From contig CANMVS010000006.1 in NCBI GenBank assembly GCA_947501445.1, positions 1 to 64,000 of the forward strand: a stretch of DNA of 64,000 nucleotides, read 5' to 3'. The notes beneath the pieces were generated by a model, which was not told where the DNA came from, searched no databases, and saw only the letters and a program-made list of their open reading frames with translations. Of the stretch, positions 1-64,000 are shown one piece after another. The DNA is from an uncultured Rhizobiaceae group bacterium (GTDB lineage Bacteria; Pseudomonadota; Alphaproteobacteria; Rhizobiales; Rhizobiaceae). Both the position numbers and the translations under genes were made by a program. How positions within the stretch are numbered: position 1 is the first letter of the stretch; each line of letters begins with the position of its first letter.

Positions 1-73
1 TCATCCTTGCAAATGCTCTGCTTCGAGACCAACGCGAATGGTCTCAAATTAGGCCTTGATCAAAACGGATACT

Positions 74-949
74 CTAGCCAATTTCGATGTCCAGCCCCAC
101 GTCCAGAGTAGACGCTGCCATGGTAATTTTGGACGTGGATATATAATCCACACCACTTTCTGCAACGACGCGAATTGTATCGAGGTCTATATTGCCGGAG
201 GCTTCCAGGATGCAGCGCCCGGCTGTGACATCAACCGCCTGCCGCAACACTTGCGGCGACATATTGTCCAGCAAAATAACGTCTGGCGCCGCTGTAAGCG
301 CCTCTTCCAATTGCTCAATTGTGTCGACCTCAACTTCGATCTTTACCAAATGGCCGCTGTTCTGCTTCGCGGCATTCACCGCAGGCACCACACCACCTGC
401 AATGGCAATATGGTTGTCCTTAATCAGCACGGCATCATCAAGACCGAAGCGATGATTGACGCCACCACCACAACGTACTGCATATTTTTGCAAGACGCGC
501 AGTCCCGGCAGCGTTTTGCGTGTGCAGCATACAAGGGCTTTTGTATGCTCTACTTCTCTGGCATAGGCTGCTGTCAATGTAGCAATGCCTGACAGGTGCA
601 TCAGGTAATTCAACCCGACCCGCTCCGCCGCAAGCATCGCCCGGGCGTTGCCTTCAATGCGCGCCAACGTGCGGCCCGGTTCAATGCATTCGCCATCGCG
701 AAAATTCAGATCAACCCTGATATCAGCATTCATCGTGTGGAAGGCACAGGCAAGCAGACCCATCCCGGCGATCGTGCCACTCTGCCTGGAGACGACCATG
801 GCCACGGCACGGGCATCACGCTCAATGATGGCATTGCTGGTTATGTCACCAGCGCGTCCCAGATCCTCTTCAAGCGCCATGCCTACCAGTTTTGCAACCA
901 GCAGGGGTGACAGTTCCGGCATCCGATCCGATATTGACGAAGCTGTCAT
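74..949 (-). CDS. nadC: Nicotinate-nucleotide pyrophosphorylase (carboxylating), quinolinate phosphoribosyltransferase
   Basis: Converts quinolinate and PRPP to nicotinate mononucleotide, CO2 and PPi, the last step of the de novo pathway encoded by this operon. The 291-residue protein has the family's usual length. Visible motifs are [10 protein letters not shown] (PRPP and quinolinate binding), [23 protein letters not shown] and EASGNI, typical of the type II PRTase barrel. I chose the ATG at 949 because it overlaps the nadB stop codon as ATGA and has GAGGT 7 bases upstream. An in-frame ATG at 967 lies inside nadB and would add six residues. It is the last gene of nadABC. The 73 bases to the window's left edge hold only a GAGACC/GGTCTC inverted repeat without a T-tract, so no clear terminator is seen. 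Confidence 0.96.
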
Positions 950-2547
950 GCTGCTACCTCTTCGCATGCATTTTGGATTATGTTGTCGACCTGGGCTTGA
1001 GAGAGGAATGTCCGATATTGCAGATCTTCACGCTGGCGGGAATAATCCGCGCGGAAATGCCCACCGCGGCTCTCCCGACGGTTTAGTGCACCCGCAACCA
1101 CAAATTTTGCGGTCGTCAATATATTTGAAAACCGGCGTTTTCGATTATCACGATCAAGTTCCGCAATCGCTTGCGCAGCCATAATCAGGCCAGCCTGAGT
1201 ACGAACAACTCCAACATAAGTACTCATCAATTGGCGCAATTGCTGCATTTGTGGGCTGTCGTTTTCCGTAGCAATATCATCACAATCCTCATCAAACCCG
1301 TCCCAGACATCGAGTTTTGGGGCTGGTAACATTCCCTGAATATCGTCTGCGATCCTGCCTCCGAAAACCACCGCTTCCAACAGTGAATTGGAGGCCAGCC
1401 TGTTTGCGCCATGAGCACCGGTGGAGGCAACTTCACCTGCTGCCCACAGTCCATCAAGTGATGTGCGCCCGTCGGCATCGGTGAGAATACCACCCATGTG
1501 ATAATGCGCGGCCGGAACAACGGGTATTGGCTGCACCGCCGGGTCAATGCCCGCATCACGGCAATAGCCATGGACCGTTGGAAAATCCTGTTCAAAATGT
1601 GCACCAATTGCCTTTGTGCAATCCAAATAGGCACCGCGACCTGCCTGTACTTCGGCAAATATGCCCCGGGCGACAATATCGCGCGGAGCAAGTTCACCAT
1701 CGGCATGCAGGTCAAGCATGAAGCGATGGCCGGCATCATTGACCAGTGTCGCCCCGTCACCACGCAACGCTTCTGTTGCCAGGGGTGACGGATCACGTCC
1801 AATATTAATGGCGGTCGGATGAAACTGCACAAATTCCGGATCAGCAATAATAGCGCCGGCGCGCGCTGCGATCCCGATGCCGCCGCCATTTGATTGAGCC
1901 GGATTGGTGGTAACCGCATAAAGATGACCGATACCACCGGTGCAAAGAACAACCGCTCTGGTTGGAAATCTCAATCGCTGCCGCGACTGCCCGCCGTCCG
2001 GCCTTGCCACAACACCAGAGACATAACGTCCCTCTGTCGTCAGCTGCTCGACCACATAGCCCTCAAGAACCCGGATAGACGGAGTATTGCGCACAGTGGC
2101 AATGAGTGCCTCCATGATCGCCTTGCCAGCCATGTCACCACGCACGCGCACCACGCGATGTTCGCTGTGTGCGGCCTCGCGGGACAATGCAAGTTGCCCC
2201 TTCAGATCGCGATCAAATGGAACACCATACCGCAATAGATCCTCGATGCGGTCAGGGCCTTGCGACACCATGGAGCGGGCAATCTTTTCGTCAACAATAC
2301 CCGCCCCGGCAGCCAATGTGTCTTTCAGATGCTTTTCAACAGTATCACCAGCACTCACCGCTGCGGCTATGCCTGCCTGGGCCCACCCGGAGGAAGCCCC
2401 CTGCCCTATGGGCGCGGCCGCCAGCACGGTCACCGGCCTTGGCGCAAGCTTCAGAGCGCAAAAGAGGCCGGCCAGGCCGCCGCCAACGATGACCACATCA
2501 TCGGTAGTCGCCCAGACTTCTGGAGAAAACAATGCTGACTGGTTCAT
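946..2547 (-). CDS. nadB: L-aspartate oxidase
   Basis: FAD-dependent enzyme oxidising L-aspartate to iminoaspartate, which NadA condenses with dihydroxyacetone phosphate. At 533 residues it is a normal length. The N-terminal Rossmann motif [11 protein letters not shown] (about residues 18-28), the [13 protein letters not shown] segment, the HYHMGGI active-site region and [16 protein letters not shown] near residue 380 are diagnostic for the succinate dehydrogenase/aspartate oxidase flavoprotein family. The neighbours rule out a succinate dehydrogenase subunit. Its ATG overlaps the nadA stop (ATGA), and nadC overlaps its own stop in the same way, so translation is probably coupled through the operon. 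Confidence 0.97.
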
Positions 2548-3623
2548 TTGCCCAGATTGACCATGCGCTCAACCGCCAGGCGTGCGCGGTCGGCAATGGC
2601 AGGATCGACTGTTACTTCTTCACGCATGAAGACCAGAGTGTCGAGGATTTTAGGCAATGTGATGCGCTTCATATGCGGGCACAGATTGCACGGTTTGACG
2701 AATTCAACACCTGGTGCCTCAGCCTCAATATTTGAGGCCATGGAACACTCGGTCACCAGGAGGACCTTTGGTGGCCGGTTGTCCTTCACATAATTGATCA
2801 TACCCGCCGTCGAGCCGGAATAATCACACACATCAATCACGTCCGGGTGGCATTCGGGGTGGCCGATAATCTGGATCGACGGATCGGCCTCCTTGTAGGC
2901 CAGCAATTCCTCGGCGGTAAAGCGCTCGTGGACTTCGCAATGTCCCTTCCAGGTCAGAATTTTTTTGGACGTCTGTTTGGCGATATTCATCGCCAGATAT
3001 TCGTCCGGAATGCAAAATACTGTATCTTCTTTCAGGCTTTCGACAATCGCCAGGGCATTTGATGAGGTGCAGCAAATGTCCGTTTCAGCCTTAACGTCGG
3101 CTGACGTATTGACATAAGTGACGACAGGCACACCGGGGTTCGCTGCCTTGAGGCGGCGAACATCTGCACCCGTGATGGATTCAGACAATGAGCACCCGGC
3201 CCTGCTATCGGGTATCAATACCGTTTTGTGCGGATTGAGCAGCTTTGATGTCTCAGCCATGAAGTGAACACCGCATTGGACGATGATCTCGGCATCAACG
3301 CTGCCCGCCTCACGCGCCAATTGCAGACTGTCTCCAACGATATCAGAGACGCAGTGGAATATTTCAGGGGTCTGATAATTATGCGCGAGGATAACCGCAC
3401 CGCGCTCCTTTTTCAGCCGGTTGATCGCATGAATATAAGGGGCAAATACGGGCCATTCGATCGCCGGAATATGGTCTTTCACACGCTCGTAAAGCGGCGC
3501 GGTTTCACGCGCGACAGCAGGCGTATAATCAAGGTCCGGCATGTCCTTCAGTCCAAAGCGCTCCGCAGCAGCGCTGATTGGCTCTTCAGCCCAATTTTTA
3601 CGCGCGGTATCGAAAACGTTCAT
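2544..3623 (-). CDS. nadA: Quinolinate synthase A
   Basis: [4Fe-4S] enzyme making quinolinate from iminoaspartate and dihydroxyacetone phosphate. The 359-residue protein shows the three-fold repeated NadA architecture. Conserved segments are [24 protein letters not shown] (first cluster cysteine), CCTSSNA (middle region), [17 protein letters not shown] and CNLCPHMKR (last cluster cysteine). It is the first gene of the nadABC operon, overlapping nadB by four bases. A 35-bp perfect palindrome 52 bases upstream of the start is the probable operator. Confidence 0.97.
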
Positions 3624-4068
3624 CGTATCTGTCCTGTGTCTGCGCCACCCATCAGCGGCTCACCAGAAGCTGGCACATGCCTTTTGCTCAATGTGAGCAA
3701 AAGGCATGTAAAATGAAAACCGGCAAGCCGGTCCGACCTTTACTTAGGCCCGTTTTCCGTGGTTGGCAAGTCGTGTCGTGCTAATATCACCGCCCACACA
3801 GTTCACGTATTGCGACGATCCGGGACAATTTTGCAACCCGGATGCAGTAATATCTTTTTGCCGCTTTGTCACAATGCGATACGCGAAGAGGCGTATGCAC
3901 GCGTTTTGAAACAATTGCATTTTCATTTTCGATCTATCTGATCTGAGGAAGAAATTTGTTGCTTTGAAACGGCTGCGTACTAGTTTGGTCAGAATACTGG
4001 CCCTCTGAATGCTGGTATTCTTTAACGGGCGACAATGTGTGTTAGGCACGCTTATGCAAGGATCCGAA
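3624..4068. other. Intergenic region between divergent nadA and the MFS gene
   Basis: 445 bases without a supportable gene. It holds the promoter side of nadABC with the palindrome at 3675-3709 (listed separately) and the leader of the MFS gene. Reading frames crossing it show no family resemblance and no good ribosome binding site. Confidence 0.6.
3675..3709. promoter_or_regulatory. Perfect palindrome upstream of nadABC, candidate NAD-biosynthesis operator
   Basis: Two 16-base arms (3675-3690 and 3694-3709), exactly complementary, with a 3-base centre. The core reads TTTTGCTCA-atg-TGAGCAAAA. It lies 52 to 86 bases upstream of the nadA start. No T-tract follows on either strand, so it looks like an operator rather than a terminator. 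Alphaproteobacterial nadABC operons are known to be controlled by NadQ-type regulators; assigning this site to NadQ is inference, since I cannot compare the motif here. Confidence 0.6.
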
Positions 4069-5292
4069 ATGGCACAGCCGCATGCGCGGGACAACTTTCC
4101 CTGGATCGTCATAACCGCCGGCTGTCTTATCGCGGCCCTGACGCTGGGTCCACGCTCGGTGATGGGTTTTTTCCAACTTCCAATGCTTGCAGAGTTGAAT
4201 TGGAACCGCACAACTTTCGGATTGGCAATGGCGGTTCAGAATCTTTGCTGGGGCTTTGGCCAACCGGTGTTCGGCGCCATTGCAGACCGATATGGAACCG
4301 CCCGAGTCCTGTGCCTTTCCGGCCTGCTCTATGCGGGCGGACTTTATCTCATGGCCACCGCCGACGCACCGGTATGGCTCCATATCGGCGGCGGCGTCAT
4401 GATTGGACTTGCCGTTGCATCCGGATCTTTCGGAATCCTTTTTGCCGCCTTTGCCCGCAATGTCTCGCCGGAAAAACGATCCCTGGCATTTGGCTTTGCT
4501 ACGGCAGCCGGGTCTGCCGGCATGTTTTTGTTTGCACCCATCACCCAGGGGCTCATCAATGCATTCGGATGGTCCGATGCACTGATTTATCTGGGTATTG
4601 CCATGCTGGTCGTCCCTGTCCTGGCAATATCACTTCGTGGCAATTCCAGTTCCGGAAAGCAATCTGCTGTTGAGTTTGAGCAAACCGTGCGGCAGGCATT
4701 GCGTGAAGCCATGACCCACAACAGCTTTTTGCTGCTGACGGCGGGTTTCTTTGTTTGCGGCTTTCAGGTTGCTTTCATGGTTGCTCATTTACCGGCCTAT
4801 ATCGGTGATATCGGCCTGGATGCAAATTACGCTGTTCTGGCCATCGCCCTCATTGGATTTTTCAACATTTTTGGCTCATTGGGCGCTGGGATATATGGTC
4901 AAAAACATTCCAAACCAATGTTTCTTGTCGGCCTTTATGTGGCCAGATCCATCGCAGTCACGGTGTTTTTGCTGGTGCCGCATACGAGCACCAGCGTTAT
5001 TATCTTTGCCAGTGCAATGGGCCTTTTCTGGCTCTCTACAGTACCGCCGACAAATGCCCTCGTTGCCATCATGTTTGGAACGCGGCACCTTGGCCTGCTG
5101 GGTGGCATTGTGTTTTTCTCCCACCAACTCGGCTCGTTTCTGGGTGTATGGTTGGGCGGTTACCTTTTTGATCTGTTCGGATCATATGACCCGGTATGGT
5201 GGCTCAGTGTTGCACTGGGTCTGTTTGCAGCCATCGTACACTGGCCAATTCGTGAGCAGGCTGTCCCCAGAGCGCTGCCAGCCAGTGGTTAG
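4069..5292 (+). CDS. MFS transporter, oxalate/formate or monocarboxylate antiporter-like
   Basis: Inner-membrane secondary carrier of 407 residues, with about twelve hydrophobic segments and the MFS loop-2/3 signature (GAIADRYGTARV, about residues 70-81). The N-terminal line TAGCLIAALTLGPRSVMGFF and the pattern GFFVCGFQVAFMVAHLPAYI in the second half resemble the OxlT/MCT-like branch. The substrate cannot be read from sequence. I chose the ATG at 4069 because AAGGA lies 7 bases upstream; in-frame starts at 4009 and 4054 lack such a site. The gene is divergent from nadABC and convergent with recO, with 9 bases between stops. Confidence 0.85.
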   Translation: MAQPHARDNFPWIVITAGCLIAALTLGPRSVMGFFQLPMLAELNWNRTTFGLAMAVQNLCWGFGQPVFGAIADRYGTARVLCLSGLLYAGGLYLMATADAPVWLHIGGGVMIGLAVASGSFGILFAAFARNVSPEKRSLAFGFATAAGSAGMFLFAPITQGLINAFGWSDALIYLGIAMLVVPVLAISLRGNSSSGKQSAVEFEQTVRQALREAMTHNSFLLLTAGFFVCGFQVAFMVAHLPAYIGDIGLDANYAVLAIALIGFFNIFGSLGAGIYGQKHSKPMFLVGLYVARSIAVTVFLLVPHTSTSVIIFASAMGLFWLSTVPPTNALVAIMFGTRHLGLLGGIVFFSHQLGSFLGVWLGGYLFDLFGSYDPVWWLSVALGLFAAIVHWPIREQAVPRALPASG

Positions 5293-5301
5293 AGCACGCC
5301 T

Positions 5302-6030
5302 TCAATTCATCGCTTTCAATGCCGCCTGAACGAAGCCCGTGCGTGCATCCGGGGCATCAAGCCCTCTGGGTTCATAGACGTGACGTGCAAGAAAGTACCC
5401 GGTCAGTTCAAAGGCCTGTGCCAGGCTCTCCTGATCGGCGGAAAGGGAACTGCCTTTGGTCAGAAAATCTGGCAGTACAAGCATTTTATCGGCCCAGGGC
5501 AGCCCCGCCTCAAGTGACACAGCACGCCCCGTTTTTGGCGATACAAAGCTTAGCTGCCGGGTTGTTCCCGTTGCCGCACATTGTGTCAAATCCAGACCAA
5601 AGCCGAGATCCTCCAGCATTGCCAGCTCGAAGCGAATAAACAGCTCACCAGCGCTTTCCGGCAAATGCAGATTTTCTAGAATAATTCCCAGCGCTTCATA
5701 AAGGTGCGGATGGGGATCGCGCTCCGGTAACAGACGCAAAAGCGCTGCCATCGCCTGAACACCATACACGGCGGTGGCCGTTTCCATCAGTCGGGCAGCG
5801 CGCAATTGTGTTGGTTCTATCTGGTAGGTACCAAGATGCTGGTCAAGTCGGGCGCGCCAGGTCAGTGCCACCTCATTGCCCGGTTGCAAAACCGGTTGCA
5901 ACCGTCGCGAACGCCCGCCGCGCACCAACCCCAGATGACGGCCACGGGCCTGTGTCATCACCTCTGCGATCACACTTGATTCCCCATGGCGGCGTACGCC
6001 AAGGATTATGCCTTCATCCTGCCATTCCAT
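5302..6030 (-). CDS. recO: DNA repair protein RecO
   Basis: RecFOR-pathway mediator that helps load RecA on SSB-coated single-stranded DNA. The 242-residue protein begins [17 protein letters not shown], continues with an OB-fold N-terminal domain ([18 protein letters not shown]) and has the helical C-terminal domain with [24 protein letters not shown]-type sequence usual for alphaproteobacterial RecO. It lies 15 bases after era and is the last gene of the lepB-rnc-era-recO unit. Confidence 0.95.
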
Positions 6031-6045
6031 TGGGCGAATTTGTTC

Positions 6046-7014
6046 CTAACCGGTTGGAAATTCAAGCCCCATCTCACGATAGCGTTCTGGATCATTCCCC
6101 CAGTTTCCGCGCACTTTGACAAAAAGAAACAGATGAACATTCTGCTCCAGGATACCACCAATCTCCTTGCGGGCGCTTTGACTGATATGTTTGATCGTTT
6201 CGCCTTTGCGACCAAGAACTATTTTTTTCTGGCTGTCGCGCTCAACATAAATCACCTGTTCAATGCGCACGCTGCCATCCTTGCGTTCTTCCCAGCTCTC
6301 GGTCTCAACATGGGATGAATAGGGCAGTTCCTGATGTAACCGCAGATAAAGTTTCTCGCGGGTAATCTCAGCGGCTAGAAGGCGCATCGGTATATCGGTG
6401 ATCTGGTCTTCCGGATAGTACCAAGGCCCCTCCGGTAGTGTTTTTGCCAGATAGTCAAGCAGGTCCTTACAGCCTGCCCCGCGCAGCGCTGAAATCATGA
6501 AAGTCTCATCGAATGATGTGATTTCATTTGCCTTTGCCGATAATTCAAGAAGTGCCTCAGGGCGCACCCGGTCAATTTTGTTCAGCAGCAGTATTTTGGT
6601 ACGTTTGACGTCTGTCAGACCTTCCAGAATAGTCTGGGCATCGCCAACGATGCCGCGCTCGGCATCAATGAGCACAAAAATGACATCGGCGTCGTGCGCA
6701 CCACCCCATGCGGATGTTACCATTGCCCTGTCCAATCGGCGCTTTGGCTTGAATATGCCTGGCGTATCGATGAAAACAATCTGCGCACGGTTGTGTATGA
6801 CGATGCCGCGAACCAGCGCACGGGTTGTCTGCACCTTGTGGCTGACAATTGAAACTTTCGCTCCAACCAGATGATTTAGCAACGTTGATTTACCGGCATT
6901 GGGCGCACCAATCAGCGCCACGAACCCCGAATGGGTTGGCGTCTGCAGATCGCTTTCATCCGTTGTCGGGTCTTCATTGTCAGCCGGTGCTGGTTTTTCG
7001 TTCGACTGTGTCAT
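6046..7014 (-). CDS. era: GTPase Era
   Basis: Ribosome-associated GTPase that assists 16S rRNA 3'-end maturation and 30S assembly. The 322-residue protein has all G motifs: G1 GAPNAGKST, G3 DTPG, G4 NKID, and a C-terminal KH domain (GRKGETIKHISQSARKEI). The ATG at 7014 overlaps the rnc stop as ATGA; the frame extends to a TTG at 7026, which is less likely. An acidic low-complexity N-terminal tail of about 30 residues precedes the GTPase domain, as in several alphaproteobacterial Era proteins. Downstream of rnc and upstream of recO. Confidence 0.96.
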   Translation of the reverse strand: MTQSNEKPAPADNEDPTTDESDLQTPTHSGFVALIGAPNAGKSTLLNHLVGAKVSIVSHKVQTTRALVRGIVIHNRAQIVFIDTPGIFKPKRRLDRAMVTSAWGGAHDADVIFVLIDAERGIVGDAQTILEGLTDVKRTKILLLNKIDRVRPEALLELSAKANEITSFDETFMISALRGAGCKDLLDYLAKTLPEGPWYYPEDQITDIPMRLLAAEITREKLYLRLHQELPYSSHVETESWEERKDGSVRIEQVIYVERDSQKKIVLGRKGETIKHISQSARKEIGGILEQNVHLFLFVKVRGNWGNDPERYREMGLEFPTG

Positions 7015-7718
7015 TGCGGGTTCCAAATACCTTCGCGCTCGAGCAATTTTGTTGCGGCACTTTGCTCTGCAGCACGCCGCGAGCGTCCAAGCCCTGCCTC
7101 CGCTTCAACACCCCTGACCTGTACGCGGACAGTGAACATTGGATCGTGATCGGGTCCGGAACGCTCAATTATCGTGTAGGATGGCGCCTCACCGGTACGG
7201 CTGTGGGCCCATTCCTGTAATTCTGTTTTGGCATCACGCCGGGCATCAGCGGATGCCTTGGCCCGGCTCTCCCAGTTGCGCATGATGAATGCCCGCGCGG
7301 CTTCCAGTCCGGAATCAAGATAAATCGCTGCTATCAGCGATTCCATAACATCGGCACGAACATTTGCCATCCGTTTGCCGGTCAGGCTTTTCACGTCAGC
7401 GCCCGTGCGAATATACCGGTGCAGTTCCAGCTCATCGGCTACCTCGGCACAGGTTTGTGCACTCACAAGCTGGTTGAGCCGTACCGAAAGATCGCCCTCC
7501 TTGGCCGCAGGAAACAGGGAAAACAACAACTCGGCTATCACAAGACCCAGAACACGATCACCTAAAAACTCAAGTCTTTCATAGTTCCCCTGACCAGCGG
7601 TTCTGGCACTGGAGTGAGTCAAGGCACGCTCCAGGCGCTTGCAGTTATCGAATGTATATCCAAGGACCTGCTTCAATCGGTCCTGATCGTGCTGCGACAG
7701 GGCAGTCGTCTGGTTCAT
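7011..7718 (-). CDS. rnc: Ribonuclease III
   Basis: Double-strand-specific endoribonuclease for rRNA and mRNA processing. The 235-residue protein has the RNase III signature ERLEFLGDRVLGLV (about residues 44-57), the second acidic site DVMESLIAAIYLDSG, and a C-terminal dsRNA-binding domain (DAKTELQEWAH through RRAAEQSAATKLLE). The start overlaps the lepB stop (ATGA) and the stop overlaps the era start. Confidence 0.97.
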   Translation of the reverse strand: MNQTTALSQHDQDRLKQVLGYTFDNCKRLERALTHSSARTAGQGNYERLEFLGDRVLGLVIAELLFSLFPAAKEGDLSVRLNQLVSAQTCAEVADELELHRYIRTGADVKSLTGKRMANVRADVMESLIAAIYLDSGLEAARAFIMRNWESRAKASADARRDAKTELQEWAHSRTGEAPSYTIIERSGPDHDPMFTVRVQVRGVEAEAGLGRSRRAAEQSAATKLLEREGIWNPQ

Positions 7719-8458
7719 TCAGTCATCTCGAACAATCGGCCAACGCGCATCTCACTTGGCCATTTCCAAATCTCCAGGGGTGAAGAATCGCCACCAATGG
7801 AAAAGAAAATCATCTCGGCACGGCCGACAAAATTCTCAAGCGGGACATAACCTACATCAAACCGACTGTCTGCCGAATTGTCACGGTTGTCCCCCATCAT
7901 GAAGTAATGACCGGCTGGAACCAGAAACTCACGCGTATTGTCGCCAATTGAGTTAGGTGTCTGATCCAATGTATCAAAGGAAACACCATTTGGCAGTGTT
8001 TCACGGTAGATCGGTGTATCACTTCCCGTGTCATAGCTGCCATCAGCGCGGAATTCACCCGCCCGCACACGTTCAATAGGGGTTCCATTGATGTGCAATA
8101 CACTGTTGATCATTTGAATGCGATCGCCAGGCAATCCAACAACGCGTTTGATATAGTCAATTTTGGGATTGCGCGGCAAACGGAATACGGCAATGTCACC
8201 ACGTTTTGGTTCGCCACTCCAAATTCGCCCCGAAAACAGATTGGGTGAAAACGGGAAGGAATACCGTGAATAGCCATAGGCGTATTTGGATACGAACAGA
8301 TAGTCACCAACCAAAAGGGTCGGCATCATCGATCCTGAAGGGATCGAAAACGGCTGAAACAGAAAGCTGCGGATGACAAGAGCCAATAGCAATGCCTGAA
8401 CAATAACTTTCAGTGTTTCACCAAAGGTGGATTCTTTTTTCTCGACCTTATCAGACAC
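7715..8458 (-). CDS. lepB: Signal peptidase I
   Basis: Membrane-anchored serine/lysine peptidase that removes Sec and Tat signal peptides. In the 247-residue protein an N-terminal transmembrane segment (VIVQALLLALVIRSFLF) is followed by the catalytic serine box PSGSMMPTL, the lysine box KRVVGLPGD and the late signature MGDNRDNSADSR. The start is a GTG with AAGG about 10 bases upstream. In many Hyphomicrobiales acpS lies directly upstream; here there are only about 230 non-coding bases before the DUF2062 gene. Confidence 0.96.
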   Translation of the reverse strand: MSDKVEKKESTFGETLKVIVQALLLALVIRSFLFQPFSIPSGSMMPTLLVGDYLFVSKYAYGYSRYSFPFSPNLFSGRIWSGEPKRGDIAVFRLPRNPKIDYIKRVVGLPGDRIQMINSVLHINGTPIERVRAGEFRADGSYDTGSDTPIYRETLPNGVSFDTLDQTPNSIGDNTREFLVPAGHYFMMGDNRDNSADSRFDVGYVPLENFVGRAEMIFFSIGGDSSPLEIWKWPSEMRVGRLFEMTE

Positions 8459-8690
8459 GCTTGCGAACCTTCTATGTAAGTTTGATGTGCTGCTTAGTAG
8501 TGTGATGCCGCATAATTGTAAATGGACGGTGATCAGGGCTGAACCGACAGTTCAGTAACGAATTCCAATTCCCTATTGAAAAATTGCGTTACCGGGCAGG
8601 ATGAAGTGTCACATGGCATTGCATGAGACGACATTCAAGCCCAACTGTGCCCGGGACGTTGACACCGCCAGATGATTGAAGCCGCATCAT

Positions 8691-9272
8691 TCAGACGGTC
8701 TGACCACCGCGTACATTCGCTTCACCGGCACGCTTTTTCAGCAACCGTTTGCGCCTTTGTGCCTGAAATGTTGCAACGCTCATATAGGTGACAATGTAGA
8801 ACAGCAACCCGAATCCTATCGCAAAGGGCATACAGCCAAGCAACATGGGCTTGAGAACCGGCTGCCAAAGCTGATTGAGATCCAGATCACGAAACAGCCG
8901 CCCGAGATGAATGCTGGGAACCTTGCCCTGAAAATTGTCTACGAGCATATACATGCCGAGTTTGTAGCTCGCAGTCCAGATGAAGGGAAACGTAAGCGGA
9001 TTGCCAAATGCGGTCCCCAAAGCGGAAGCGATAACGTTTCCGGCGCAAATATAGGCAAGAGCTGCGGCGATAATGAAGTGAAATCCGACAAATGGTAACC
9101 AGGACGCAAAGACACCTGCAGCAACACCAGCGGCAATTGCGTGCGGCGTGGCAGTCAGACGCAATATGCGTTTACCAAAATATTGGAATGAGCGCGAAAA
9201 AGAACGCCGCGGCCACAGGAACACCCGGACCGTTTCCAATACTCTTGCAGGTTTGCGACGGCGAAACAGCAT
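8691..9272 (-). CDS. DUF2062 domain membrane protein
   Basis: Conserved 193-residue membrane protein. The DUF2062 core is seen in ATPHAIAAGVAAGVFASWLPF and GNVIASALGTAFGNPLTFPFIW, two hydrophobic stretches, followed by a further helix near residue 150 (LLGCMPFAIGFGLLFYIVTYM). The C-terminal tail is basic (AQRRKRLLKKRAG). The family is membrane-associated and of unknown function. It sits between rsh and lepB, its usual position in this order. Confidence 0.85.
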   Translation of the reverse strand: MLFRRRKPARVLETVRVFLWPRRSFSRSFQYFGKRILRLTATPHAIAAGVAAGVFASWLPFVGFHFIIAAALAYICAGNVIASALGTAFGNPLTFPFIWTASYKLGMYMLVDNFQGKVPSIHLGRLFRDLDLNQLWQPVLKPMLLGCMPFAIGFGLLFYIVTYMSVATFQAQRRKRLLKKRAGEANVRGGQTV

Positions 9273-9462
9273 TCTGCAGTTTTATCCCTTATTGCTCACA
9301 ACCGACACCAAAATATGCGTGTCAGCGTCTATATCCACTGCGGTACACAAAGGCATCGCAGATTGCCCAAAACTATATTTCACCAACAGGTCGCCACTGC
9401 GGTTCGGGGTGGGTTTTACATTTTCTGGCCCGGCGGACCAGGAAAACCCCGATCAAACCTAT

Positions 9463-11694
9463 CTAATCATAAAGCCGCGATACGGTACTAATGCAAGACA
9501 GGTTTTTAAGTGACTGAACAAGTTTATTGAGATGCTTCAGATCCCAGACCTCCAGGTCAACCACCATTTCAGTAAAATCATCGGCGACGCGCACCATTGA
9601 CAGTGTTTGTATATTGGTATCACTGGCAGCGATTGTCTGCGCGACTTCGGCCAGCGTGCCCGGCTCATTGATGGCGTTGAGTGATATGCGTGAATGAAAC
9701 CGCTGGCTGCCAGCCTCATCGATGTCCCACCGCACGTCAATCCATCTTTCGGGTTGATCATCGAATTTGGTCAGCATGGGCGACTGGATGGGATAGATCG
9801 TGATTCCCTTACCAGGCTCCATGATGCCGATGATCCGGTCGCCCGGTACAGCACCCGCTGCATCAAAGGAAACAGTCATATCGTCTCCCACACCACGAAT
9901 GGGCAGAGCATCAGAACTTTTCCCGGTCATTTTTTCACGCCGGGTCTTTGCTGCTTTTGAACGTCCGGGGATACGAAAGATCATTCCTGCCGCACTGCGC
10001 AGATTGAACCACCCCTCATCTGCAGCCGGTTGTTTTACAGCAACGCGCTCCGGTTTATGGTCCGGATGAACGGCGGTTAATACGTCCTTGGATGCAAGTT
10101 CACCGCGTCCGACCGCCGCAATGGCGTCTTCAACTTCCTTAAACCCCAATTTATGCAGCACAGCGCCGAGCTGATCGCGGGAGAAGCCCTGGCCGGCACG
10201 GTTGAAGGACCGTTCCAATATACGGTATCCAAGACCGGAATATTGCTTGCGGACCGCAGCGCGCGTTGCACGGCGAATAGCAGCGCGTGCCTTTCCCGTG
10301 ACAACGATCTCTTCCCATGCGGCCGGTGGCACCTGCACGCCCGAGCGAATTATTTCAACTTCATCGCCATTATTCAGCTGCGTGACCAAAGGCATGATGC
10401 GGCCATTTATCTTTACGCCAACGCAGGTATCACCAATATCCGTATGGACCGCATAGGCAAAGTCAATTGGCGTTGCGCCGCGTGGCAAGGCAATCAGCTG
10501 CCCTTTCGGCGTGAAACAAAACACCTGATCGTGAAACAGCTCCAGTTTCGTGTGTTCAAGAAACTCTTCCGGATTGTCAGCGATGGTCAATTGTTCAATC
10601 GTATGCCGCAGCCACGAATAGGCATTTGAATCATGCGGCAATATATCGCTGGCTGTATTGCCGCCATCTTTGTAGATCGCATGCGCTGCAACGCCATATT
10701 CTGCAATCTCATGCATGCGCACCGTTCTGATCTGCAATTCTACCCGCTGTCGGGATGGCCCGATAATCGTTGTATGGATTGACCGATAATCATTTTGTTT
10801 CGGCGTTGAGATGTAGTCCTTGAAACGCCCTGGTACCAACGACCAGCGCATATGTACGACACCAAGTGCCCGGTAACAGTCGCCGATGCTGTTGACGATG
10901 ATGCGAAAGCCGTAAATGTCAGAAAGTTGCTCAAATGACAGGGATTTCGACTGCATTTTTCGAAAAACCGAATAGGGTTTTTTCTGCCTGCCCTTGACCG
11001 TCGCACTCAGACCGTGCTCCTCAAACAAATCCTCAAGTTCGCTCTCAATCTTGCGAATGAGTCCGCTGTTTTTTTCTGACAGTTCCTTGAGCCGTTTGGT
11101 AACCGTTTCATGGGCCTCGGCGTTGAGATGCTGAAAGGAAAGTTCCTCCAGTTCATCGCGCATGTCCTGCATACCCATACGTCCGGCCAGCGGCGCATAG
11201 ATATCCATTGTCTCTTCAGCAATGCGCGCTCTTTTCTCCGGCGGCACAAAATTGAGGGTGCGCATATTGTGCAGCCGGTCTGCCAGTTTGACCAGAAGAA
11301 CGCGCACATCGTCCGAGATGGCCAGTAAAAGTTTTCGCAGATTTTCCGCCTGTTTGGCCCGTTTGGATACCAGATCCAGCTTCTTGATCTTGGTCAGCCC
11401 TTCAACGAGCGCACCGATCTCTTCACCAAACAACGTATCGATGTCATCACGCGTTGCGCTTGTATCCTCAATCGTGTCGTGCAGCAGCGCAACAGCAATT
11501 GTGGCCTCATCAAGCCGCATTTCGGTTAAAATCGCCGCAACTTCAAGGGGATGGGAGATATAAGGATCGCCGTTCGCACGCGTCTGCTTGCCATGTTTTT
11601 GCATGGCATACACATAAGCCTTGTTTAAAAGTGCTTCGTTGACGTCGGGCTTGTATTTATGCACGCGCTCAACGAGCTCGTACTGACGCATCAT
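9463..11694 (-). CDS. rsh: Bifunctional (p)ppGpp synthetase/hydrolase (RelA/SpoT homologue)
   Basis: Single stringent-response enzyme of alphaproteobacteria, making and degrading (p)ppGpp. Domains in the 743-residue protein: HD hydrolase (about 20-180, with the HD motif in ALLHDTIEDT and ADRLHNMRTL), synthetase (about 225-340, DIYGFRIIVNS, DYISTPKQNDYRSIHT), TGS (about 380-440, GATPIDFAYAVHTDIG), a zinc-finger/helical region, and a C-terminal ACT domain (about 665-743). Both catalytic domains look intact, so it should be bifunctional. I start at the ATG pair at 11694 with GGAG about 10 bases upstream; the frame extends to a TTG at 11727. The rpoZ terminator separates it from rpoZ. Confidence 0.95.
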   Translation of the reverse strand: MMRQYELVERVHKYKPDVNEALLNKAYVYAMQKHGKQTRANGDPYISHPLEVAAILTEMRLDEATIAVALLHDTIEDTSATRDDIDTLFGEEIGALVEGLTKIKKLDLVSKRAKQAENLRKLLLAISDDVRVLLVKLADRLHNMRTLNFVPPEKRARIAEETMDIYAPLAGRMGMQDMRDELEELSFQHLNAEAHETVTKRLKELSEKNSGLIRKIESELEDLFEEHGLSATVKGRQKKPYSVFRKMQSKSLSFEQLSDIYGFRIIVNSIGDCYRALGVVHMRWSLVPGRFKDYISTPKQNDYRSIHTTIIGPSRQRVELQIRTVRMHEIAEYGVAAHAIYKDGGNTASDILPHDSNAYSWLRHTIEQLTIADNPEEFLEHTKLELFHDQVFCFTPKGQLIALPRGATPIDFAYAVHTDIGDTCVGVKINGRIMPLVTQLNNGDEVEIIRSGVQVPPAAWEEIVVTGKARAAIRRATRAAVRKQYSGLGYRILERSFNRAGQGFSRDQLGAVLHKLGFKEVEDAIAAVGRGELASKDVLTAVHPDHKPERVAVKQPAADEGWFNLRSAAGMIFRIPGRSKAAKTRREKMTGKSSDALPIRGVGDDMTVSFDAAGAVPGDRIIGIMEPGKGITIYPIQSPMLTKFDDQPERWIDVRWDIDEAGSQRFHSRISLNAINEPGTLAEVAQTIAASDTNIQTLSMVRVADDFTEMVVDLEVWDLKHLNKLVQSLKNLSCISTVSRLYD

Positions 11695-11773
11695 ATGCTC
11701 ATAACTCCGCTCAAATTTCCCGTCCAATTTGACAGGTCATGATTACTATCTGGTTATGGAAGGATGTCATTCA

Positions 11774-11809
11774 AAATAAAAATGCGCCAGATCGTCAGAC
11801 CCGGCGCAT
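11774..11809 (-). terminator. Rho-independent terminator of rpoZ
   Basis: On the minus strand ATGCGCC...GGCGCAT forms a 7-bp stem (11782-11809) with a 14-base loop, followed by TTTTATTTT. It lies 27 bases after the rpoZ stop and before rsh, so rsh needs readthrough or its own promoter. Confidence 0.75.
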
Positions 11810-11836
11810 CAATCATTTCTGGACGATTGTCAAAAA

Positions 11837-12253
11837 TCAATAATCGTCGCTTTTTTCCGGTGGGACGAGCCCTTCAATACCTGACAGCAGATCTTCCTCG
11901 GACATACGGTCGAATGTCACGGGTTCTTCGGGCTGATCAGCGGCGACATCGCCTGACAGTTCGATTGTCGTTTCACTTTGCTCTTCAGCAAGAAGCGCAG
12001 CTGGATCGGGTTCCGGCTCATCAACTTCAACATGTTTCTGCAGGGAGTGAATAAGGTCTTCTTTCAGATCACCTGGCGAGAGAGTTTCATCCGCGATTTC
12101 GCGCAGGGCAACAACAGGGTTCTTGTCATTGTCACGATCTACCGTGATCATTGCTCCCTGAGAGACCTGCCGCGCGCGATGACTCGCCAGCAATACCAAA
12201 TCAAATCGATTGTCGACTTTGTCGATGCAATCTTCGACTGTGACACGGGCCAT
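11837..12253 (-). CDS. rpoZ: DNA-directed RNA polymerase omega subunit
   Basis: Small RNA polymerase assembly subunit. The 138-residue protein starts [20 protein letters not shown], the omega signature, followed by [13 protein letters not shown] and [13 protein letters not shown]. The C-terminal 60 residues are a long acidic tail ([16 protein letters not shown] and so on), common in alphaproteobacterial RpoZ. The ATG at 12253 has AAAGGAC upstream; a longer frame to 12316 adds 21 unlikely residues. Upstream of rsh, as in most Hyphomicrobiales. Confidence 0.95.
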
Positions 12254-12660
12254 TGCCTGTCCTTTTGTTTTCGATAAATTTCGAGATTGCGTTGCCGATA
12301 CCCCTAAAACCAACAAAATTCAAGCATATTGACAAATATTGTTGATGGTTTGCCCCGCTAATCCGTAACCGGGTCTGGTCAGGCAGTCACGACAGGACGC
12401 AAATTGAAAGGGTGTCGAGAGCTCAGACGCTCCTCACTGCTGGGCGCCAGCACAGCTAAAGGTAGAATTTGGTGATATATAACCGGTGGATTACTTTTAA
12501 CAAGGATATTGCAACTTAACAATTGGATTGTTTACAAAATAATTATATGCAATATATATACAATAATATGCGTTATTTTAAAATCCTTATCTTTAATAAC
12601 TAGCAATATTTCCGCCTACCTACTTGGCAGAATTGGCGTACTTAAACTATTGAGGCAATA
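12254..12660. other. AT-rich intergenic region between divergent rpoZ and the NYN gene
   Basis: About 400 bases without a protein gene. The half near rpoZ (about 12410-12460) is GC-richer and can form short stems such as GCTGG-gcg-CCAGC. The half near the NYN gene is strongly AT-rich with runs like ATGCAATATATATAC, plausibly a promoter region. I looked for a two-piece tmRNA or other RNA gene and found no diagnostic sequence. Confidence 0.5.
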
Positions 12661-13254
12661 ATGTTTGATCCAAGAGAGAAAATTTCACTATTTATTGATG
12701 GTGCAAATCTATATGCCGCATCCAAAGGCCTTGGTTTTGATATTGATTACAGAAAATTACTGAAAGCGTTTAACGGTAGAGGCTATCTGTTACGCGCTTA
12801 CTACTACACCGCGATTATTGAAGATCAGGAATATTCATCGATTCGCCCGCTCATCGACTGGCTCGACTATAACGGGTATCGTGTCGTAACCAAACCGGCA
12901 AAAGAATTCACGGATGCCCACGGTCGCCGGAAAATAAAAGGCAATATGGATATTGAGCTTGCTGTCGATGCCATGGAGCAGGCCGAAACCGTTGACCACC
13001 TTGTTATATTCTCGGGAGATGGTGATTTCACCAGCCTGGTTGCAGCGCTACAGCGTCGGGGTCGTAAAGTCACTGTTGTTTCCACCATGACAACGCAACC
13101 TTCAATGATCGCAGATTGTTTACGTCGCCAAGCGGACAATTTCATCGACATTGCATCGTTAAAATCAGAGGTTGGTCGGGCTGAATCAGAAAGAACAATT
13201 CGTCACCCGGAGATGATAGACGACGACGAGGACGAACTTGAATATCAGACCTAG
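12661..13254 (+). CDS. NYN-domain protein, LabA/DUF88 family (putative RNase)
   Basis: 197-residue PIN-like NYN domain protein. Acidic active-site residues typical of the fold are visible in SLFIDGANLY (about residue 10-19), KGNMDIELAVDAMEQ (about 98) and VIFSGDGDFTSLV (about 116-128). The C-terminus is acidic (DDDEDELEYQT). Family members are predicted, and in some cases shown, to be metal-dependent RNases; the target here is unknown. It is monocistronic and divergent from rpoZ. Confidence 0.85.
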   Translation: MFDPREKISLFIDGANLYAASKGLGFDIDYRKLLKAFNGRGYLLRAYYYTAIIEDQEYSSIRPLIDWLDYNGYRVVTKPAKEFTDAHGRRKIKGNMDIELAVDAMEQAETVDHLVIFSGDGDFTSLVAALQRRGRKVTVVSTMTTQPSMIADCLRRQADNFIDIASLKSEVGRAESERTIRHPEMIDDDEDELEYQT

Positions 13255-13429
13255 ACTCTGTTGAGAATCAGATTTGTAATTGTCACGGGCTGGGCTTCTT
13301 TTGTCTGGCAAGGCGCATTCCGCCCATTCGAACAGCAGGTGGTGAACGCCCATAGACGGGTCAATTACAAGTTGCCTTGATGTGACATCTTCGACTATCA
13401 AAGATGATCGCATTGGGTTATGTCAGACC

Positions 13430-14089
13430 ATGATGACTGACACGCTAGACCCCCACCGTGATTGCGCCATTTGCCCCAGGCTCCACGGTTTCATTGCAGA
13501 ACAGCGACGCACCCATGCTGATTGGTATAATGCGCCTGTACGAACATTCTATCCCGTCGATGGCCCGAAGGCCGTCAAACTGTTGATTGTTGGCCTGGCG
13601 CCAGGCTTGCGTGGCGCAAATAAGTCGGGCAGGCCATTCACCGGTGATTTTGCCGGTGATCTGCTCTACGGCACCTTGTCGAAGTTTGGCCTGTCCACGG
13701 GTACATTTGATGCACGGGCGGATGACGGTGTTGCACTGGTTGATACCGCCATAACAAATGCAGTGCGGTGTGTTCCGCCTGAAAACAAACCGGTTGGGGC
13801 GGAAATCAATAATTGCCGTCGATTTCTGACATCATCTCTTCAGGCAATGCGCAATCTTGAAGCGATAATAACCTTGGGAAAAATTGCCCACGATTCGACC
13901 ATTCGCACGCTAGGTGGCCGGGTTGCCGCGCATCCATTTCGCCACAACGGCCAATCGGAATTAAATGGGCTGACGGTCTTCTCCAGCTATCATTGCTCAA
14001 GATACAATACCAACACCGGACGACTGACTGAAGACATGTTCCATGATGTCTTCAGAAGTGCCGTTGAATTTCTGACACGCAGTGATTGA
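13430..14089 (+). CDS. Uracil-DNA glycosylase family 5 (UDGb)
   Basis: Removes uracil, and in characterised members other deaminated bases, from DNA. In the 219-residue protein the family 5 signature GLAPGLRGANKSGRPFTGD is near residue 60, followed by GDLLYGTLSKFGL. The second catalytic region SSYHCSRYNTNTGRLT near the C-terminus corresponds to the HPSxxNxxxG motif. Cysteines in CAICPRL near the N-terminus, CVPP and NNCRRF could ligate a [4Fe-4S] cluster, as in the family. I chose the ATG at 13430; GTG at 13382 would extend it and ATG at 13433 is equally possible. A family 4 enzyme is encoded at 51177. Confidence 0.85.
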   Translation: MMTDTLDPHRDCAICPRLHGFIAEQRRTHADWYNAPVRTFYPVDGPKAVKLLIVGLAPGLRGANKSGRPFTGDFAGDLLYGTLSKFGLSTGTFDARADDGVALVDTAITNAVRCVPPENKPVGAEINNCRRFLTSSLQAMRNLEAIITLGKIAHDSTIRTLGGRVAAHPFRHNGQSELNGLTVFSSYHCSRYNTNTGRLTEDMFHDVFRSAVEFLTRSD

Positions 14090-14155
14090 TCCAATTGTAC
14101 GGTTATACCAATAGGTTAGTACGGATCAAACGACCCTGGATCAGACAATCGGGCG

Positions 14156-14632
14156 TCATCCCTTTTCACGCAGCAAACGCGATTTTTGCCGATCCCAGTC
14201 ACGCTTCTTTTCTGTTTCGCGTTTGTCGTGCAGTTTTTTGCCCTTGCCAAGGGCCAGTTCGAGCTTTGCCCTGCCGCGGTCGTTAAAGTATATTTTCAGC
14301 GGTATCAGCGACATGCCTTCACGCTGAACCGCACCAATCAGTTTTGTGACTTCACGGGCATTGAGAAGCAGTTTCCGGCGACGGCGCGTTTCGTGATTGA
14401 AACGATTGGCCTGAAGATACTCGGGCAGATAGGAGTTGATCAACCATATCTCTCCCCCCTCCTCCGTCGCATAGGATTCGGCGATGTTGGCTTTACCTTC
14501 GCGCAGGGATTTGACCTCGGTTCCGGTCAGCACCAGCCCGGCCTCGAAGGTTTCAATGATCTCATAGTTAAAACGCGCCTTGCGGTTCTCCGCGACGTTG
14601 CGTCGTTTTGTATTTGTGCCGCCTTTGGACAT
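14156..14632 (-). CDS. smpB: SsrA-binding protein SmpB
   Basis: Binds tmRNA and delivers it to stalled ribosomes in trans-translation. The 158-residue protein shows the OB-fold SmpB signature: [56 protein letters not shown], and the basic tail [24 protein letters not shown]. It lies 26 bases after the dapA stop and is probably co-transcribed with it, a common pairing in alphaproteobacteria. Confidence 0.97.
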
Positions 14633-14657
14633 TCTATCCGACCTTTTCCGATCGGCC

Positions 14658-15539
14658 TCAGTTCAACAGCCCGGCATGGCGCAGAGCTTCGTCAATCAGG
14701 GACCGCGTTTTTTCCTCAATAGGCACCAGTGGCGATCGCTGAGTTTCCTGCATGTGTCCCAACCGGCTTAATGCATATTTAGTGCCGCCGGGATTGGGTT
14801 CAACAAACAAAGCATTATGCAATGGCATCAAGCGGTCCTGATACTCCAATGCAAGCGCATAGTCTCCGGCCAGCATTGCCTCCTGAAATTGAGAGCATAG
14901 CCTCGGCGCAACATTGGCGGTCACCGAGATACAGCCCACACCGCCATGCGCATTGAAACCCAGCGCTGTGGCATCCTCGCCAGAAAGCTGAATGAAATCA
15001 TTGCCGCAGAACTGCCTTTGCAACGAAACCCTGTCCATTTTGGCTGTCGCATCCTTGGTCCCAACAACGTTGGTGAAATCACCAGCGAGCGCAGCCATGG
15101 TTTCAACACTCATGTCAATGATTGATCTGCCTGGAATATTGTAGATGAGAATGGGCAGCGATAGCGCATTGGCTATCTGCGAATAATGCTCATAAAGCCC
15201 GCGTTGATTGGGTTTGTTGTAATAGGGCGTCACCACAAGAACCGCATCGGCACCGGCACCTTGTGCATGAAGCGCAAGATCTATGGCCTCCCGGGTATTG
15301 TTCGAGCCAGCACCAGCCACCACTGGCACCCGTTTGTCGGCAACTTCCACACATAACTCAACGACACGTTTATGTTCGTCGTGGGACAGCGTCGGAGACT
15401 CGCCAGTCGTGCCAACGGGCACCAGGCCATGGCTTCCTTCTGATATCTGCCATTCCACAAAATTGCGAAATGCCGTTTCATCCAACGCACCGGTGTTGTC
15501 AAATGGTGTGACTAACGCCGGAAGAGACCCCTTGAACAT
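14658..15539 (-). CDS. dapA: 4-hydroxy-tetrahydrodipicolinate synthase
   Basis: Condenses pyruvate with aspartate semialdehyde, the first committed step to diaminopimelate and lysine. It is a TIM-barrel protein of 293 residues, the normal length. Visible are [14 protein letters not shown] (substrate-binding threonines), the catalytic tyrosine in [11 protein letters not shown], the Schiff-base lysine in [10 protein letters not shown] and [11 protein letters not shown]. The ATG at 15539 has AGGAG five bases upstream; the frame extends to 15572 without support. Confidence 0.96.
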
Positions 15540-15852
15540 ACTAACTCCTGACATATCGGGTTGCCGATTCACCTCACTCCAGACTGAAAATCCAACTCAG
15601 ATCGAACGACGGGTCAAACGGCCAAAAAGCGCTGCACCATAGTCCCACGACTGTCTCGTCGCAAGCACTCTTATGCCACAAAATCATTTGCCAGCCTGCG
15701 CCAAACAACTTTTGTTACAGAGCATGCCCATAACCTTTGGTTAACAATATTTTCACTGAAAATTGCCAATATGAGATTTGGCTGGGTTACAATGCGGCAA
15801 AGGTGTTTTGGCATTGTCAGACTTCCGCCCAATTTCAAGGGATAATGGTTCC
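15540..15852. other. Intergenic region between divergent dapA and the lytic transglycosylase gene
   Basis: 313 bases, increasingly AT-rich toward the right. It must contain the two divergent promoters. No RNA gene, riboswitch or repeat was recognised. Confidence 0.5.
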
Positions 15853-17931
15853 ATGATCAAATTGGCATTCTCAACATTTCTGGTAACAACAGCGAGTTTG
15901 AGCCTTCTGGGTGTCAGCCAGGCAAATTACCTGTCCAGGCAAAGCCCTACATCAAATGTGCGCCCGGAAAATGATGTCTTGCTGGTTGCGCAGAATACGC
16001 CATCAGGCGAAATCACATCCTCAATTCAGCGTGGGTCGAACCCGGCAAAAAATGCCAAGCGTTTGAAGGCAGGCCTTGATGCGTTGAGCGATGACGAGAT
16101 TGACAAAGCCCGGTCCATTCGCGATCGATTACCTACCGGTTCGATAGATCGTGAAGTTCTCACGTGGGCACTCGCCGTATCAGGTGCAAAGGGTGTTCCT
16201 TCTACCGAGATCGCTCAGGCTGCGCAAAGCCTGAAAGGATGGCCAGGCCTATCGGTACTGCGACGAAATTCCGAGCGTGCGCTAGCCCGCGAAAACGCGA
16301 CGCCGCAGCAAATCGTCGCCGCATTCGGCAACTCAACGCCTGAAACTTTTCAAGGGACTGTTGCGCTGGCCGGAGCGCTCGTGAAAACGGGTCATAAGAA
16401 ACGCGCTGCCCAGTTGATTTCGCACATCTGGCGAAAGGATGCGCTCGACAAAAGCCAGGAAAAACTGATTCTGTCACGCTTTTCGGATCTATTGGGTAAA
16501 TCAGACCATAAGTATCGTATGGACATGCTGCTCTATCGCGATCGGATCACTCAGGCTGATCGGGTGGACGCCCTCGCCAATGCCCAATCCCTGTTCAAGG
16601 CGCGTGCTGCAATAAGCCGCAAAAAAGCCAATGCAGGCAAATTGCTCAAGGCTGTTCATCCCAGCTGGCACAATGACCCCAGCTACCTTTTCGCCCGTAT
16701 TGAATATGAGCGACGCAAAGACAATTATGGCAAAGCCGCAAAATTGTTACTGAATGCCCCACGGGATCCCGAACAACTGATCAATACTCATGAATGGTGG
16801 GTCGAGGGACGCATAGTATCACGCGGTCTGGCAGAACAGGGCGACATGAAAACCGCCTATAGGGTGGCTGCCAATAATATGGCCACACGTCCAACCGATA
16901 TCATTGAGGCTGAGTGGCATGCCGGTTGGTATGCGCTGCGCGGCGCCAAGGACGGCAAGACAGCTGCAAAGCATTTCCAAAAAGTGCTGAACACGGCGAC
17001 ACGCCCCCTTTCTGTGTCTAGAGCCTACTATTGGCTGGGCCGGGCTGCGGAGGCAGGCGGCCCGGGTCAGGCAAGCGACTATTTCGCCAAGGCCGCCGGT
17101 TTTTCTGCCACCTATTACGGTCAGTTGGCAGCCGCACGCTTGAACCGCGCGGGTCTGAATGTCCGTTATCCCTCCCCAACTGCTGCCGAGCGCAATCAGT
17201 TTGCATCACGCAAGGGTGCCCGCGCCATCCGCCTGCTTAATGCGGCCGGACACAAGAATCGCGCCAAGGTGCTTTATCTGGACATGGCGCGGGAGTTGGA
17301 TAATCCGGGGGAACTGGCGCTTTTGGCCGCCATGGCAGAAAAACAGGGGTTCCACCGCACATCACTTCAGGTCGGAAAAATTTCCTTCGGTCGTGGTCTC
17401 GATGTCGCTGCACTGGCATTTCCAACAGGGGTCATACCATCAAGCGCTAATATATCGGGTGCCGGCAAGGCATTGGCCTACTCCATTGCCCGTCAGGAAA
17501 GCGCTTTCGACAAAGCTGCCATCTCGGGTGCTGATGCGCGGGGTCTGCTTCAATTACTTCCAGGCACCGCTAAACTGGTCGCCAAAAAACACGGTATCGC
17601 CTATTCAAAGTCCCGATTGACCAAGGACGCAGGCTATAATGCGACACTGGGTGCCCATTACCTTGGAGAACATATCGAGGACTTCAACGGCTCCTATATC
17701 CTGACTTTTATTGCCTATAATGCCGGTCCAAGGCGGGTGTCTCAGTGGATCGCAAAATACGGCGATCCGCGTGGAAAATCCATCGACTATGTTGTTGATT
17801 GGGTTGAACGTATTCCATATACCGAAACGCGGAACTATGTTCAGCGTGTCATGGAAAACTATCAGGTTTATAAAACCCGTTTGAATCAAAAAGCTGATAT
17901 TGTATCGGATCTGCGCTACGGAAGACGCTGA
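15853..17931 (+). CDS. Soluble lytic murein transglycosylase (Slt70 type)
   Basis: Periplasmic enzyme cleaving peptidoglycan to 1,6-anhydro products. The 692-residue protein begins with a signal peptide (MIKLAFSTFLVTTASLSLLG, likely cleaved near ANYLS). A long alpha-superhelical region of short repeats fills roughly residues 60-500. The C-terminal SLT domain has the catalytic glutamate in ARQESAFD, then GLLQLLPGTA, YILTFIAYNAGPRRV and the ETRNYVQRV end motif. The signal peptide decides the ATG at 15853; the frame is open to 15778. Confidence 0.9.
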   Translation: MIKLAFSTFLVTTASLSLLGVSQANYLSRQSPTSNVRPENDVLLVAQNTPSGEITSSIQRGSNPAKNAKRLKAGLDALSDDEIDKARSIRDRLPTGSIDREVLTWALAVSGAKGVPSTEIAQAAQSLKGWPGLSVLRRNSERALARENATPQQIVAAFGNSTPETFQGTVALAGALVKTGHKKRAAQLISHIWRKDALDKSQEKLILSRFSDLLGKSDHKYRMDMLLYRDRITQADRVDALANAQSLFKARAAISRKKANAGKLLKAVHPSWHNDPSYLFARIEYERRKDNYGKAAKLLLNAPRDPEQLINTHEWWVEGRIVSRGLAEQGDMKTAYRVAANNMATRPTDIIEAEWHAGWYALRGAKDGKTAAKHFQKVLNTATRPLSVSRAYYWLGRAAEAGGPGQASDYFAKAAGFSATYYGQLAAARLNRAGLNVRYPSPTAAERNQFASRKGARAIRLLNAAGHKNRAKVLYLDMARELDNPGELALLAAMAEKQGFHRTSLQVGKISFGRGLDVAALAFPTGVIPSSANISGAGKALAYSIARQESAFDKAAISGADARGLLQLLPGTAKLVAKKHGIAYSKSRLTKDAGYNATLGAHYLGEHIEDFNGSYILTFIAYNAGPRRVSQWIAKYGDPRGKSIDYVVDWVERIPYTETRNYVQRVMENYQVYKTRLNQKADIVSDLRYGRR

Positions 17932-18087
17932 CTGAGGCATTTGTGCATTTATTCCGAATCAGGAATGGCAACGTTTGCAACGCTACAATCTGTTTTCTGT
18001 GCACCCTGCTGCCAATCTGCCATACAGGTTAGATGCAAAAGTCTTTAGGATTGCCTTTTGGCGACCAGATGAATTTGAAGGTCATTG

Positions 18088-19020
18088 ATGCAGAATTCCA
18101 GTATTTCAAACGACGAAACGGCAGCAAACATACACTCAGACTTCAGCGAAGTTCACTTTAGCGCCAGTGATGGATTGTCGCTCTACGCGCGTGACTACGG
18201 TCGCGACAATGCTGATACGGCTGCCTCAAATCCGGTTGTTTGCCTGCCCGGACTCACACGAAACAGCGCAGATTTTCACAAACTGGCCCTGCATCTTTCA
18301 CAAAACGATGTCGCACCACGACGCATCATTTGTTTTGATTATCGCGGGCGTGGCAATTCAGCGTGGGATAAAGAGAAAACAAACTACAATATTCTGGTCG
18401 AGGCAGACGACGTTCTGGCTGGCTGTGCAGCATTGGGCGTCAAACATGCAGATTTCATCGGAACGTCGCGCGGTGCGCTGATTATCATGGCCCTGGCTGC
18501 CATTCGTCCAGCCGTTCTGTCAGCGGTTGTGCTCAATGATTGTGGACCGGTGATTGAAGGTGCTGGCCTTGCGCAGATACTTGCCTATCAGGATCGCTTG
18601 AAGTCGGTAAAAACACTTGCCGAGGCCGCTGATGCCTTCAAAGCGCTGCAAGGCGGTGCTTTCAGTGCACTTGCTGACGAGGACTGGCACGACCAGGCAG
18701 CGTCGCTGTTTGCGATGAAAGGCGGCAAACTGAAAAGCAATTTCGACCCCGCCATCATTGAAATGCTGCGCGATGTTGACCTGAACACACCCTTGCCGAC
18801 GCTTTGGCCCCAGTTTGATGGCCTCATTCATCTGCCAATGCTGGTTATCCGGGGAGCCAATTCGTCTCTATTGTCCACAAAGACAGTCGAAGAAATGGCC
18901 GAACATCACCCCGGCATGCAGCATGTTGAGGTCGAAGGACAGGGGCACGCGCCGATGCTACACATCGGCGCTCTGCCTGATATCATCTATGATTTTCTGC
19001 AAAAGGCAGCGCATCAGTGA
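18088..19020 (+). CDS. Alpha/beta hydrolase
   Basis: 310-residue alpha/beta-hydrolase-fold protein without signal peptide, probably cytoplasmic. The oxyanion region [22 protein letters not shown], nucleophile elbow GTSRGAL (serine), a late aspartate region and the catalytic histidine in GQGHAPML are visible. The substrate is unknown; sequences of this type are often labelled esterase or epoxide hydrolase-like. The ATG at 18088 has GAAGG upstream. Its stop overlaps the end of the convergent dehydratase gene by 7 bases. Confidence 0.8.
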
Positions 19021-20816
19021 TTGTCGCGGGGCATGCCCTTGGAGGCAATCTGCTGATATTTGACCGCCTTCTTCAAAACCATTCCTTCTGACAGCTGATC
19101 AACATCTTCACGCTGCATCTCCTGCCATGGTGTTTGAGATTGTGGATATTGATAACCACCATTGGCCGCAAGGTCTGCTTTGCGCTGCTCAAGTTCATCT
19201 GCATCGACAAGCATGTCTGCGCTGCCTTTGCGCAGGTCAATGCGGACACGATCATCCGTTTTGAGAAGTGCCAGTCCACCCCCGGCCGCCGCCTCCGGTG
19301 AGGCGTTCAATATCGAGGGCGAACCGGATGTGCCTGATTGGCGGCCGTCACCAATACAGGGCAGCTCGGATATGCCTTTCTTGAGCAGATAATCGGGCGC
19401 GCGCATGTTCACAACTTCCGCGGCACCTGGATAACCGATCGGTCCGACACCACGCATGAAAAGCATGCAGTTTTCATCAATTTGCAAATCTGCGTCATCG
19501 ATACGGTGATGGTAGTCTTCAGGTCCATCAAAGACGATGGCTCTGCCTTCAAAGGCTTCCGGATCTGCGGGGTTGGACAGATAGCGGGATCTGAAAACAT
19601 CCGAAATGACACTCAACTTCATGATGGCACTGTCAAACAAATTACCGCGAATGACCTTGAAACCGGCCTGTTGTGTCAAAGCGTGATCAAAATCGCGAAT
19701 AACATCGCTGTTCGTGCTGCGCGCATCACGACAATTATCACCCATGGTCTTGCCGTTGGCCGTCACCACACCTTCGTGGATAAGGCCATGTTTGATGAGT
19801 TCTCCAATGACCGCTGGTGCACCTCCGGCGCGGTGGAAGTCCTCTCCCAGATACTCACCGGCTGGCTGCAGATTGACGATCAACGGAATGTCCAGGCCTT
19901 TTGTTTCCCAATCATCAAGGCACAGTTCAACACCAATATGGCGGGCGATTGCATTGATGTGGATTGGTGCATTGGTCGAGCCGCCAATGGCTGAATTGAC
20001 GGCGATGACATTCTCAAATGCCTCTTTTGTCATGATGTCCGATGGCTTGAGGTCTTCGTGAACCATATCGACAATCCGCTTGCCCGTGCGATAGGAAATC
20101 TGGCCCCGCTCACGATAGGGGGCCGGTATGGAGGCACATCCGGGCAACGCCATGCCTAAAGCCTCGGCCAGCGTATTCATTGTTGTCGCCGAGCCCATTG
20201 TATTGCAATAACCGGCAGATGGGGCAGAATCGGCTGCCATGTCAGTGAATTGCTCGTAGTCGATTTCACCGGTAGACAGCATTTCGCGGGCTTTCCATAT
20301 CACCGTGCCAGAACCGCATCGGCTTCCATTGAACCAACCGTTGAGCATCGGCCCCCCGGAAAGCACGATAGCCGGAATATCAACCGTTGCGGCAGCCATC
20401 AGACACGCCGGTGTTGTTTTGTCACATCCTGTCGTCAGCACCACACCATCCAACGGGTAGCCATACAGGATCTCAACCAGACCCAGATAGGCCAGATTGC
20501 GATCAAGTGAAGCAGTTGGCCGTTTGCCGGTTTCCTGAATTGGATGGACCGGGAACTCAATGGCTATTCCGCCAGCTTCTCGGATACCTTCTCGCACACG
20601 CTTTGCCAGCTCCAGATGCGGACGATTGCACGGTGACAGATCTGAACCCGTCTGGGCGATACCAATAATCGGTTTGCCTGACTGCAGTTCTTCGCGGGTA
20701 AGGCCGTAGTTGAGATAGCGTTCCAGATAAAGTGCCGTCATATCCGGATTGTCTGGATTGTCGAACCATTGGCGAGAGCGTAGTTGGCGACCATTCTTGT
20801 TGTTATCTGCACTCAT
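19014..20816 (-). CDS. Pentonate dehydratase of the IlvD/Edd family (D-xylonate dehydratase-like)
   Basis: [Fe-S]-dependent sugar-acid dehydratase of 600 residues. The N-terminal run [20 protein letters not shown], the cluster cysteine regions [31 protein letters not shown] and [13 protein letters not shown], the [12 protein letters not shown] segment and the [17 protein letters not shown]-terminal motif follow the Caulobacter xylonate dehydratase and the rhizobial arabinonate dehydratase closely. This points to D-xylonate or L-arabinonate to the 2-keto-3-deoxy acid rather than branched-chain amino-acid synthesis. No other pentose-pathway gene is in the window, so the substrate is inferred from family only. 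Confidence 0.85.
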
Positions 20817-21175
20817 GCTTCAATCCATCCTATCAACTGCTGTCATCCAAGACATTTTATCTAATCTGTCGGCGCGTCACCATTCATCAGTCCAGTGGAC
20901 ATTATGAAGCGCGTCAGATTACCGTGCCCCTTAATAATGCTTTCAAGGCCTGATACCAGCAAAACGTCATCAAAGCGCAACACGATTCCAAATGCTGGAA
21001 CCGACCGTTCACCCTTCTGGTTCTGAAAGTGTTTATAGTGCATGCCCATGGATATTACTAAGGTCAGGCCTAAGATCATCGGGCATCATGACCTGCCAGG
21101 GTCTGTTGAGGATCAGGTTAAGCTGAAACCGCAAGCCCAGTCTTCAACAGATCTAACCTCAGATATGGATTTGAC
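20817..21175. other. Intergenic region between divergent dehydratase and amidohydrolase genes
   Basis: 359 bases without a gene. It contains a CTGTTGA...TCAACAG inverted repeat (about 21103-21152) and presumably two promoters. Nothing else was recognised. Confidence 0.5.
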
Positions 21176-22594
21176 ATGGGATCACTGCTTCTCAAAAATG
21201 CTGAAATGCTGGTTACAATGGACCCGTCCCGCCGCGAAATTGCCGACGGTGGGCTCTATATTGAAGACGGCATTATAAAACAGGTCGGTCCGACAATTAC
21301 ACTACCGCAAAAGGCGGATAGGGTTATCGATGCTGGTGGGCAGATTGTATTGCCCGGGTTTGTCAACACGCACCATCACCTCAACCAGACGCTGACCCGC
21401 AACCTACCAGCAGCGCAAAACAACAATTTGTTTCCCTGGCTCAAGGCCCATTATCGTATTTGGGCAAAAACAGGACCGGAAGCCTCACGCACCAGCGCGT
21501 TAATTGGACTGGCGGAACTTGTACAATCAGGCTGCACGACCGTATTTGACCACTCCTATCTGTTTCGAAGTGGTAATAAAGTCGACTATCAGATTGAAGC
21601 CGCGCAGGATCTGGGTGTGCGTTTTCATGCAAGTCGCGGATCAATGTCGCTGGGCGAATCTCAAGGTGGTCTGCCGCCAGATGATTGTGTTGAGAATGAA
21701 GACGATATCCTGAGGGACAGCATTCGGGTTATCGATCGTTATCACGACAGTACACATGGTGCGATGACCCGCATCGTCCTGGCCCCCTGCTCGCCCTTTT
21801 CGGTCTCTGAAAACCTTCTGAAGGAAACAGCCGCACTGGCCCGTGACAAGAAAGTCATGCTGCATACGCATTTATGCGAAACTTTGGATGAGGAACGTTA
21901 CACGCTTGAGCGCTTTGGCAAACGACCCGTTGAGTGGATGGAAGATTTGGGCTGGCTGGGAGAAGATGTCTGGTTCGCCCATGCAATTCACGTCGATGAT
22001 GATGAAATCAGGAAATTTTCACACAGCGGATGTGGCGCTGCCCATTGTCCCTGTTCAAATATGCGACTGGCCTCCGGCATTGCACCGATAAAAAAATATA
22101 TGAAGGCCGGTGTTAAGGTTGGCCTTGGCGTCGACGGGTCAGCCAGCAATGATTCATCAAATATTTTGCTTGAGGCACGCCAGGCCATGTTGCTGGCCCG
22201 ACTGCAAATCGGATTATTGCCGCCCGAAGGTCCGCGCAAACATTTTTTGCTGTCCCAGTCACACCCGCTGCGGGCAGAAGAATGGATGACCGCGCGTCAG
22301 GCGCTTGAGCTTGCAACTCTGGGCGGTGCCAGTGTCCTTGGACGGGACGATATTGGTTCGCTGGAGGTTGGCAAATGCGCTGACTTTTTCTCGATAGATC
22401 TCCACACGGCGGCCTATGCAGGCGCATTGCATGACCCGGTTGCTGCCGTACTTTTTTGTGCGCCACAAAGCGCATACTACACAGTCATCAATGGGAAAGT
22501 GGTTGTAGACAGTGGTGAAATATCAACCATGGACATGGCGCCCGTGGTCAATGCACATAATGCCCATAGTCGGCAATTGGCGCAATCAGGTTGA
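21176..22594 (+). CDS. Amidohydrolase, 8-oxoguanine deaminase / hydroxydechloroatrazine-hydrolase-like
   Basis: Metal-dependent deaminase of the amidohydrolase superfamily, 472 residues. Motifs: LPGFVNTHHHLNQTLTRN (metal HxH, about 60-75), LHTHLCET (histidine of strand 5 region, about 225), AHAIHVDDDEI (about 260), GLGVDGSASNDSSN (aspartate, about 318-331). The last two, and the order, match the ATZ/TRZ-like group that includes bacterial 8-oxoguanine deaminase, so a purine or triazine-like ring deamination is the likely reaction. The ATG at 21176 has only a weak GGAT upstream. Confidence 0.8.
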   Translation: MGSLLLKNAEMLVTMDPSRREIADGGLYIEDGIIKQVGPTITLPQKADRVIDAGGQIVLPGFVNTHHHLNQTLTRNLPAAQNNNLFPWLKAHYRIWAKTGPEASRTSALIGLAELVQSGCTTVFDHSYLFRSGNKVDYQIEAAQDLGVRFHASRGSMSLGESQGGLPPDDCVENEDDILRDSIRVIDRYHDSTHGAMTRIVLAPCSPFSVSENLLKETAALARDKKVMLHTHLCETLDEERYTLERFGKRPVEWMEDLGWLGEDVWFAHAIHVDDDEIRKFSHSGCGAAHCPCSNMRLASGIAPIKKYMKAGVKVGLGVDGSASNDSSNILLEARQAMLLARLQIGLLPPEGPRKHFLLSQSHPLRAEEWMTARQALELATLGGASVLGRDDIGSLEVGKCADFFSIDLHTAAYAGALHDPVAAVLFCAPQSAYYTVINGKVVVDSGEISTMDMAPVVNAHNAHSRQLAQSG

Positions 22595-22705
22595 AAACAG
22601 TCTGCACAATACAAGAGCACCCAAGCTGTAATTGCGTGTTGGCCCTTGAAGTTGTGTGAATTCGGGTTATGAAACCTTCGCATTCACACTGAGAGTACAA
22701 CCATA

Positions 22706-23554
22706 ATGGCAATCGCAGTCCTGCCCTATGAATGTCGTTTTCGCGGTCGGTTGGCTGATGTTGCGCTCAGCGATCTGCATTGGCCGCTGGGCGGCAGGAA
22801 AACAGATGGCACCGTCTCTGACTTGAAGGCAAGCGATCACCTGATCATATATCCGCGCACGAAATATTTCCTAGACCCGAGGCTCGGTGTGAAATGTAAT
22901 ATTTCATTATTAATCTCAGAACCCTATGCCGTACACCGCCGTCATTACCTAGCAGCATTGGCAACGCAAAAACGTTATTTCCGTATCATCACTCACAGGC
23001 CGGCCATGGCCCGCTGGTCCGGCAATGCGCTGGTCATGCCGTTCGGCGGCGCCTGGGTCGGTGACACTCACCATGAGGGATCAGAAAAACGCCGCAACAT
23101 GTCCTTGATCGCATCGCCCAAACGGCGATTGCAGGGCCATGCGCTACGGCACGAAATTGCCGACTGGTGTATTGCAAATAAACTGGATGTGGACCTGTTG
23201 GGCCATGCCTACAAGCCGTTCGAAAACAAGGCGGACGGGCTGCGACCCTATCGGTTTTCAATCATAATCGAAAATACGCGCGAAAACGGTTACTTTTCGG
23301 AAAAACTGATCGATTGCCTGCTGTGCGACACAGTGCCGATTTATTGGGGGGCACCGGATATCGACCACTATTTTGACGTCGATGGCATGTTTGTCTGCGG
23401 CTCTGCTGATGAGATCAAACAGGCCGTTCAAAATGCCACCTCACAGGCCTATGAAACACGGCTGACGGCAATAGAAAAAAATCATTCAACCGCCCGCAAC
23501 TTCAAAGACTATTTGGTGAATGCCGCGCAGAAACTGTCACAACTCGCGACATAA
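22706..23554 (+). CDS. Glycosyltransferase family 10 (fucosyltransferase-like)
   Basis: 282-residue cytoplasmic or peripheral transferase. The C-terminal GT10 domain is clear: PYRFSIIIENTRENGYFSEKL followed by LCDTVPIYWGAPDIDHYF (about residues 180-225), the donor-binding signature of alpha-1,3/1,4-fucosyltransferases. The usual role would be adding fucose or a related sugar to lipopolysaccharide or another glycan. It is tail-to-tail with a GT25 gene, two bases between stops, suggesting a surface-polysaccharide pair. The actual sugar is not determinable. Confidence 0.8.
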   Translation: MAIAVLPYECRFRGRLADVALSDLHWPLGGRKTDGTVSDLKASDHLIIYPRTKYFLDPRLGVKCNISLLISEPYAVHRRHYLAALATQKRYFRIITHRPAMARWSGNALVMPFGGAWVGDTHHEGSEKRRNMSLIASPKRRLQGHALRHEIADWCIANKLDVDLLGHAYKPFENKADGLRPYRFSIIIENTRENGYFSEKLIDCLLCDTVPIYWGAPDIDHYFDVDGMFVCGSADEIKQAVQNATSQAYETRLTAIEKNHSTARNFKDYLVNAAQKLSQLAT

Positions 23555-23556
23555 AA

Positions 23557-24300
23557 TCAGACAGATGTCGATGCGGAATGACGCTTTGAGAGCCGTCGAA
23601 TTTTGGTGCGATAGGCAAACCGCTGCACCTCTCTGCCAATACGCTCAGAGGTCGATTTTGCGGCTGAAATCGTGCTTCCACCAGCGTCAGATGCGTGGTC
23701 GGAGAGGCCCGAGGGGGATATGATCATCGGTCTGATACCGGTAATCCAGTGCATTTGCAAACAGGTATCAACCGGACGATCAAAGACTTGTGTTTTCTGC
23801 AATAAACGCCGCGCGGCCCATTGGCTTATCAACTGCCCCGTCAGCCGCAGCTGCACGACCTGTGACCTGAGTAATCGGACGCCCTGGTTTTCTGAAACAA
23901 CAACAGCATCCCTCGGTGCCGATCGTGTCGAAAATTGAATGTAGCCTGCTTTTTCAATGTGCCGTTCGGATTCTTTTATCGCTGAACCTGTCACTGCAGA
24001 TTCAAGGACAGCATCATCCTCAAAAACAAGCGCATGCGGCAAATCCTCATCCACTATTTTTTGCCAGCACAGGCGATGGCTCAAAAAACAGCCAATTTCG
24101 GCATTTCTAAGCGTAAAAGGATAGTGCGGCTCGAAAAGATCACGTTGATAGACTGCCGCGATCTGCTGGCGGTCCAACTGTTGGCCGTCAACTGCATCAA
24201 CGATTTGTGCAGGCACCGGACAATCATCGATCAATCGGTCCACAAGATGCCGGCGAGCGGTCGCGCGGGCCAAATGGATGATGAAGGATTTCGTTCGCAT
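23557..24300 (-). CDS. Glycosyltransferase family 25 (LPS biosynthesis)
   Basis: 247-residue GT25 protein. The N-terminal SFIIHLARATARR, the FTLRNAEIGCFLSH block (about 65-78) and the DXD-like acidic site in HALVFEDDAVLE (about 89-100) are characteristic of LPS beta-1,4-galactosyltransferase-type enzymes. The C-terminus is very basic, in keeping with membrane association. Convergent with the GT10 gene. Confidence 0.8.
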   Translation of the reverse strand: MRTKSFIIHLARATARRHLVDRLIDDCPVPAQIVDAVDGQQLDRQQIAAVYQRDLFEPHYPFTLRNAEIGCFLSHRLCWQKIVDEDLPHALVFEDDAVLESAVTGSAIKESERHIEKAGYIQFSTRSAPRDAVVVSENQGVRLLRSQVVQLRLTGQLISQWAARRLLQKTQVFDRPVDTCLQMHWITGIRPMIISPSGLSDHASDAGGSTISAAKSTSERIGREVQRFAYRTKIRRLSKRHSASTSV

Positions 24301-24447
24301 CTTTGCTGAAACCTGTGACGTGTCGTTATGGGCATGTTGATGAAGCGCCCATTGAAGTCAAGGCTCAAGACCCGAAGCCGGAGAGGATTCACCACATTCC
24401 AAATGAGAATAATTGAGAGGCAATCCGTCCCGGCAGCGTTCATTATT

Positions 24448-24468
24448 ATTCGCGTTCAATATGCGAAT
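24448..24468. promoter_or_regulatory. Candidate SoxR-type operator upstream of the YeeE/YedE gene
   Basis: ATTCGC-gttcaatat-GCGAAT, a 6-bp inverted repeat about 120 bases before the start of the transporter gene. It shares the AATATNCGAAT half with sites upstream of other sox units in this window. Assignment to SoxR is inference. Confidence 0.4.
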
Positions 24469-24590
24469 TAATATTTCCCCATCAGCACGTTATACGCAGA
24501 TACAAACCGGAAAGGTGACAAAAATTGGAATGTCATTTGCTGCTTTGAACCGGCACTTGTCGTATTCAGGGAGACCATTTGGGAAATGCC

Positions 24591-25685
24591 ATGGATTTTG
24601 TACCTCTCATCGACACGATCGGCGAACCGCAGACGCTTGCACTGGCGGGCCTTGCTCTGGGCACCGCATTTGGCATTGTGCTTGAACGAAGTGAATTTTG
24701 TACACGTTCAGCGGTTCTCGAGGCAGTCTCTGGCAATGGACTGAAATTTTTGCCCATGTGGATGCTGGCCTTTGCCACCGCAATGATCGGCGTGCAATTA
24801 TTGCTCCTCACGGGACAAATTGACGTATCAGAAACGCGGTTCTTTTCAACACCGCAAAGCCTCTCCGGTGCCGCAGTGGGTGGCGGGCTTTTTGGCATCG
24901 GGATGATCCTGGCGCGTGGATGTGCCAGTCGGTTGATCGTCCTGGGTGCCTCGGGCAATCTGCGCGCGATTTTCACTGTGGCGATCCTGGCTGGCACCAG
25001 CTGGGCCACCTATCAGGGACCACTCGTTCCGCTGCGCAACTATCTGGCGGGGCTATGGTCAACGGGCACTTTGGGTACCAATGATCTGGCGAACCTGACC
25101 GGGTTTGATCATACGGGCCTGGCAATCGGTCTCATCACACTATCCATTGCCATCATCGTCAGTCTCACAAAACGCGTTGCAATTTGGCATTATCTTGCTG
25201 GCGCCCTGGTTGGCGCTTTGATCGTGGCAGGCTGGGCCATCTCCTATGCGCTTTCAACACAGGTATTTGATCCGATCCAGGCCGAAAGCCTCTCCTACAT
25301 GCGCCCGTTAGCCAATAGTGTGAATTATGCTGCCAACGGCGCGGCTGAAAGTTACCTTTCGATGGATGTCGGCATCATTTCGGGAACAATTCTGGGCGCC
25401 TTTGCAGCGTCTGTTGTATTCCGCGGATTTAAACTCAAAGGCTTTAGTGAACCTGGTACACCGCATGTTCTGCGCTATGTCTGTGGCGGTATTCTGATGG
25501 GGTTTGGCGGCATTTTGGCCGTTGGCTGCACAATCGGTGCCGGTCTGACAGGCACCTCTGTGCTGGCAGTCAATTCACTGGTCGCATTGACTGCCATATT
25601 GGGTTGGGGCGCGTTGACTTCGGTGCTGATCGAGCGAATTTCCCTGAAGCCAAAAGTCGCAGCCTCACTGGCAACGGCCGAATAG
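24591..25685 (+). CDS. YeeE/YedE family sulfur transporter, second SoxT-like protein
   Basis: Polytopic inner-membrane protein of 364 residues with two related halves. Conserved cysteine motifs of the thiosulfate-transporter-like family are visible: SEFCTRSAV (about 35), ILARGCASRL (about 105) and LAVGCTIGAGLTG near the C-terminus (about 310). It is a paralogue of the protein at 36305. Probable function is import of thiosulfate or sulfane sulfur. I chose the ATG at 24591 (GGGA six bases upstream) over the in-frame TTG at 24579. It marks the right-hand (downstream) accessory end of the sox region. Confidence 0.8.
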   Translation: MDFVPLIDTIGEPQTLALAGLALGTAFGIVLERSEFCTRSAVLEAVSGNGLKFLPMWMLAFATAMIGVQLLLLTGQIDVSETRFFSTPQSLSGAAVGGGLFGIGMILARGCASRLIVLGASGNLRAIFTVAILAGTSWATYQGPLVPLRNYLAGLWSTGTLGTNDLANLTGFDHTGLAIGLITLSIAIIVSLTKRVAIWHYLAGALVGALIVAGWAISYALSTQVFDPIQAESLSYMRPLANSVNYAANGAAESYLSMDVGIISGTILGAFAASVVFRGFKLKGFSEPGTPHVLRYVCGGILMGFGGILAVGCTIGAGLTGTSVLAVNSLVALTAILGWGALTSVLIERISLKPKVAASLATAE

Positions 25686-25742
25686 CAAGCTGTACACCCT
25701 ACGGTGCACAGTGGAATCGGCAACTTGCTGCAAGTTATTCAA

Positions 25743-26183
25743 TCAGGGACGAACGACCGTATAGCCGTCAGCATCCAGTTCCATGATTGATACAACACCG
25801 GCTGGCACAATATCCGCAAACGCAAAAATGGGCACATCCTTGCCTGATTTTTTTTGCATGGCGGTACGTGTGTTGTTGCAGGCATGGAACGCAACATTTG
25901 GCATGCTCTCACCAAATGACATCATCCGTTCCTTGACCGGTGATGTATCGGGTCGAAGCATGTGCAAACCAGCATTGAAGGCGACAATCCTGATATCGAC
26001 CTCCTCACCCATCCCTGAATAATGGCGGGCAACATTGGCTGCTACATTCAATACCGTATTCATCTTCTGGGGATCATTGTCACTGATCTGCAAGACAAGT
26101 TTATGCTGATCATCCGCAAAGGCGGCAATCGACATCACCAATAGAATCACCAGTGCTATAGGCAGTTGTGCAATGTTTTTCAT
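25743..26183 (-). CDS. Secreted DsrE-like protein
   Basis: 146-residue protein with a signal peptide (MKNIAQLPIALVILLVMSIAAFA) and a DsrE/DsrF-like fold: LVLQISDNDPQKMNTVLNVAANVARHY, VDIRIVAFNAGLHML, VAFHACNNTRTAM, VPIFAFADIVPAGVV. The single mature cysteine (in FHACNN) is at the position used for persulfide chemistry in DsrE proteins. Periplasmic DsrE-like proteins are frequent companions of sox genes; a role as sulfur carrier is inference. The ATG at 26183 has a strong AGGAGG; it is divergent from the DUF302-like gene. Confidence 0.75.
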   Translation of the reverse strand: MKNIAQLPIALVILLVMSIAAFADDQHKLVLQISDNDPQKMNTVLNVAANVARHYSGMGEEVDIRIVAFNAGLHMLRPDTSPVKERMMSFGESMPNVAFHACNNTRTAMQKKSGKDVPIFAFADIVPAGVVSIMELDADGYTVVRP

Positions 26184-26272
26184 CGTTTCCTCCTGGAAGA
26201 TCCATTGAGAATGGGGCTTGTTATGCTGACGCAAGCCTCAATCTCAACAGACCTGGTGTATTTATTATTCAA

Positions 26273-26294
26273 ATTCGCATATATTAATTCATTC
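26273..26294. promoter_or_regulatory. Candidate SoxR-type operator between the DsrE-like and DUF302-like genes
   Basis: AT-rich block beginning ATTCGCATATATTAATTCATTC; on the other strand it reads AATATATGCGAAT, the half-site seen upstream of soxC and in the soxV-soxS spacer. A further palindromic TATTATCATATATAATA run follows to about 26312. Inference from shared sequence only. Confidence 0.4.
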
Positions 26295-26430
26295 ATATTA
26301 TCATATATAATAAAACTCAAACAGATCCCAGAAGCACTGTCAAAACGACGAAACTGTCCGACGCCGCCAACAGGACAATTGTTTAAATCTTGTCGTGGAC
26401 ATTACATATCAGAATGAACGGGAGGAAAAA

Positions 26431-26919
26431 ATGATCGCCAATTTCAGCAAATGGATTGCGTCCATAGCGCTGACCACTGCGCTGTGTGCGACAACAGGCT
26501 CCGTTGCTCAAGTTACCCAGGTGAGCGAACTGATCGTTGAAGCGCCGTTTGAGGATGTTCTTCAGGATCTCCGGGATGGCGTCATCAATCGGGGCTATAA
26601 TATTGATTATCAGGCCCACATAGGTGCGATGCTGGACCGAACCGCCGGTGATGTTGGTGGTTCAAAACGTATTTATGTAAATGCAGAACTGGTGCAATTT
26701 TGTTCTGCCGTCCTGTCACGCAAGGTCATGGAAGCCGATCCGGCAAATATTGCCTTTTGCCCTTACATTCTGTTTGCCTATGAACGCGCGGACCAACCGG
26801 GCACCATCCACGTTGGCTTTCGGCGACTCAGTGAAACCGGCAGCACTGCTTCAAAGGCGGCCCTGGCAAAGGTCAATGACCTGCTTGACGAGATTATTGC
26901 TGAGGCGGCGGACCAGTAG
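26431..26919 (+). CDS. Secreted DUF302-like protein
   Basis: 162-residue protein with a signal peptide (IASIALTTALCATTGSVAQ). The mature part resembles the DUF302 fold: PFEDVLQDLRDGVINRGYNIDYQAHIG, then ELVQFCSAVLSRKVMEADPANIAFCPYILFAYE, a segment with the paired cysteines seen in DUF302 proteins. The function is unknown; such proteins recur next to sulfur-oxidation genes. The ATG at 26431 has GGGAGG five bases before it. Tail-to-tail with soxD. Confidence 0.65.
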   Translation: MIANFSKWIASIALTTALCATTGSVAQVTQVSELIVEAPFEDVLQDLRDGVINRGYNIDYQAHIGAMLDRTAGDVGGSKRIYVNAELVQFCSAVLSRKVMEADPANIAFCPYILFAYERADQPGTIHVGFRRLSETGSTASKAALAKVNDLLDEIIAEAADQ

Positions 26920-26996
26920 TTGATTGCTGGTTCCCAATCTTCGTCCTGGTTGCCGACCAATGGAGCGATGAACATGAATGGCACCAGTTAAACCAC

Positions 26997-28085
26997 TTAT
27001 TCTATCGCACCAGTGGTTTCACCTTCCTGCCCCTGCGGAGTGACATCCAATACCCGGGCGCGCATGATCACCTCGGCAGGCTGTGGTTTGCAATCTTGCA
27101 TACATGGTTCAATCTGTGCCGTGTAGTGCAGCTCATCAGGACGACTGTCAGCAACAAAGTTTCCCTCATTTGGCAATCGGATGGCGTTGAAATTTTCCTT
27201 CGATAATTCGAATTCCTCATCACTGACGATATCGTTCAGGTAGAGTAAATAGGCAGTCAACGCATAGACATCATCATTTGACAGCGACTGCGCATTGCCG
27301 AACGGCATGGCCCGATGAACATAGTCAAAAACGGTTGACAGATAGGGCCAATAGGAACCGATGGTTTTTTCCGGACGTTCGTCCTTGAGGGTTCCCTGAC
27401 CGCCGGCCAATACCGGCCATCGGCCCTCGCCTTCTCCAAACGCGCCATGACATACGGCACATTGCTCGTCATACAGCTCACCGCCGCGCGCCACGTTGCC
27501 ACGCCCGTCGGGCAGCCCCATACCATCCGGCCTTACATCAATATCCCAGGCCAATATCTCTTCAGGCAATGCAATACGCCCCAGATGATATTGACCGTGG
27601 GTTGCCCGCATAAGCTGCGAAACGGGCTCTGTGGTGGCGACAGCAACCACTTCATCGCTGGATTGGGATGATCCTGATGGTTCGGCTTCAGGCTTGGAGG
27701 ATGTCATAGAAAAACTCTGGAGATAGGCCGTGACGTTTGCGACGTCCTTGTCTTTACGGAGTCCAGCAAAGGACATCTTGGTGCCCTTGATATAGGCCTT
27801 TGGTTTTTCAAGATATGCGGCAAGCGTATCCACGTCCCAAATCAGGCCATCATCACCAGCCTGAACCATCGCTTTTGAATATTTATAATCCGCACCGCCA
27901 CCGGCCACGCGACCAAAAATGCCGTTGAGATGCGGTCCAACCTTGTTGCGGGCACCATCACCCACCGCATGACAGGCTTTGCATTTTTTGAATATTTTTT
28001 GACCGGCATCAGCATCTTGCGCCTGTGCAGGGGCAGAGACACACAGACCGGCCAACAATAAAACCAGATTAAGAGATTTCGACAT
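26997..28085 (-). CDS. soxD: Diheme cytochrome c SoxD, sulfane dehydrogenase subunit
   Basis: Electron-accepting subunit of periplasmic SoxCD. The 362-residue protein has a signal peptide (MSKSLNLVLLLAGLCVSAPAQA). Domain 1 has heme site CKACH (about residue 37) and Met region GTKMSFAG. A Ser/Glu-rich linker follows, then domain 2 with CAVCH (about 210) and the AMPFGNAQSL region. Two CXXCH sites match SoxD. The ATG at 28085 has GAGG upstream and overlaps the soxC stop by 17 bases. The frame stays open far upstream inside soxC, which is not coding. Last gene of soxVWXYZABCD. Confidence 0.93.
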   Translation of the reverse strand: MSKSLNLVLLLAGLCVSAPAQAQDADAGQKIFKKCKACHAVGDGARNKVGPHLNGIFGRVAGGGADYKYSKAMVQAGDDGLIWDVDTLAAYLEKPKAYIKGTKMSFAGLRKDKDVANVTAYLQSFSMTSSKPEAEPSGSSQSSDEVVAVATTEPVSQLMRATHGQYHLGRIALPEEILAWDIDVRPDGMGLPDGRGNVARGGELYDEQCAVCHGAFGEGEGRWPVLAGGQGTLKDERPEKTIGSYWPYLSTVFDYVHRAMPFGNAQSLSNDDVYALTAYLLYLNDIVSDEEFELSKENFNAIRLPNEGNFVADSRPDELHYTAQIEPCMQDCKPQPAEVIMRARVLDVTPQGQEGETTGAIE

Positions 28086-29367
28086 TTTCAACCTCGCCAC
28101 TGCCACGCACCTGCCAGGTTTGAATACCATTGTTGTGATAGATCGAATTTTCACCGCGTGCAGACCGCAATTCCGTTTTTGTTGGTTGAACATGGCCAAA
28201 CTCATCAATGGCACGTGACTGCAAATAAAGTTCAGTGCCGTCCCATTCGAACGCGTGGTAAAACCGACGAAGTGACTTTGGCATACGCATTGGGTCCAAT
28301 TGTGCGGTTTGCCAATTGCGCCCGCCGTCAATGGAAACATCAACACGCTTGACGCGTCCGTGTCCGGACCAGGCCAGCCCTGAAAGCACAGCATGCCCGC
28401 GTCCATGGGCAATGGGTGCTTGCGGACTTGGGTTTGTGATGACTGATTTAACGTCCATTTCCCAGGTAAAGCGCCGTGCCTGCCCGTTGGCCAGCAGGTC
28501 CGTATATTTTGAGGTTTCCTCGCGCTGATGCCAGGGTTGATCACCGATCTCGATGCGGCGCAACCACTTGATCCACATGTTGCCTTCCCAACCAGGCACG
28601 ACCAGACGGACAGGATACCCCTGCTCAGGCCGCAGGGCCTCACCGTTCATCTTGAAGGCCACCAGACAGTCATCCAGCGCCTTTTCCAGTGGGATAGAGC
28701 GCGTCATTGCAGAGGCATCCGCGCCTTCCGCCAGCAACCAGGCCGCGTTTGGTTTGACGCCAGCTTCCTGCAAGAGAAGTTTCAGCGGCACACCCGTATA
28801 CATGACGTTGTGTATCATGCCGTGGGTAAACTGGCAGCCGTTCAACTGAGCACCGCGCCACTCCATTCCCGAATTGGCAGCACACTCGAGAAAATACATC
28901 CGGTTTTCGCGCGGAAACCGCTGCAAATCTTCCATGGTAAATACCAGCGGATTGTCCACCAGTCCGTGGATCATCAGCCGGTGGTCAGCAGGCGCGATCT
29001 GCGCAACACCGCCATGATGACGCTCAAAGCAGAGCCCGTTTGGGGTGATGATGCCATCGAGCGCATGCAAGGGGGTGAAATTAACCGAAGAGATTGGATC
29101 GGCTGTAAGCCACGGTACGCTGCGACGCACCACATCAGCCTCAAATTCCGATGGAACACCATAAGGCGCAGCATCGACACCGTCTCCTGGTATCTGATTC
29201 CACTCCTGAACCTGCGTGATCAGTTCACTGGGCTCACCGGCCATTGCACGGGCGCTTAAAGCAGCGGCCATGCCTCCGACTGCCCCGCCAACGGCCAGTG
29301 CACCACCACGTAAAAATCCGCGACGGCTGGTGTCCGGATCGGATGTATTCCGTTTGAACTCGGACAT
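28069..29367 (-). CDS. soxC: Molybdenum enzyme SoxC, sulfane dehydrogenase subunit
   Basis: Mo-cofactor subunit of SoxCD, oxidising the sulfane sulfur of SoxY-bound thiosulfate. The 432-residue protein has a Tat signal (DTSRRGFLRGGALAVGG) followed by the sulfite-oxidase-type domain with the Mo-ligating cysteine in YFLECAANSGMEWRG (about 165) and a C-terminal Mo-co dimerisation domain. GYPVRLVVPGWEGNMWIKW is also diagnostic. The ATG at 29367 has GGGAG upstream. The presence of soxCD predicts full oxidation of thiosulfate to sulfate without sulfur globules. Confidence 0.94.
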   Translation of the reverse strand: MSEFKRNTSDPDTSRRGFLRGGALAVGGAVGGMAAALSARAMAGEPSELITQVQEWNQIPGDGVDAAPYGVPSEFEADVVRRSVPWLTADPISSVNFTPLHALDGIITPNGLCFERHHGGVAQIAPADHRLMIHGLVDNPLVFTMEDLQRFPRENRMYFLECAANSGMEWRGAQLNGCQFTHGMIHNVMYTGVPLKLLLQEAGVKPNAAWLLAEGADASAMTRSIPLEKALDDCLVAFKMNGEALRPEQGYPVRLVVPGWEGNMWIKWLRRIEIGDQPWHQREETSKYTDLLANGQARRFTWEMDVKSVITNPSPQAPIAHGRGHAVLSGLAWSGHGRVKRVDVSIDGGRNWQTAQLDPMRMPKSLRRFYHAFEWDGTELYLQSRAIDEFGHVQPTKTELRSARGENSIYHNNGIQTWQVRGSGEVENVEIS

Positions 29368-29399
29368 TTTCTCTCCCGCAACATTCAATACATTCACAA

Positions 29400-29425
29400 A
29401 TTCATATATATTGTTTTGTGAGAAT
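29400..29425. promoter_or_regulatory. Candidate SoxR-type operator upstream of soxC
   Basis: ATTCATATATATTG...GAGAAT; on the minus strand it reads ATTCTCAC-AAAACAATATATATGAAT, an imperfect palindrome with ATTC/GAAT ends, 33 bases before the soxC ATG. It suggests an internal, regulated promoter for soxCD. Shared features with the other sites are listed under findings. Confidence 0.4.
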
Positions 29426-29586
29426 GGTCCAGCGCCTGCAGGCTGTTATTTATTGATAAATTCACTGACGGCCCTGCGTTAAGGGCGCAGCCTAAAACCA
29501 TTCGAAATTCAGCTGAACCAACTAATCTCAACAGGCACATAAATGGCAATGAATTGGCGCAAAGAAGCTCTGCGCACCGTTCCTTT

Positions 29587-31278
29587 TCACATGCCAATAA
29601 CCTTGACAGCATCATTGGGCTGTGGATCGATAACACCCAGTCCGGATATATAATTTTCCATCAGGTCGTAAACGGCCGGACCTTCCACATCTTCATTGAC
29701 AGAAGCCCAACCGGCAACGACGTAATTGCTGCTGGCCTCAATCGGTTCACCGGTTTCCAGCAAAGTCATGTTTGATATGCGGCTACCAATATTTTCTTTC
29801 GGGGCACAGGTATAGGCCATGCCACCAACACGCACCATATCACCGCCCTGCTGGAAAAAAGGATCCTTATTGAACAGATTGTCGCAGACATCTTCGAGAA
29901 TATCCTTGATCTGGCTGCCTGAGAATTCAAGTCGGTAGACAGAGGGATAATTCATCGAGGTCTGGTTATAAAGGTCATCTATTGTGATGTCCTGACCGGG
30001 AAGCAACGTTGTACCCCAGCGAAACCCGGGACTAAAGGACAATTGAGCATCGCGCTCGCTGATGAGCCCCTCGCAGATAAGATCATCCCAGGTGCCATTG
30101 AAATTACCGCGACGATAGAGCAGCCCCTCGGTTTTTGCGATGACCCTGGTGCACTCCGCCTCATAGGGCGCCCGCACCGCGTCAATTTTGGCCGACATTT
30201 CGGCATCAGGCGTTATGACGTCTGCAAACACGGGGATCAGCGTAGAATTGTAATCAACAACTTCACCGTTGCGAACATCCAGATCAACGCGCCCAAGATA
30301 TTTGCCGTGAGAGCCTGATGACAGAACAAGCGTCTTGCCGATCCTGATTGCCTCGGGGACCGCGTCATGGGTATGGCCGGTGAGAATGACATCGATACCG
30401 CTGACGACGGAGGGTAGCTTCTGGTCCACATCGAAGCCGTTATGAGACAGGAGGACCACGATATCGGCTCCTTGTGCCCTTGCGGCATCCACATTGGCCT
30501 GAAGCACGTCCGGTCTGATGCCAAATGACCAGTTGGGTATCATCCAGCGCGGATTTGCAATCGGCGTATAGGGCATCGCCTGGCCGATCACGGCAACCTT
30601 GTGGCCACCGCGCTCATAAAAAGCCGTGTGCTCAAAAACCGGCTCATCCCACTCATTGTCAAATATGTTACTGGCGAGAAAAGGATACCCCATCTCATCA
30701 ATCATTTCGAGAACCCGGTCTTCGCCAAAAGTAAATTCCCAATGGCCAACCATCGCATCAGGCTTCAACAGCTTCATGCATTCCAGCATGTCCTGCCCAT
30801 TGGACTTGAGAGATGAATAGGATCCCTGCCAGGTGTCGCCGCCATCAAGAAACAGAACATTGTCCTCGCCGCGTTCGGCGCGTATGGCCTTGACCAGTGT
30901 TGCCGTTCGATCCAACCCGCCCAATTTGCCGTAAGTCCTTGCCAGATTGACATAATCATCCATCGTATGGGCATAGGCCAGTGGCGAACCCTCGGGGATA
31001 CCAAAGTGTTTCAGGAATGCCTTGCCAACAAGATGCGGCGGGATTCCCTCAAAGGCACCGACGCCATAATTTTCAGATGGAGGGCGAAAATAGACCGGCT
31101 TGAGCTGTGCATGAACATCGGTGAAATGCAGCAGTGTAACACTGCCCTTTGCGTCAAACTTCAGCAGATCATCCTGGGTGAGCCTTTGCTGTGCAGCTAC
31201 ACGGGTCAAGCCACCGGCATATCCAGTTGTGGCAGCGACGACGGCCGCCCACTGAAGAAAATCACGTCTTGAAAACAT
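29587..31278 (-). CDS. soxB: SoxB, sulfate thiol esterase
   Basis: Dimanganese hydrolase releasing sulfate from SoxY-cysteine S-sulfonate. The 563-residue protein has a Tat signal (FSRRDFLQWAAVVAATTG) then the calcineurin-type metallophosphoesterase domain: LLHFTDVHAQ (about 50), FLDGGDTWQGS (about 155), MVGHWEFTFGED, LLSHNGFDVD, LTGHTHDAVPE (about 310), and the 5'-nucleotidase C-terminal domain. The ATG at 31278 is fixed by the Tat signal; the longer frame is not supported. About 190 bases with small hairpins separate it from soxC. Confidence 0.96.
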   Translation of the reverse strand: MFSRRDFLQWAAVVAATTGYAGGLTRVAAQQRLTQDDLLKFDAKGSVTLLHFTDVHAQLKPVYFRPPSENYGVGAFEGIPPHLVGKAFLKHFGIPEGSPLAYAHTMDDYVNLARTYGKLGGLDRTATLVKAIRAERGEDNVLFLDGGDTWQGSYSSLKSNGQDMLECMKLLKPDAMVGHWEFTFGEDRVLEMIDEMGYPFLASNIFDNEWDEPVFEHTAFYERGGHKVAVIGQAMPYTPIANPRWMIPNWSFGIRPDVLQANVDAARAQGADIVVLLSHNGFDVDQKLPSVVSGIDVILTGHTHDAVPEAIRIGKTLVLSSGSHGKYLGRVDLDVRNGEVVDYNSTLIPVFADVITPDAEMSAKIDAVRAPYEAECTRVIAKTEGLLYRRGNFNGTWDDLICEGLISERDAQLSFSPGFRWGTTLLPGQDITIDDLYNQTSMNYPSVYRLEFSGSQIKDILEDVCDNLFNKDPFFQQGGDMVRVGGMAYTCAPKENIGSRISNMTLLETGEPIEASSNYVVAGWASVNEDVEGPAVYDLMENYISGLGVIDPQPNDAVKVIGM

Positions 31279-31342
31279 GTCCCGGTCCTCACGCCTGACT
31301 GCATGATGCTGCAGCTGTATCTGACACAATCTGGATACGATT

Positions 31343-31443
31343 AGACCGTTTCACGTTTTGTCAGAAACGGGACAATGGTGTCGGCCTTGGATTTTGTTGA
31401 TGCACTCAGGTTTTACCGATTCCGTCAAAACCTGATTTACTCT
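31343..31443 (+). repeat. Dispersed two-hairpin repeat, copy A
   Basis: About 101 bp starting GACCGTTTCACGTTTTGTCAG and ending AAACCTGATTTACTCT, between soxA and soxB. Inverted repeats CCGTTTC/GAAACGG and CAGGTTTT/AAAACCTG are intact. It shares its whole length with copies B, C and D and its first two thirds with copy E. Confidence 0.85.
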
Positions 31444-31483
31444 AAGGCGGCAATTGCCTGCAAATGCCGCCCTGAAAATTCTT

Positions 31484-32341
31484 TTAGTTGCGAACTGCAG
31501 GTGTTTCCACTGCAAGTCCCTCGCCACGCGAGGCCACATAAAGTTCCAGCGCAACGAATTCATCCGATCCGCGTTTGTACGGCTTGGCGCGAATATTGCT
31601 CATGCACCCCTTGAACCGGCGGTGAATCGAGCCAAGACCCGCCCACTTCAATCGATACACAGGAAATCCATTGGTCTGACCCTGACTGAGATGGTCTGCG
31701 CGGATCATATTGCCGTAGTTGTCCTCGTGACAATTGGCGCAGGACATGTCCAATTGGCCGACCCTTGTATAATAAAGCTCTTTGCCTTTTTCGTACCACG
31801 GTGACATTTCACCATCCGTTTGAACGTCAACAGGCATGCCGCGCGATTGCAAACCAACCAGCGCCGTCATGTTCAGCATCTCATTGGCTTCCCATTTCCA
31901 TGGCTCTGCCTGCATACGTTCCGTGCGACACTCATTGATAATATGTTGAATTGTTTCCGGCTTGCCCGTGTCAGCATTCCAGCGCGGCAGTGCGGCACGC
32001 AGCCCTTCAAATTCCTCAGGACCGCCCTCATGACAGGACGCGCATGCTTTTCCGGCAGCACCTTCAACAACCTCAAACTGCTCCAGTGCCTGGTCGATGG
32101 CAACAAAGGCAGGATTTTCAAAATCATCCGCTTGGAAACTTTGCGTTTCGTCACTGCGAAACCGCCAGCCCGAATAGAGCTCGTCGAGTGGTCCGTCTTC
32201 CTTGCCTTTGGCTGAGGTAATCACCTCGACACCATCGATGACCAGTGTGTCATCGTCCGGATCAGCCTGTGCGGCCGGGTTCAAAGTCAGTGTAAATGCC
32301 AGCAACCCGCTGGCAAACATGGCTTTTTTCACTCGTTTCAT
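31484..32341 (-). CDS. soxA: Diheme cytochrome c SoxA
   Basis: Catalytic subunit of SoxXA, which links thiosulfate to the SoxY cysteine. The 285-residue protein has a signal peptide (AMFASGLLAFTLTLNPAAQA) and two heme sites, CASCHEGG (about 110) and CANCHEDN (about 215). The active-site heme-ligand cysteine is in FKGCMSNIRA near the C-terminus (about 255). The ATG at 32341 has GGAGG seven bases upstream. The reading frame continues upstream through repeat copy B, adding about 30 residues that read straight out of the repeat and are not part of the protein. Flanked by repeat copies A and B in the same orientation. Confidence 0.95.
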   Translation of the reverse strand: MKRVKKAMFASGLLAFTLTLNPAAQADPDDDTLVIDGVEVITSAKGKEDGPLDELYSGWRFRSDETQSFQADDFENPAFVAIDQALEQFEVVEGAAGKACASCHEGGPEEFEGLRAALPRWNADTGKPETIQHIINECRTERMQAEPWKWEANEMLNMTALVGLQSRGMPVDVQTDGEMSPWYEKGKELYYTRVGQLDMSCANCHEDNYGNMIRADHLSQGQTNGFPVYRLKWAGLGSIHRRFKGCMSNIRAKPYKRGSDEFVALELYVASRGEGLAVETPAVRN

Positions 32342-32365
32342 ATTTTCCTCCCACCAGACGCCCTG

Positions 32366-32465
32366 GACCGTTTCACGTTTTGTCACAAACGGGACAACGG
32401 TGTCGGCCTTTGATTTTGTTGACGCATTCATGTTTTGCCGATGCCGTCAAAACCTGAATTGCTCT
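32366..32465 (+). repeat. Dispersed two-hairpin repeat, copy B
   Basis: About 100 bp between soxZ and soxA, same orientation as copy A. It differs from A at roughly a tenth of positions (for example TCACAAACGG for TCAGAAACGG). The second hairpin has one mismatch (CATGTTTTG/CAAAACCTG). Confidence 0.85.
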
Positions 32466-32508
32466 GGTTCCCATCTGATTATTCAGTAATCGGAACCGCA
32501 AACATCTA

Positions 32509-32835
32509 TCAGCTGACAGCGATTGTTTTTTCAGTCTCGTAAACTGCGCCGTCGTCATCTGTCCATACGAACCTGAACGTTCCCGGCTCCATCACTTTCG
32601 CCGTAAATTCGAAATAAGGGTTGGCAGAGATTGCCGGGTCGATGTCACACGAAAACACCGTCGCACCATTGAACGTGCATTCGAACCGATTGATGATCTT
32701 GCGCGGGATCACATTGCCTTTTTTATCTTTACGCTGTCCCGATTCCATCTTGTGGCTGATCAACGTCTTGATAGTGATCACATCGCCTGCAGAGGCGGAT
32801 TTGGGAACTTTAACGCGTGGTTTTGCCGTTGCCAT
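32509..32835 (-). CDS. soxZ: SoxZ, thiosulfate-carrier subunit
   Basis: Partner of SoxY in the periplasmic carrier. The 108-residue immunoglobulin-like protein lacks a signal peptide, as expected because it is exported with SoxY. ASAGDVITIKTLISHKMESG, FECTFNGATVFSCDIDPAIS and GTFRFVWTDDDGAVYETEK are typical of SoxZ. It lies 20 bases after soxY, with repeat B downstream. Confidence 0.96.
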   Translation of the reverse strand: MATAKPRVKVPKSASAGDVITIKTLISHKMESGQRKDKKGNVIPRKIINRFECTFNGATVFSCDIDPAISANPYFEFTAKVMEPGTFRFVWTDDDGAVYETEKTIAVS

Positions 32836-32855
32836 TTTCTATTCCTCCAGAACCT

Positions 32856-33311
32856 TCAACCGCCGCAGCCGCCAATGGTCACTTTGACTTCACGTTTGTC
32901 CATAAACACTTTTCCGGTGCTGGTTTTTGCGACAGCCACAACATTCTGTGTCTTCGCCAGGCGCATGCGCGTTGTCGCAGCAGCCTCACCACTTAATGGC
33001 GTGAAATTAAACACAACAACCTCGGGATTTGGATTGCCTTCAGCAAAAATAGCAACCGATTCCACATAATCGTCAGCAGTCATCGGGCTGTCGACACTGA
33101 TGGAAACCGGCACTGTGTTGCCGTTCTCGGCAATTTCAGGCGCCTTGAGCGTAATCATGCCGCTTTGCGGTTCAACCCCGCCGGTGAATCCGCTTACCGC
33201 AGTACCGGTCTCTTCGGTACCTGCATGTGCAGAAACACCGCGCAAACCGACAAGGGCCATTGCAATGGCGCCGGCTGAATAGGTCAATGCATCTCGTCTG
33301 GTCAGTTTCAT
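32856..33311 (-). CDS. soxY: SoxY, thiosulfate-binding carrier protein
   Basis: Carries pathway intermediates on the cysteine of its swinging C-terminal arm. The 151-residue protein has a Tat signal (MKLTRRDALTYSAGAIAMAL) and the diagnostic C-terminus TIGGCGG. The ATG at 33311 has GGGAG upstream; the Tat motif excludes the longer frame. Between soxX (21 bases) and soxZ (20 bases). Confidence 0.97.
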   Translation of the reverse strand: MKLTRRDALTYSAGAIAMALVGLRGVSAHAGTEETGTAVSGFTGGVEPQSGMITLKAPEIAENGNTVPVSISVDSPMTADDYVESVAIFAEGNPNPEVVVFNFTPLSGEAAATTRMRLAKTQNVVAVAKTSTGKVFMDKREVKVTIGGCGG

Positions 33312-33332
33312 TTCTTTCTCCCTTCGCAAACG

Positions 33333-33794
33333 CTACTCTTTAAGCGTGCGCAAATATGCGATCACATCCTCAACCTGTTCGGCAGATAGGATGGTTTTAC
33401 CTTGGAATTTTTCTGCGGTTCTGGCACCATTTTTCAACCGATAAAACGACGGCATTATGGTTTCATCACCGAGTACAATTTTGGAATTGACGATAATCGC
33501 CCGAAGCTCCGGTTCCTCCCAGCGATCAGCAACACCGTCCAGTGGCGGGCCAACTTCACCGTGGAACAATTGTTCCTTGAGATCGGCATTGATGTGACAT
33601 GCCAGACAATTACCCTGCTTGCGGTTTGCGAACACTTTGCGCCCGTTGACGGCATTGCCATCAGCTCCGGTCAGTGATGCGACGATGACATCATCTTCAA
33701 ACACCACATCATCAGGTGCGACAGCTTCAGCCATGGCAACAGTGGGCATAACAGCAAGCAGCAACGCCGGTAAAAAATTCGTTTTCAAAGACAT
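33333..33794 (-). CDS. soxX: Cytochrome c SoxX
   Basis: Electron-accepting heme subunit of SoxXA. The 153-residue protein has a signal peptide (LPALLLAVMPTVAMA), one heme site CLACH (about 72) and a methionine ligand region in GDETIMPSFYRL (about 115). The ending VEDVIAYLRTLKE is typical for SoxX. The ATG at 33794 has GGAGGAG upstream. It starts the soxXYZA part after a 155-base soxW-soxX spacer, which in related bacteria carries its own SoxR-controlled promoter. Confidence 0.94.
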   Translation of the reverse strand: MSLKTNFLPALLLAVMPTVAMAEAVAPDDVVFEDDVIVASLTGADGNAVNGRKVFANRKQGNCLACHINADLKEQLFHGEVGPPLDGVADRWEEPELRAIIVNSKIVLGDETIMPSFYRLKNGARTAEKFQGKTILSAEQVEDVIAYLRTLKE

Positions 33795-33906
33795 GTCGCC
33801 AGTCTCCTCCCCAACCCTCGAGTGCTTTTTATTGAGTGCTGCCAACCTGCCTCCAACAGACCCACAGCCCCGTGGAATCTTCTAGTCAATTAGGCAGAAA
33901 CAATCA

Positions 33907-33930
33907 ATCCATAAATATGATTTTTTGAAT
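33907..33930. promoter_or_regulatory. Candidate SoxR-type operator in the soxW-soxX spacer
   Basis: ATCCATAAATATGATTTTTTGAAT, an AT-rich imperfect palindrome with ATCC/GAAT-like ends, about 115-135 bases upstream of soxX. In Paracoccus and Pseudaminobacter the soxW-soxX spacer is a known SoxR binding region; the exact bases here are inference. Confidence 0.4.
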
Positions 33931-33949
33931 GTTTCACGCAATTACCGCG

Positions 33950-34537
33950 CTATTCAACACCTATTCTGCCTTCTTCGCGCAGCTGATTGATGATGCGCGC
34001 ATGATACTTTTGAAAGTGTTCATCGCCTTCATATCCCTTCTCGTTTACCCAGCGAAACATGTTCAAAAATGTCCATTTGCCAAAGGCACCTGGCATTTTA
34101 GCAACGGCTGCGCGAGACGCATCCTGCCCAGACCCGACTGTCTCAGGTAAAAACAAAATTGTCGGTGTAAATACGATGCCCCATTTACGTGCCGCTGTTT
34201 TTTCCGTCAGCACGTCTCCATCAATATCAACGACCTCTTCATCACCAAACATATTGTACTGGACAACTTTGAAATTCGCCTGAATATAATCTGCTATTTC
34301 AGGGTCGCTGAGTAATTGCTCATGCATTTTCTGGCAATAGATACAGCCACGCTGCTCAAAGATAATGGCAAGTCGCATGCCTTCTTCCCGGGCTGATTCA
34401 ATATCATCTGCCATGTCCTTGAAAGTTATGGCAAACCAATCCTGCTTATGCAGCCCATCTTCACCAAGGGTATCGGCAGTTGCATTGGCGACGGTCAGAA
34501 CGCCAAGCAAAATCACAACCAGTATTTTTCGAATCAT
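33950..34537 (-). CDS. soxW: Periplasmic thioredoxin SoxW
   Basis: 195-residue thioredoxin-fold protein with a signal peptide (MIRKILVVILLGVLTVANATA). The active site is CIYC (about 65-68) in IIFEQRGCIYCQKMHEQL, and the cis-proline region is FTPTILFL. SoxV passes electrons from the cytoplasm to SoxW, which keeps the SoxYZ cysteine reduced. Twelve bases separate it from soxV. Confidence 0.9.
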   Translation of the reverse strand: MIRKILVVILLGVLTVANATADTLGEDGLHKQDWFAITFKDMADDIESAREEGMRLAIIFEQRGCIYCQKMHEQLLSDPEIADYIQANFKVVQYNMFGDEEVVDIDGDVLTEKTAARKWGIVFTPTILFLPETVGSGQDASRAAVAKMPGAFGKWTFLNMFRWVNEKGYEGDEHFQKYHARIINQLREEGRIGVE

Positions 34538-34548
34538 ATCAGCCTCTT

Positions 34549-35283
34549 CTATCCAATCGTGGAGAAAATGGGAAAGGTTTCAAGCAGCCATTGTGCGATC
34601 GCCTGCATCTGACCGGTGATGAATAATATCCCGGTGCCAATCAGCAGTAATCCCATGGCAATTTCAATCTTGCGCATATGACGCTTGAACCGATTGGTCC
34701 AACGTATGAAACGGCTGGCGAAGGCACCGGCCAGCATGAAAGGAATACCAATGCCAAGTGAATAGACCGCAAGCAAACCGGCACCGCGGGCGGCGGTTCC
34801 TTCGGCCCCTGCGACAAACAAAATTGCAGCAAGAACCGGTCCGACGCAGGGCGTCCAGCCAAAGGCAAAGGCCAGCCCCATGACATAAGCGCCGATGAAG
34901 CCTGCTGGTTTTCTCCTCACATCCACACGGGCCTCGCGGTAGAGCAGACCTATGCGCAGGAGCCCGAGAAAATGCAGCCCCATGATGATGATCAATATGC
35001 CTGCCACTATGGCCAATGTGTCAAAATATCGTGCCAGTGATTGACCAATAATGCTGGCCGTCGCACCCAGAGCGACAAAGACTGTGGTAAAGCCGGCGAC
35101 AAACAAGACCGACGACAAAAAGATGCGACGGGCGGCAATCTTATCCGAATCGCCGTCACTCAACTCGCCAAAACTGATCCCGGCCAAATAGGCCAGATAA
35201 GGTGGTACGATGGGAAGTACGCAGGGCGATACAAAGGACAGCAGCCCCGCAAGTAAAGCTGCGCCGAAACCAATATCAAACAC
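34549..35283 (-). CDS. soxV: SoxV, CcdA/DsbD-type thiol electron-transfer membrane protein
   Basis: 244-residue inner-membrane protein with six hydrophobic segments. The two redox-cysteine motifs of CcdA proteins are visible: VSPCVLPIVPPYL (about 20) and GWTPCVGPVLAAIL (about 138). It shuttles reducing equivalents across the membrane to SoxW. First gene of soxVWXYZABCD and divergent from soxS. Confidence 0.93.
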   Translation of the reverse strand: MFDIGFGAALLAGLLSFVSPCVLPIVPPYLAYLAGISFGELSDGDSDKIAARRIFLSSVLFVAGFTTVFVALGATASIIGQSLARYFDTLAIVAGILIIIMGLHFLGLLRIGLLYREARVDVRRKPAGFIGAYVMGLAFAFGWTPCVGPVLAAILFVAGAEGTAARGAGLLAVYSLGIGIPFMLAGAFASRFIRWTNRFKRHMRKIEIAMGLLLIGTGILFITGQMQAIAQWLLETFPIFSTIG

Positions 35284-35356
35284 TTGGTGCCCCTTAAAAC
35301 TATGTCCGAATCATCGTTGACCCAAAATTGATCAGGAAGATATTTAAATATGCAGT

Positions 35357-35380
35357 TTTTCGTATATATTGCAAATGAAG
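35357..35380. promoter_or_regulatory. Candidate SoxR-type operator in the soxV-soxS spacer
   Basis: TTTTTCGTATATATTGCAAATGAAGG; on the minus strand CTTCATTTGCAATATATACGAAA. An ATATTTAAATAT palindrome lies just to its left (35338-35351). The divergent soxV-soxS spacer of Pseudaminobacter and Paracoccus binds SoxR; the precise site here is inference. Confidence 0.45.
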
Positions 35381-35404
35381 GAACATGAATTGTAGGCTTA
35401 ACCC

Positions 35405-35773
35405 ATGAATATTCTCTCCCGTTGTACGAGAAACATGATCGCTGCCAGCCTTATTTGTCTGTTGGATTTTGGCATGACGCAGGCTGCCGAGCTGGTGATG
35501 CTTGAACAGGACGGGTGCGCCTGGTGTTTGCGTTGGGATGAGGAAATTAGCGGTATCTACCCCAAGACAACGGAGGGCAAATTAGCCCCTTTGCGTCGTG
35601 TCGATATTGACGAACCCTGGCCGCTGGATCTGGCTGGTATCAATCCGGATCAATACACCCCTACATTCGTGCTGGTCCATGAGGGTGTGGAACTGGGTCG
35701 TTTACGGGGCTATGCGGGCGATGAATTCTTCTGGGTCCTGCTTGGCGAAATGCTGGAGAAAATTCCGCGATAG
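35405..35773 (+). CDS. soxS: Periplasmic thioredoxin SoxS
   Basis: 122-residue thioredoxin-like protein with a signal peptide (MIAASLICLLDFGMTQAA) and an active site CAWC (about 37-40). The cis-proline segment is YTPTFVLVHEGVELGRLRGY. In Paracoccus SoxS reactivates SoxYZ through its cysteine. It is divergent from soxV and precedes soxR by about 200 bases, a gap containing two palindromes and repeat copy C. Confidence 0.88.
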   Translation: MNILSRCTRNMIAASLICLLDFGMTQAAELVMLEQDGCAWCLRWDEEISGIYPKTTEGKLAPLRRVDIDEPWPLDLAGINPDQYTPTFVLVHEGVELGRLRGYAGDEFFWVLLGEMLEKIPR

Positions 35774-35799
35774 AGCCCTACGACGCGAAACTGGCTAAT

Positions 35800-35831
35800 A
35801 TATATCCGCTGATATATGTGTTATGTAACAC
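35800..35831. promoter_or_regulatory. Tandem palindromes between soxS and soxR
   Basis: ATATAT-ccgctg-ATATAT (35800-35817) directly followed by the perfect palindrome GTGTTA-tg-TAACAC (35818-35831). They lie about 140-170 bases before the soxR start. They could be an autoregulatory operator for soxR-soxT or part of the soxS terminator region; no T-tract follows. Confidence 0.4.
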
Positions 35832-35847
35832 GAGCAGTGCCTGCAAT

Positions 35848-35947
35848 AGAGCAATTCAGGTTTTGACGGAATTGACAAAAACTGAATGCATTAACAAAAC
35901 AAAGACCGACACCGTGGTCCCGTTTCTGACAAAACGTGAAACGGTCT
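35848..35947 (-). repeat. Dispersed two-hairpin repeat, copy C (inverted)
   Basis: About 100 bp in opposite orientation to the other copies, ending 22 bases before the soxR ATG. On the minus strand it reads GACCGTTTCACGTTTTGTCAG... through ...CGTCAAAACCTGAATTGCTC. The second hairpin is slightly altered (CAGTTTTTG). Confidence 0.85.
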
Positions 35948-35969
35948 CGATCAACAACCGGAACCAAAC

Positions 35970-36308
35970 ATGTCACTACCCAAGCTCAAACCGGACATGA
36001 ATGCCGAAGACATGAAGGACCTGCTGGCGCAGGCCAGAAAAGCCAGCGAACTGCTGAAAGCACTGTCTCACGAAACGCGTCTGCTGATTTTGTGCATTCT
36101 TTCTGAAGGTGAAAAATCCGTTTCCGACCTTGAAGACATATTATCCATGCCGCAGGCGACCGTTTCACAGCAGCTGGCCCGTCTTCGTTTTGACCGGCTT
36201 GTCACCGCACGGCGTGAAGGCCGCATGATCTATTATTCCATTGCGGATCAGGAAGTCTCATCAGTGGTTGAAACGCTGTATGAACTGTTCTGCAAACCGG
36301 TTCGATGA
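35970..36308 (+). CDS. soxR: ArsR-family repressor SoxR
   Basis: 112-residue winged-helix regulator. The ArsR/SmtB core is ELLKALSHETRLLILCILSEGEKSVSDLE, the recognition helix MPQATVSQQLARLRF and the wing VTARREGRMIYYSIAD. Cysteines occur in LLILCIL and near the C-terminus in LFCKPV, as in SoxR, BigR and YgaV proteins that sense sulfane sulfur. Location between soxS and soxT matches the soxSRT order of Pseudaminobacter. The ribosome binding site is weak (GGAA), and its stop overlaps the soxT start as ATGA. Confidence 0.92.
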   Translation: MSLPKLKPDMNAEDMKDLLAQARKASELLKALSHETRLLILCILSEGEKSVSDLEDILSMPQATVSQQLARLRFDRLVTARREGRMIYYSIADQEVSSVVETLYELFCKPVR

Positions 36309-37411
36309 CCTGGGGTCTGGACGTCCTTGAAAACCCCTGGGGGTTGCCCATCACGGGATTGATCATTGGATGCGTGCTGGGCTTTGTGGCGCGACGCAAT
36401 CATTTTTGCACCATGTCTTCGCTGGAACGGCATTGGTATGCCAATGACAGCAATGGCATCCGGTCCTGGGTGTTGGCAGCAACCACGGCACTCATCGCCA
36501 CTCAGTTGATGATAGCCATCAAACTGATGGATGTAACAGACAGTTTTTATCTCACCCAGCCATTGCCGATTGTCGGCAGCATATTGGGCGGATTGATGTT
36601 TGGCTTTGGCATGGCACTGGTCGGCACCTGCGGATTTGGGGCCCTAATCCGCTTCGGCGGCGGCAGTCTGCGGGCATTTATCGTGCTGGGTGCCATGGCA
36701 GTTTCCGCCCTGGCGGCGAGCAGAGGGGTCATCGGCCATATTCGAGAAGCCGTGATCGCCCCGTTGTCGATTGATCTTAACGCGGTTGGCGGACAGTCTC
36801 TGGGCGGCCTGATAAGCCATTACAGCGGTCTGGAAATCAGTTCAGCGATTGCTGCTGTATCTGCAATTGTGCTTTTGACATGGGTATTTGGCAGCAAATC
36901 TTTTCGTGGCGATACGGGAAAAATCACGGCGGGTGTAACGATTGGCCTGTGCATCGCTGCGGGTTGGCTTGTCACATCCCACTACAGTCAGGTGCTCTTT
37001 GTCCCCGTTCAGCTGGAGGCAGGCTCATTTGTTGCGCCATTGGCCGATACAATGATGCAGATCGTCACCGTTACCCGTGTACTGCCGGATTATGGCGTCG
37101 GGCTGGTGGTTGGTGTTCTTGCGGGCGCGGCCCTTGCGGCCTGGCAGGCCGATGATGTGCGCTGGGAGGCCTGTGACGACGCCCGCGAACTTGGCCGTCA
37201 TCTCATTGGCGCATTTCTCATGGGAACCGGCGGAATATTTGCGCTTGGGTGTACGATTGGTCAGGGGGTGAGTGCGATTTCCGTCATGGCGATATCCGCG
37301 CCCATTGTCATGATTAGCATCATTTTGGGCGCGCGCGTTGGTCTGGGTGTCATCGTGGAAGGTTCGGCATTTGGGTTCCTGACAAACAGCCAGCAAACCC
37401 CGGCCGAGTGA
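36305..37411 (+). CDS. soxT: SoxT, YeeE/YedE family sulfur transporter
   Basis: 368-residue polytopic membrane protein with the family's cysteine motifs NHFCTMSSL (about 35), LVGTCGFGALIRFGG (about 103) and FALGCTIGQGVSAI (about 318). Translationally coupled to soxR by a four-base overlap. SoxT proteins are thought to move thiosulfate or a sulfur compound, possibly also signalling to SoxR. It is a paralogue of the protein at 24591. Its stop is three bases from that of the convergent metallo-beta-lactamase gene. Confidence 0.88.
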   Translation: MTWGLDVLENPWGLPITGLIIGCVLGFVARRNHFCTMSSLERHWYANDSNGIRSWVLAATTALIATQLMIAIKLMDVTDSFYLTQPLPIVGSILGGLMFGFGMALVGTCGFGALIRFGGGSLRAFIVLGAMAVSALAASRGVIGHIREAVIAPLSIDLNAVGGQSLGGLISHYSGLEISSAIAAVSAIVLLTWVFGSKSFRGDTGKITAGVTIGLCIAAGWLVTSHYSQVLFVPVQLEAGSFVAPLADTMMQIVTVTRVLPDYGVGLVVGVLAGAALAAWQADDVRWEACDDARELGRHLIGAFLMGTGGIFALGCTIGQGVSAISVMAISAPIVMISIILGARVGLGVIVEGSAFGFLTNSQQTPAE

Positions 37412-37414
37412 CGT

Positions 37415-38368
37415 CTATTGCGCTGTAAAGCGATAGTGCCCATTGTGTCGCTCCACGCGCCCGATACCACCATTGGGCAGATGAAAGGCACAGATCTGCG
37501 TTTCGTCGGTTGCAAGCCGGTCCAGCAAATTTTCACGTGTTTTTATGCCGGCCATGGCATCCTGATCCGAGCCGCTGCGCCATTGCGGCCTGGAAAATGA
37601 AACCTGACTGGTGATGGCATCACCGACAACCATCAGGCTTTGCGTTCCATCATATATGGTAAAGGATGCATGGCCGGGCGTGTGCCCACGCGTATCAACC
37701 GCCTCAACACCGGGCAGAACCTCGGCGCCAAATTCAAACAACTGAATACGATCTTTCAAAATGTCCGTGCGATTTTGCGCCCCGACAACAAAAGACTTCC
37801 TGAAATCCGGTGTCTTGCTCATCGTGTCATCGGCCCGCCAGTACTCCCACTCCGAACGCCCCATGTGGTATGTCGCATTGGGAAAACCCAGTTCATCAAA
37901 ATCATCCAGCAATCCCCACAAATGATCCGGATGCGCGTGGGTAAACACCACATCCGTCACGTCGGCTGGATCAATATTTGCGGCCTCCAGATTGTCAGGC
38001 AGCTTCCCGGCAGTGGGCATGAAATGCGCACCCGCGCCTACGTCAAACACGACCAACCGCTGCCCATCGCGCAACACCGTAATGTTGCATTCCGGTTCCA
38101 GACGGTCCTTTGGAAGATTATGGGCTGCCAGTATTGCCTCCAAATCAGCCGGTGGCACCTGTGGATAGACAAACTTCAATGGCAATACGAGATTTCCATC
38201 ACTGAGCGTTGTAATGGTTTTTGACCCCAGATCCACGATTGGCGATCCAACGGCCCTGACAGGAGACGCCCCCAGAATACCTGCACCTGCCAATGCGGCT
38301 CCAAGCGTCAATAACGTTCGACGACCAATCTGATCCAAAGCTCTTTCTCCATTTTCCCCATTCACCAA
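37415..38368 (-). CDS. Tat-exported metallo-beta-lactamase-fold protein (SoxH-like)
   Basis: Zinc hydrolase of about 317 residues. A Tat signal (IGRRTLLTLGAALAGAG) is followed by the MBL core: VFDVGAGAHF, VVFTHAHPDHLWG (HxHxDH motif, about 145-155), DTRGHTPGHASF, VVGDAI and FHLPNGGIG. SoxH of Paracoccus is also an exported MBL-fold protein, and the location at the edge of the sox cluster supports that parallel; its role there is unproven. The start is uncertain: the frame opens with TTG at 38368 or GTG at 38365, and another TTG just before the twin arginines has a GGAG upstream. Confidence 0.75.
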   Translation of the reverse strand: MVNGENGERALDQIGRRTLLTLGAALAGAGILGASPVRAVGSPIVDLGSKTITTLSDGNLVLPLKFVYPQVPPADLEAILAAHNLPKDRLEPECNITVLRDGQRLVVFDVGAGAHFMPTAGKLPDNLEAANIDPADVTDVVFTHAHPDHLWGLLDDFDELGFPNATYHMGRSEWEYWRADDTMSKTPDFRKSFVVGAQNRTDILKDRIQLFEFGAEVLPGVEAVDTRGHTPGHASFTIYDGTQSLMVVGDAITSQVSFSRPQWRSGSDQDAMAGIKTRENLLDRLATDETQICAFHLPNGGIGRVERHNGHYRFTAQ

Positions 38369-38563
38369 TTATTTCAGGTGGCCATCAGCAACCTGGCTTC
38401 ACTCACTATAACAATACATATGAATGTTTCTATATATATTTTCGCACAGAGTATTGGCATGGAGTTACCAGCTGCCAGATGCACAGGGGAAAGAGTGGAG
38501 TATGAACCAACTCCATCGCATGATATTTTTTTTAAATGAAAACAGCGTGCTGGTGCAGTTAAA

Positions 38564-38653
38564 TGGCGGAGAAGAAGGGATTCGAACCCTCGAGACGGTT
38601 CCCCGTCTACTCCCTTAGCAGGGGAGCGCCTTCGACCACTCGGCCACCTCTCC
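38564..38653 (-). tRNA. tRNA-Ser (anticodon GCU)
   Basis: 90 bases including an encoded 3' CCA. The acceptor stem GGAGAGG pairs with the 3' side before GCCA. The D-loop has GCCGAGTGGTCGAAGGC, the anticodon arm CTCCCCTGCTAAGGGAG with anticodon GCT, a long class II variable arm (TAGACGGGGAACCGTCTC) and T-arm GGTTCGAATCC. The long variable arm plus anticodon identify serine (codons AGC/AGU). Confidence 0.97.
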
Positions 38654-39034
38654 AATTCCAAGCTTAGTATCGATACGCCCTTAGTATTGCAAGGGTTTTT
38701 GTTGGAAAATTGATCATTTTTTTTGTCTGCAGAAACAGGCGATGCAGGGAAGCGCTTGAGCACAGATTTGCAAGACATATACGGCTGGTTTGTTCACGGG
38801 CGAATCGTTGGGTGTTCAGCTTTATCTCTGATTGCTTTTCTCGGTACGGAGTGCTCAGCGTGCAATCAGCAGGATATGATTTCATGTCTGTGGAAACGCA
38901 CCATTGAACTGTCTGGGGCCGCACAACAATAAGTGCTGGATAACAAGGTCAATCGGTTGCATTCGGGAAACTGCCGGCTGCACATTTCCCGCATAAGAAG
39001 CATCAGTAAATAAGACAACTATTGGGGAACATAC
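38654..39034. other. Intergenic region between tRNA-Ser and a small secreted protein gene
   Basis: 381 bases. A reading frame at about 38723-38932 could encode a roughly 60-70 residue protein with a hydrophobic stretch (VGCSALSLIAFLG), but it has only TTG starts and no convincing ribosome binding site, so I do not call it. Nothing else was recognised. Confidence 0.4.
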
Positions 39035-39436
39035 ATGAAGACACTTTCCATAATTGCCATTGCCGCGACCATATTGCTGACACCGGCTCTGGCACCTGTG
39101 ATTCTTGATGCCAGTGTTTTTGCGGCGCAGAAGAAAAAAAACAGCAAAAAGGCAACGTCCCTATCGGGCAAATGGGGCAAGGTCAGACATCGTCTGCCAC
39201 GCAGCCAGATTGAATGTGGCAAAGCCGTTGATGAATATATCGCTGCAAGTGGCCATTCCGCCTATGCGTCGACGCCCATGTGGGGCTTTGGTGCCACCGG
39301 ATTTATCTGTTCATATGCTCTTAACCGCCGCACGACTGCAGAAGCCGAAACTTTGGCGCTACGGGGTTGTGAAAACGGCACGAAAAAATGGAAGCACCTC
39401 ACCAAGAACAAATGCACGATCCACGCGTCAAAATAG
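39035..39436 (+). CDS. Small secreted protein, unknown function
   Basis: 133 residues. It has a clear signal peptide (MKTLSIIAIAATILLTPALA), a lysine-rich segment (AQKKKNSKKAT), and a compact C-terminal domain with four cysteines (ECGKAVDEYI, FICSYAL, LRGCENG, NKCTIHA) that could form two disulfides. Similar short secreted proteins exist in Hyphomicrobiales without known function. GGGGAA lies eight bases before the ATG. Confidence 0.7.
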   Translation: MKTLSIIAIAATILLTPALAPVILDASVFAAQKKKNSKKATSLSGKWGKVRHRLPRSQIECGKAVDEYIAASGHSAYASTPMWGFGATGFICSYALNRRTTAEAETLALRGCENGTKKWKHLTKNKCTIHASK

Positions 39437-40319
39437 ATTCCGCAATTTACGGGTGCGCGTCAATCGCCCTCCTCGTGTCCAATTTGCGAAAACACACACA
39501 GATCAACATTCATTTTTAATTGACCAAATCAAAATCCCTCATTCGCGAGCGGCTCAACTTGTTGAGTGGCCATTTGCCTGATTTTCAACAATCAGCTCAA
39601 TCCAACACATTGTGCCATGTTACACCAACGCGCTGACACATTGGAAATGGCCGTACATATATATCGCAAGAAAGTGTAGTCGGTGATGCGATAGAGGCAA
39701 CGCGCAACGCATTGACTACATCTTCCTGGAAACCAAACAGCCACCTCAGAGTGAATAGGCAATCTGTCGTCAAGCTCTAGCAGTTGGACGACACATCGGT
39801 CACCACAAATGACCCATCCAATTTTCCGTTCATATATAAGACACGCTCGCATTACGCAAAACCAACTACAATTTGGAATGCACTCAATTATCTGCAATTG
39901 TTTGGATCCCGATCAATATCCGATTCAACACAGCCGCGAGATCAATATCCACGCCCTTCCCGGCGACCCAAGCGCCCATATAGAATCGAAACGCATACAT
40001 CGCGCACGAACAATGACGATTCCGCTCACCGACAGCCGATTCTGGTCCTATCAAGCGGTAAAAGTTAATATCGGTAAACGGTTTAGGCAGGTTCACAGCC
40101 AAAACCGTGTCATTTGTGCAACAACCATTGGGCATCAACCCGCCATGCCCCTGCAAGAGGCCAAATGCACGTTGCGCTCCTCACAGTCATGAGTATCTTC
40201 AACATCAGAAGAAGGACGGATGACCGTTTGTCTTCTTTTCGTTGGGGATGGGACAGGGAAACGCTGTTTCGCAGCCAATGCCCAGACCATTTAAAGAATA
40301 TTGACTGGAGGTCAGAAAA
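39437..40319. other. Long gene-poor region upstream of porin 1
   Basis: About 880 bases with no convincing gene. Frames of 90-130 codons on both strands lack family resemblance, balanced codon use or ribosome binding sites; a minus-strand frame of 90 codons (39884-40156) is the least unlikely. The right-hand 120 bases should hold the porin promoter and leader. It could be a decayed gene or a long regulatory leader. Confidence 0.45.
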
Positions 40320-41405
40320 ATGAACATTAAGAGCCTTCTCCTCGGCTCCGCAGCAGCAATGGTTGCTGTTTCTGGTGCTTCCGCAGCCGATGCTATTATC
40401 GCTGCTGAGCCAGAGCCCGTAGAATACGTACGCGTCTGTGACGCATTCGGTGCTGGATACTTTTATATCCCTGGTACCGAAACATGCCTGAAAATAAGCG
40501 GTTTTGCCCGTTTTGACGTAGGCTTCAACAGCAATGATGACAGCTATTCGTCAACGACACGTGGCCGTTTGAATATTCAGGCCAAAGAAGACACAGAACT
40601 TGGTCTCCTACACGCCTACATACGTTTTCAGGGCAACACCGCTCCCGATGATGATTCCACATATGATGCTGAGACATTCATCGATCAGGCATACTTGGAA
40701 CTTGGCGGTTTAGTCGCTGGTTACACCGAAAACACCTTTGTATCATCCAAGAACGGTGGCGCATCCGGTTTCGGCACGCATTCTGACGATGGTCTTGCAT
40801 ACGGTTACGGTCAGTCGAACCAGATTGGATACAACTTTACTGGTTCAAACTGGTTTGCCAATATTTCCGCTAATGACGATGCGGATGGTGATAGTTACAC
40901 ACCTGATTTCACCGGCCGTGTCGGTGGCGTGTGGGGCGGCGCAACGATCTTCGCAGCAGCTGGTTACGATCAGTCCGCTGAGAATTTTGGTATCAAGCTT
41001 GGTCTGAACACCGACATTGGTGCTGCCGGCAACCTGATCGTACAGGGTTTTTATGCCGACGGTCCAACACGTTACGGTGCCAATAAAACAGCCTTCGCGG
41101 CTGCTGGTACACGTACAGCAGAATGGTCAATTCTGGCTTCATACCAGCAGACATTCTCGCCCAAGTTCAAGGGTTCTATTGGTGGACAGTATTCTGCTGA
41201 CTACTACAGTGCTGCGCTTACCGGACAGGCTCCGCTTGGATCAGCCAATTCTGGTGTAGATTCTTGGGCAGTTGAAGGTGTTCTGGTCTGGATGCCTGTG
41301 ACCAATTTTGAAGTACGCGGCGAAGTTCGTCACACCGCATTTTCAGGCCCCAATGCGGCTGAAGATGCAACGACGGGTCTCTTCCGTCTGCAGCGCAACT
41401 TCTAA
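40320..41405 (+). CDS. Outer-membrane porin, Omp2/RopA type (copy 1)
   Basis: General diffusion porin of 361 residues. A signal peptide (MNIKSLLLGSAAAMVAVSGASA, cleaved before ADAI) precedes the family's disulfide-forming N-terminal segment (VCDAFGAGYFYIPGTETCLKISG), beta-strand motifs such as RGRLNIQAKEDTELG, a Gly/Asn-rich loop 3 region (GGASGFGTHSDDGLAYGYGQ) and a terminal aromatic strand ending LFRLQRNF. The ribosome binding site GGAGG sits inside a small TGAC/GTCA stem. The first 190 bases are almost identical to porin copy 2, which faces it across two recombinase genes; exposed segments differ. Confidence 0.95.
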   Translation: MNIKSLLLGSAAAMVAVSGASAADAIIAAEPEPVEYVRVCDAFGAGYFYIPGTETCLKISGFARFDVGFNSNDDSYSSTTRGRLNIQAKEDTELGLLHAYIRFQGNTAPDDDSTYDAETFIDQAYLELGGLVAGYTENTFVSSKNGGASGFGTHSDDGLAYGYGQSNQIGYNFTGSNWFANISANDDADGDSYTPDFTGRVGGVWGGATIFAAAGYDQSAENFGIKLGLNTDIGAAGNLIVQGFYADGPTRYGANKTAFAAAGTRTAEWSILASYQQTFSPKFKGSIGGQYSADYYSAALTGQAPLGSANSGVDSWAVEGVLVWMPVTNFEVRGEVRHTAFSGPNAAEDATTGLFRLQRNF

Positions 41406-41453
41406 GCTTACGGCTTAACAGTTGTCAACAGGCAATCTGATACGATCAATTGG

Positions 41454-41488
41454 AAACGCCTGGTGGCTTTATGCTGCCGGGCGTTTTT
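41454..41488 (+). terminator. Rho-independent terminator after porin 1
   Basis: AAACGCC (41454-41460) pairs with GGCGTTT (41480-41486); the interior TGGTGGC/GCTGCCG extends the stem and TTTTT follows. It lies just before the ribosome binding site of the downstream recombinase gene, so that gene may be expressed only by readthrough or from a weak promoter. Confidence 0.75.
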
Positions 41489-41510
41489 GCTGTGTGGAGG
41501 GGTTCAGCAA

Positions 41511-42368
41511 ATGCCAGCCAATAAGAAAGCGAATGATTTAAATAGTTTGTGGGACAAATATGCGGACCTTCTGTGGGAAGAGGGAAAACACAAGGAGGCT
41601 TGCGGGGCCTATATAAGTGAAATCCATCACTTCATGGCCAAATACGGTTGCACCAAATATGACAACATCCTGCTTGACGGGCTGACGAAACATTTTCGCA
41701 AGAAGGGCAACAGGAACGCCACGATCAATCGGAAGTTTGCCAGTCTATCGAAAATACTACGCAAACACCGCAGTGTCGGTGGTTTGGATATATTGCCGGA
41801 TTTTTCAAAATTACCGGAACGCAATGCGCGCGTCCGCTTTCTTTCACATCAGGAAGAAAGACAGATGCTGCGATTACTCGAATCCCATCATGACAAATAT
41901 GCGCAGTTGTCCCGCTTTCTGGCGGAAACCGGTGCGCGCGTGGGCGAGGCTCTCAATCTGAAGTGGGCTGATATAGATGACAATTATATAACGTTTTGGG
42001 AAACCAAATCCTATCGGCCGCGCAGCGTACCCATCTCCGAAAGGGCGGGAAGGGTTATTGCAAAGCAGCGTAAGTTTTGCGGCCAGCGAGCCGGCCCCTT
42101 TAGAACAGTGCGCTACTTTCGCTACCGGCTTTGCTGGAATGCAGCCAAGGATGCGACTGATATGCGTGATGATCGACAGGTGGTGCCCCATGTATTGCGC
42201 CATACCTGTGCCTCGCGCCTTGCTCAGGCAGGCGTGGACATTAAGCGGATCCAGGAGTTCCTCGGTCACCGTACATTGACGATGACGTTGCGCTACGCGC
42301 ATCTGTCACCAAGGCATCTTGATGTCTGTGCCGATGCGCTTAACAGCATGAACCGCAGTGAACATTAG
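41511..42368 (+). CDS. Tyrosine recombinase (copy 1)
   Basis: Site-specific recombinase of 285 residues. The N-terminal SAM-like core-binding domain spans about 10-95 (LWDKYADLLWEEGKHKEAC, NATINRKFASLSKILRKH). The catalytic domain shows the arginine in ETGARVGEALNLKW (about 150), the box-II H-x-x-R in VPHVLRHTCASRL (about 230), LGHRTLTMTLRYAH with the histidine and the nucleophilic tyrosine (about 262). All catalytic residues appear present. The ATG at 41511 has GGAGG upstream. It lies 105 bases after porin 1 and converges on its near-duplicate at 42440. Confidence 0.93.
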   Translation: MPANKKANDLNSLWDKYADLLWEEGKHKEACGAYISEIHHFMAKYGCTKYDNILLDGLTKHFRKKGNRNATINRKFASLSKILRKHRSVGGLDILPDFSKLPERNARVRFLSHQEERQMLRLLESHHDKYAQLSRFLAETGARVGEALNLKWADIDDNYITFWETKSYRPRSVPISERAGRVIAKQRKFCGQRAGPFRTVRYFRYRLCWNAAKDATDMRDDRQVVPHVLRHTCASRLAQAGVDIKRIQEFLGHRTLTMTLRYAHLSPRHLDVCADALNSMNRSEH

Positions 42369-42388
42369 CCACTGCATTCACAGCAAAA

Positions 42389-42413
42389 AACCCAGCAGAT
42401 CAATTGCTGGGTT
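42389..42413. terminator. Bidirectional terminator between the two recombinase genes
   Basis: AACCCAGCA (42389-42397) pairs perfectly with TGCTGGGTT (42405-42413) around a 7-base loop. CTTTGTATTT follows on the plus strand and TTTTTTGCTG on the minus strand, so it serves both converging genes. It marks the symmetry centre of the porin-recombinase duplication. Confidence 0.85.
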
Positions 42414-42439
42414 CTTTGTATTTAACAGATTATGTCGCT

Positions 42440-43288
42440 TCAAGCTGCCAGGCGGTCGCCGTTGAGATTGTTGAGCGCATCTGCGCAGACATCAAGATGT
42501 TTGGGGGACAGATGCGCGTAGCGCAACGTCATCGTTAGGGTACGGTGACCAAGGAACTCCTGGATCCGCTTAATGTCCACGCCTGCCTGAGCAAGGCGCG
42601 AGGCACAGGTATGGCGCAATACATGGGGCACCACCTGTCGATCATCACGCATATCAGTCGCATCCTTGGCTGCATTCCATCCCTTGCGGTAACGAAAGTA
42701 CTCGACAGAGCGAAAAGGCCCGGTTTTCCTTCCGTAACTCGCCTTTTGCTTTTCAAGTGCTTCCCTGGCCCGCCGTGTCATTGGAATGGTGCGTGGTCGA
42801 TAGGACTTAGTTTCCCAAAAAGTGATGTATTCACTCTCAATATCAGCCCAATTCAATTTCAACGCTTCACCGACGCGAGCGCCTGTTTCCGCCAAGAACC
42901 GCGATAGCTGGGCAAAGTTATCATCGACCTCCTCAAGACCGCTGAGCATCTGCTCCTCCTCTGACTGGGTCAGAAACCGAATACGCGCATTGCGTTCGGG
43001 AAGTTTTTCGAAGTTCGGTATTTTTGCCAGCACACCATTCTTATGGTGCTTGCGTAAGATTTTGGAAAGACTGGCAAATTTCCGATTGATTGTAGCGTTC
43101 TTATTACCTTTTTGCCGGAAATGGATTGTGAGTCCATCGAGCAACTGATTATCGTACTCCGTCATTTTGTTTTTCTGCATATACCGATGAATTTCATCGA
43201 TGTATGCCTCACATGCCTCTTTATGTTTCCCTTCCTCCCACAAAAGGTCCGCATAGCTTTTCCATAAAACGTTCAGGTTTTCGCCCAT
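42440..43288 (-). CDS. Tyrosine recombinase (copy 2)
   Basis: 282-residue paralogue of the recombinase at 41511, on the opposite strand. Same architecture: core-binding domain (LWKSYADLLWEEGKHKEAC, NATINRKFASLSKILRKH), then ETGARVGEALKLNW, VPHVLRHTCASRL and LGHRTLTMTLRYAH with all catalytic residues. A 128-bp block of the catalytic domain is identical in DNA to copy 1 (42552-42679 versus 42135-42262), although the N-terminal halves are clearly diverged. It is downstream of porin 2 on the same strand, separated by that gene's terminator. Confidence 0.93.
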   Translation of the reverse strand: MGENLNVLWKSYADLLWEEGKHKEACEAYIDEIHRYMQKNKMTEYDNQLLDGLTIHFRQKGNKNATINRKFASLSKILRKHHKNGVLAKIPNFEKLPERNARIRFLTQSEEEQMLSGLEEVDDNFAQLSRFLAETGARVGEALKLNWADIESEYITFWETKSYRPRTIPMTRRAREALEKQKASYGRKTGPFRSVEYFRYRKGWNAAKDATDMRDDRQVVPHVLRHTCASRLAQAGVDIKRIQEFLGHRTLTMTLRYAHLSPKHLDVCADALNNLNGDRLAA

Positions 43289-43384
43289 AACTCTTTGATC
43301 TAATCCTTACAATTGTCGCCCACAATGTTCGTAGATGTATCGAGTTCTCTAAATTGCCGGTTTCTCCATATCTGTCGTTGAGTC

Positions 43385-43416
43385 AAAAAAAACGCCTGAT
43401 GCAAAACATCAGGCGT
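43385..43416 (-). terminator. Rho-independent terminator after porin 2
   Basis: On the minus strand ACGCCTGATG pairs perfectly with CATCAGGCGT (43392-43401 and 43407-43416) around a 5-base loop, followed by TTTTTTTT. It separates porin 2 from recombinase copy 2, mirroring the arrangement on the other arm. Confidence 0.9.
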
Positions 43417-43470
43417 CTCATTGAGTGTCGATGGCTATACTAGACAACCATCCCAGCAAAAGCTGGATTA

Positions 43471-44631
43471 TTAGAAGTTACGCTGCAGACGGAACAGACC
43501 CGTTGTTGAGTTTGAACTGGAACCGATACCACCACCAGAGAATGATGTGTAACGTACCTCACCACGAACCTCGAAGTTGGTTACAGGCATCCAAACCATC
43601 ACGCCTTCAACAGCCCAAGAGTCTACACCAGAGTTGGCCGAAGCCAATGGAGTTTGGCCAAATACTGCAGTTGAATAATAGTCAGCCGAGTACTGACCAC
43701 CTACAGAAGCCTTGAACTTTGGAGAAAATGTCTGCTGATAAGACGCCAGAATGGACCACTCAGGCGTAAAGGTTGTGCCAGCCCCGTTGATGAAGGTGTT
43801 GTTTGCAGGTGCATTGTTTGCACCATAACGTGTAGGACCGTCAGCATAGAAACCTTGAACGATCAGGTTACCCGCAGCACCAATGTCCGTGTTCAAACCA
43901 AGCTTTACACCGAAGTTTTCAGCGGACTGGTCATAACCGGCTGCCAAAAAGATTGTCGCACCGCCCCAGACACCACCAACACGACCGGTGAAATCAGGCA
44001 TGTAGCTTGAGCCATCACCATCGTCATTGGCTGAAATTGCTGCAAACCAGTTGGAACCGGTGAAGTTGTAACCAATCTGGTTAGACTGCCCGTAACCATA
44101 TGCGAGACCATTATCAGAATGTGATCCGAAACCAGACGCGCCACCATTCTTCGAGCTTACCCAAGTTGTTTCAGTATAACCTGCAACGAGGCCGCCAAGT
44201 TCAAAGTAGGCCTGATCGAATACTGCACCACCATCATATGTAGAGCCGGTATTTTCATCAGAGTTGTCTGGACCAATATCCGCCTGAATACGAATATATG
44301 CATGCAAAAGACCAAGTTCAGTGTCTTCTTTTGCCTGAATATTCAAACGACCACGTGTCGTTGTTGTATAGCTTCTAGTTGGGTCGTCATCAGCGTTACG
44401 GCTATAATCAGCATTGTCACCCTGAAAACCTACATCAAAACGGACAAAACCGCTGATTTTCAGGCATGTTTCAGTACCAGGGATATAGAAATATCCAGCA
44501 CCGAATGCGTCACAGACGCGTACGTATTCTACGGGCTCTGGCTCAGCAGCGATAATCGCATCGGCTGCGGAAGCACCAGAAACAGCAACCATTGCTGCTG
44601 CGGAGCCGAGGAGAAGGCTCTTAATGTTCAT
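43471..44631 (-). CDS. Outer-membrane porin, Omp2/RopA type (copy 2)
   Basis: 386-residue porin, paralogue of copy 1 on the opposite strand. Signal peptide and the first 60 residues are essentially the same (VCDAFGAGYFYIPGTETCL), as are the barrel core and the end LFRLQRNF. Three segments likely to be surface loops are longer or different: after FDVGF (GDNADYSRNADDDPTRSYTT), after AYIRIQA (DIGPDNSDENTGSTYDG) and after RYGANN (APANNTFINGAGTTF). The start at 44631 has the same TGACTGGAGGTCA leader as copy 1; sequence further upstream is unrelated, so the two promoters differ. Confidence 0.95.
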   Translation of the reverse strand: MNIKSLLLGSAAAMVAVSGASAADAIIAAEPEPVEYVRVCDAFGAGYFYIPGTETCLKISGFVRFDVGFQGDNADYSRNADDDPTRSYTTTTRGRLNIQAKEDTELGLLHAYIRIQADIGPDNSDENTGSTYDGGAVFDQAYFELGGLVAGYTETTWVSSKNGGASGFGSHSDNGLAYGYGQSNQIGYNFTGSNWFAAISANDDGDGSSYMPDFTGRVGGVWGGATIFLAAGYDQSAENFGVKLGLNTDIGAAGNLIVQGFYADGPTRYGANNAPANNTFINGAGTTFTPEWSILASYQQTFSPKFKASVGGQYSADYYSTAVFGQTPLASANSGVDSWAVEGVMVWMPVTNFEVRGEVRYTSFSGGGIGSSSNSTTGLFRLQRNF

Positions 44632-44691
44632 TTTCTGACCTCCAGTCATATTACGGAGATCAGGTATCCTGGGTTGTATATTGTACCTAAT

Positions 44692-44708
44692 ACGTGTATT
44701 TTACACGT
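44692..44708. promoter_or_regulatory. Palindrome in the porin 2 promoter region
   Basis: ACGTGT-atttt-ACACGT, a perfect 6-bp inverted repeat about 60-77 bases upstream of porin 2. There is no counterpart upstream of porin 1. It could be an operator; nothing identifies the regulator. Confidence 0.35.
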
Positions 44709-44751
44709 TATGGGACTAAAAATCGCGTAATTGGAAATTTGGGTGCAATTC

Positions 44752-45018
44752 CTAATGCATCGTCATCCATTCACGCGCTGCGCGCAGTGCTTCGGCCAAA
44801 TCCGCCTTATTCATCGTCTTTGCCAGGTCTGAACGCAGCTCTGCTGCGCGGTTCGACCCCTTGATTGCAGCTATATTGAGCCATTTGTGAGCTGCAACAT
44901 GGTCCAATGGGCAATCGCGTCCGGCCGCATACATGAGGCCCATTTCGCAAAATAGGCTCGCTTCAGCCTTGCCACCCATGGAAGACAGGTGCTGATCAAG
45001 ATGTTCAAATCGTGCCAT
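44752..45018 (-). CDS. Small Sel1-repeat-like protein
   Basis: 88 residues containing one Sel1-type (TPR-like) repeat: ASLFCEMGLMYAAGRDCPLDHVAAHKWLNIAAIKGSNRAAELR. No signal peptide. Short proteins of this type are common in Hyphomicrobiales and of unknown function; Sel1 repeats mediate protein contacts. The ATG at 45018 has GGGA upstream; the longer frame (to 45048) reads into repeat copy D and is not used. Confidence 0.7.
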   Translation of the reverse strand: MARFEHLDQHLSSMGGKAEASLFCEMGLMYAAGRDCPLDHVAAHKWLNIAAIKGSNRAAELRSDLAKTMNKADLAEALRAAREWMTMH

Positions 45019-45529
45019 AGTATAATTCCCTGTTCTAGACCGTTTCACGTTTTGTCAGAAACCGGACAACGGTGTCTGCCTTTGATTTTTTTTATGCGTT
45101 CTGGTTTTGCCGATTCCGTCAAAACCTGAGTTGTTTCAATGCCGTTTGTTGGACCTGTTAAACTTCCAAGAGTTTTGTATTCACCGGTTTTTCCGGCGTC
45201 TTTTTGATGAATGCAGTGTGCCCGTCGGAGTTGAATCCGGCGTTAAATTGCATGCTTAATTTCGTGCAAACAAAGTCCAAACGATTGGTAAATTTGTGTT
45301 TTCGTTAAACATCGCGGATGCCTGATACCGGGCATTTGTGCAAAAATTGACTAAAATTGCAGCGATCTGATTTCAACCACTTGATAACCACGAAAAACAT
45401 CAACAATCCAGTTCGCGAGCTGAAGTTGCTGAAAAAGCTTTTCAATTGCCTTGCAATTCCGGCTGCAGATCAACCCGATTTTGTATAGACTGCACTGCAA
45501 TTGAGGCTAACCGGTTTGCAGGAGACTTC
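45019..45529. other. Intergenic region with repeat copy D
   Basis: About 510 bases between divergent small genes. Besides the repeat at 45037-45136 it holds a weak ACCGG-ttttt-CCGG hairpin followed by TCTTTTT (about 45194-45214). No gene is supported. Confidence 0.5.
45037..45136 (+). repeat. Dispersed two-hairpin repeat, copy D
   Basis: About 100 bp beginning AGACCGTTTCACGTTTTGTCAG, immediately upstream of the Sel1-like gene. The second hairpin is CTGGTTTTG/CAAAACCTG with one mismatch. Divergence from the other copies is slightly higher (for example GTCTGCC for GTCGGCC). Confidence 0.85.
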
Positions 45530-45880
45530 ATGTTCGCAAAGACAGCAATGGTCGCGGTGACAACAGTGTTGCTGCTGGGCAGTGCATTTGCCAATGACCC
45601 CATTGAAGGCAATTGGCTTACACAATATGGACAAACAGCGGCTATTGCCCCGTGCGGCGGCGGATTTTATTGCGTTACCTTGAAAACCGGAAAATACGCT
45701 GGCAGCCAAATTGGGTCCTTGAAGAATATGGGGACTCAATACGAGGGAAAGGTAACCGACCCTGCCAGGCAAAAGACCTATTCGGGCAAGGCGACCATCA
45801 CCGGTGACGTGATGAAAATGAGCGGCTGCGTATTGGGCGGCCTCATCTGTCGCGCGCGGGTCTGGAATCGAAAACCGTAA
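45530..45880 (+). CDS. DUF2147 domain secreted protein
   Basis: 116 residues with a signal peptide (MFAKTAMVAVTTVLLLGSAFA). The mature domain has the DUF2147 opening PIEGNWLTQYG, then GFYCVTLKTGKYAGSQIG, a YSGKATITGDVMKMSGCVLGGLICRARVW C-terminus and two cysteine pairs. DUF2147 is a lipocalin-like periplasmic family of unknown function. The ATG at 45530 has GGAG upstream. Confidence 0.75.
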   Translation: MFAKTAMVAVTTVLLLGSAFANDPIEGNWLTQYGQTAAIAPCGGGFYCVTLKTGKYAGSQIGSLKNMGTQYEGKVTDPARQKTYSGKATITGDVMKMSGCVLGGLICRARVWNRKP

Positions 45881-45989
45881 AATTCAGATACAGCCCCGAC
45901 CACTCGCCCGCAATGCCGCCCGTATAGTAAAAGCGGGATGTTTGCACCTTGCGATCAAGCCTTTCAAACACCCAGCATCACACCTATTT

Positions 45990-46697
45990 TCAACGGGCGG
46001 TTTGGCCGAAAAGTATTTTCTGCGCTTCCTTGTCATCGGCAAGATTGGGAATGGTGCGTTCTGCCTTTCCCACCTCGATGCCAGTTTTCACCGCAGGCCG
46101 CTCCATTACCGCACCAAACCAGCGTTTCAGGTTTGGAAAATCATCCAGTGATTGTCCTTGTCGTTCGTGCGGAATAATCCAGCCTATGCAGGCAATATCA
46201 GCAATCGAGTAGATATCAGCCAGATACTCATGGTCTGCAAGACGACCATCCATAACCTCGTAAAGCCTGTTGACTTCGTTGGTATAGCGCTCAATTGCGT
46301 AGGGAACCTGCTCTGGTGCATAGGCACGAAAATGATGTGCCTGCCCTGCCATAGGGCCAAGGCCGCCCATTTGCCAGAAAAGCCATTCATCTGTTGCAAT
46401 GCGTGCGCGTTCATCCTGCGGATAAAACCGGGAAAACTTACGTCCGAGATACTGCAGGATGGCGCCGGATTCGAAAACCGATATCGCCTGACCACCAGGG
46501 CCCTCCGGGTCTACAATTGCCGGCATTCTATTGTTCGGTGCAATGCGCAGAAATGCCGGAGCGAATTGATCACCTGCACCAATGTTGACGAATTTAACGT
46601 CATAGGGAACACCCAGTTCCTCAAGCATTATCGAGATTTTCCAGCCATTGGGTGTTGACCAATAGTACAGTTCTATCGGCAATGATTGTTGTGCCAT
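45990..46697 (-). CDS. Glutathione S-transferase family protein (YghU/YfcG-like)
   Basis: 235 residues. An N-terminal thioredoxin-like domain (ELYYWSTPNGWKISIMLEEL, NNRMPAIVDPEGPGG, VFESGAILQYLGRKF) is followed by an all-helical domain (ATDEWLFWQMGGLGPMAGQ, YSIADIACIGWI). The TPNGWK motif is typical of the disulfide-bond oxidoreductase subgroup of bacterial GSTs, which act on glutathione and glutathionylspermidine disulfides. Cytoplasmic, no operon partners. Confidence 0.88.
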   Translation of the reverse strand: MAQQSLPIELYYWSTPNGWKISIMLEELGVPYDVKFVNIGAGDQFAPAFLRIAPNNRMPAIVDPEGPGGQAISVFESGAILQYLGRKFSRFYPQDERARIATDEWLFWQMGGLGPMAGQAHHFRAYAPEQVPYAIERYTNEVNRLYEVMDGRLADHEYLADIYSIADIACIGWIIPHERQGQSLDDFPNLKRWFGAVMERPAVKTGIEVGKAERTIPNLADDKEAQKILFGQTAR

Positions 46698-46916
46698 ACG
46701 TCATCTCCGCATCCAAAGTTCACCATCTCCCCGCAAACCTACTGCAGCGGTATTGGAAAATGAACTGCACAGGCCATATTTGATCAGGTTTCCTTTTGCG
46801 GATGCAGTCAACACCAATGTGAACACTGTATGAACGACGCTGTCAGCATGGGTTCAGTGGCAGTGCTCCATTATGGGCGAAGTTCAATTGCATCGCCTAA
46901 AGTCAGGAACCACACC

Positions 46917-47096
46917 ATGATCGCCATTCTTACCCGTCGCTTCATACTTATCAGTCTGGTTTTTGCAATCCTGGCAATTGCCGTTGCTTACGCGGTTGGC
47001 AAACAGGACCAGCCAAACCGCTCCTGGGTGGCAGGACAACCTGTTCATTGCGTAACCGGAGACAGTCCGCGTTGCATTTCATTCACGAAACCCTGA
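46917..47096 (+). CDS. Small single-span membrane protein, hypothetical
   Basis: 59 residues with one long hydrophobic helix (RRFILISLVFAILAIAVAYAVG) and a short tail containing two cysteines (PVHCVTGDSPRCISF). AGGAA lies about eight bases upstream of the ATG. It could be a small transmembrane or secreted protein; no family recognised. Confidence 0.45.
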   Translation: MIAILTRRFILISLVFAILAIAVAYAVGKQDQPNRSWVAGQPVHCVTGDSPRCISFTKP

Positions 47097-47112
47097 TATT
47101 GGATACTTGGAA

Positions 47113-47283
47113 ATGCTTGCAATCACCCTCCACCACTTATCCACCGCACTACGCATTGCCATCGTCAGCACAATTTTCATCGCGCCGGTGGCCGGATTCA
47201 CCGCCAATCACACAGCAGGCAAAAATGCCGGTGTGCAGGGTGCAGGCTTTATCCTGTTCATGAGCCTCCAACGCAATCGATAA
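47113..47283 (+). CDS. Possible small hydrophobic protein, hypothetical
   Basis: 56-codon frame, 16 bases after the previous small gene, with hydrophobic segments (LRIAIVSTIFIAPVAGFTA and AGFILFMSL). The ribosome binding site is poor (TTGG). Spacing suggests co-transcription with the upstream small gene if real. No homologue recognised. Confidence 0.3.
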   Translation: MLAITLHHLSTALRIAIVSTIFIAPVAGFTANHTAGKNAGVQGAGFILFMSLQRNR

Positions 47284-47398
47284 CCGGGCATATGCCAAAT
47301 GCCCTTTGATGTTTACCACTTTGGTGAATTTAAACGAATTTCAGCGCCAAAATGGCCAAGGTCGTTTTCATGTCACACCCGGATGACTATATTGATGC

Positions 47399-48904
47399 AT
47401 GAACACACGAATCATACAGCAAAACCAATCATCGGTTGAAATACCGGCAGCAGTCGCTGAGCGCTCCTATTCCAACGCCAAGGACGCCGTAGCGGCATTA
47501 CTCGAAATATATCAGCGTAACACCGCATTTCTGCGCGAAAAACTGGTCGCAGTCGGCAATGGTGTGCTGGACGGCAATATCAGATATCGGTCCTACTATC
47601 CGGAAGTCCGCATCAAGACCTCGAGTTTTTCACACATCGATAGCCGTCTTTCCTATGGTCATGTCACATCACCTGGCAACTATGCGGCAACGATAACCCG
47701 GCCGGATCTGTTTCAGTGTTACCTCGAGCAGCAGCTTGATCTGCTGATCAGGAACCATGGCGTTGACGTTATTGTTGCAGAATCCGACACACCCATACCA
47801 TTACATTTTGCGTTTGGGGATGATTCCAGCGTTGAGGCAACCGCAGCAAACAATATCTCATTTCCTTTGCGTGATCTTTTCGATGTGCCCGATCTCAATA
47901 TTACGGACGATATGATCGTCAATGGTACCTACGATACGGAATCGGGAGCGCCACTGCCGCTTGCAGCTTTCACTGCACAGCGCGTTGATTATTCTCTTGC
48001 GCGCCTGTCCCATTATACGGCTACCCTCCCTGAGCATTTTCAGAATTTTGTGCTCTTTACCAACTACCAGTTCTATGTCGAGGAGTTCTGTGCCTACGCC
48101 AAGGCGTTGATGGCCGATGGCGGCAGTGGATATACGGAATTTGTCGAACCGGGCAATGTCATCACCAGAGCAGGAGAGACAGAGACGAGGGAGGATGGCG
48201 CCCCCGGCCGGCTCCCGCAAATGCCAGCCTATCACCTCAAGCGCGGTAACCATACGGGCATCACCATGATCAATATTGGTGTCGGCCCCTCCAATGCCAA
48301 GACAATCACCGACCATGTTGCGGTCTTGAGGCCACACTCCTGGCTGATGCTGGGACATTGTGCAGGACTGCGCAACAGCCAGCAACTGGGTGATTATGTC
48401 TTGGCCCACGCCTATGTGCGTGAGGATCATGTGCTTGATGACGATCTGCCGATCTGGGTTCCGATCCCGGCGCTCGCCGAAGTTCAGGTCGCAATGCAGG
48501 AAGCGGTTGCTGAGATCACCGGATTGGAAGGCTATGACCTCAAACGTATCATGCGTACCGGAACAGTTGCCACGATCGACAACAGGAATTGGGAATTGCG
48601 CGATCAAAGCGGGCCTGTGCACCGTCTGTCATTGTCGCGGGCTATTGCATTGGACATGGAATCGGCAACCATTGCTGCCAATGGCTTTCGGTTTCGTGTT
48701 CCCTATGGAACATTGCTTTGTGTCTCTGACAAACCACTGCATGGGGAGCTCAAACTGCCCGGCATGGCAACAGAGTTTTACCGAACCCAGGTCAACCAGC
48801 ACCTCAAGATAGGCATTCTTGCACTTGAGAAACTGGCTTCCATGCCGCCAGAAAGACTGCATTCTCGTAAATTGCGCAGTTTCTTTGAGCCTGCATTCCA
48901 GTAA
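47399..48904 (+). CDS. amn: AMP nucleosidase
   Basis: Hydrolyses AMP to adenine and ribose 5-phosphate, a purine salvage and energy-balance enzyme. The 501-residue protein has the N-terminal AMP nucleosidase domain (about 1-180, YYPEVRIKTSSF, SYGHVTSPGNYAATITRPDLF) and a C-terminal nucleoside-phosphorylase-fold domain (INIGVGPSNAKTITDHVAVLRP, MLGHCAGLR, ALDMESATIAANGFRF, LCVSDKPLHGE). The last motif set is diagnostic. Confidence 0.96.
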   Translation: MNTRIIQQNQSSVEIPAAVAERSYSNAKDAVAALLEIYQRNTAFLREKLVAVGNGVLDGNIRYRSYYPEVRIKTSSFSHIDSRLSYGHVTSPGNYAATITRPDLFQCYLEQQLDLLIRNHGVDVIVAESDTPIPLHFAFGDDSSVEATAANNISFPLRDLFDVPDLNITDDMIVNGTYDTESGAPLPLAAFTAQRVDYSLARLSHYTATLPEHFQNFVLFTNYQFYVEEFCAYAKALMADGGSGYTEFVEPGNVITRAGETETREDGAPGRLPQMPAYHLKRGNHTGITMINIGVGPSNAKTITDHVAVLRPHSWLMLGHCAGLRNSQQLGDYVLAHAYVREDHVLDDDLPIWVPIPALAEVQVAMQEAVAEITGLEGYDLKRIMRTGTVATIDNRNWELRDQSGPVHRLSLSRAIALDMESATIAANGFRFRVPYGTLLCVSDKPLHGELKLPGMATEFYRTQVNQHLKIGILALEKLASMPPERLHSRKLRSFFEPAFQ

Positions 48905-49162
48905 TACTACCTGCGCGTTGGGCAGAATGTTTATTGTATGGGACCATCGGCTGGACCGTTTGACGGAAAAACCCGATAAAATCCAACAGGTTGGAACTCA
49001 GCAGCGGTAACAACGACCCCTGCCCCGTCACATCCATGAAAATGCCTGCTGCAGCGACAGGTATGAAATACCTATGGTCGTAATTTTCTTACGGTGCCCA
49101 CAGTAAATCCGAAGCAGTTTGCAACTCAAAAAGCGAGCCCTCGGTGACGCAGCACGCCGTCA

Positions 49163-50833
49163 CTACATATTTGGATATACCGGACCTTCGCCGCCCTGCG
49201 GCGGCACCCAATTGATGTTCTGGTTTGGATCCTTGATATCACATGTTTTGCAATGCACGCAGTTTTGCGCATTGATCACAAACTTTGGCTCGCTGCCACC
49301 CTCAGCAACCCATTCATACACACCCGCCGGACAGTAGCGTGTCGACGGACCGGCAAACACATCGTATTCCGAGGATTTTTGCAATTCAGCATCCTGCAGC
49401 TGCAGATGTACAGGTTCATCTTCTTCGTGATTGGTGTTTGAAAGAAAAACCGAAGAGAGGCGATCAAAGGTCAGGACACCGTCGGGACGCGGATAGTCAA
49501 TTTTCTTGTGACCGGCAGCCGGCTCCAGCGATGCGTAATCGGGTTTTTCATGCTTTAGGGTTGAGAAAGGAGACCAGCCGCCAAAAAGCGTATTGATCCA
49601 CATATCCAAACCACCAAGCATCACGCCGCCAATCGTTCCAAATCGCGACCATAGCGGTTTGACGTTGCGCACGCGTTTGAGGTCCTTGCCGATTTCACTG
49701 GCACGCCAGTTGGCTTCATAATCAGAAATTTCATCAGCCTGCCGTCCAGATGCAATCGCCTCTGCCACATTTTCCGCGGCCATCATGCCCGAAAGCATGG
49801 CATTGTGAGAGCCTTTGATGCGTGGCACATTGACAAATCCTGCGGAGCAGCCAATCAGCGCGCCGCCCGGGAATGTCAATTTGGGGACAGACTGCCAGCC
49901 GCCTTCTGTTATAGCACGTGCACCATAGGATATGCGTTTGCCATTTTCAAACGTCGCTGCGATGGAAGGATGGGTCTTGAAACGCTGAAATTCTTCAAAT
50001 GGCGAAAGATAGGGATTTTTGTAATTCAAATGCATTACAAATCCCACTGCGACAAGATTGTCCTCAAGATGGTAGAGGAATGAACCCCCGCCGGTTTTCC
50101 AGTCCAGTGGCCAGCCGAACGAATGTTGCACAAGACCCTGTTTGTGTTTTTTGGGATCGACCTCCCACAATTCCTTTATGCCAATACCAAATTTTTGTGG
50201 TTGGCTGTCCTTGTCGAGGCTGAATTTTGAGATCAGCTGTTTTGCCAGCGATCCACGAACACCTTCCCCGATGAGAACATATTTTCCGAGCAGCTCCATG
50301 CCCCGTGCGTAGTTGGGACCCGGCTTGCCATCCCGGCCAACACCCATGTCTCCAGTGGCAACACCAATGACGGCGCCTTCATCATTGTAAAGTACTTCGC
50401 TACCGGCAAAACCGGGATAAATTTCCACGCCCAGTTCTTCCGCCTTTGCTGCAAGCCAACGGCACACATTGCCGAGCGATACGATGTAGTTTCCATGATT
50501 GTTCATCAAAGGTGGCATCATGAAATTTGGCAGGGTGATTGAGCTTTTTGCCAACAGGACCAGAAAATGATCTTTGTTTACTGCGGTCTTGAATGGATGA
50601 TCCGGGTCATCGCGCCATTGCGGCAACAATTTGTCTATGCCAACGGTGTCGACAACCGCACCGGAAAGAATATGAGCACCGACTTCGCCACCCTTCTCAA
50701 GCACGACAACAGAGAGTTCCTCATTGAGCTGCTTCAGTCGAATTGCGGCAGATAGACCAGCAGGACCAGCACCGACAATAACAACATCGAACTCCATGCT
50801 CTCCCGCTCGGGCAATTCGATAGCCTCACTCAT
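49163..50833 (-). CDS. Electron-transfer flavoprotein:ubiquinone oxidoreductase
   Basis: Membrane-associated FAD and [4Fe-4S] enzyme passing electrons from ETF (fatty-acid, branched-chain and choline-type dehydrogenases) to ubiquinone. The 556-residue protein has the Rossmann motif VVIVGAGPAGLSAAIRL (about 15-31), GAHILSGAVVD, the quinone-binding region (FPGGALIGCSAGFVN) and the C-terminal ferredoxin-like cluster site RYCPAGVYEWV plus NCVHCKTCDIKDP. The ATG at 50833 has GAGGAG upstream. A perfect TTGACGT/ACGTCAA palindrome lies 120-135 bases upstream. Confidence 0.96.
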   Translation of the reverse strand: MSEAIELPERESMEFDVVIVGAGPAGLSAAIRLKQLNEELSVVVLEKGGEVGAHILSGAVVDTVGIDKLLPQWRDDPDHPFKTAVNKDHFLVLLAKSSITLPNFMMPPLMNNHGNYIVSLGNVCRWLAAKAEELGVEIYPGFAGSEVLYNDEGAVIGVATGDMGVGRDGKPGPNYARGMELLGKYVLIGEGVRGSLAKQLISKFSLDKDSQPQKFGIGIKELWEVDPKKHKQGLVQHSFGWPLDWKTGGGSFLYHLEDNLVAVGFVMHLNYKNPYLSPFEEFQRFKTHPSIAATFENGKRISYGARAITEGGWQSVPKLTFPGGALIGCSAGFVNVPRIKGSHNAMLSGMMAAENVAEAIASGRQADEISDYEANWRASEIGKDLKRVRNVKPLWSRFGTIGGVMLGGLDMWINTLFGGWSPFSTLKHEKPDYASLEPAAGHKKIDYPRPDGVLTFDRLSSVFLSNTNHEEDEPVHLQLQDAELQKSSEYDVFAGPSTRYCPAGVYEWVAEGGSEPKFVINAQNCVHCKTCDIKDPNQNINWVPPQGGEGPVYPNM

Positions 50834-51176
50834 GATACAACTCCTCTTGCAACATCTGATCGCTGGGCATTTTCCTTCTATGGCAAATAGCCTTTCGGGA
50901 AATCCAGCGCAATCATTTAGAATCGTTCTTTGCAATATTCCTTCTATTTACTTTGACGTAAACGTCAATTATTTGCCAGAAACAATGATCGGACATATCG
51001 TCGCTCCACGATTTTCCCCTGCCTGAGCGTTAACAGCCGACTGAGGCGCGTTTCGCGTCCTGCCACCAACACAACGAACTGCGCCAGCGCCACCATCCCC
51101 TCACATAACAACCCCTTGTGGGGGATAGGCATATTGTTGGCTTTGCTTTGTACAAAAGGTCATCTAAAATCGCTCC
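50834..51176. other. Intergenic region between divergent ETF-QO and uracil-DNA glycosylase genes
   Basis: 343 bases with no gene, containing the operator-like palindrome at 50953-50968. Nothing else was recognised. Confidence 0.5.
50953..50968. promoter_or_regulatory. Perfect 16-bp palindrome upstream of the ETF-QO gene, candidate LiuR-type operator
   Basis: TTGACGT-aa-ACGTCAA. The sequence resembles the ACGTNNACGT-type sites of MerR-family LiuR, which controls branched-chain amino-acid and acyl-CoA catabolism genes in proteobacteria. ETF-QO serves that metabolism, so the match is sensible. The motif is from memory; the assignment is inference. Confidence 0.5.
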
Positions 51177-52064
51177 ATGACGACAGCTCCATCCGACTTC
51201 ATCGAAAACATGTCTGCCGGCGAATGCGCAGCCACGCTGTATTTTTACGCCGACGCTGGCGTCGACTGCCTGTTGGATGACAGCGCCATTGACCGATTTC
51301 AGGAAAGTGCACAGGCAAAGGTGAAGACTGCCCGCAATGTTCCTGCGCAATCCGCCCAAAGAGTGCCGGCAGCAAACGCACAAAGCATAACGCCTGCTGC
51401 GCAACCTTCTCAGGATCAACAGGCAACACAAAGCGCCGCAATTCCCAATGAGCAGGCCATAGCTGAAGCACGCGAAACGGCGCGCTCCGCACAATCCATC
51501 GACGCACTGTATCAGTGCCTGTTGTCATTTAATGGCTGCAATTTGCGCTTCGGTGCCCGCAACACCGTATTCGCAGATGGCAATGCAGCCGCTGAGATCA
51601 TGTTCATTGGTGAGGCCCCCGGGCGCGATGAAGACCGACAGGGCCTTCCTTTCGTCGGACGCGCCGGACAATTGCTGGACAAAATGCTTGCAGCAATTCA
51701 GTTCGAGCGTTCAGACGTCTATATCACGAATATGATTCCCTGGCGCCCACCGGGAAATCGCACACCAACCCCGTTGGAAATAGAGCTATGCCGACCATTC
51801 ATTCAACGGCACATTGAACTGGTGGCACCAAAGGTTGTTGTATTACTGGGCAATGTCTCCACAAAAGCCTTACTGGGAACCAGTCAGGGCATACTTTCTC
51901 TGCGTGGGAACTGGACGGAATACCGTTCAGATAACGACATAACAATTCCGGCACTGCCGACACTTCATCCGGCTTATCTGTTGCGAAACCCTGCTCAAAA
52001 AAGGCAGTCATGGGTTGATTTTCTGAAGCTGCGGGAACGCATCAACCAATTCTCCGCATCCTGA
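51177..52064 (+). CDS. Uracil-DNA glycosylase family 4 (UDGa)
   Basis: [4Fe-4S] uracil-DNA glycosylase of 295 residues. The catalytic domain starts near residue 105 with cysteines in [16 protein letters not shown], then the family motif [22 protein letters not shown] (about 143-164), [17 protein letters not shown] and the late motif [16 protein letters not shown]. The first 100 residues are an Ala/Gln-rich linker with low complexity, longer than in the minimal enzyme. The ATG at 51177 is the only good start. A family 5 enzyme is encoded at 13430. Confidence 0.93.
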
Positions 52065-52291
52065 CAGTTTCGAACCTGTTCAAGCTCAGGTGTCATCGGA
52101 GGCTGCGGTGGAGGCACAGGCCTCAATCAATACAGATTTTTTTGATGTCGTTTCCAGGAATTCCATTTGAATGAAAATATGCCACATTGAACATGCCGTC
52201 TGACTGAATAGTTCCGGGCTGAAACACGCACGCGAATGAAAGTGCATCCACTGTCCTTGTGACGCAACATAATGCTTGAGGTTTTGATGTC

Positions 52292-53560
52292 ATGACAAGC
52301 AGCATCGTATCAATTGCCAGCCTGTTGCTATCAGCCTTCTTCCTGCTCGTTGCTGGCGGCCTTTCGGGATACCTCATTCCCCTTCGTGCCGTACAGGAAG
52401 GCTGGACAACATTTGACATCTCGCTGATTGCAACCGGTTATGCTGTTTGCTTTACAATCGGGTGTTTCATTACGCCCCGAATGGTGTTGCGGGTCGGGCA
52501 TGTGCGTGTGTTCGCTGTACTTGCTGCACTTCTGGCCATTTCCCTGCTGATGCACGGCCTCGTCCTGAACAGTCTGGCTTGGATATTGTTTCGCGGCATA
52601 GCAGGCTTTTCGATTGCCGGAACCTATATGGTCATTGAAAGCTGGCTTAATGAACGGGTTACAAACGAAACCCGAGGCACAGTATTTTCAATTTATATGG
52701 TCATTTCAATGCTCGGCCTGATGGCTGGCCAATTTATGGTACCGCTGGGCGACCCTCAAACCGCAACGCTGTTCATGGTCTGCGCAATTATCTATGCCCT
52801 CGCACTTATTCCAACCGGGCTTTCCAGTGCCCAGTCGCCGCAGCCGCTGACCGCTGTCAGGGTTGATATCAAGGGCCTCTATCTCAAGTCACCCGCAGCT
52901 GCTGTTGGCGCCGTGTTTGCAGGTTTTATAGCCGGGTCATGGACGAACCTTGGACCGGTTTTTGCGCAGGTCAATGGACTATCAACCGCGCAGGGCGCAA
53001 CGATGCTGGCACTTGCCATGATTGGTGGGGCGGTTTTTCAAATACCGATGGGTCGCATGTCTGATCGCATTGATCGACGCTACATGATGGCACTTGCCGG
53101 ATTGGTCGGCGCGCTGATGTGTGGCATCATATTGCTGATTGGCATGAGCAACATATTTATCTTCCTGGCAGCGGTTTTTCTGCTCGGATCCGTGTTGTTT
53201 CCAATCTATTCCCTCGTTGTGGCTCACGCCAATGACTACGCTCAAGCCGATGAATTTGTGGCCACATCCAGCGGATTGCTGATCATATTCGGCGGCGGCT
53301 CAATGATCGGACCACTTTTTTCCGGCGCGCTCATGGACAAGATTGGTACGCCGGCTTTGTTCATGGTCGTTGGCGTGGCATTTGTCTGTTATGGCGGTTA
53401 TGCCTTTTACCGAACCTTCCGTCGCCCGCAGGCAGACGAGGATGATCGTGTCGACTTCCAGGCCATACCCATGACCCGAACGCTGACACCGCAGACCTAT
53501 GAATTGGATCCACGCGTCGACGTTACCGATGATGAGGAATCAGTGTCACCCGCCGAATAA
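52292..53560 (+). CDS. MFS transporter (YcaD/YfkF-like)
   Basis: 422-residue inner-membrane carrier with about twelve hydrophobic segments and an acidic cytoplasmic tail (DDRVDFQAIPMT, DVTDDEESVSPAE). GFSIAGTYMVIESWLNERVTNETRG (about 110-134) and PMGRMSDRIDRRYMMALAG (about 250) are typical of the YcaD-like MFS group. The substrate is unknown. About 225 bases precede it without a gene; convergent with the EamA transporter, with repeat copy E between. Confidence 0.82.
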   Translation: MTSSIVSIASLLLSAFFLLVAGGLSGYLIPLRAVQEGWTTFDISLIATGYAVCFTIGCFITPRMVLRVGHVRVFAVLAALLAISLLMHGLVLNSLAWILFRGIAGFSIAGTYMVIESWLNERVTNETRGTVFSIYMVISMLGLMAGQFMVPLGDPQTATLFMVCAIIYALALIPTGLSSAQSPQPLTAVRVDIKGLYLKSPAAAVGAVFAGFIAGSWTNLGPVFAQVNGLSTAQGATMLALAMIGGAVFQIPMGRMSDRIDRRYMMALAGLVGALMCGIILLIGMSNIFIFLAAVFLLGSVLFPIYSLVVAHANDYAQADEFVATSSGLLIIFGGGSMIGPLFSGALMDKIGTPALFMVVGVAFVCYGGYAFYRTFRRPQADEDDRVDFQAIPMTRTLTPQTYELDPRVDVTDDEESVSPAE

Positions 53561-53587
53561 CCACCAAACAACAAACTTCGGCATTTT

Positions 53588-53654
53588 GGACCGTTTCACG
53601 TTTTGTCAGAGACGGGACACCGGTGTCGGCCTTTGATTTTGTTGATGCATTCAG
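53588..53654 (+). repeat. Dispersed two-hairpin repeat, copy E (truncated)
   Basis: 67 bp matching the first two thirds of the element (GGACCGTTTCACGTTTTGTCAG through GATGCATTCAG); the second hairpin is missing. Its last bases (TCA, read TGA on the minus strand at 53651-53653) form the stop codon of the EamA transporter gene. Confidence 0.85.
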
Positions 53655-54607
53655 CCCATCGGCGTTGTGAACCGCTTTGCGCTGCGTCGCTCCAGGCCAA
53701 GCCTGTGCTCACGTATTATGATGAAGATCCCGGCACCAACAACAATGGCGGTTCCAATTAACATGGACCATTGCGGCACATCGCCAAAGATCACAACACC
53801 GATCACCAGCGCCATCAATATGGACGTATATTCAAATGGTGCAATCGTCGAAACGTCAGCATAACGATAACTTTGGGTCAGTAGAATTTGGCCGAAGCCG
53901 CCCAAAAACCCGGCGCTGATGAGCAAAAGCAGGGCTGACACATCCAATGCAACCCAGCCGAATGGAATCGACCCCAGCGACAGCAATGTCGCTGACAAGG
54001 AAAAATACAGCACGATGGTTGGCGTTTTCTCAGTCTGGACCAGCCGTCTTACCAGGATCATTGCAAAGGCCGCCAGCACCGCTGATCCGAGGATGGCAAG
54101 CACGCCGATTGACTGATCGTTTTGCCAGCTTTGCCCACCAAATATTGTCAAAAGCGGCCATGAGATGATCGACACGCCGATAAATCCAACGATAACCGCG
54201 GACCAACGATAGATACGTATCGTCTCGCCAAGAAAAATCGACGCAAGCAGCACCATGATCAAGGGTTTGGCATAGCCAAGGGCTACCGCATCAGGAAGCG
54301 GTATTCTGGTCAGCCCGTAAAAGCCGCAGCTCATCGCCGACACCCCAACCAGACCGCGCCAAAAATGCGACCGGATGTTGTTGGTTTTGAATGCGCTCTT
54401 CAACTGACCCCGTACGAGCAAAAAAAACAGGATCGGGACCATTGCCATTGAAGAACGAAAAAAGACAATTTGTCCGGCGGGTACACCTTCACCAACGGCC
54501 TTGATGCAGGAGGCCATACCGACGAATACCATGACCGAGGCAACCTTCAAGGCTATGCCACGCAGGACATCCGGTTGGTCTCCCTGAATTGCAGCCGCTC
54601 GCGCCAA
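53651..54607 (-). CDS. EamA/DMT-family transporter
   Basis: 318-residue protein with ten predicted membrane segments and two EamA repeats (VMVFVGMASCIKAVGEGVPAGQ in the first, SVLAILGSAVLAAFAMILVRRLV in the second). IVFFRSSMAMVPILF and ALGYAKPLIMVLLASIFLGETI are typical of the RhaT/EamA drug/metabolite group. The substrate is unknown. The start is a TTG with GGGAG upstream. The last codons run into repeat copy E, which supplies the stop, so the original C-terminus may have been altered by the element. Confidence 0.82.
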   Translation of the reverse strand: MARAAAIQGDQPDVLRGIALKVASVMVFVGMASCIKAVGEGVPAGQIVFFRSSMAMVPILFFLLVRGQLKSAFKTNNIRSHFWRGLVGVSAMSCGFYGLTRIPLPDAVALGYAKPLIMVLLASIFLGETIRIYRWSAVIVGFIGVSIISWPLLTIFGGQSWQNDQSIGVLAILGSAVLAAFAMILVRRLVQTEKTPTIVLYFSLSATLLSLGSIPFGWVALDVSALLLLISAGFLGGFGQILLTQSYRYADVSTIAPFEYTSILMALVIGVVIFGDVPQWSMLIGTAIVVGAGIFIIIREHRLGLERRSAKRFTTPMG

Positions 54608-54716
54608 ACCTAATCTCCCGTCAATTCGTGTATTTGGTCAACAACATGATTGGCTGAAGCTGACGTTGCGCTGAATTTCGCAATTTCCGTGACAATCAGC
54701 ACAAACTGATCACGGT

Positions 54717-57026
54717 TCATTTGATCAGGGCATTCTGGATCGTAGACCAGATCCGCTGCGGTGACGTGGGCATGGTGATATCGCGAATGCCATAGGCTCT
54801 ATCAAGTGCGTCAATGACGCTATTCAAAACCGCTGGACAGGCACCGATCGTACCCGCCTCTCCAGCACCCTTTATGCCCATTGCATTCGTTGTCGAGGGT
54901 ATATTGTTCATGGCAAAATCAAAGGAAGGCATATTGTCAGCACGCGGCATTGCGTAATCCATGAAACTGGCGGTAAGCAATTGCCCGTCGTCGCTATACA
55001 CAGCCCCCTCCAACAGACACTGGCCTATGCCCTGCACCGTGCCACCGTGGACCTGCCCCAACAGGAGTTGAGGATTTACGGCCACGCCGTAATCATCAAC
55101 GATCGTATAGGCCACAATGTCGGCCTTCCCGGTTTCGGGGTCTATTTCAATCTCACAAACATGGGTGCCGTTCGGATAGGTAGCCTCGTCCTGTTTAATT
55201 TCACCTACCGCCTTCAGCTGGTCCTTATCATCGGCGGCAGCGGCCAGATCTGCATAAGAAATAGACTTGTCAGTGCCCATAACACGTGCTTGACCATCCA
55301 CCAGTTCTATATCGCCCGCAGCGGTCTCAAGTTCTGCTGAGGCAAGTTTTTTCAGTTGAGCGGCCAACATCTCGCCGGCCTTGTCAACAGAAACACCGCC
55401 GAGCGGAATTGACCGTGAACCACCGGTTCCTCCGCCGCTGGCCAGTTCGTCCGTATCACCCTGACGGACAATGATTTTGTCAAAATCAATGCCAATGCGG
55501 TCAACAATGAACTGGCTGTAGGCTGTGACATGTCCCTGGCCGTTTGATTGTGTGCCGATGAACAATGTCAGCGTTCCATCATCGTTGAGCTGCAGGTTGG
55601 CGGGCTCAGAACCGGCAAACGCACAGGCCTCCACATAGACGGAAACGCCAAGCCCGCGGATTTTGCCGCGTTGGCGCGCCTCTTTTGCCCGTGCATCAAA
55701 ACCGGCGCGATCTGCACGCTCCAGCGCCATATCCATATGACCGTCAAATTCACCCACATCGTAGAGTCGGCCTGACGCAGTGCGGTAGGGAAACTGCTCG
55801 GGTTTGATAAAATTACGGCGACGTAACTCGGTTGAATCCATACCAATATCACGTGCACAGGCATCCACCAGTCGCTCGATCAGCAGCGCAGCCTCGGGGC
55901 GTCCCGCCCCACGATAGGCGTCGACCGGTGTGGAATTGGAATAGACCCCGGTTATTGCAAGATCATGCAGCTGTATATCATAAACACCTGTCGCCATGAG
56001 CGCACCCAGCATGGGAATGCTCGGACCGAAGCCTGACAGATAAGCCCCCATGTTGGCTTTCACATCAATGCGCAATGCCTGAAAACGTCCATCCGCATCC
56101 ATAGCCATACTTGCCGTCACAAGATTGTCGCGCCCATGAGCGTCTGCAACAAAATGCTCTGACCTGTCTGAAACCCATTTTACAGGCCTGTTGAGCCGCC
56201 GGGCAGCCTCCAGGCAAAGCGGGTACTCACGGTAATTGTGGAAGCGTGTTCCAAATCCACCGCCAACATCGGCTGTTATAACCCGCATTTTTTCAAGCGG
56301 CACTGAAAATATGCGGTTTGCCAGGGTCTTTTGCACGTGATGAACACCCTGCGTTCCAACCGTGAGTGTAAAGCTCTCCTCGGTCGCATCCCATTCACCC
56401 AATGCGGCACGCGGTTCCATGTAATTGGCGATCAACCGATTGTTTACGAAAGAGATTTCAGTAACGTGATGGGCATTTTCAAATGCAGCAGTCGTCTCTT
56501 CACGCTTACCCTGTTCAACCAGATAAACACGATTGCTGCCCAATTCAGGCCAAACGGACGGCGCGTCTGGTGCCAATGCCTGCTGTAAATCAGCAACGGC
56601 GTCAATTGCATCCCACTCAATGTCAATCAGTTCGGCCGCATCCTGTGCAAGACGCACACTATCGGCAACAACATAGGCGACCGCGTCACCGACATACCGA
56701 ACCTCACCGTCACACAAAACGGGTGTCTCGCGCACTTCGTGGACTGTGCCATCCGACTGCTTGACTGGCGTATGGCATTGGATGTTGCCAAGTGCCCTTA
56801 CATCTGCCGCAGTCAAAACCAGATGAACACCCTTTGAAGCTGCTGCATCTTCAGTGGAATTCACCGTGAATTTTGCCGCCGGATAGGGTGAGCGCACCAC
56901 ATAGCCAAATAATACGTCATCACGCGTAAAGTCATCCGTATAGCGCCCCTCGCCGCGAATGAGTGCATCATCTTCTTTTCTGAGCGCGGATGCCCCAACG
57001 CCGAATTTCGGAGTCACTATATTCAT
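54717..57026 (-). CDS. Molybdenum hydroxylase large subunit (xanthine dehydrogenase/CoxL family)
   Basis: 769-residue molybdopterin-binding subunit. The order fits the family: small N-terminal domain (KEDDALIRGEGRYTDDF), the first Mo-binding domain (VGGGFGTRFHNYREYPL), the loop NSTPVDAYRGAGRPEA (about 365) and the second Mo-binding domain (IGTQSNGQGHVTAYSQ, GIKGAGEAGTIG with the catalytic glutamate near the C-terminus). The AYRGAGRPE loop lacks the AYXCSFR cysteine of true CO dehydrogenase (form I), so an aldehyde or N-heterocycle substrate is likelier. No medium FAD or small FeS subunit gene is adjacent, which is unusual. The ATG at 57026 has GGAA upstream. Confidence 0.88.
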   Translation of the reverse strand: MNIVTPKFGVGASALRKEDDALIRGEGRYTDDFTRDDVLFGYVVRSPYPAAKFTVNSTEDAAASKGVHLVLTAADVRALGNIQCHTPVKQSDGTVHEVRETPVLCDGEVRYVGDAVAYVVADSVRLAQDAAELIDIEWDAIDAVADLQQALAPDAPSVWPELGSNRVYLVEQGKREETTAAFENAHHVTEISFVNNRLIANYMEPRAALGEWDATEESFTLTVGTQGVHHVQKTLANRIFSVPLEKMRVITADVGGGFGTRFHNYREYPLCLEAARRLNRPVKWVSDRSEHFVADAHGRDNLVTASMAMDADGRFQALRIDVKANMGAYLSGFGPSIPMLGALMATGVYDIQLHDLAITGVYSNSTPVDAYRGAGRPEAALLIERLVDACARDIGMDSTELRRRNFIKPEQFPYRTASGRLYDVGEFDGHMDMALERADRAGFDARAKEARQRGKIRGLGVSVYVEACAFAGSEPANLQLNDDGTLTLFIGTQSNGQGHVTAYSQFIVDRIGIDFDKIIVRQGDTDELASGGGTGGSRSIPLGGVSVDKAGEMLAAQLKKLASAELETAAGDIELVDGQARVMGTDKSISYADLAAAADDKDQLKAVGEIKQDEATYPNGTHVCEIEIDPETGKADIVAYTIVDDYGVAVNPQLLLGQVHGGTVQGIGQCLLEGAVYSDDGQLLTASFMDYAMPRADNMPSFDFAMNNIPSTTNAMGIKGAGEAGTIGACPAVLNSVIDALDRAYGIRDITMPTSPQRIWSTIQNALIK

Positions 57027-57370
57027 TGAAAATTCCGTATTCTGGAAACTTGAAACCAAGCAGACGCTTTATTTGTTTTAGATATAGTGTGGATGTTTCT
57101 CAAAGTCATCAGATGGCGCTTCAAAAGCGCAAGGTTGAAACCCTTAAGTCGTTGACGCCGGGTCCCATTTGGTCCGGTTGCCCGGGCCCAGTCGCTATGA
57201 CAGTCAATCCGAAATGCTCCATCAAATACTTTCCCCCGTTGACGAATGGCTTTATACCGAAAACCAAGAATTGCCCCATTACACACATATGGATGTGGTC
57301 GAAGATTAAAGACATCCGACTTACACCATCACACACTTTCCCGCCGCGCTTGCAACCAGTCAGGACAGAC
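57027..57370. other. Intergenic region between divergent CoxL-type and pepN genes
   Basis: 344 bases. The pepN frame is open across it but starts only at 57371. It contains a GCGCTT-caa-AAGCGC hairpin at 57116-57130. No gene is supported. Confidence 0.5.
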
Positions 57371-60022
57371 ATGAAAACGGATATTGGCCAAACCATCCGC
57401 CTCGAAGATTACCGCCCAACCGATTTTATTATCAGCGCAGTTGATCTGACTTTCCGTCTGAATCCGGATGAAACGCAGGTGACCTGCCGAATGACGCTAT
57501 CGCGCCGGAACGGAACACCCGCGAATGCGCCGCTGGTGCTGGATGGTGACGAGTTGGAATTCATGAGCCTGAAAATTGACGACAGGCCGGCTGCGGGTGA
57601 TCAATACGATGTGAGCCCGTCCCGATTGGAAATTCGCAATCTGCCGGAAAGCGGCAATTTTCGCCTTGAAATCGTGACTGAGATTGCTCCGGCCAAGAAT
57701 ACCAAACTCATGGGTCTGTTTCGTTCAAACAATGTCTACTGCAGCCAATGTGAGGCTGAGGGCTTTCGTCGCATAACCTATTTTCTGGATCGACCGGATG
57801 TACTGGCTGTTTACACGACACGCATTGAAGCCAATCGGTCAGAAGCACCGCTTCTGTTGTCAAATGGTAATCCAGTGGAAAAAGGCGATCTTGAAGACGG
57901 ATGGCACTATGCACTGTGGCATGATCCTCACCCAAAGCCGAGCTATCTGTTTGCATTGGTCGCTGGTGATCTGGCCGTCGTTCGAGAGCCTTTTATAACA
58001 CGATCAGGGAAAGCCGTCACACTTGAGATCTATGTTGAACACGGCAAGGAAGTGCAAGCGGGCTATGCAATGGATGCGCTCAAACGATCCATGCGGTGGG
58101 ACGAAGAGCGCTTCGGCCGCGAGTATGATCTGAGCATATTCATGATTGTTGCCGTTTCGGATTTCAATATGGGAGCAATGGAGAACAAGGGGCTTAATGT
58201 ATTTAACGACAAATTCATTCTGGCTGATCCGGATACAGCCACGGATGCAGATTATGCGCATATCGAAGCCATTATTGCCCATGAATATTTTCATAATTGG
58301 ACAGGCAATCGCATCACCTGCCGTGACTGGTTCCAACTCTGTCTGAAGGAAGGTTTAACGGTCTACCGCGACCATGAGTTTTCAGCCGATATGCGCTCAC
58401 GGCCAGTCAAGAGAATTGCCGAGGTCCGCCTGCTAAAAGCCCATCAGTTCCCGGAGGACAGCGGGCCACTTGCTCACCCGGTTCGCCCGGTACAATACAG
58501 TGAGATCAACAATTTTTATACCGCAACAGTCTATGAAAAGGGCTCTGAAGTTGTTCGCATGCTGGCGACAGTCCTGGGACAGGCCGACTTTAGCAAGGGG
58601 CTTGATCTGTACTTTGAACGCCATGATGGGCAAGCGGCAACAATCGAAGATTTTATTGCCTGTTTTGAGACAGCGGCAACCGTTGATCTTACCCAGTTTT
58701 CGCGCTGGTACCATCAGGCCGGTACCCCCGCAGTTGCAGTGACAACAACTTATGACAGGGCAAACAGGGAGCTTGAGGTTCAGTTTGAACAGTCAATACC
58801 GGCAACACCGGGTCAAAGCCAAAAGATGCCAATGCATATTCCCCTCAGATTTGGACTGTTCGCCGCCAATGGCGATGAACTGGCAACCCCAATGATTTCA
58901 GGCGTTGATCAGGCAAACGGTGTACTTCACCTCAAGCAAAGAAGTCACAGCGTTGTATTCAAAAACATTCGCGAGCGTCCGGTGTTGTCACTCAATCGAA
59001 GCTTTTCAGCGCCGATAAACATTCACTTTGAACAATCGGCGGATGATCTGGCATTGCTGGCCAAATATGAAACCAATGCCTATTCCCGCTGGCAATCCCT
59101 GAACAAGTTGGCAACCGATGAACTGGTTGCTGCAACGAATGCGACAAGGGCCAATACCAAACCTGTGTGCAGCGATTTGCTTTTGGAAAGCCTGCTTGCA
59201 ACAGCTGTAGATATTACGCTTGAGCCAGCATTGCGCAGCCAGGCGCTTACACTTCCCGGCGAAGCAGACATTGCACGTGAGATTGGTACGAACATCGATA
59301 CCGACGCCATTCATGTTGCCCACAAAGGAATACTTGGCATCATTGCCAAAACCGGTCTTGAAGATTTCAATGCGGTATTGCGCGAAACCCGGATTGGTGG
59401 ACCGTTTTCTCCTGATGCCACCAGTGCCGGGCAACGTGCCCTGTATCTGACTGCCCTATCCTATCTGGCTCGCCACCCTATCGCGCATGAGGAACTGCTT
59501 GATATCTACCGGTCGGCGGACAATATGACCGTCTTGAGCGGGGTCCTGGTCATTCTGGCGCATCAACATCAACACACATCCAGTGCCAAAACAGCTCTCG
59601 CGGATTTTGAAACACGTTTTAGAGACAACCCGCTGGTAATCGACAAATGGTTGACGATACAGGCAACTGTTCCCGGTTCCGATACGCTCGATCAGGTCCG
59701 CAATCTGATGCAATCGCCACATTTTTCCATCGATAATCCAAACCGGGTACGGGCATTGATCGGTAGTTTTGTGGCTGGCAACCCAACGGGGTTCAACAGC
59801 CATGACGGCAAAGGACATGCCTTTCTGGCTGAACAGGTCATAGCGCTGGACAGTTTAAATCCGCAGGTCGCCGCACGCATGTTGACCGCGATGCGGTCGT
59901 GGCAATCGCTTGAGCCTGTCCGTCGTGAAAATGCGCGCGCGGCGCTGGCCTCGATATCTGATGTGAAAACACTTTCCATGGATGTGCGCGATATTGTCAA
60001 TCGCACGCTGGGATTGTCGTAA
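57371..60022 (+). CDS. pepN: Aminopeptidase N (M1 family)
   Basis: Cytoplasmic zinc aminopeptidase of 883 residues, the normal size for bacterial PepN. It has an N-terminal beta domain, the exopeptidase motif GAMENKGLNVFND (about 265-277), the zinc site HEYFHNWTGNRITCRDWFQL with the third ligand in LKEGLTVYRD (about 297-325), FYTATVYEKGSEVV with the catalytic tyrosine region, and the long C-terminal helical arch. AGGACAG precedes the ATG at 57371; the frame is open 127 codons further upstream without coding character. Confidence 0.96.
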   Translation: MKTDIGQTIRLEDYRPTDFIISAVDLTFRLNPDETQVTCRMTLSRRNGTPANAPLVLDGDELEFMSLKIDDRPAAGDQYDVSPSRLEIRNLPESGNFRLEIVTEIAPAKNTKLMGLFRSNNVYCSQCEAEGFRRITYFLDRPDVLAVYTTRIEANRSEAPLLLSNGNPVEKGDLEDGWHYALWHDPHPKPSYLFALVAGDLAVVREPFITRSGKAVTLEIYVEHGKEVQAGYAMDALKRSMRWDEERFGREYDLSIFMIVAVSDFNMGAMENKGLNVFNDKFILADPDTATDADYAHIEAIIAHEYFHNWTGNRITCRDWFQLCLKEGLTVYRDHEFSADMRSRPVKRIAEVRLLKAHQFPEDSGPLAHPVRPVQYSEINNFYTATVYEKGSEVVRMLATVLGQADFSKGLDLYFERHDGQAATIEDFIACFETAATVDLTQFSRWYHQAGTPAVAVTTTYDRANRELEVQFEQSIPATPGQSQKMPMHIPLRFGLFAANGDELATPMISGVDQANGVLHLKQRSHSVVFKNIRERPVLSLNRSFSAPINIHFEQSADDLALLAKYETNAYSRWQSLNKLATDELVAATNATRANTKPVCSDLLLESLLATAVDITLEPALRSQALTLPGEADIAREIGTNIDTDAIHVAHKGILGIIAKTGLEDFNAVLRETRIGGPFSPDATSAGQRALYLTALSYLARHPIAHEELLDIYRSADNMTVLSGVLVILAHQHQHTSSAKTALADFETRFRDNPLVIDKWLTIQATVPGSDTLDQVRNLMQSPHFSIDNPNRVRALIGSFVAGNPTGFNSHDGKGHAFLAEQVIALDSLNPQVAARMLTAMRSWQSLEPVRRENARAALASISDVKTLSMDVRDIVNRTLGLS

Positions 60023-60141
60023 AACAGAACCGTCACAACCAGGCTGACTCCGCACTGATTTGGCCAAATGACCGACTGCGCTGCACTGCAACATCCATGT
60101 CGCTGAGTTTACGATCGAAATAACCGTTTTTTTTGAATAGG

Positions 60142-60157
60142 TTAAAAAAGAATTAAC
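60142..60157 (+). promoter_or_regulatory. Full-consensus CtrA binding site
   Basis: TTAA-N7-TTAAC (60142-60145, 60153-60157), the complete CtrA consensus, about 90 bases before the histidine kinase start. A good position for cell-cycle control of that gene. Confidence 0.55.
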
Positions 60158-60248
60158 GTTGGGTCTGGACAAGGCGAATCACCTTTGATTCATTAGGGCA
60201 GATTTGGAAACGCGGCTTTCGAATCACTAAAGGATAAAGGTGGGACAA

Positions 60249-62579
60249 ATGGCAGAAGCGCGTCATGCGAGCGCTACTGATGGAGAGACTCTATCCGGCG
60301 TCGAGGGCAGCCACGGCTGGCGCTCCGATCTGGCGGGTCATGCCAAACTATTTGCCAAGCCTGCCTACAGCAGACTGGTACGGGCGGAGCCTTTTCTCAG
60401 ACGATCTATTCCCGCACTTATTGTTGCATTCCTTGTTGTCGTCGCAGCGGCAAGATTTGTCGACCTGCTTGATGAACGGGCACAACTTGAGGCAACAGCC
60501 AAACAGGCAACGGCACTTACAGCCCTGGCCGGCGCAGCCGCTCTGGTACCCGCAAAAACGTCATTGGAGGCACAGCATCGCTGGAATGTGGAAGTGCGTA
60601 TCAGCGACGCGCTGCCGGCAATTCTCGTAACAGATGGTCGGTTCGCCCTGGTATCAAATGCCGCCGGACGGGTATATGCCGCGACATCCGGTGGCACGCC
60701 CTATGTGGGATTGCAACTTGACCAGATACTGCCCGGCGCCTCACCGTTGCAGATGTTTGGCACCCGTGCGGGTGTGCAAACCATACGCTTTCGCGATCAG
60801 GACTTTTTCGTATCTCTTGCACATCTGCCCGGTGATACCGGCTCCGTAACCGTTATGACCCCGTCATCGCGTATCTTCGATCCGTGGAAACAGGAGGTGT
60901 CGCTCAATGTGACCCTTTTTGCCGCCACGTCGAGTATCCTGTTGATCATTCTTTATGCTTATTTCACCCAGGCATCACGTGCCCGCGACGCTGATGATAT
61001 CTACCTGGAGGCCCACCACCGCGTCGATACAGCGCTTTCGCGCGGCCGTTGCGGACTTTGGGATTGGGATCTGGACCTGGGGCGGCTTTACTGGTCGCGT
61101 TCCATGTATGAAATACTGGGACAAACACCGCGTGATTGCGTTTTGTCGTACCGGGACGTCAATCATCTTATGCACCCCGAAGACAAGAGCCTGCATGAGG
61201 TCGCCCGCTCAATAACACTGGATCAGGTTGTACAGGTTGACCACCTGTTCAGAATGCGTCACGCAAAAGGGCACTATGTATTGCTGCGGGCGCGTGGCCA
61301 AATCACCAGTTCCGATACCGAGCCCGCTCATCTTATCGGCATCGCAATGGATGTGACAGAACAGCATCGCCTTGCCCAGCGCTCTGTCGAGGCCGACCAA
61401 AGATTACTGGATGCAGTCGAAAGCACATCTGAGGCTTTTGTCCTTTGGGACAAGGATGACCTGCTGGTGATGTGCAACTCCAAATACCAGCGGATATTTG
61501 GTCTGCCTGACGAGGATGTCTGCCCAGGCATGCCGCGTGCCGATGTTTTGCGGGCGGCCAAAAGACCGGTCATCAAAACACAAATGGTTGGTGGCGAAGA
61601 TACAGGCGAAGCCAAAAGCATGGAGGTCAATCTGGCTGATGGGCGCTGGCTACAGATCAACGAGCGCAGTACACGCGATGGCGGCCTGGTTTCTGTTCAT
61701 ACGGATATCACCCAGCTAAAACGCCACCAGGACCGGTTAAGGGAATCGGAACGGCGGCTTATGGCCAGTATCGGCGATTTGTCTGCATCACAGGGAACCC
61801 TGGAAGAAAAGGCGGTCGAACTCAGCGAACTCAATGCCAAATACCTGGCAGAAAAAGATAGAGCGGAAGCAGCAAACAAAGCCAAATCTGAATTTCTCGC
61901 CAATATGTCACACGAGTTGCGCACGCCGCTCAATGCTATTATCGGCTTCTCCGAGATACTCCAGACACGCATGTTCGGTCCGCTTGGTTCCGAGAAATAC
62001 GGCGAATATGCCGATGATATTCACAATAGCGGCAAACATCTGCTGGGTGTCATTAACGATATCCTGGACATGTCCAAGATTGAAGCTGGCCGGTTGCAAC
62101 TTACCTATGAGTCCGTAGACATTGCTCCGCTGATCGAAGAGACATTGCGTTTGATTGCCATTCAGGCAGAAAACAAATCCATTGTGCTGGAGTCGAAAAT
62201 CTCAGCTGGCCTCACCCTTCATGTCGATCGTCGCGCCATGAAACAGGTTTTATTGAACCTGCTTTCCAACGCCCTGAAATTTACCGAAAACAATGGCCGT
62301 ATTTCGGTTCGTGCACGCAAATACTCTGGTGCTGTCACTTTGACTATTGAAGACACGGGAATTGGCATCCCGCCAGCCGCGTTGAAAACCATCGGTCAGC
62401 CCTTTGAACAGGTGCAGAACCAGTTTTCCAAAAGCAAGGGCGGATCGGGGCTTGGCCTGGCCATTTCGCGTGCCCTTGTGTCTCTACATGGTGGTGCAAT
62501 GAAGATCAGATCCCGAAGCGATGTCGGGACGATCGTATCGCTGCGCCTGCCCATCCGGCGATCGGGTGACAACAGTTAA
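60249..62579 (+). CDS. Membrane PAS-domain sensor histidine kinase (PleC/DivJ-like)
   Basis: 776-residue sensor kinase. Two membrane segments (about 53-73 and 220-240) bracket a periplasmic domain; two PAS/PAC regions follow (GLWDWDLDLGRLYWS and AFVLWDKDDLLVMCNSKYQRIF), then a short coiled coil (EKAVELSELNAKYLAEKDRAEAANK). The HisKA H-box is SHELRTPLNAIIGFSEI and the ATPase boxes are LLSNALKFTENNG (N), DTGIGIP (G1) and GGSGLGLAIS (G2). The H-box and PAS order resemble PleC/DivJ kinases of the cell-cycle network. ATG at 60249; GTG at 60240 is also possible. Convergent with glnE, a conserved arrangement in this order. A CtrA site lies upstream. Confidence 0.9.
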   Translation: MAEARHASATDGETLSGVEGSHGWRSDLAGHAKLFAKPAYSRLVRAEPFLRRSIPALIVAFLVVVAAARFVDLLDERAQLEATAKQATALTALAGAAALVPAKTSLEAQHRWNVEVRISDALPAILVTDGRFALVSNAAGRVYAATSGGTPYVGLQLDQILPGASPLQMFGTRAGVQTIRFRDQDFFVSLAHLPGDTGSVTVMTPSSRIFDPWKQEVSLNVTLFAATSSILLIILYAYFTQASRARDADDIYLEAHHRVDTALSRGRCGLWDWDLDLGRLYWSRSMYEILGQTPRDCVLSYRDVNHLMHPEDKSLHEVARSITLDQVVQVDHLFRMRHAKGHYVLLRARGQITSSDTEPAHLIGIAMDVTEQHRLAQRSVEADQRLLDAVESTSEAFVLWDKDDLLVMCNSKYQRIFGLPDEDVCPGMPRADVLRAAKRPVIKTQMVGGEDTGEAKSMEVNLADGRWLQINERSTRDGGLVSVHTDITQLKRHQDRLRESERRLMASIGDLSASQGTLEEKAVELSELNAKYLAEKDRAEAANKAKSEFLANMSHELRTPLNAIIGFSEILQTRMFGPLGSEKYGEYADDIHNSGKHLLGVINDILDMSKIEAGRLQLTYESVDIAPLIEETLRLIAIQAENKSIVLESKISAGLTLHVDRRAMKQVLLNLLSNALKFTENNGRISVRARKYSGAVTLTIEDTGIGIPPAALKTIGQPFEQVQNQFSKSKGGSGLGLAISRALVSLHGGAMKIRSRSDVGTIVSLRLPIRRSGDNS

Positions 62580-62650
62580 AGGTCCGTCTTGGCCACTTGA
62601 GTTTTGACGGAACCACATGAATGCCCTGCGGCAAACTCGGGCAATGCCCA

Positions 62651-62687
62651 ACCCCCGGTTCAGCAATGTTCCGGGGGTCTTTTATTC
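62651..62687 (+). terminator. Rho-independent terminator after the histidine kinase
   Basis: ACCCCCGG (62651-62658) pairs with CCGGGGGT (62671-62678) around a 12-base loop, followed by CTTTTATT. It lies about 70 bases after the stop. Confidence 0.85.
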
Positions 62688-62797
62688 CAAGGGCCTTTTG
62701 TGTGAATCACAAAGACGTTTGGTGCCTGCGCACATTCGGCTTTTCGGATCAGGATCGAATGAACAACCTGGCCGGAACGTGCGTCAAGAGCCGCTGC

Positions 62798-64000
62798 TTA
62801 ATGCGATAATCTCACATTTTGAATAGTTCGCGCAAATATGCCGTGGACAGCACCTGTAACAAAGACCAGATGGGCCTCCAGCCTTGCCATGTCCGGAAAA
62901 TCAATCCCGTTGAGCATCAGTTCCTGAAAAGCTATTGGTGAGGTGTCCGGATCAAATTTCTCGTCCAGACAAAGCCGTACAAATTGTGAAATATTCGTCA
63001 GTAATGACAGCGTCTCAATCAGGGTTATGGCGTTTTGTTCGCCAATCATGCGGGGCGCCAGCTCCTGGATTACTTCCTTTGTTCCCGTATGGGTTTTGAC
63101 ATCCGTCAGTCCGAAAGCGGAAGCCTGCAGACGCAGAAACTGTGCAATGAATTCGATATCGATGATGCCGCCATCAATGAGTTTCAAGTCCCAGATATTG
63201 GCTGGTGGCTTTTCATCGGCTATCCGCTGGCGCATGGCAGCGACTTCTTTTGCTGTCGCGAACACGTCTCGCTTCCGGTTCAATACATCGGCAAAAACCG
63301 CCTCAGCTTCGCATTTAAGACCGCCGTCACCGGCAATAAACCGCGCGCGGGATAACGCCATATGCTCCCATACCCAGGCTTCTTCTTCCTGATATTTCCG
63401 AAACGCCCGCACATTGGTGGCAACCGGACCTTTATTGCCGGATGGCCTCAACCGTAAATCCACCTCATACAGAACCCCTTCGCCCGTTGGTGCAGACAGG
63501 GCGGCAATCAACCGCTGGGTCAACCGTGTGTAATAACGAACCGGATCAAGTGGTTTTGCGCCATCGGATTCCTCACATCCATCATCGTAGGCATAGAGCA
63601 AAATCACATCGACATCGGAAGAAGCCGTCAATTCAAGACTGCCAAGTTTGCCAAGACCAATGATCGCGACCCGTCCGCCGGATATGCGTCCGTGCATCCG
63701 TTCAAGCTCTATCTGCGCTGCATCCAAAACAGACCGCAGGGTCAGGTCAGCAAGGTGGGAAAATGCGCGTGCAGCACGCTCGCCATCAATAGCACCGGTC
63801 AACAAACGGACCCCGACAAGAAACTTCTGCTCAGAAGCAAATATGCGCAGCCGATCCAGTATTTCCTCATAATTTGATGTGCCATCAAGGAATGCTTCCA
63901 ATCGTTCGGAAAGATAGTCTCTTGTGGGAAGGTCGGCCAGAAGTGTCGGGTCCAGCATGCCATCAAACACATGCGGATTACGGGCAATGATTTCAGCCAG
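62798..64000 (-). CDS. glnE: Glutamate-ammonia-ligase adenylyltransferase, C-terminal part (cut by window edge)
   Basis: Bifunctional enzyme adenylylating and deadenylylating glutamine synthetase. Only the last 400 or so of roughly 980 residues are in the window; the frame runs off the right edge (the first codons read LAEIIARNPHVFDGMLDP). The second nucleotidyltransferase domain is visible: GRVAIIGLGKLGSLELTASSDVDVILLY, YEVDLRLRPSGNKGP, the GlnD-like helical region IADEKPPANIWDLKLIDGGIIDIEF and the C-terminal helices. Tail-to-tail with the histidine kinase, about 220 bases apart. Confidence 0.95.
   Translation of the reverse strand: MAEIIARNPHVFDGMLDPTLLADLPTRDYLSERLEAFLDGTSNYEEILDRLRIFASEQKFLVGVRLLTGAIDGERAARAFSHLADLTLRSVLDAAQIELERMHGRISGGRVAIIGLGKLGSLELTASSDVDVILLYAYDDGCEESDGAKPLDPVRYYTRLTQRLIAALSAPTGEGVLYEVDLRLRPSGNKGPVATNVRAFRKYQEEEAWVWEHMALSRARFIAGDGGLKCEAEAVFADVLNRKRDVFATAKEVAAMRQRIADEKPPANIWDLKLIDGGIIDIEFIAQFLRLQASAFGLTDVKTHTGTKEVIQELAPRMIGEQNAITLIETLSLLTNISQFVRLCLDEKFDPDTSPIAFQELMLNGIDFPDMARLEAHLVFVTGAVHGIFARTIQNVRLSH

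What the first reader, a model, noticed from the sequence alone, without database searches (positions are those of the whole stretch)
40320..44631. Mirror-image duplication of a porin - tyrosine recombinase module: possible invertible porin locus
Seen: porin 1 (+), terminator, recombinase 1 (+), a shared bidirectional terminator at 42389-42413, then recombinase 2 (-), terminator, porin 2 (-). The arms of about 2.1 kb are homologous and inverted. All four reading frames are intact, both recombinases keep their catalytic Arg/His-x-x-Arg/His/Tyr residues, and no other phage or ICE gene is nearby. Known: in Brucella omp2a and omp2b are also two closely related, oppositely oriented porin genes with gene conversion between them, but I do not know of recombinases inside that locus. 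Inferred: recombination between the inverted porin 5' ends would flip a segment of about 4 kb carrying both recombinases and exchange the two porins between two unrelated promoters, giving porin phase or antigenic variation.
Basis: partly seen in the sequence, partly recalled or inferred. Interest (0 to 1): 0.82.

Follow-up and report, generated by a model that had tools for sequence, protein, structure and literature searches.

The report
Recombinase-driven porin switch, possibly mobile
Many bacteria of one family appear to carry a DNA switch in which an enzyme flips DNA beside two outer-membrane pore genes so that one control region serves one gene or the other, which could let cells change a surface protein that viruses use to get in.

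Summary
In detail: porin(+), recombinase(+), recombinase(-), porin(-), with a 13-bp site, TGACTGGAGGTCA, before each porin start (40302-40314 +, 44636-44648 -). A leader conserved across 32 sampled genera precedes one porin; nothing conserved precedes the other.

The recombinase family occurs in 137 of 394 Rhizobiaceae genomes; a porin lies directly before it in 131 of 138 loci, an inverted porin pair in 97, and 32 of the other 41 are cut by a contig end. Within-pair identity jumps from about 25% to about 100% at the site. Close relatives carry the leader segment in opposite orientations between collinear flanks (at least 12 changes on a tree), and one 3.36-kb porin-recombinase-porin segment is inverted as predicted for the window. 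In one draft genome two upstream and two porin contigs meet at the 37-bp site region, hinting at a mixed culture.

Unexpectedly, leaderless porin-recombinase modules sit on plasmids; one is 98.8% identical to a copy inserted behind the leader in a Sinorhizobium meliloti strain, so the unit may be a mobile porin cassette. No enzyme activity or expression was tested.

The parts
40107..40301 (+). Conserved porin leader 'A' (expression-site candidate)
   Evidence: Motif GTGTCATTTGTGCAACA at 40107; GGGGATGGG-type block and CCCAGACC conserved across 32 genera over about 200 nt
40302..40314 (+). Left recombination-site candidate TGACTGGAGGTCA (also holds the ribosome-binding sequence)
   Evidence: Exact match, one of only two in the window; within-pair identity step here in 92 pairs and 34 genera
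40320..41405 (+). Porin 1 (Porin_2, 361 aa), behind leader A
41452..41488 (+). Terminator-like hairpin between porin 1 and recombinase 1
   Evidence: z -4.1
41511..42368 (+). Tyrosine recombinase 1 (285 aa from ATG; longer GTG start at 41463 possible)
42389..42413 (.). Shared bidirectional terminator-like hairpin
   Evidence: z -5.2
42440..43288 (-). Tyrosine recombinase 2 (282 aa)
43389..43419 (-). Terminator-like hairpin between porin 2 and recombinase 2
   Evidence: z -6.6
43471..44631 (-). Porin 2 (Porin_2, 386 aa), without leader A
44636..44648 (-). Right recombination-site candidate TGACTGGAGGTCA
   Evidence: inverted repeat I9
44649..44760 (-). 'B' upstream region of porin 2, no conserved leader

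Best explanation
A two-porin selection switch. The recombinases (one is usual; this locus has two) recombine the inverted sites TGACTGGAGGTCA that overlap the ribosome-binding sequence of each porin. In the window this would flip the 4.3 kb between 40302 and 44648, exchanging which porin lies behind the single conserved leader at 40107-40301; in the commoner divergent layout the leader segment itself flips. Shown by comparison: the site, the one-leader rule, and inversion between relatives in both layouts. Inferred: that the neighbouring recombinase does it, that only the leader-side porin is made, and that it still happens in this organism. Likely use: changing the major porin, a phage receptor in Sinorhizobium, while always keeping one expressed.
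For: (1) Recombinase in 137 of 394 Rhizobiaceae genomes, 45 of 109 genera; a porin on the same strand within 1 kb 5' of it in 131 of 138 loci. (2) Of genomes with an exact site, sites lie on both strands in 97 of 117 recombinase-positive and 14 of 188 negative (Fisher p 2.5e-43, relatedness not corrected; 89 genomes without an exact site left out). Of the 14, 6 have two divergent sites within 0.9 kb and 3 of these 6 keep recombinase remnants. (3) Identity step at the site in 92 pairs and in one pair from each of 34 genera. (4) Exactly one leader A in 91 of 94 pairs. (5) 20 of 73 close species pairs, many sharing a member, differ in orientation; in 18 of the 20 the segment aligns only reverse-complemented; at least 12 changes on the recombinase tree. 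Best pair L095/L096: recombinase 96% identical, flanks collinear, 40 nt of leader identical but swapped. (6) L284 against L265: a 3.36-kb porin-recombinase-porin segment inverted between collinear flanks. (7) G263: two upstream and two porin contigs meet at a 37-bp repeat, while other contig starts of that assembly that share a repeat share 117-121 bp.
Against: The site is also found in many genomes without the recombinase, so its conservation partly reflects translation or regulation. Three near-identical Sinorhizobium strains show one orientation. No read data; G263 is one genome, indirect, and holds a fifth site with a second leader-A-like copy on another contig. Pairs share long identical runs (median exact run 128.5 nt), which RecA could also use. 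In L284/L265 the leader-side flank that aligns outside the porin is only about 470 nt. The window locus is assembled in one orientation. 5 of 51 displayed same-label pairs and 2 of the 20 opposite ones align in both directions, all in one genus.
Confidence: 0.8

Rival explanations
1. Inversion and 5'-end homogenisation are made by ordinary RecA recombination and gene conversion between inverted porins, and the recombinase is a passenger.
For: Long near-identity inside the coding sequence; cross-matching porins between some species pairs; gene conversion reported for Brucella omp2 (PMC7050475, passages).
Against: Recombinase presence tracks inverted arrangement; abrupt edge at one short site; exact shared sequence only 16-18 bp in L126 and the window and broken at site position 0 in 8 pairs; 37-bp junction in G263; module joint at the same position.
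Confidence: 0.12
2. The porin-recombinase unit is chiefly a mobile element that targets the porin 5' end; inversion is a by-product rather than a selected switch.
For: Leaderless plasmid modules and the matching copy behind leader A; conserved module ends.
Against: Usually one copy per genome; the recombinase tree largely follows genera; one-leader rule in 91 of 94 pairs.
Confidence: 0.2
3. The window's locus is a fixed relic that no longer switches.
For: The shared sequence at the two sites is only 18 bp before the first difference; one orientation in the assembly.
Against: Both recombinases are open with the invariant residues and both sites are exact.
Confidence: 0.2
4. Both porins are expressed from separate regulated promoters and orientation has no effect.
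For: The B side could hold an unconserved promoter; expression was not tested (no call).
Against: No conserved block on the B side across 32 genera; only omp2b of the Brucella pair is reported as expressed (PMC7050475).
Confidence: 0.12

Closest known systems
Tyrosine-recombinase phase-variation switches (fim-type invertible promoters)
   Same: Inverted sites, linked tyrosine recombinase, promoter side chosen by inversion (general knowledge)
   Different: Selects between two porins rather than on/off; site lies at the ribosome-binding sequence; recombinase 2 scores far below the two tyrosine DNA-invertase cut-offs (37.5 and 34.8 against 222 and 221 bits)
Brucella omp2a/omp2b locus
   Same: Two related porin genes in opposite directions about 830 bp apart, one reported as expressed (PMC7050475, passages)
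   Different: Described through gene conversion; 'integrase' and 'inver' do not occur in that paper's main text
Rhizobial RopA porins (RopA1 phage receptor)
   Same: Rhizobial major porin; the AK57 locus lies by dapA and smpB; that it is RopA1 itself is my inference
   Different: Passages seen treat it as a receptor gene without a switch; a ropA1-ropA2 deletion gave phage resistance in Agrobacterium (PMC10132094)
Integrons
   Same: Gene inserted behind a fixed leader by a tyrosine recombinase
   Different: Recombinase is carried inside each module; integron-integrase cut-off not met (67.2 of 265 bits); attC elements were not searched for
XerC/XerD
   Same: Overall family and size
   Different: Scores far below cut-offs (XerD 81.3 of 329.6, XerC 77.3 of 335.15)

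Membership tests
Tyrosine-recombinase inversion switch | Inverted sites bounding the invertible segment | tested here: met
Tyrosine-recombinase inversion switch | Linked recombinase with the invariant residues kept | tested here: met
Tyrosine-recombinase inversion switch | Both orientations exist | tested here: met
   Between relatives; within one culture only indirectly; not shown in the window's organism
Tyrosine-recombinase inversion switch | Inversion depends on the recombinase and changes expression | not testable with these tools
   Needs experiment
omp2-type porin pair | Two related Porin_2 genes in inverted orientation | tested here: met
omp2-type porin pair | Only one copy expressed | not testable with these tools
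   One copy has the conserved leader; expression not measured
Integron | IntI-type integrase outside integrase-free cassettes | tested here: not met
   IntI cut-off not met; recombinase is inside the module
Integron | attC elements | not tested
   No search made
XerC/XerD housekeeping recombinase | Reaches the family cut-off | tested here: not met
Self-mobile cassette | Same module with defined ends at unrelated places | tested here: met
   L284/L271, 98.8% over 2334 bp with different flanks
Self-mobile cassette | Matching empty site | tested here: inconclusive
   Three candidate pSymA-type records differ over a wider stretch

The most novel reading that the evidence does not exclude
Each unit [site-porin-recombinase] is a minimal self-mobile cassette. 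It excises as a circle and integrates at TGACT/GGAGGTCA directly behind the one porin leader, putting its own leaderless porin under the host's expression site and displacing the old one; two cassettes tail to tail, as in the window, then become an inversion switch. Rhizobiaceae would thus share a pool of exchangeable porins across chromosomes and plasmids, probably driven by phages.
Probability: 0.45. Interest if true: 0.92.

Novelty: new variant of a known kind. Interest (0 to 1): 0.85.

Why it matters
It offers a mechanism, with enzyme, site and expression leader, for the pairing of inverted porin genes in this family. S. meliloti RopA1 is a receptor for many phages (PMC10132094, passages) and is called essential in the title of Crook et al. 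2013 (seen only as a reference), so a switch that always keeps one porin on would be a neat way to change receptor. It is directly testable in laboratory rhizobia, and the plasmid modules suggest porin exchange between replicons.

Tried and rejected
Silencing of the B-side porin by an anti-Shine-Dalgarno hairpin: CCTCC within 35 nt is commoner on B (26 of 91, A 0 of 91), but predicted pairing of GGAGG is not (A more open in 44 of 91 pairs). Rfam on the locus: two hits, E 6.7e-5 and 0.32, both far below the gathering score, read as chance. Change of porin in the Ensifer adhaerens W2-B9 evolution isolate: one base differs over the 14.8-kb stretch. Orientation differences among Sinorhizobium K101, M103, C101: none. 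Clean empty site for the pSymA module: not found in three records. The site as a pure recombination site: weakened, since recombinase-free genomes carry it too. Recent phage origin: the eight phage matches listed of 1252 are 33-38% identical.

Rows dropped: L011 from alignment A3 for an internal stop; L177 had no recombinase ORF above the score limit; porins whose start was not covered or not at model position 1 were left out of the 218; pairs were chosen among site-bearing porins, so 'both have the site' is partly by construction, and four loci with inverted porins near the recombinase (L103, L107, L139, L158) are not among those 94; 89 genomes without an exact site are outside the Fisher test.

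Literature: ten searches listed no paper that I recognised as describing a recombinase-driven porin switch in these bacteria; judged from listings, and from passages of PMC10132094, PMC5903667, PMC7050475, PMC6256558 and PMC6992544 only. Most subscription papers are not held.

Full report
What is there. The window holds porin 1 (+), recombinase 1 (+), recombinase 2 (-), porin 2 (-), all open, as Porin_2 and Phage_integrase proteins. The arms are inverted repeats, best at the porin starts. No other close copies were found in the 6.8-Mb genome. Terminator-like hairpins lie between each porin and its recombinase and between the recombinases.

A conserved association. Searching with one recombinase found relatives in 15 of 61 genomes, its own included; a profile of 18 recombinases found 137 of 394 Rhizobiaceae genomes in 45 of 109 genera, with more than one match in three. 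In a sample of the order 13 of 297 matched, 8 of them Rhizobiaceae. I fetched 137 loci besides the window. Among 141 loci scanned, window and three recombinase-free controls included, 73 read porin(-) porin(+) recombinase(+), 31 porin(+) recombinase(+) only, 8 porin(+) recombinase(+) porin(-), 2 (window and G002) the four-gene mirror form, and 27 other forms. Of the 138 recombinase loci, 131 have a porin on the same strand within 1 kb 5' of it and 97 have inverted porins within 4.5 kb; of the other 41, 32 are cut by a contig end. Contigs end within 2.6 kb on the porin side of the recombinase in 32 of 136 loci against 5 of 136 on the other side, as expected at a repeat or a switching site.

The site. 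TGACTGGAGGTCA stands just before the porin start: exact in 190 of 218 scanned porins, at most one mismatch in 203; of the 11 with more than three mismatches, 10 are extra porins apart from the pair and one is in a recombinase-free genome. In 92 inverted pairs identity is about 25% upstream (up to 71% in the last three bases), 91% at the first site base, 100% over the next 13 and at least 90% to about position 90; one pair from each of 34 genera gives the same step. Of 394 genomes, sites lie on both strands in 97 recombinase-positive and 14 negative genomes, on one strand in 20 and 174, and no exact site is found in 20 and 69. Of the 14, six have two divergent sites within 0.9 kb, three of these with recombinase remnants. 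Because recombinase-free genomes keep the site, it presumably also serves as ordinary porin leader and ribosome-binding sequence.

One leader, two porins. In 91 of 94 pairs exactly one porin follows leader A; three are undecided. Leader A is conserved over about 200 nt in one locus from each of 32 genera; the B side shows no conserved block, though it holds GATTC or GATTT within its last 8 nt in 31 of 91 cases, A in none. The simplest reading is one expression site and one silent porin, an inference not tested here.

Inversion between relatives. Among 73 pairs of divergent loci with recombinases at least 82% identical (pairs overlap in members), 20 have the leader on opposite sides; in 18 of the 20 the segment between the porins aligns only in reverse. 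Of the 51 same-label pairs displayed, 46 align only forward and 5 both ways; all seven two-way pairs are in one genus. In L095 and L096 the recombinase is 96.3% identical, both flanks run the same way, each porin matches its positional partner best, and the 40 nt of leader before the site are identical but swapped (the other side 72.5%); a T/A difference at site position 0 moves with the leader, and the differences between the two porins, from +89 on, stay with the flanks. The recombinase tree needs at least 12 orientation changes (quick tree, 31 of 90 inner branches weak). For the window's convergent layout, S. meliloti AK57 (L284; a 3.7-Mb record labelled pSymB that by size, dapA and smpB looks like the chromosome) and Sinorhizobium K101 (L265) have collinear flanks (about 470 nt on the leader side, 4.5 kb on the other) and an inverted 3.36-kb porin-recombinase-porin segment, 84% identical, ending at the sites.

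A hint of switching within a culture. In G263 two upstream contigs (one with leader A) and two porin contigs all end at the site and share only 37 bp. Among 20 other contig starts of that assembly, one of them masked, three pairs share 117-121 bp. An assembler that spans shorter repeats elsewhere should break at 37 bp only if all four joins occur in the reads. This is one genome and indirect, and it holds a fifth site with another leader-A-like copy and porin on contig C120.

Bias. In single-recombinase pairs with a leader the recombinase lies behind the porin without the leader in 71 of 89 (from, leaving out the two double-recombinase loci). This could mean that reading through from the leader raises the recombinase and flips the locus back, but relatedness alone could give it, and in the window a terminator-like hairpin lies between.

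A mobile module. The recombinase matches 26 plasmid records, of which I fetched 22. Seventeen of the 22 hold porin plus recombinase without leader A; in three of these (L277-L279) the recombinase frame is broken. The pSymA module of S. meliloti R28 is 98.8% identical over 2334 bp to a porin-recombinase unit lying between leader A and the next porin in the AK57 record, with different flanks; module ends read ...GATTCTGACT and ..CTGGAGGTCA, placing the joint at about TGACT/GGAGG. The same right end occurs in Ensifer records L268 and L281. No clean empty site was found.

Function. RopA1 of S. meliloti is needed by several phages, and a ropA1-ropA2 recombination was found in a phage-resistant Agrobacterium isolate that no longer adsorbed the phage (passages of PMC10132094, PMC6256558 and PMC6992544). 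A survey of invertible sites found none in 4 alphaproteobacterial samples (PMC5903667, one passage). For Brucella omp2 one expressed copy and gene conversion are described (PMC7050475, passages). Phage escape with one porin always on is therefore my preferred use; antigenic or permeability change is possible too.

Noticed in passing
38564-38653 -: tRNA-Ser (GCT) gene 1.6 kb left of the locus, a common integration target in general; no element was looked for there.
   Followed up: no
45333-45346 +: Partial copy of the leader motif CATTTGTGCAA (repeat D9), upstream of the ORF that starts at about 45446.
   Followed up: no
L172 11168-17974 (also G202 C13, G353 C27): In L172 about 6.8 kb lies between the two inverted sites, with a long ORF that I recognise as TamB-like (not searched); two other genomes show the same spacing of sites.
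   Followed up: partly
G318 C12 348526/384738; G142 C3 312676/323789; G025 C4 149481/164442: Inverted site matches 36, 11 and 15 kb apart; larger inversions may have happened.
   Followed up: no
L214 9538-10230 +: ORF with porin residues 1-26 and the recombinase C-terminal part, next to a site: looks like a deletion product.
   Followed up: partly
L219 6736-7765 -: Recombinase of G241 split over three reading frames beside a divergent porin pair.
   Followed up: partly
L282, L283: Two plasmids of Pseudorhizobium flavum YW14 each carry a porin-recombinase module.
   Followed up: partly
L268 position 6137: Ensifer adhaerens W2-B9, isolated after nine months of evolution, differs from W2-B by one base in this stretch, a missense change in the porin.
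   Followed up: yes
L181 8765-13092: A species of the window's genus without this recombinase has three tandem porins in one direction; each has a leader-like upstream, the third with a degenerate site.
   Followed up: partly
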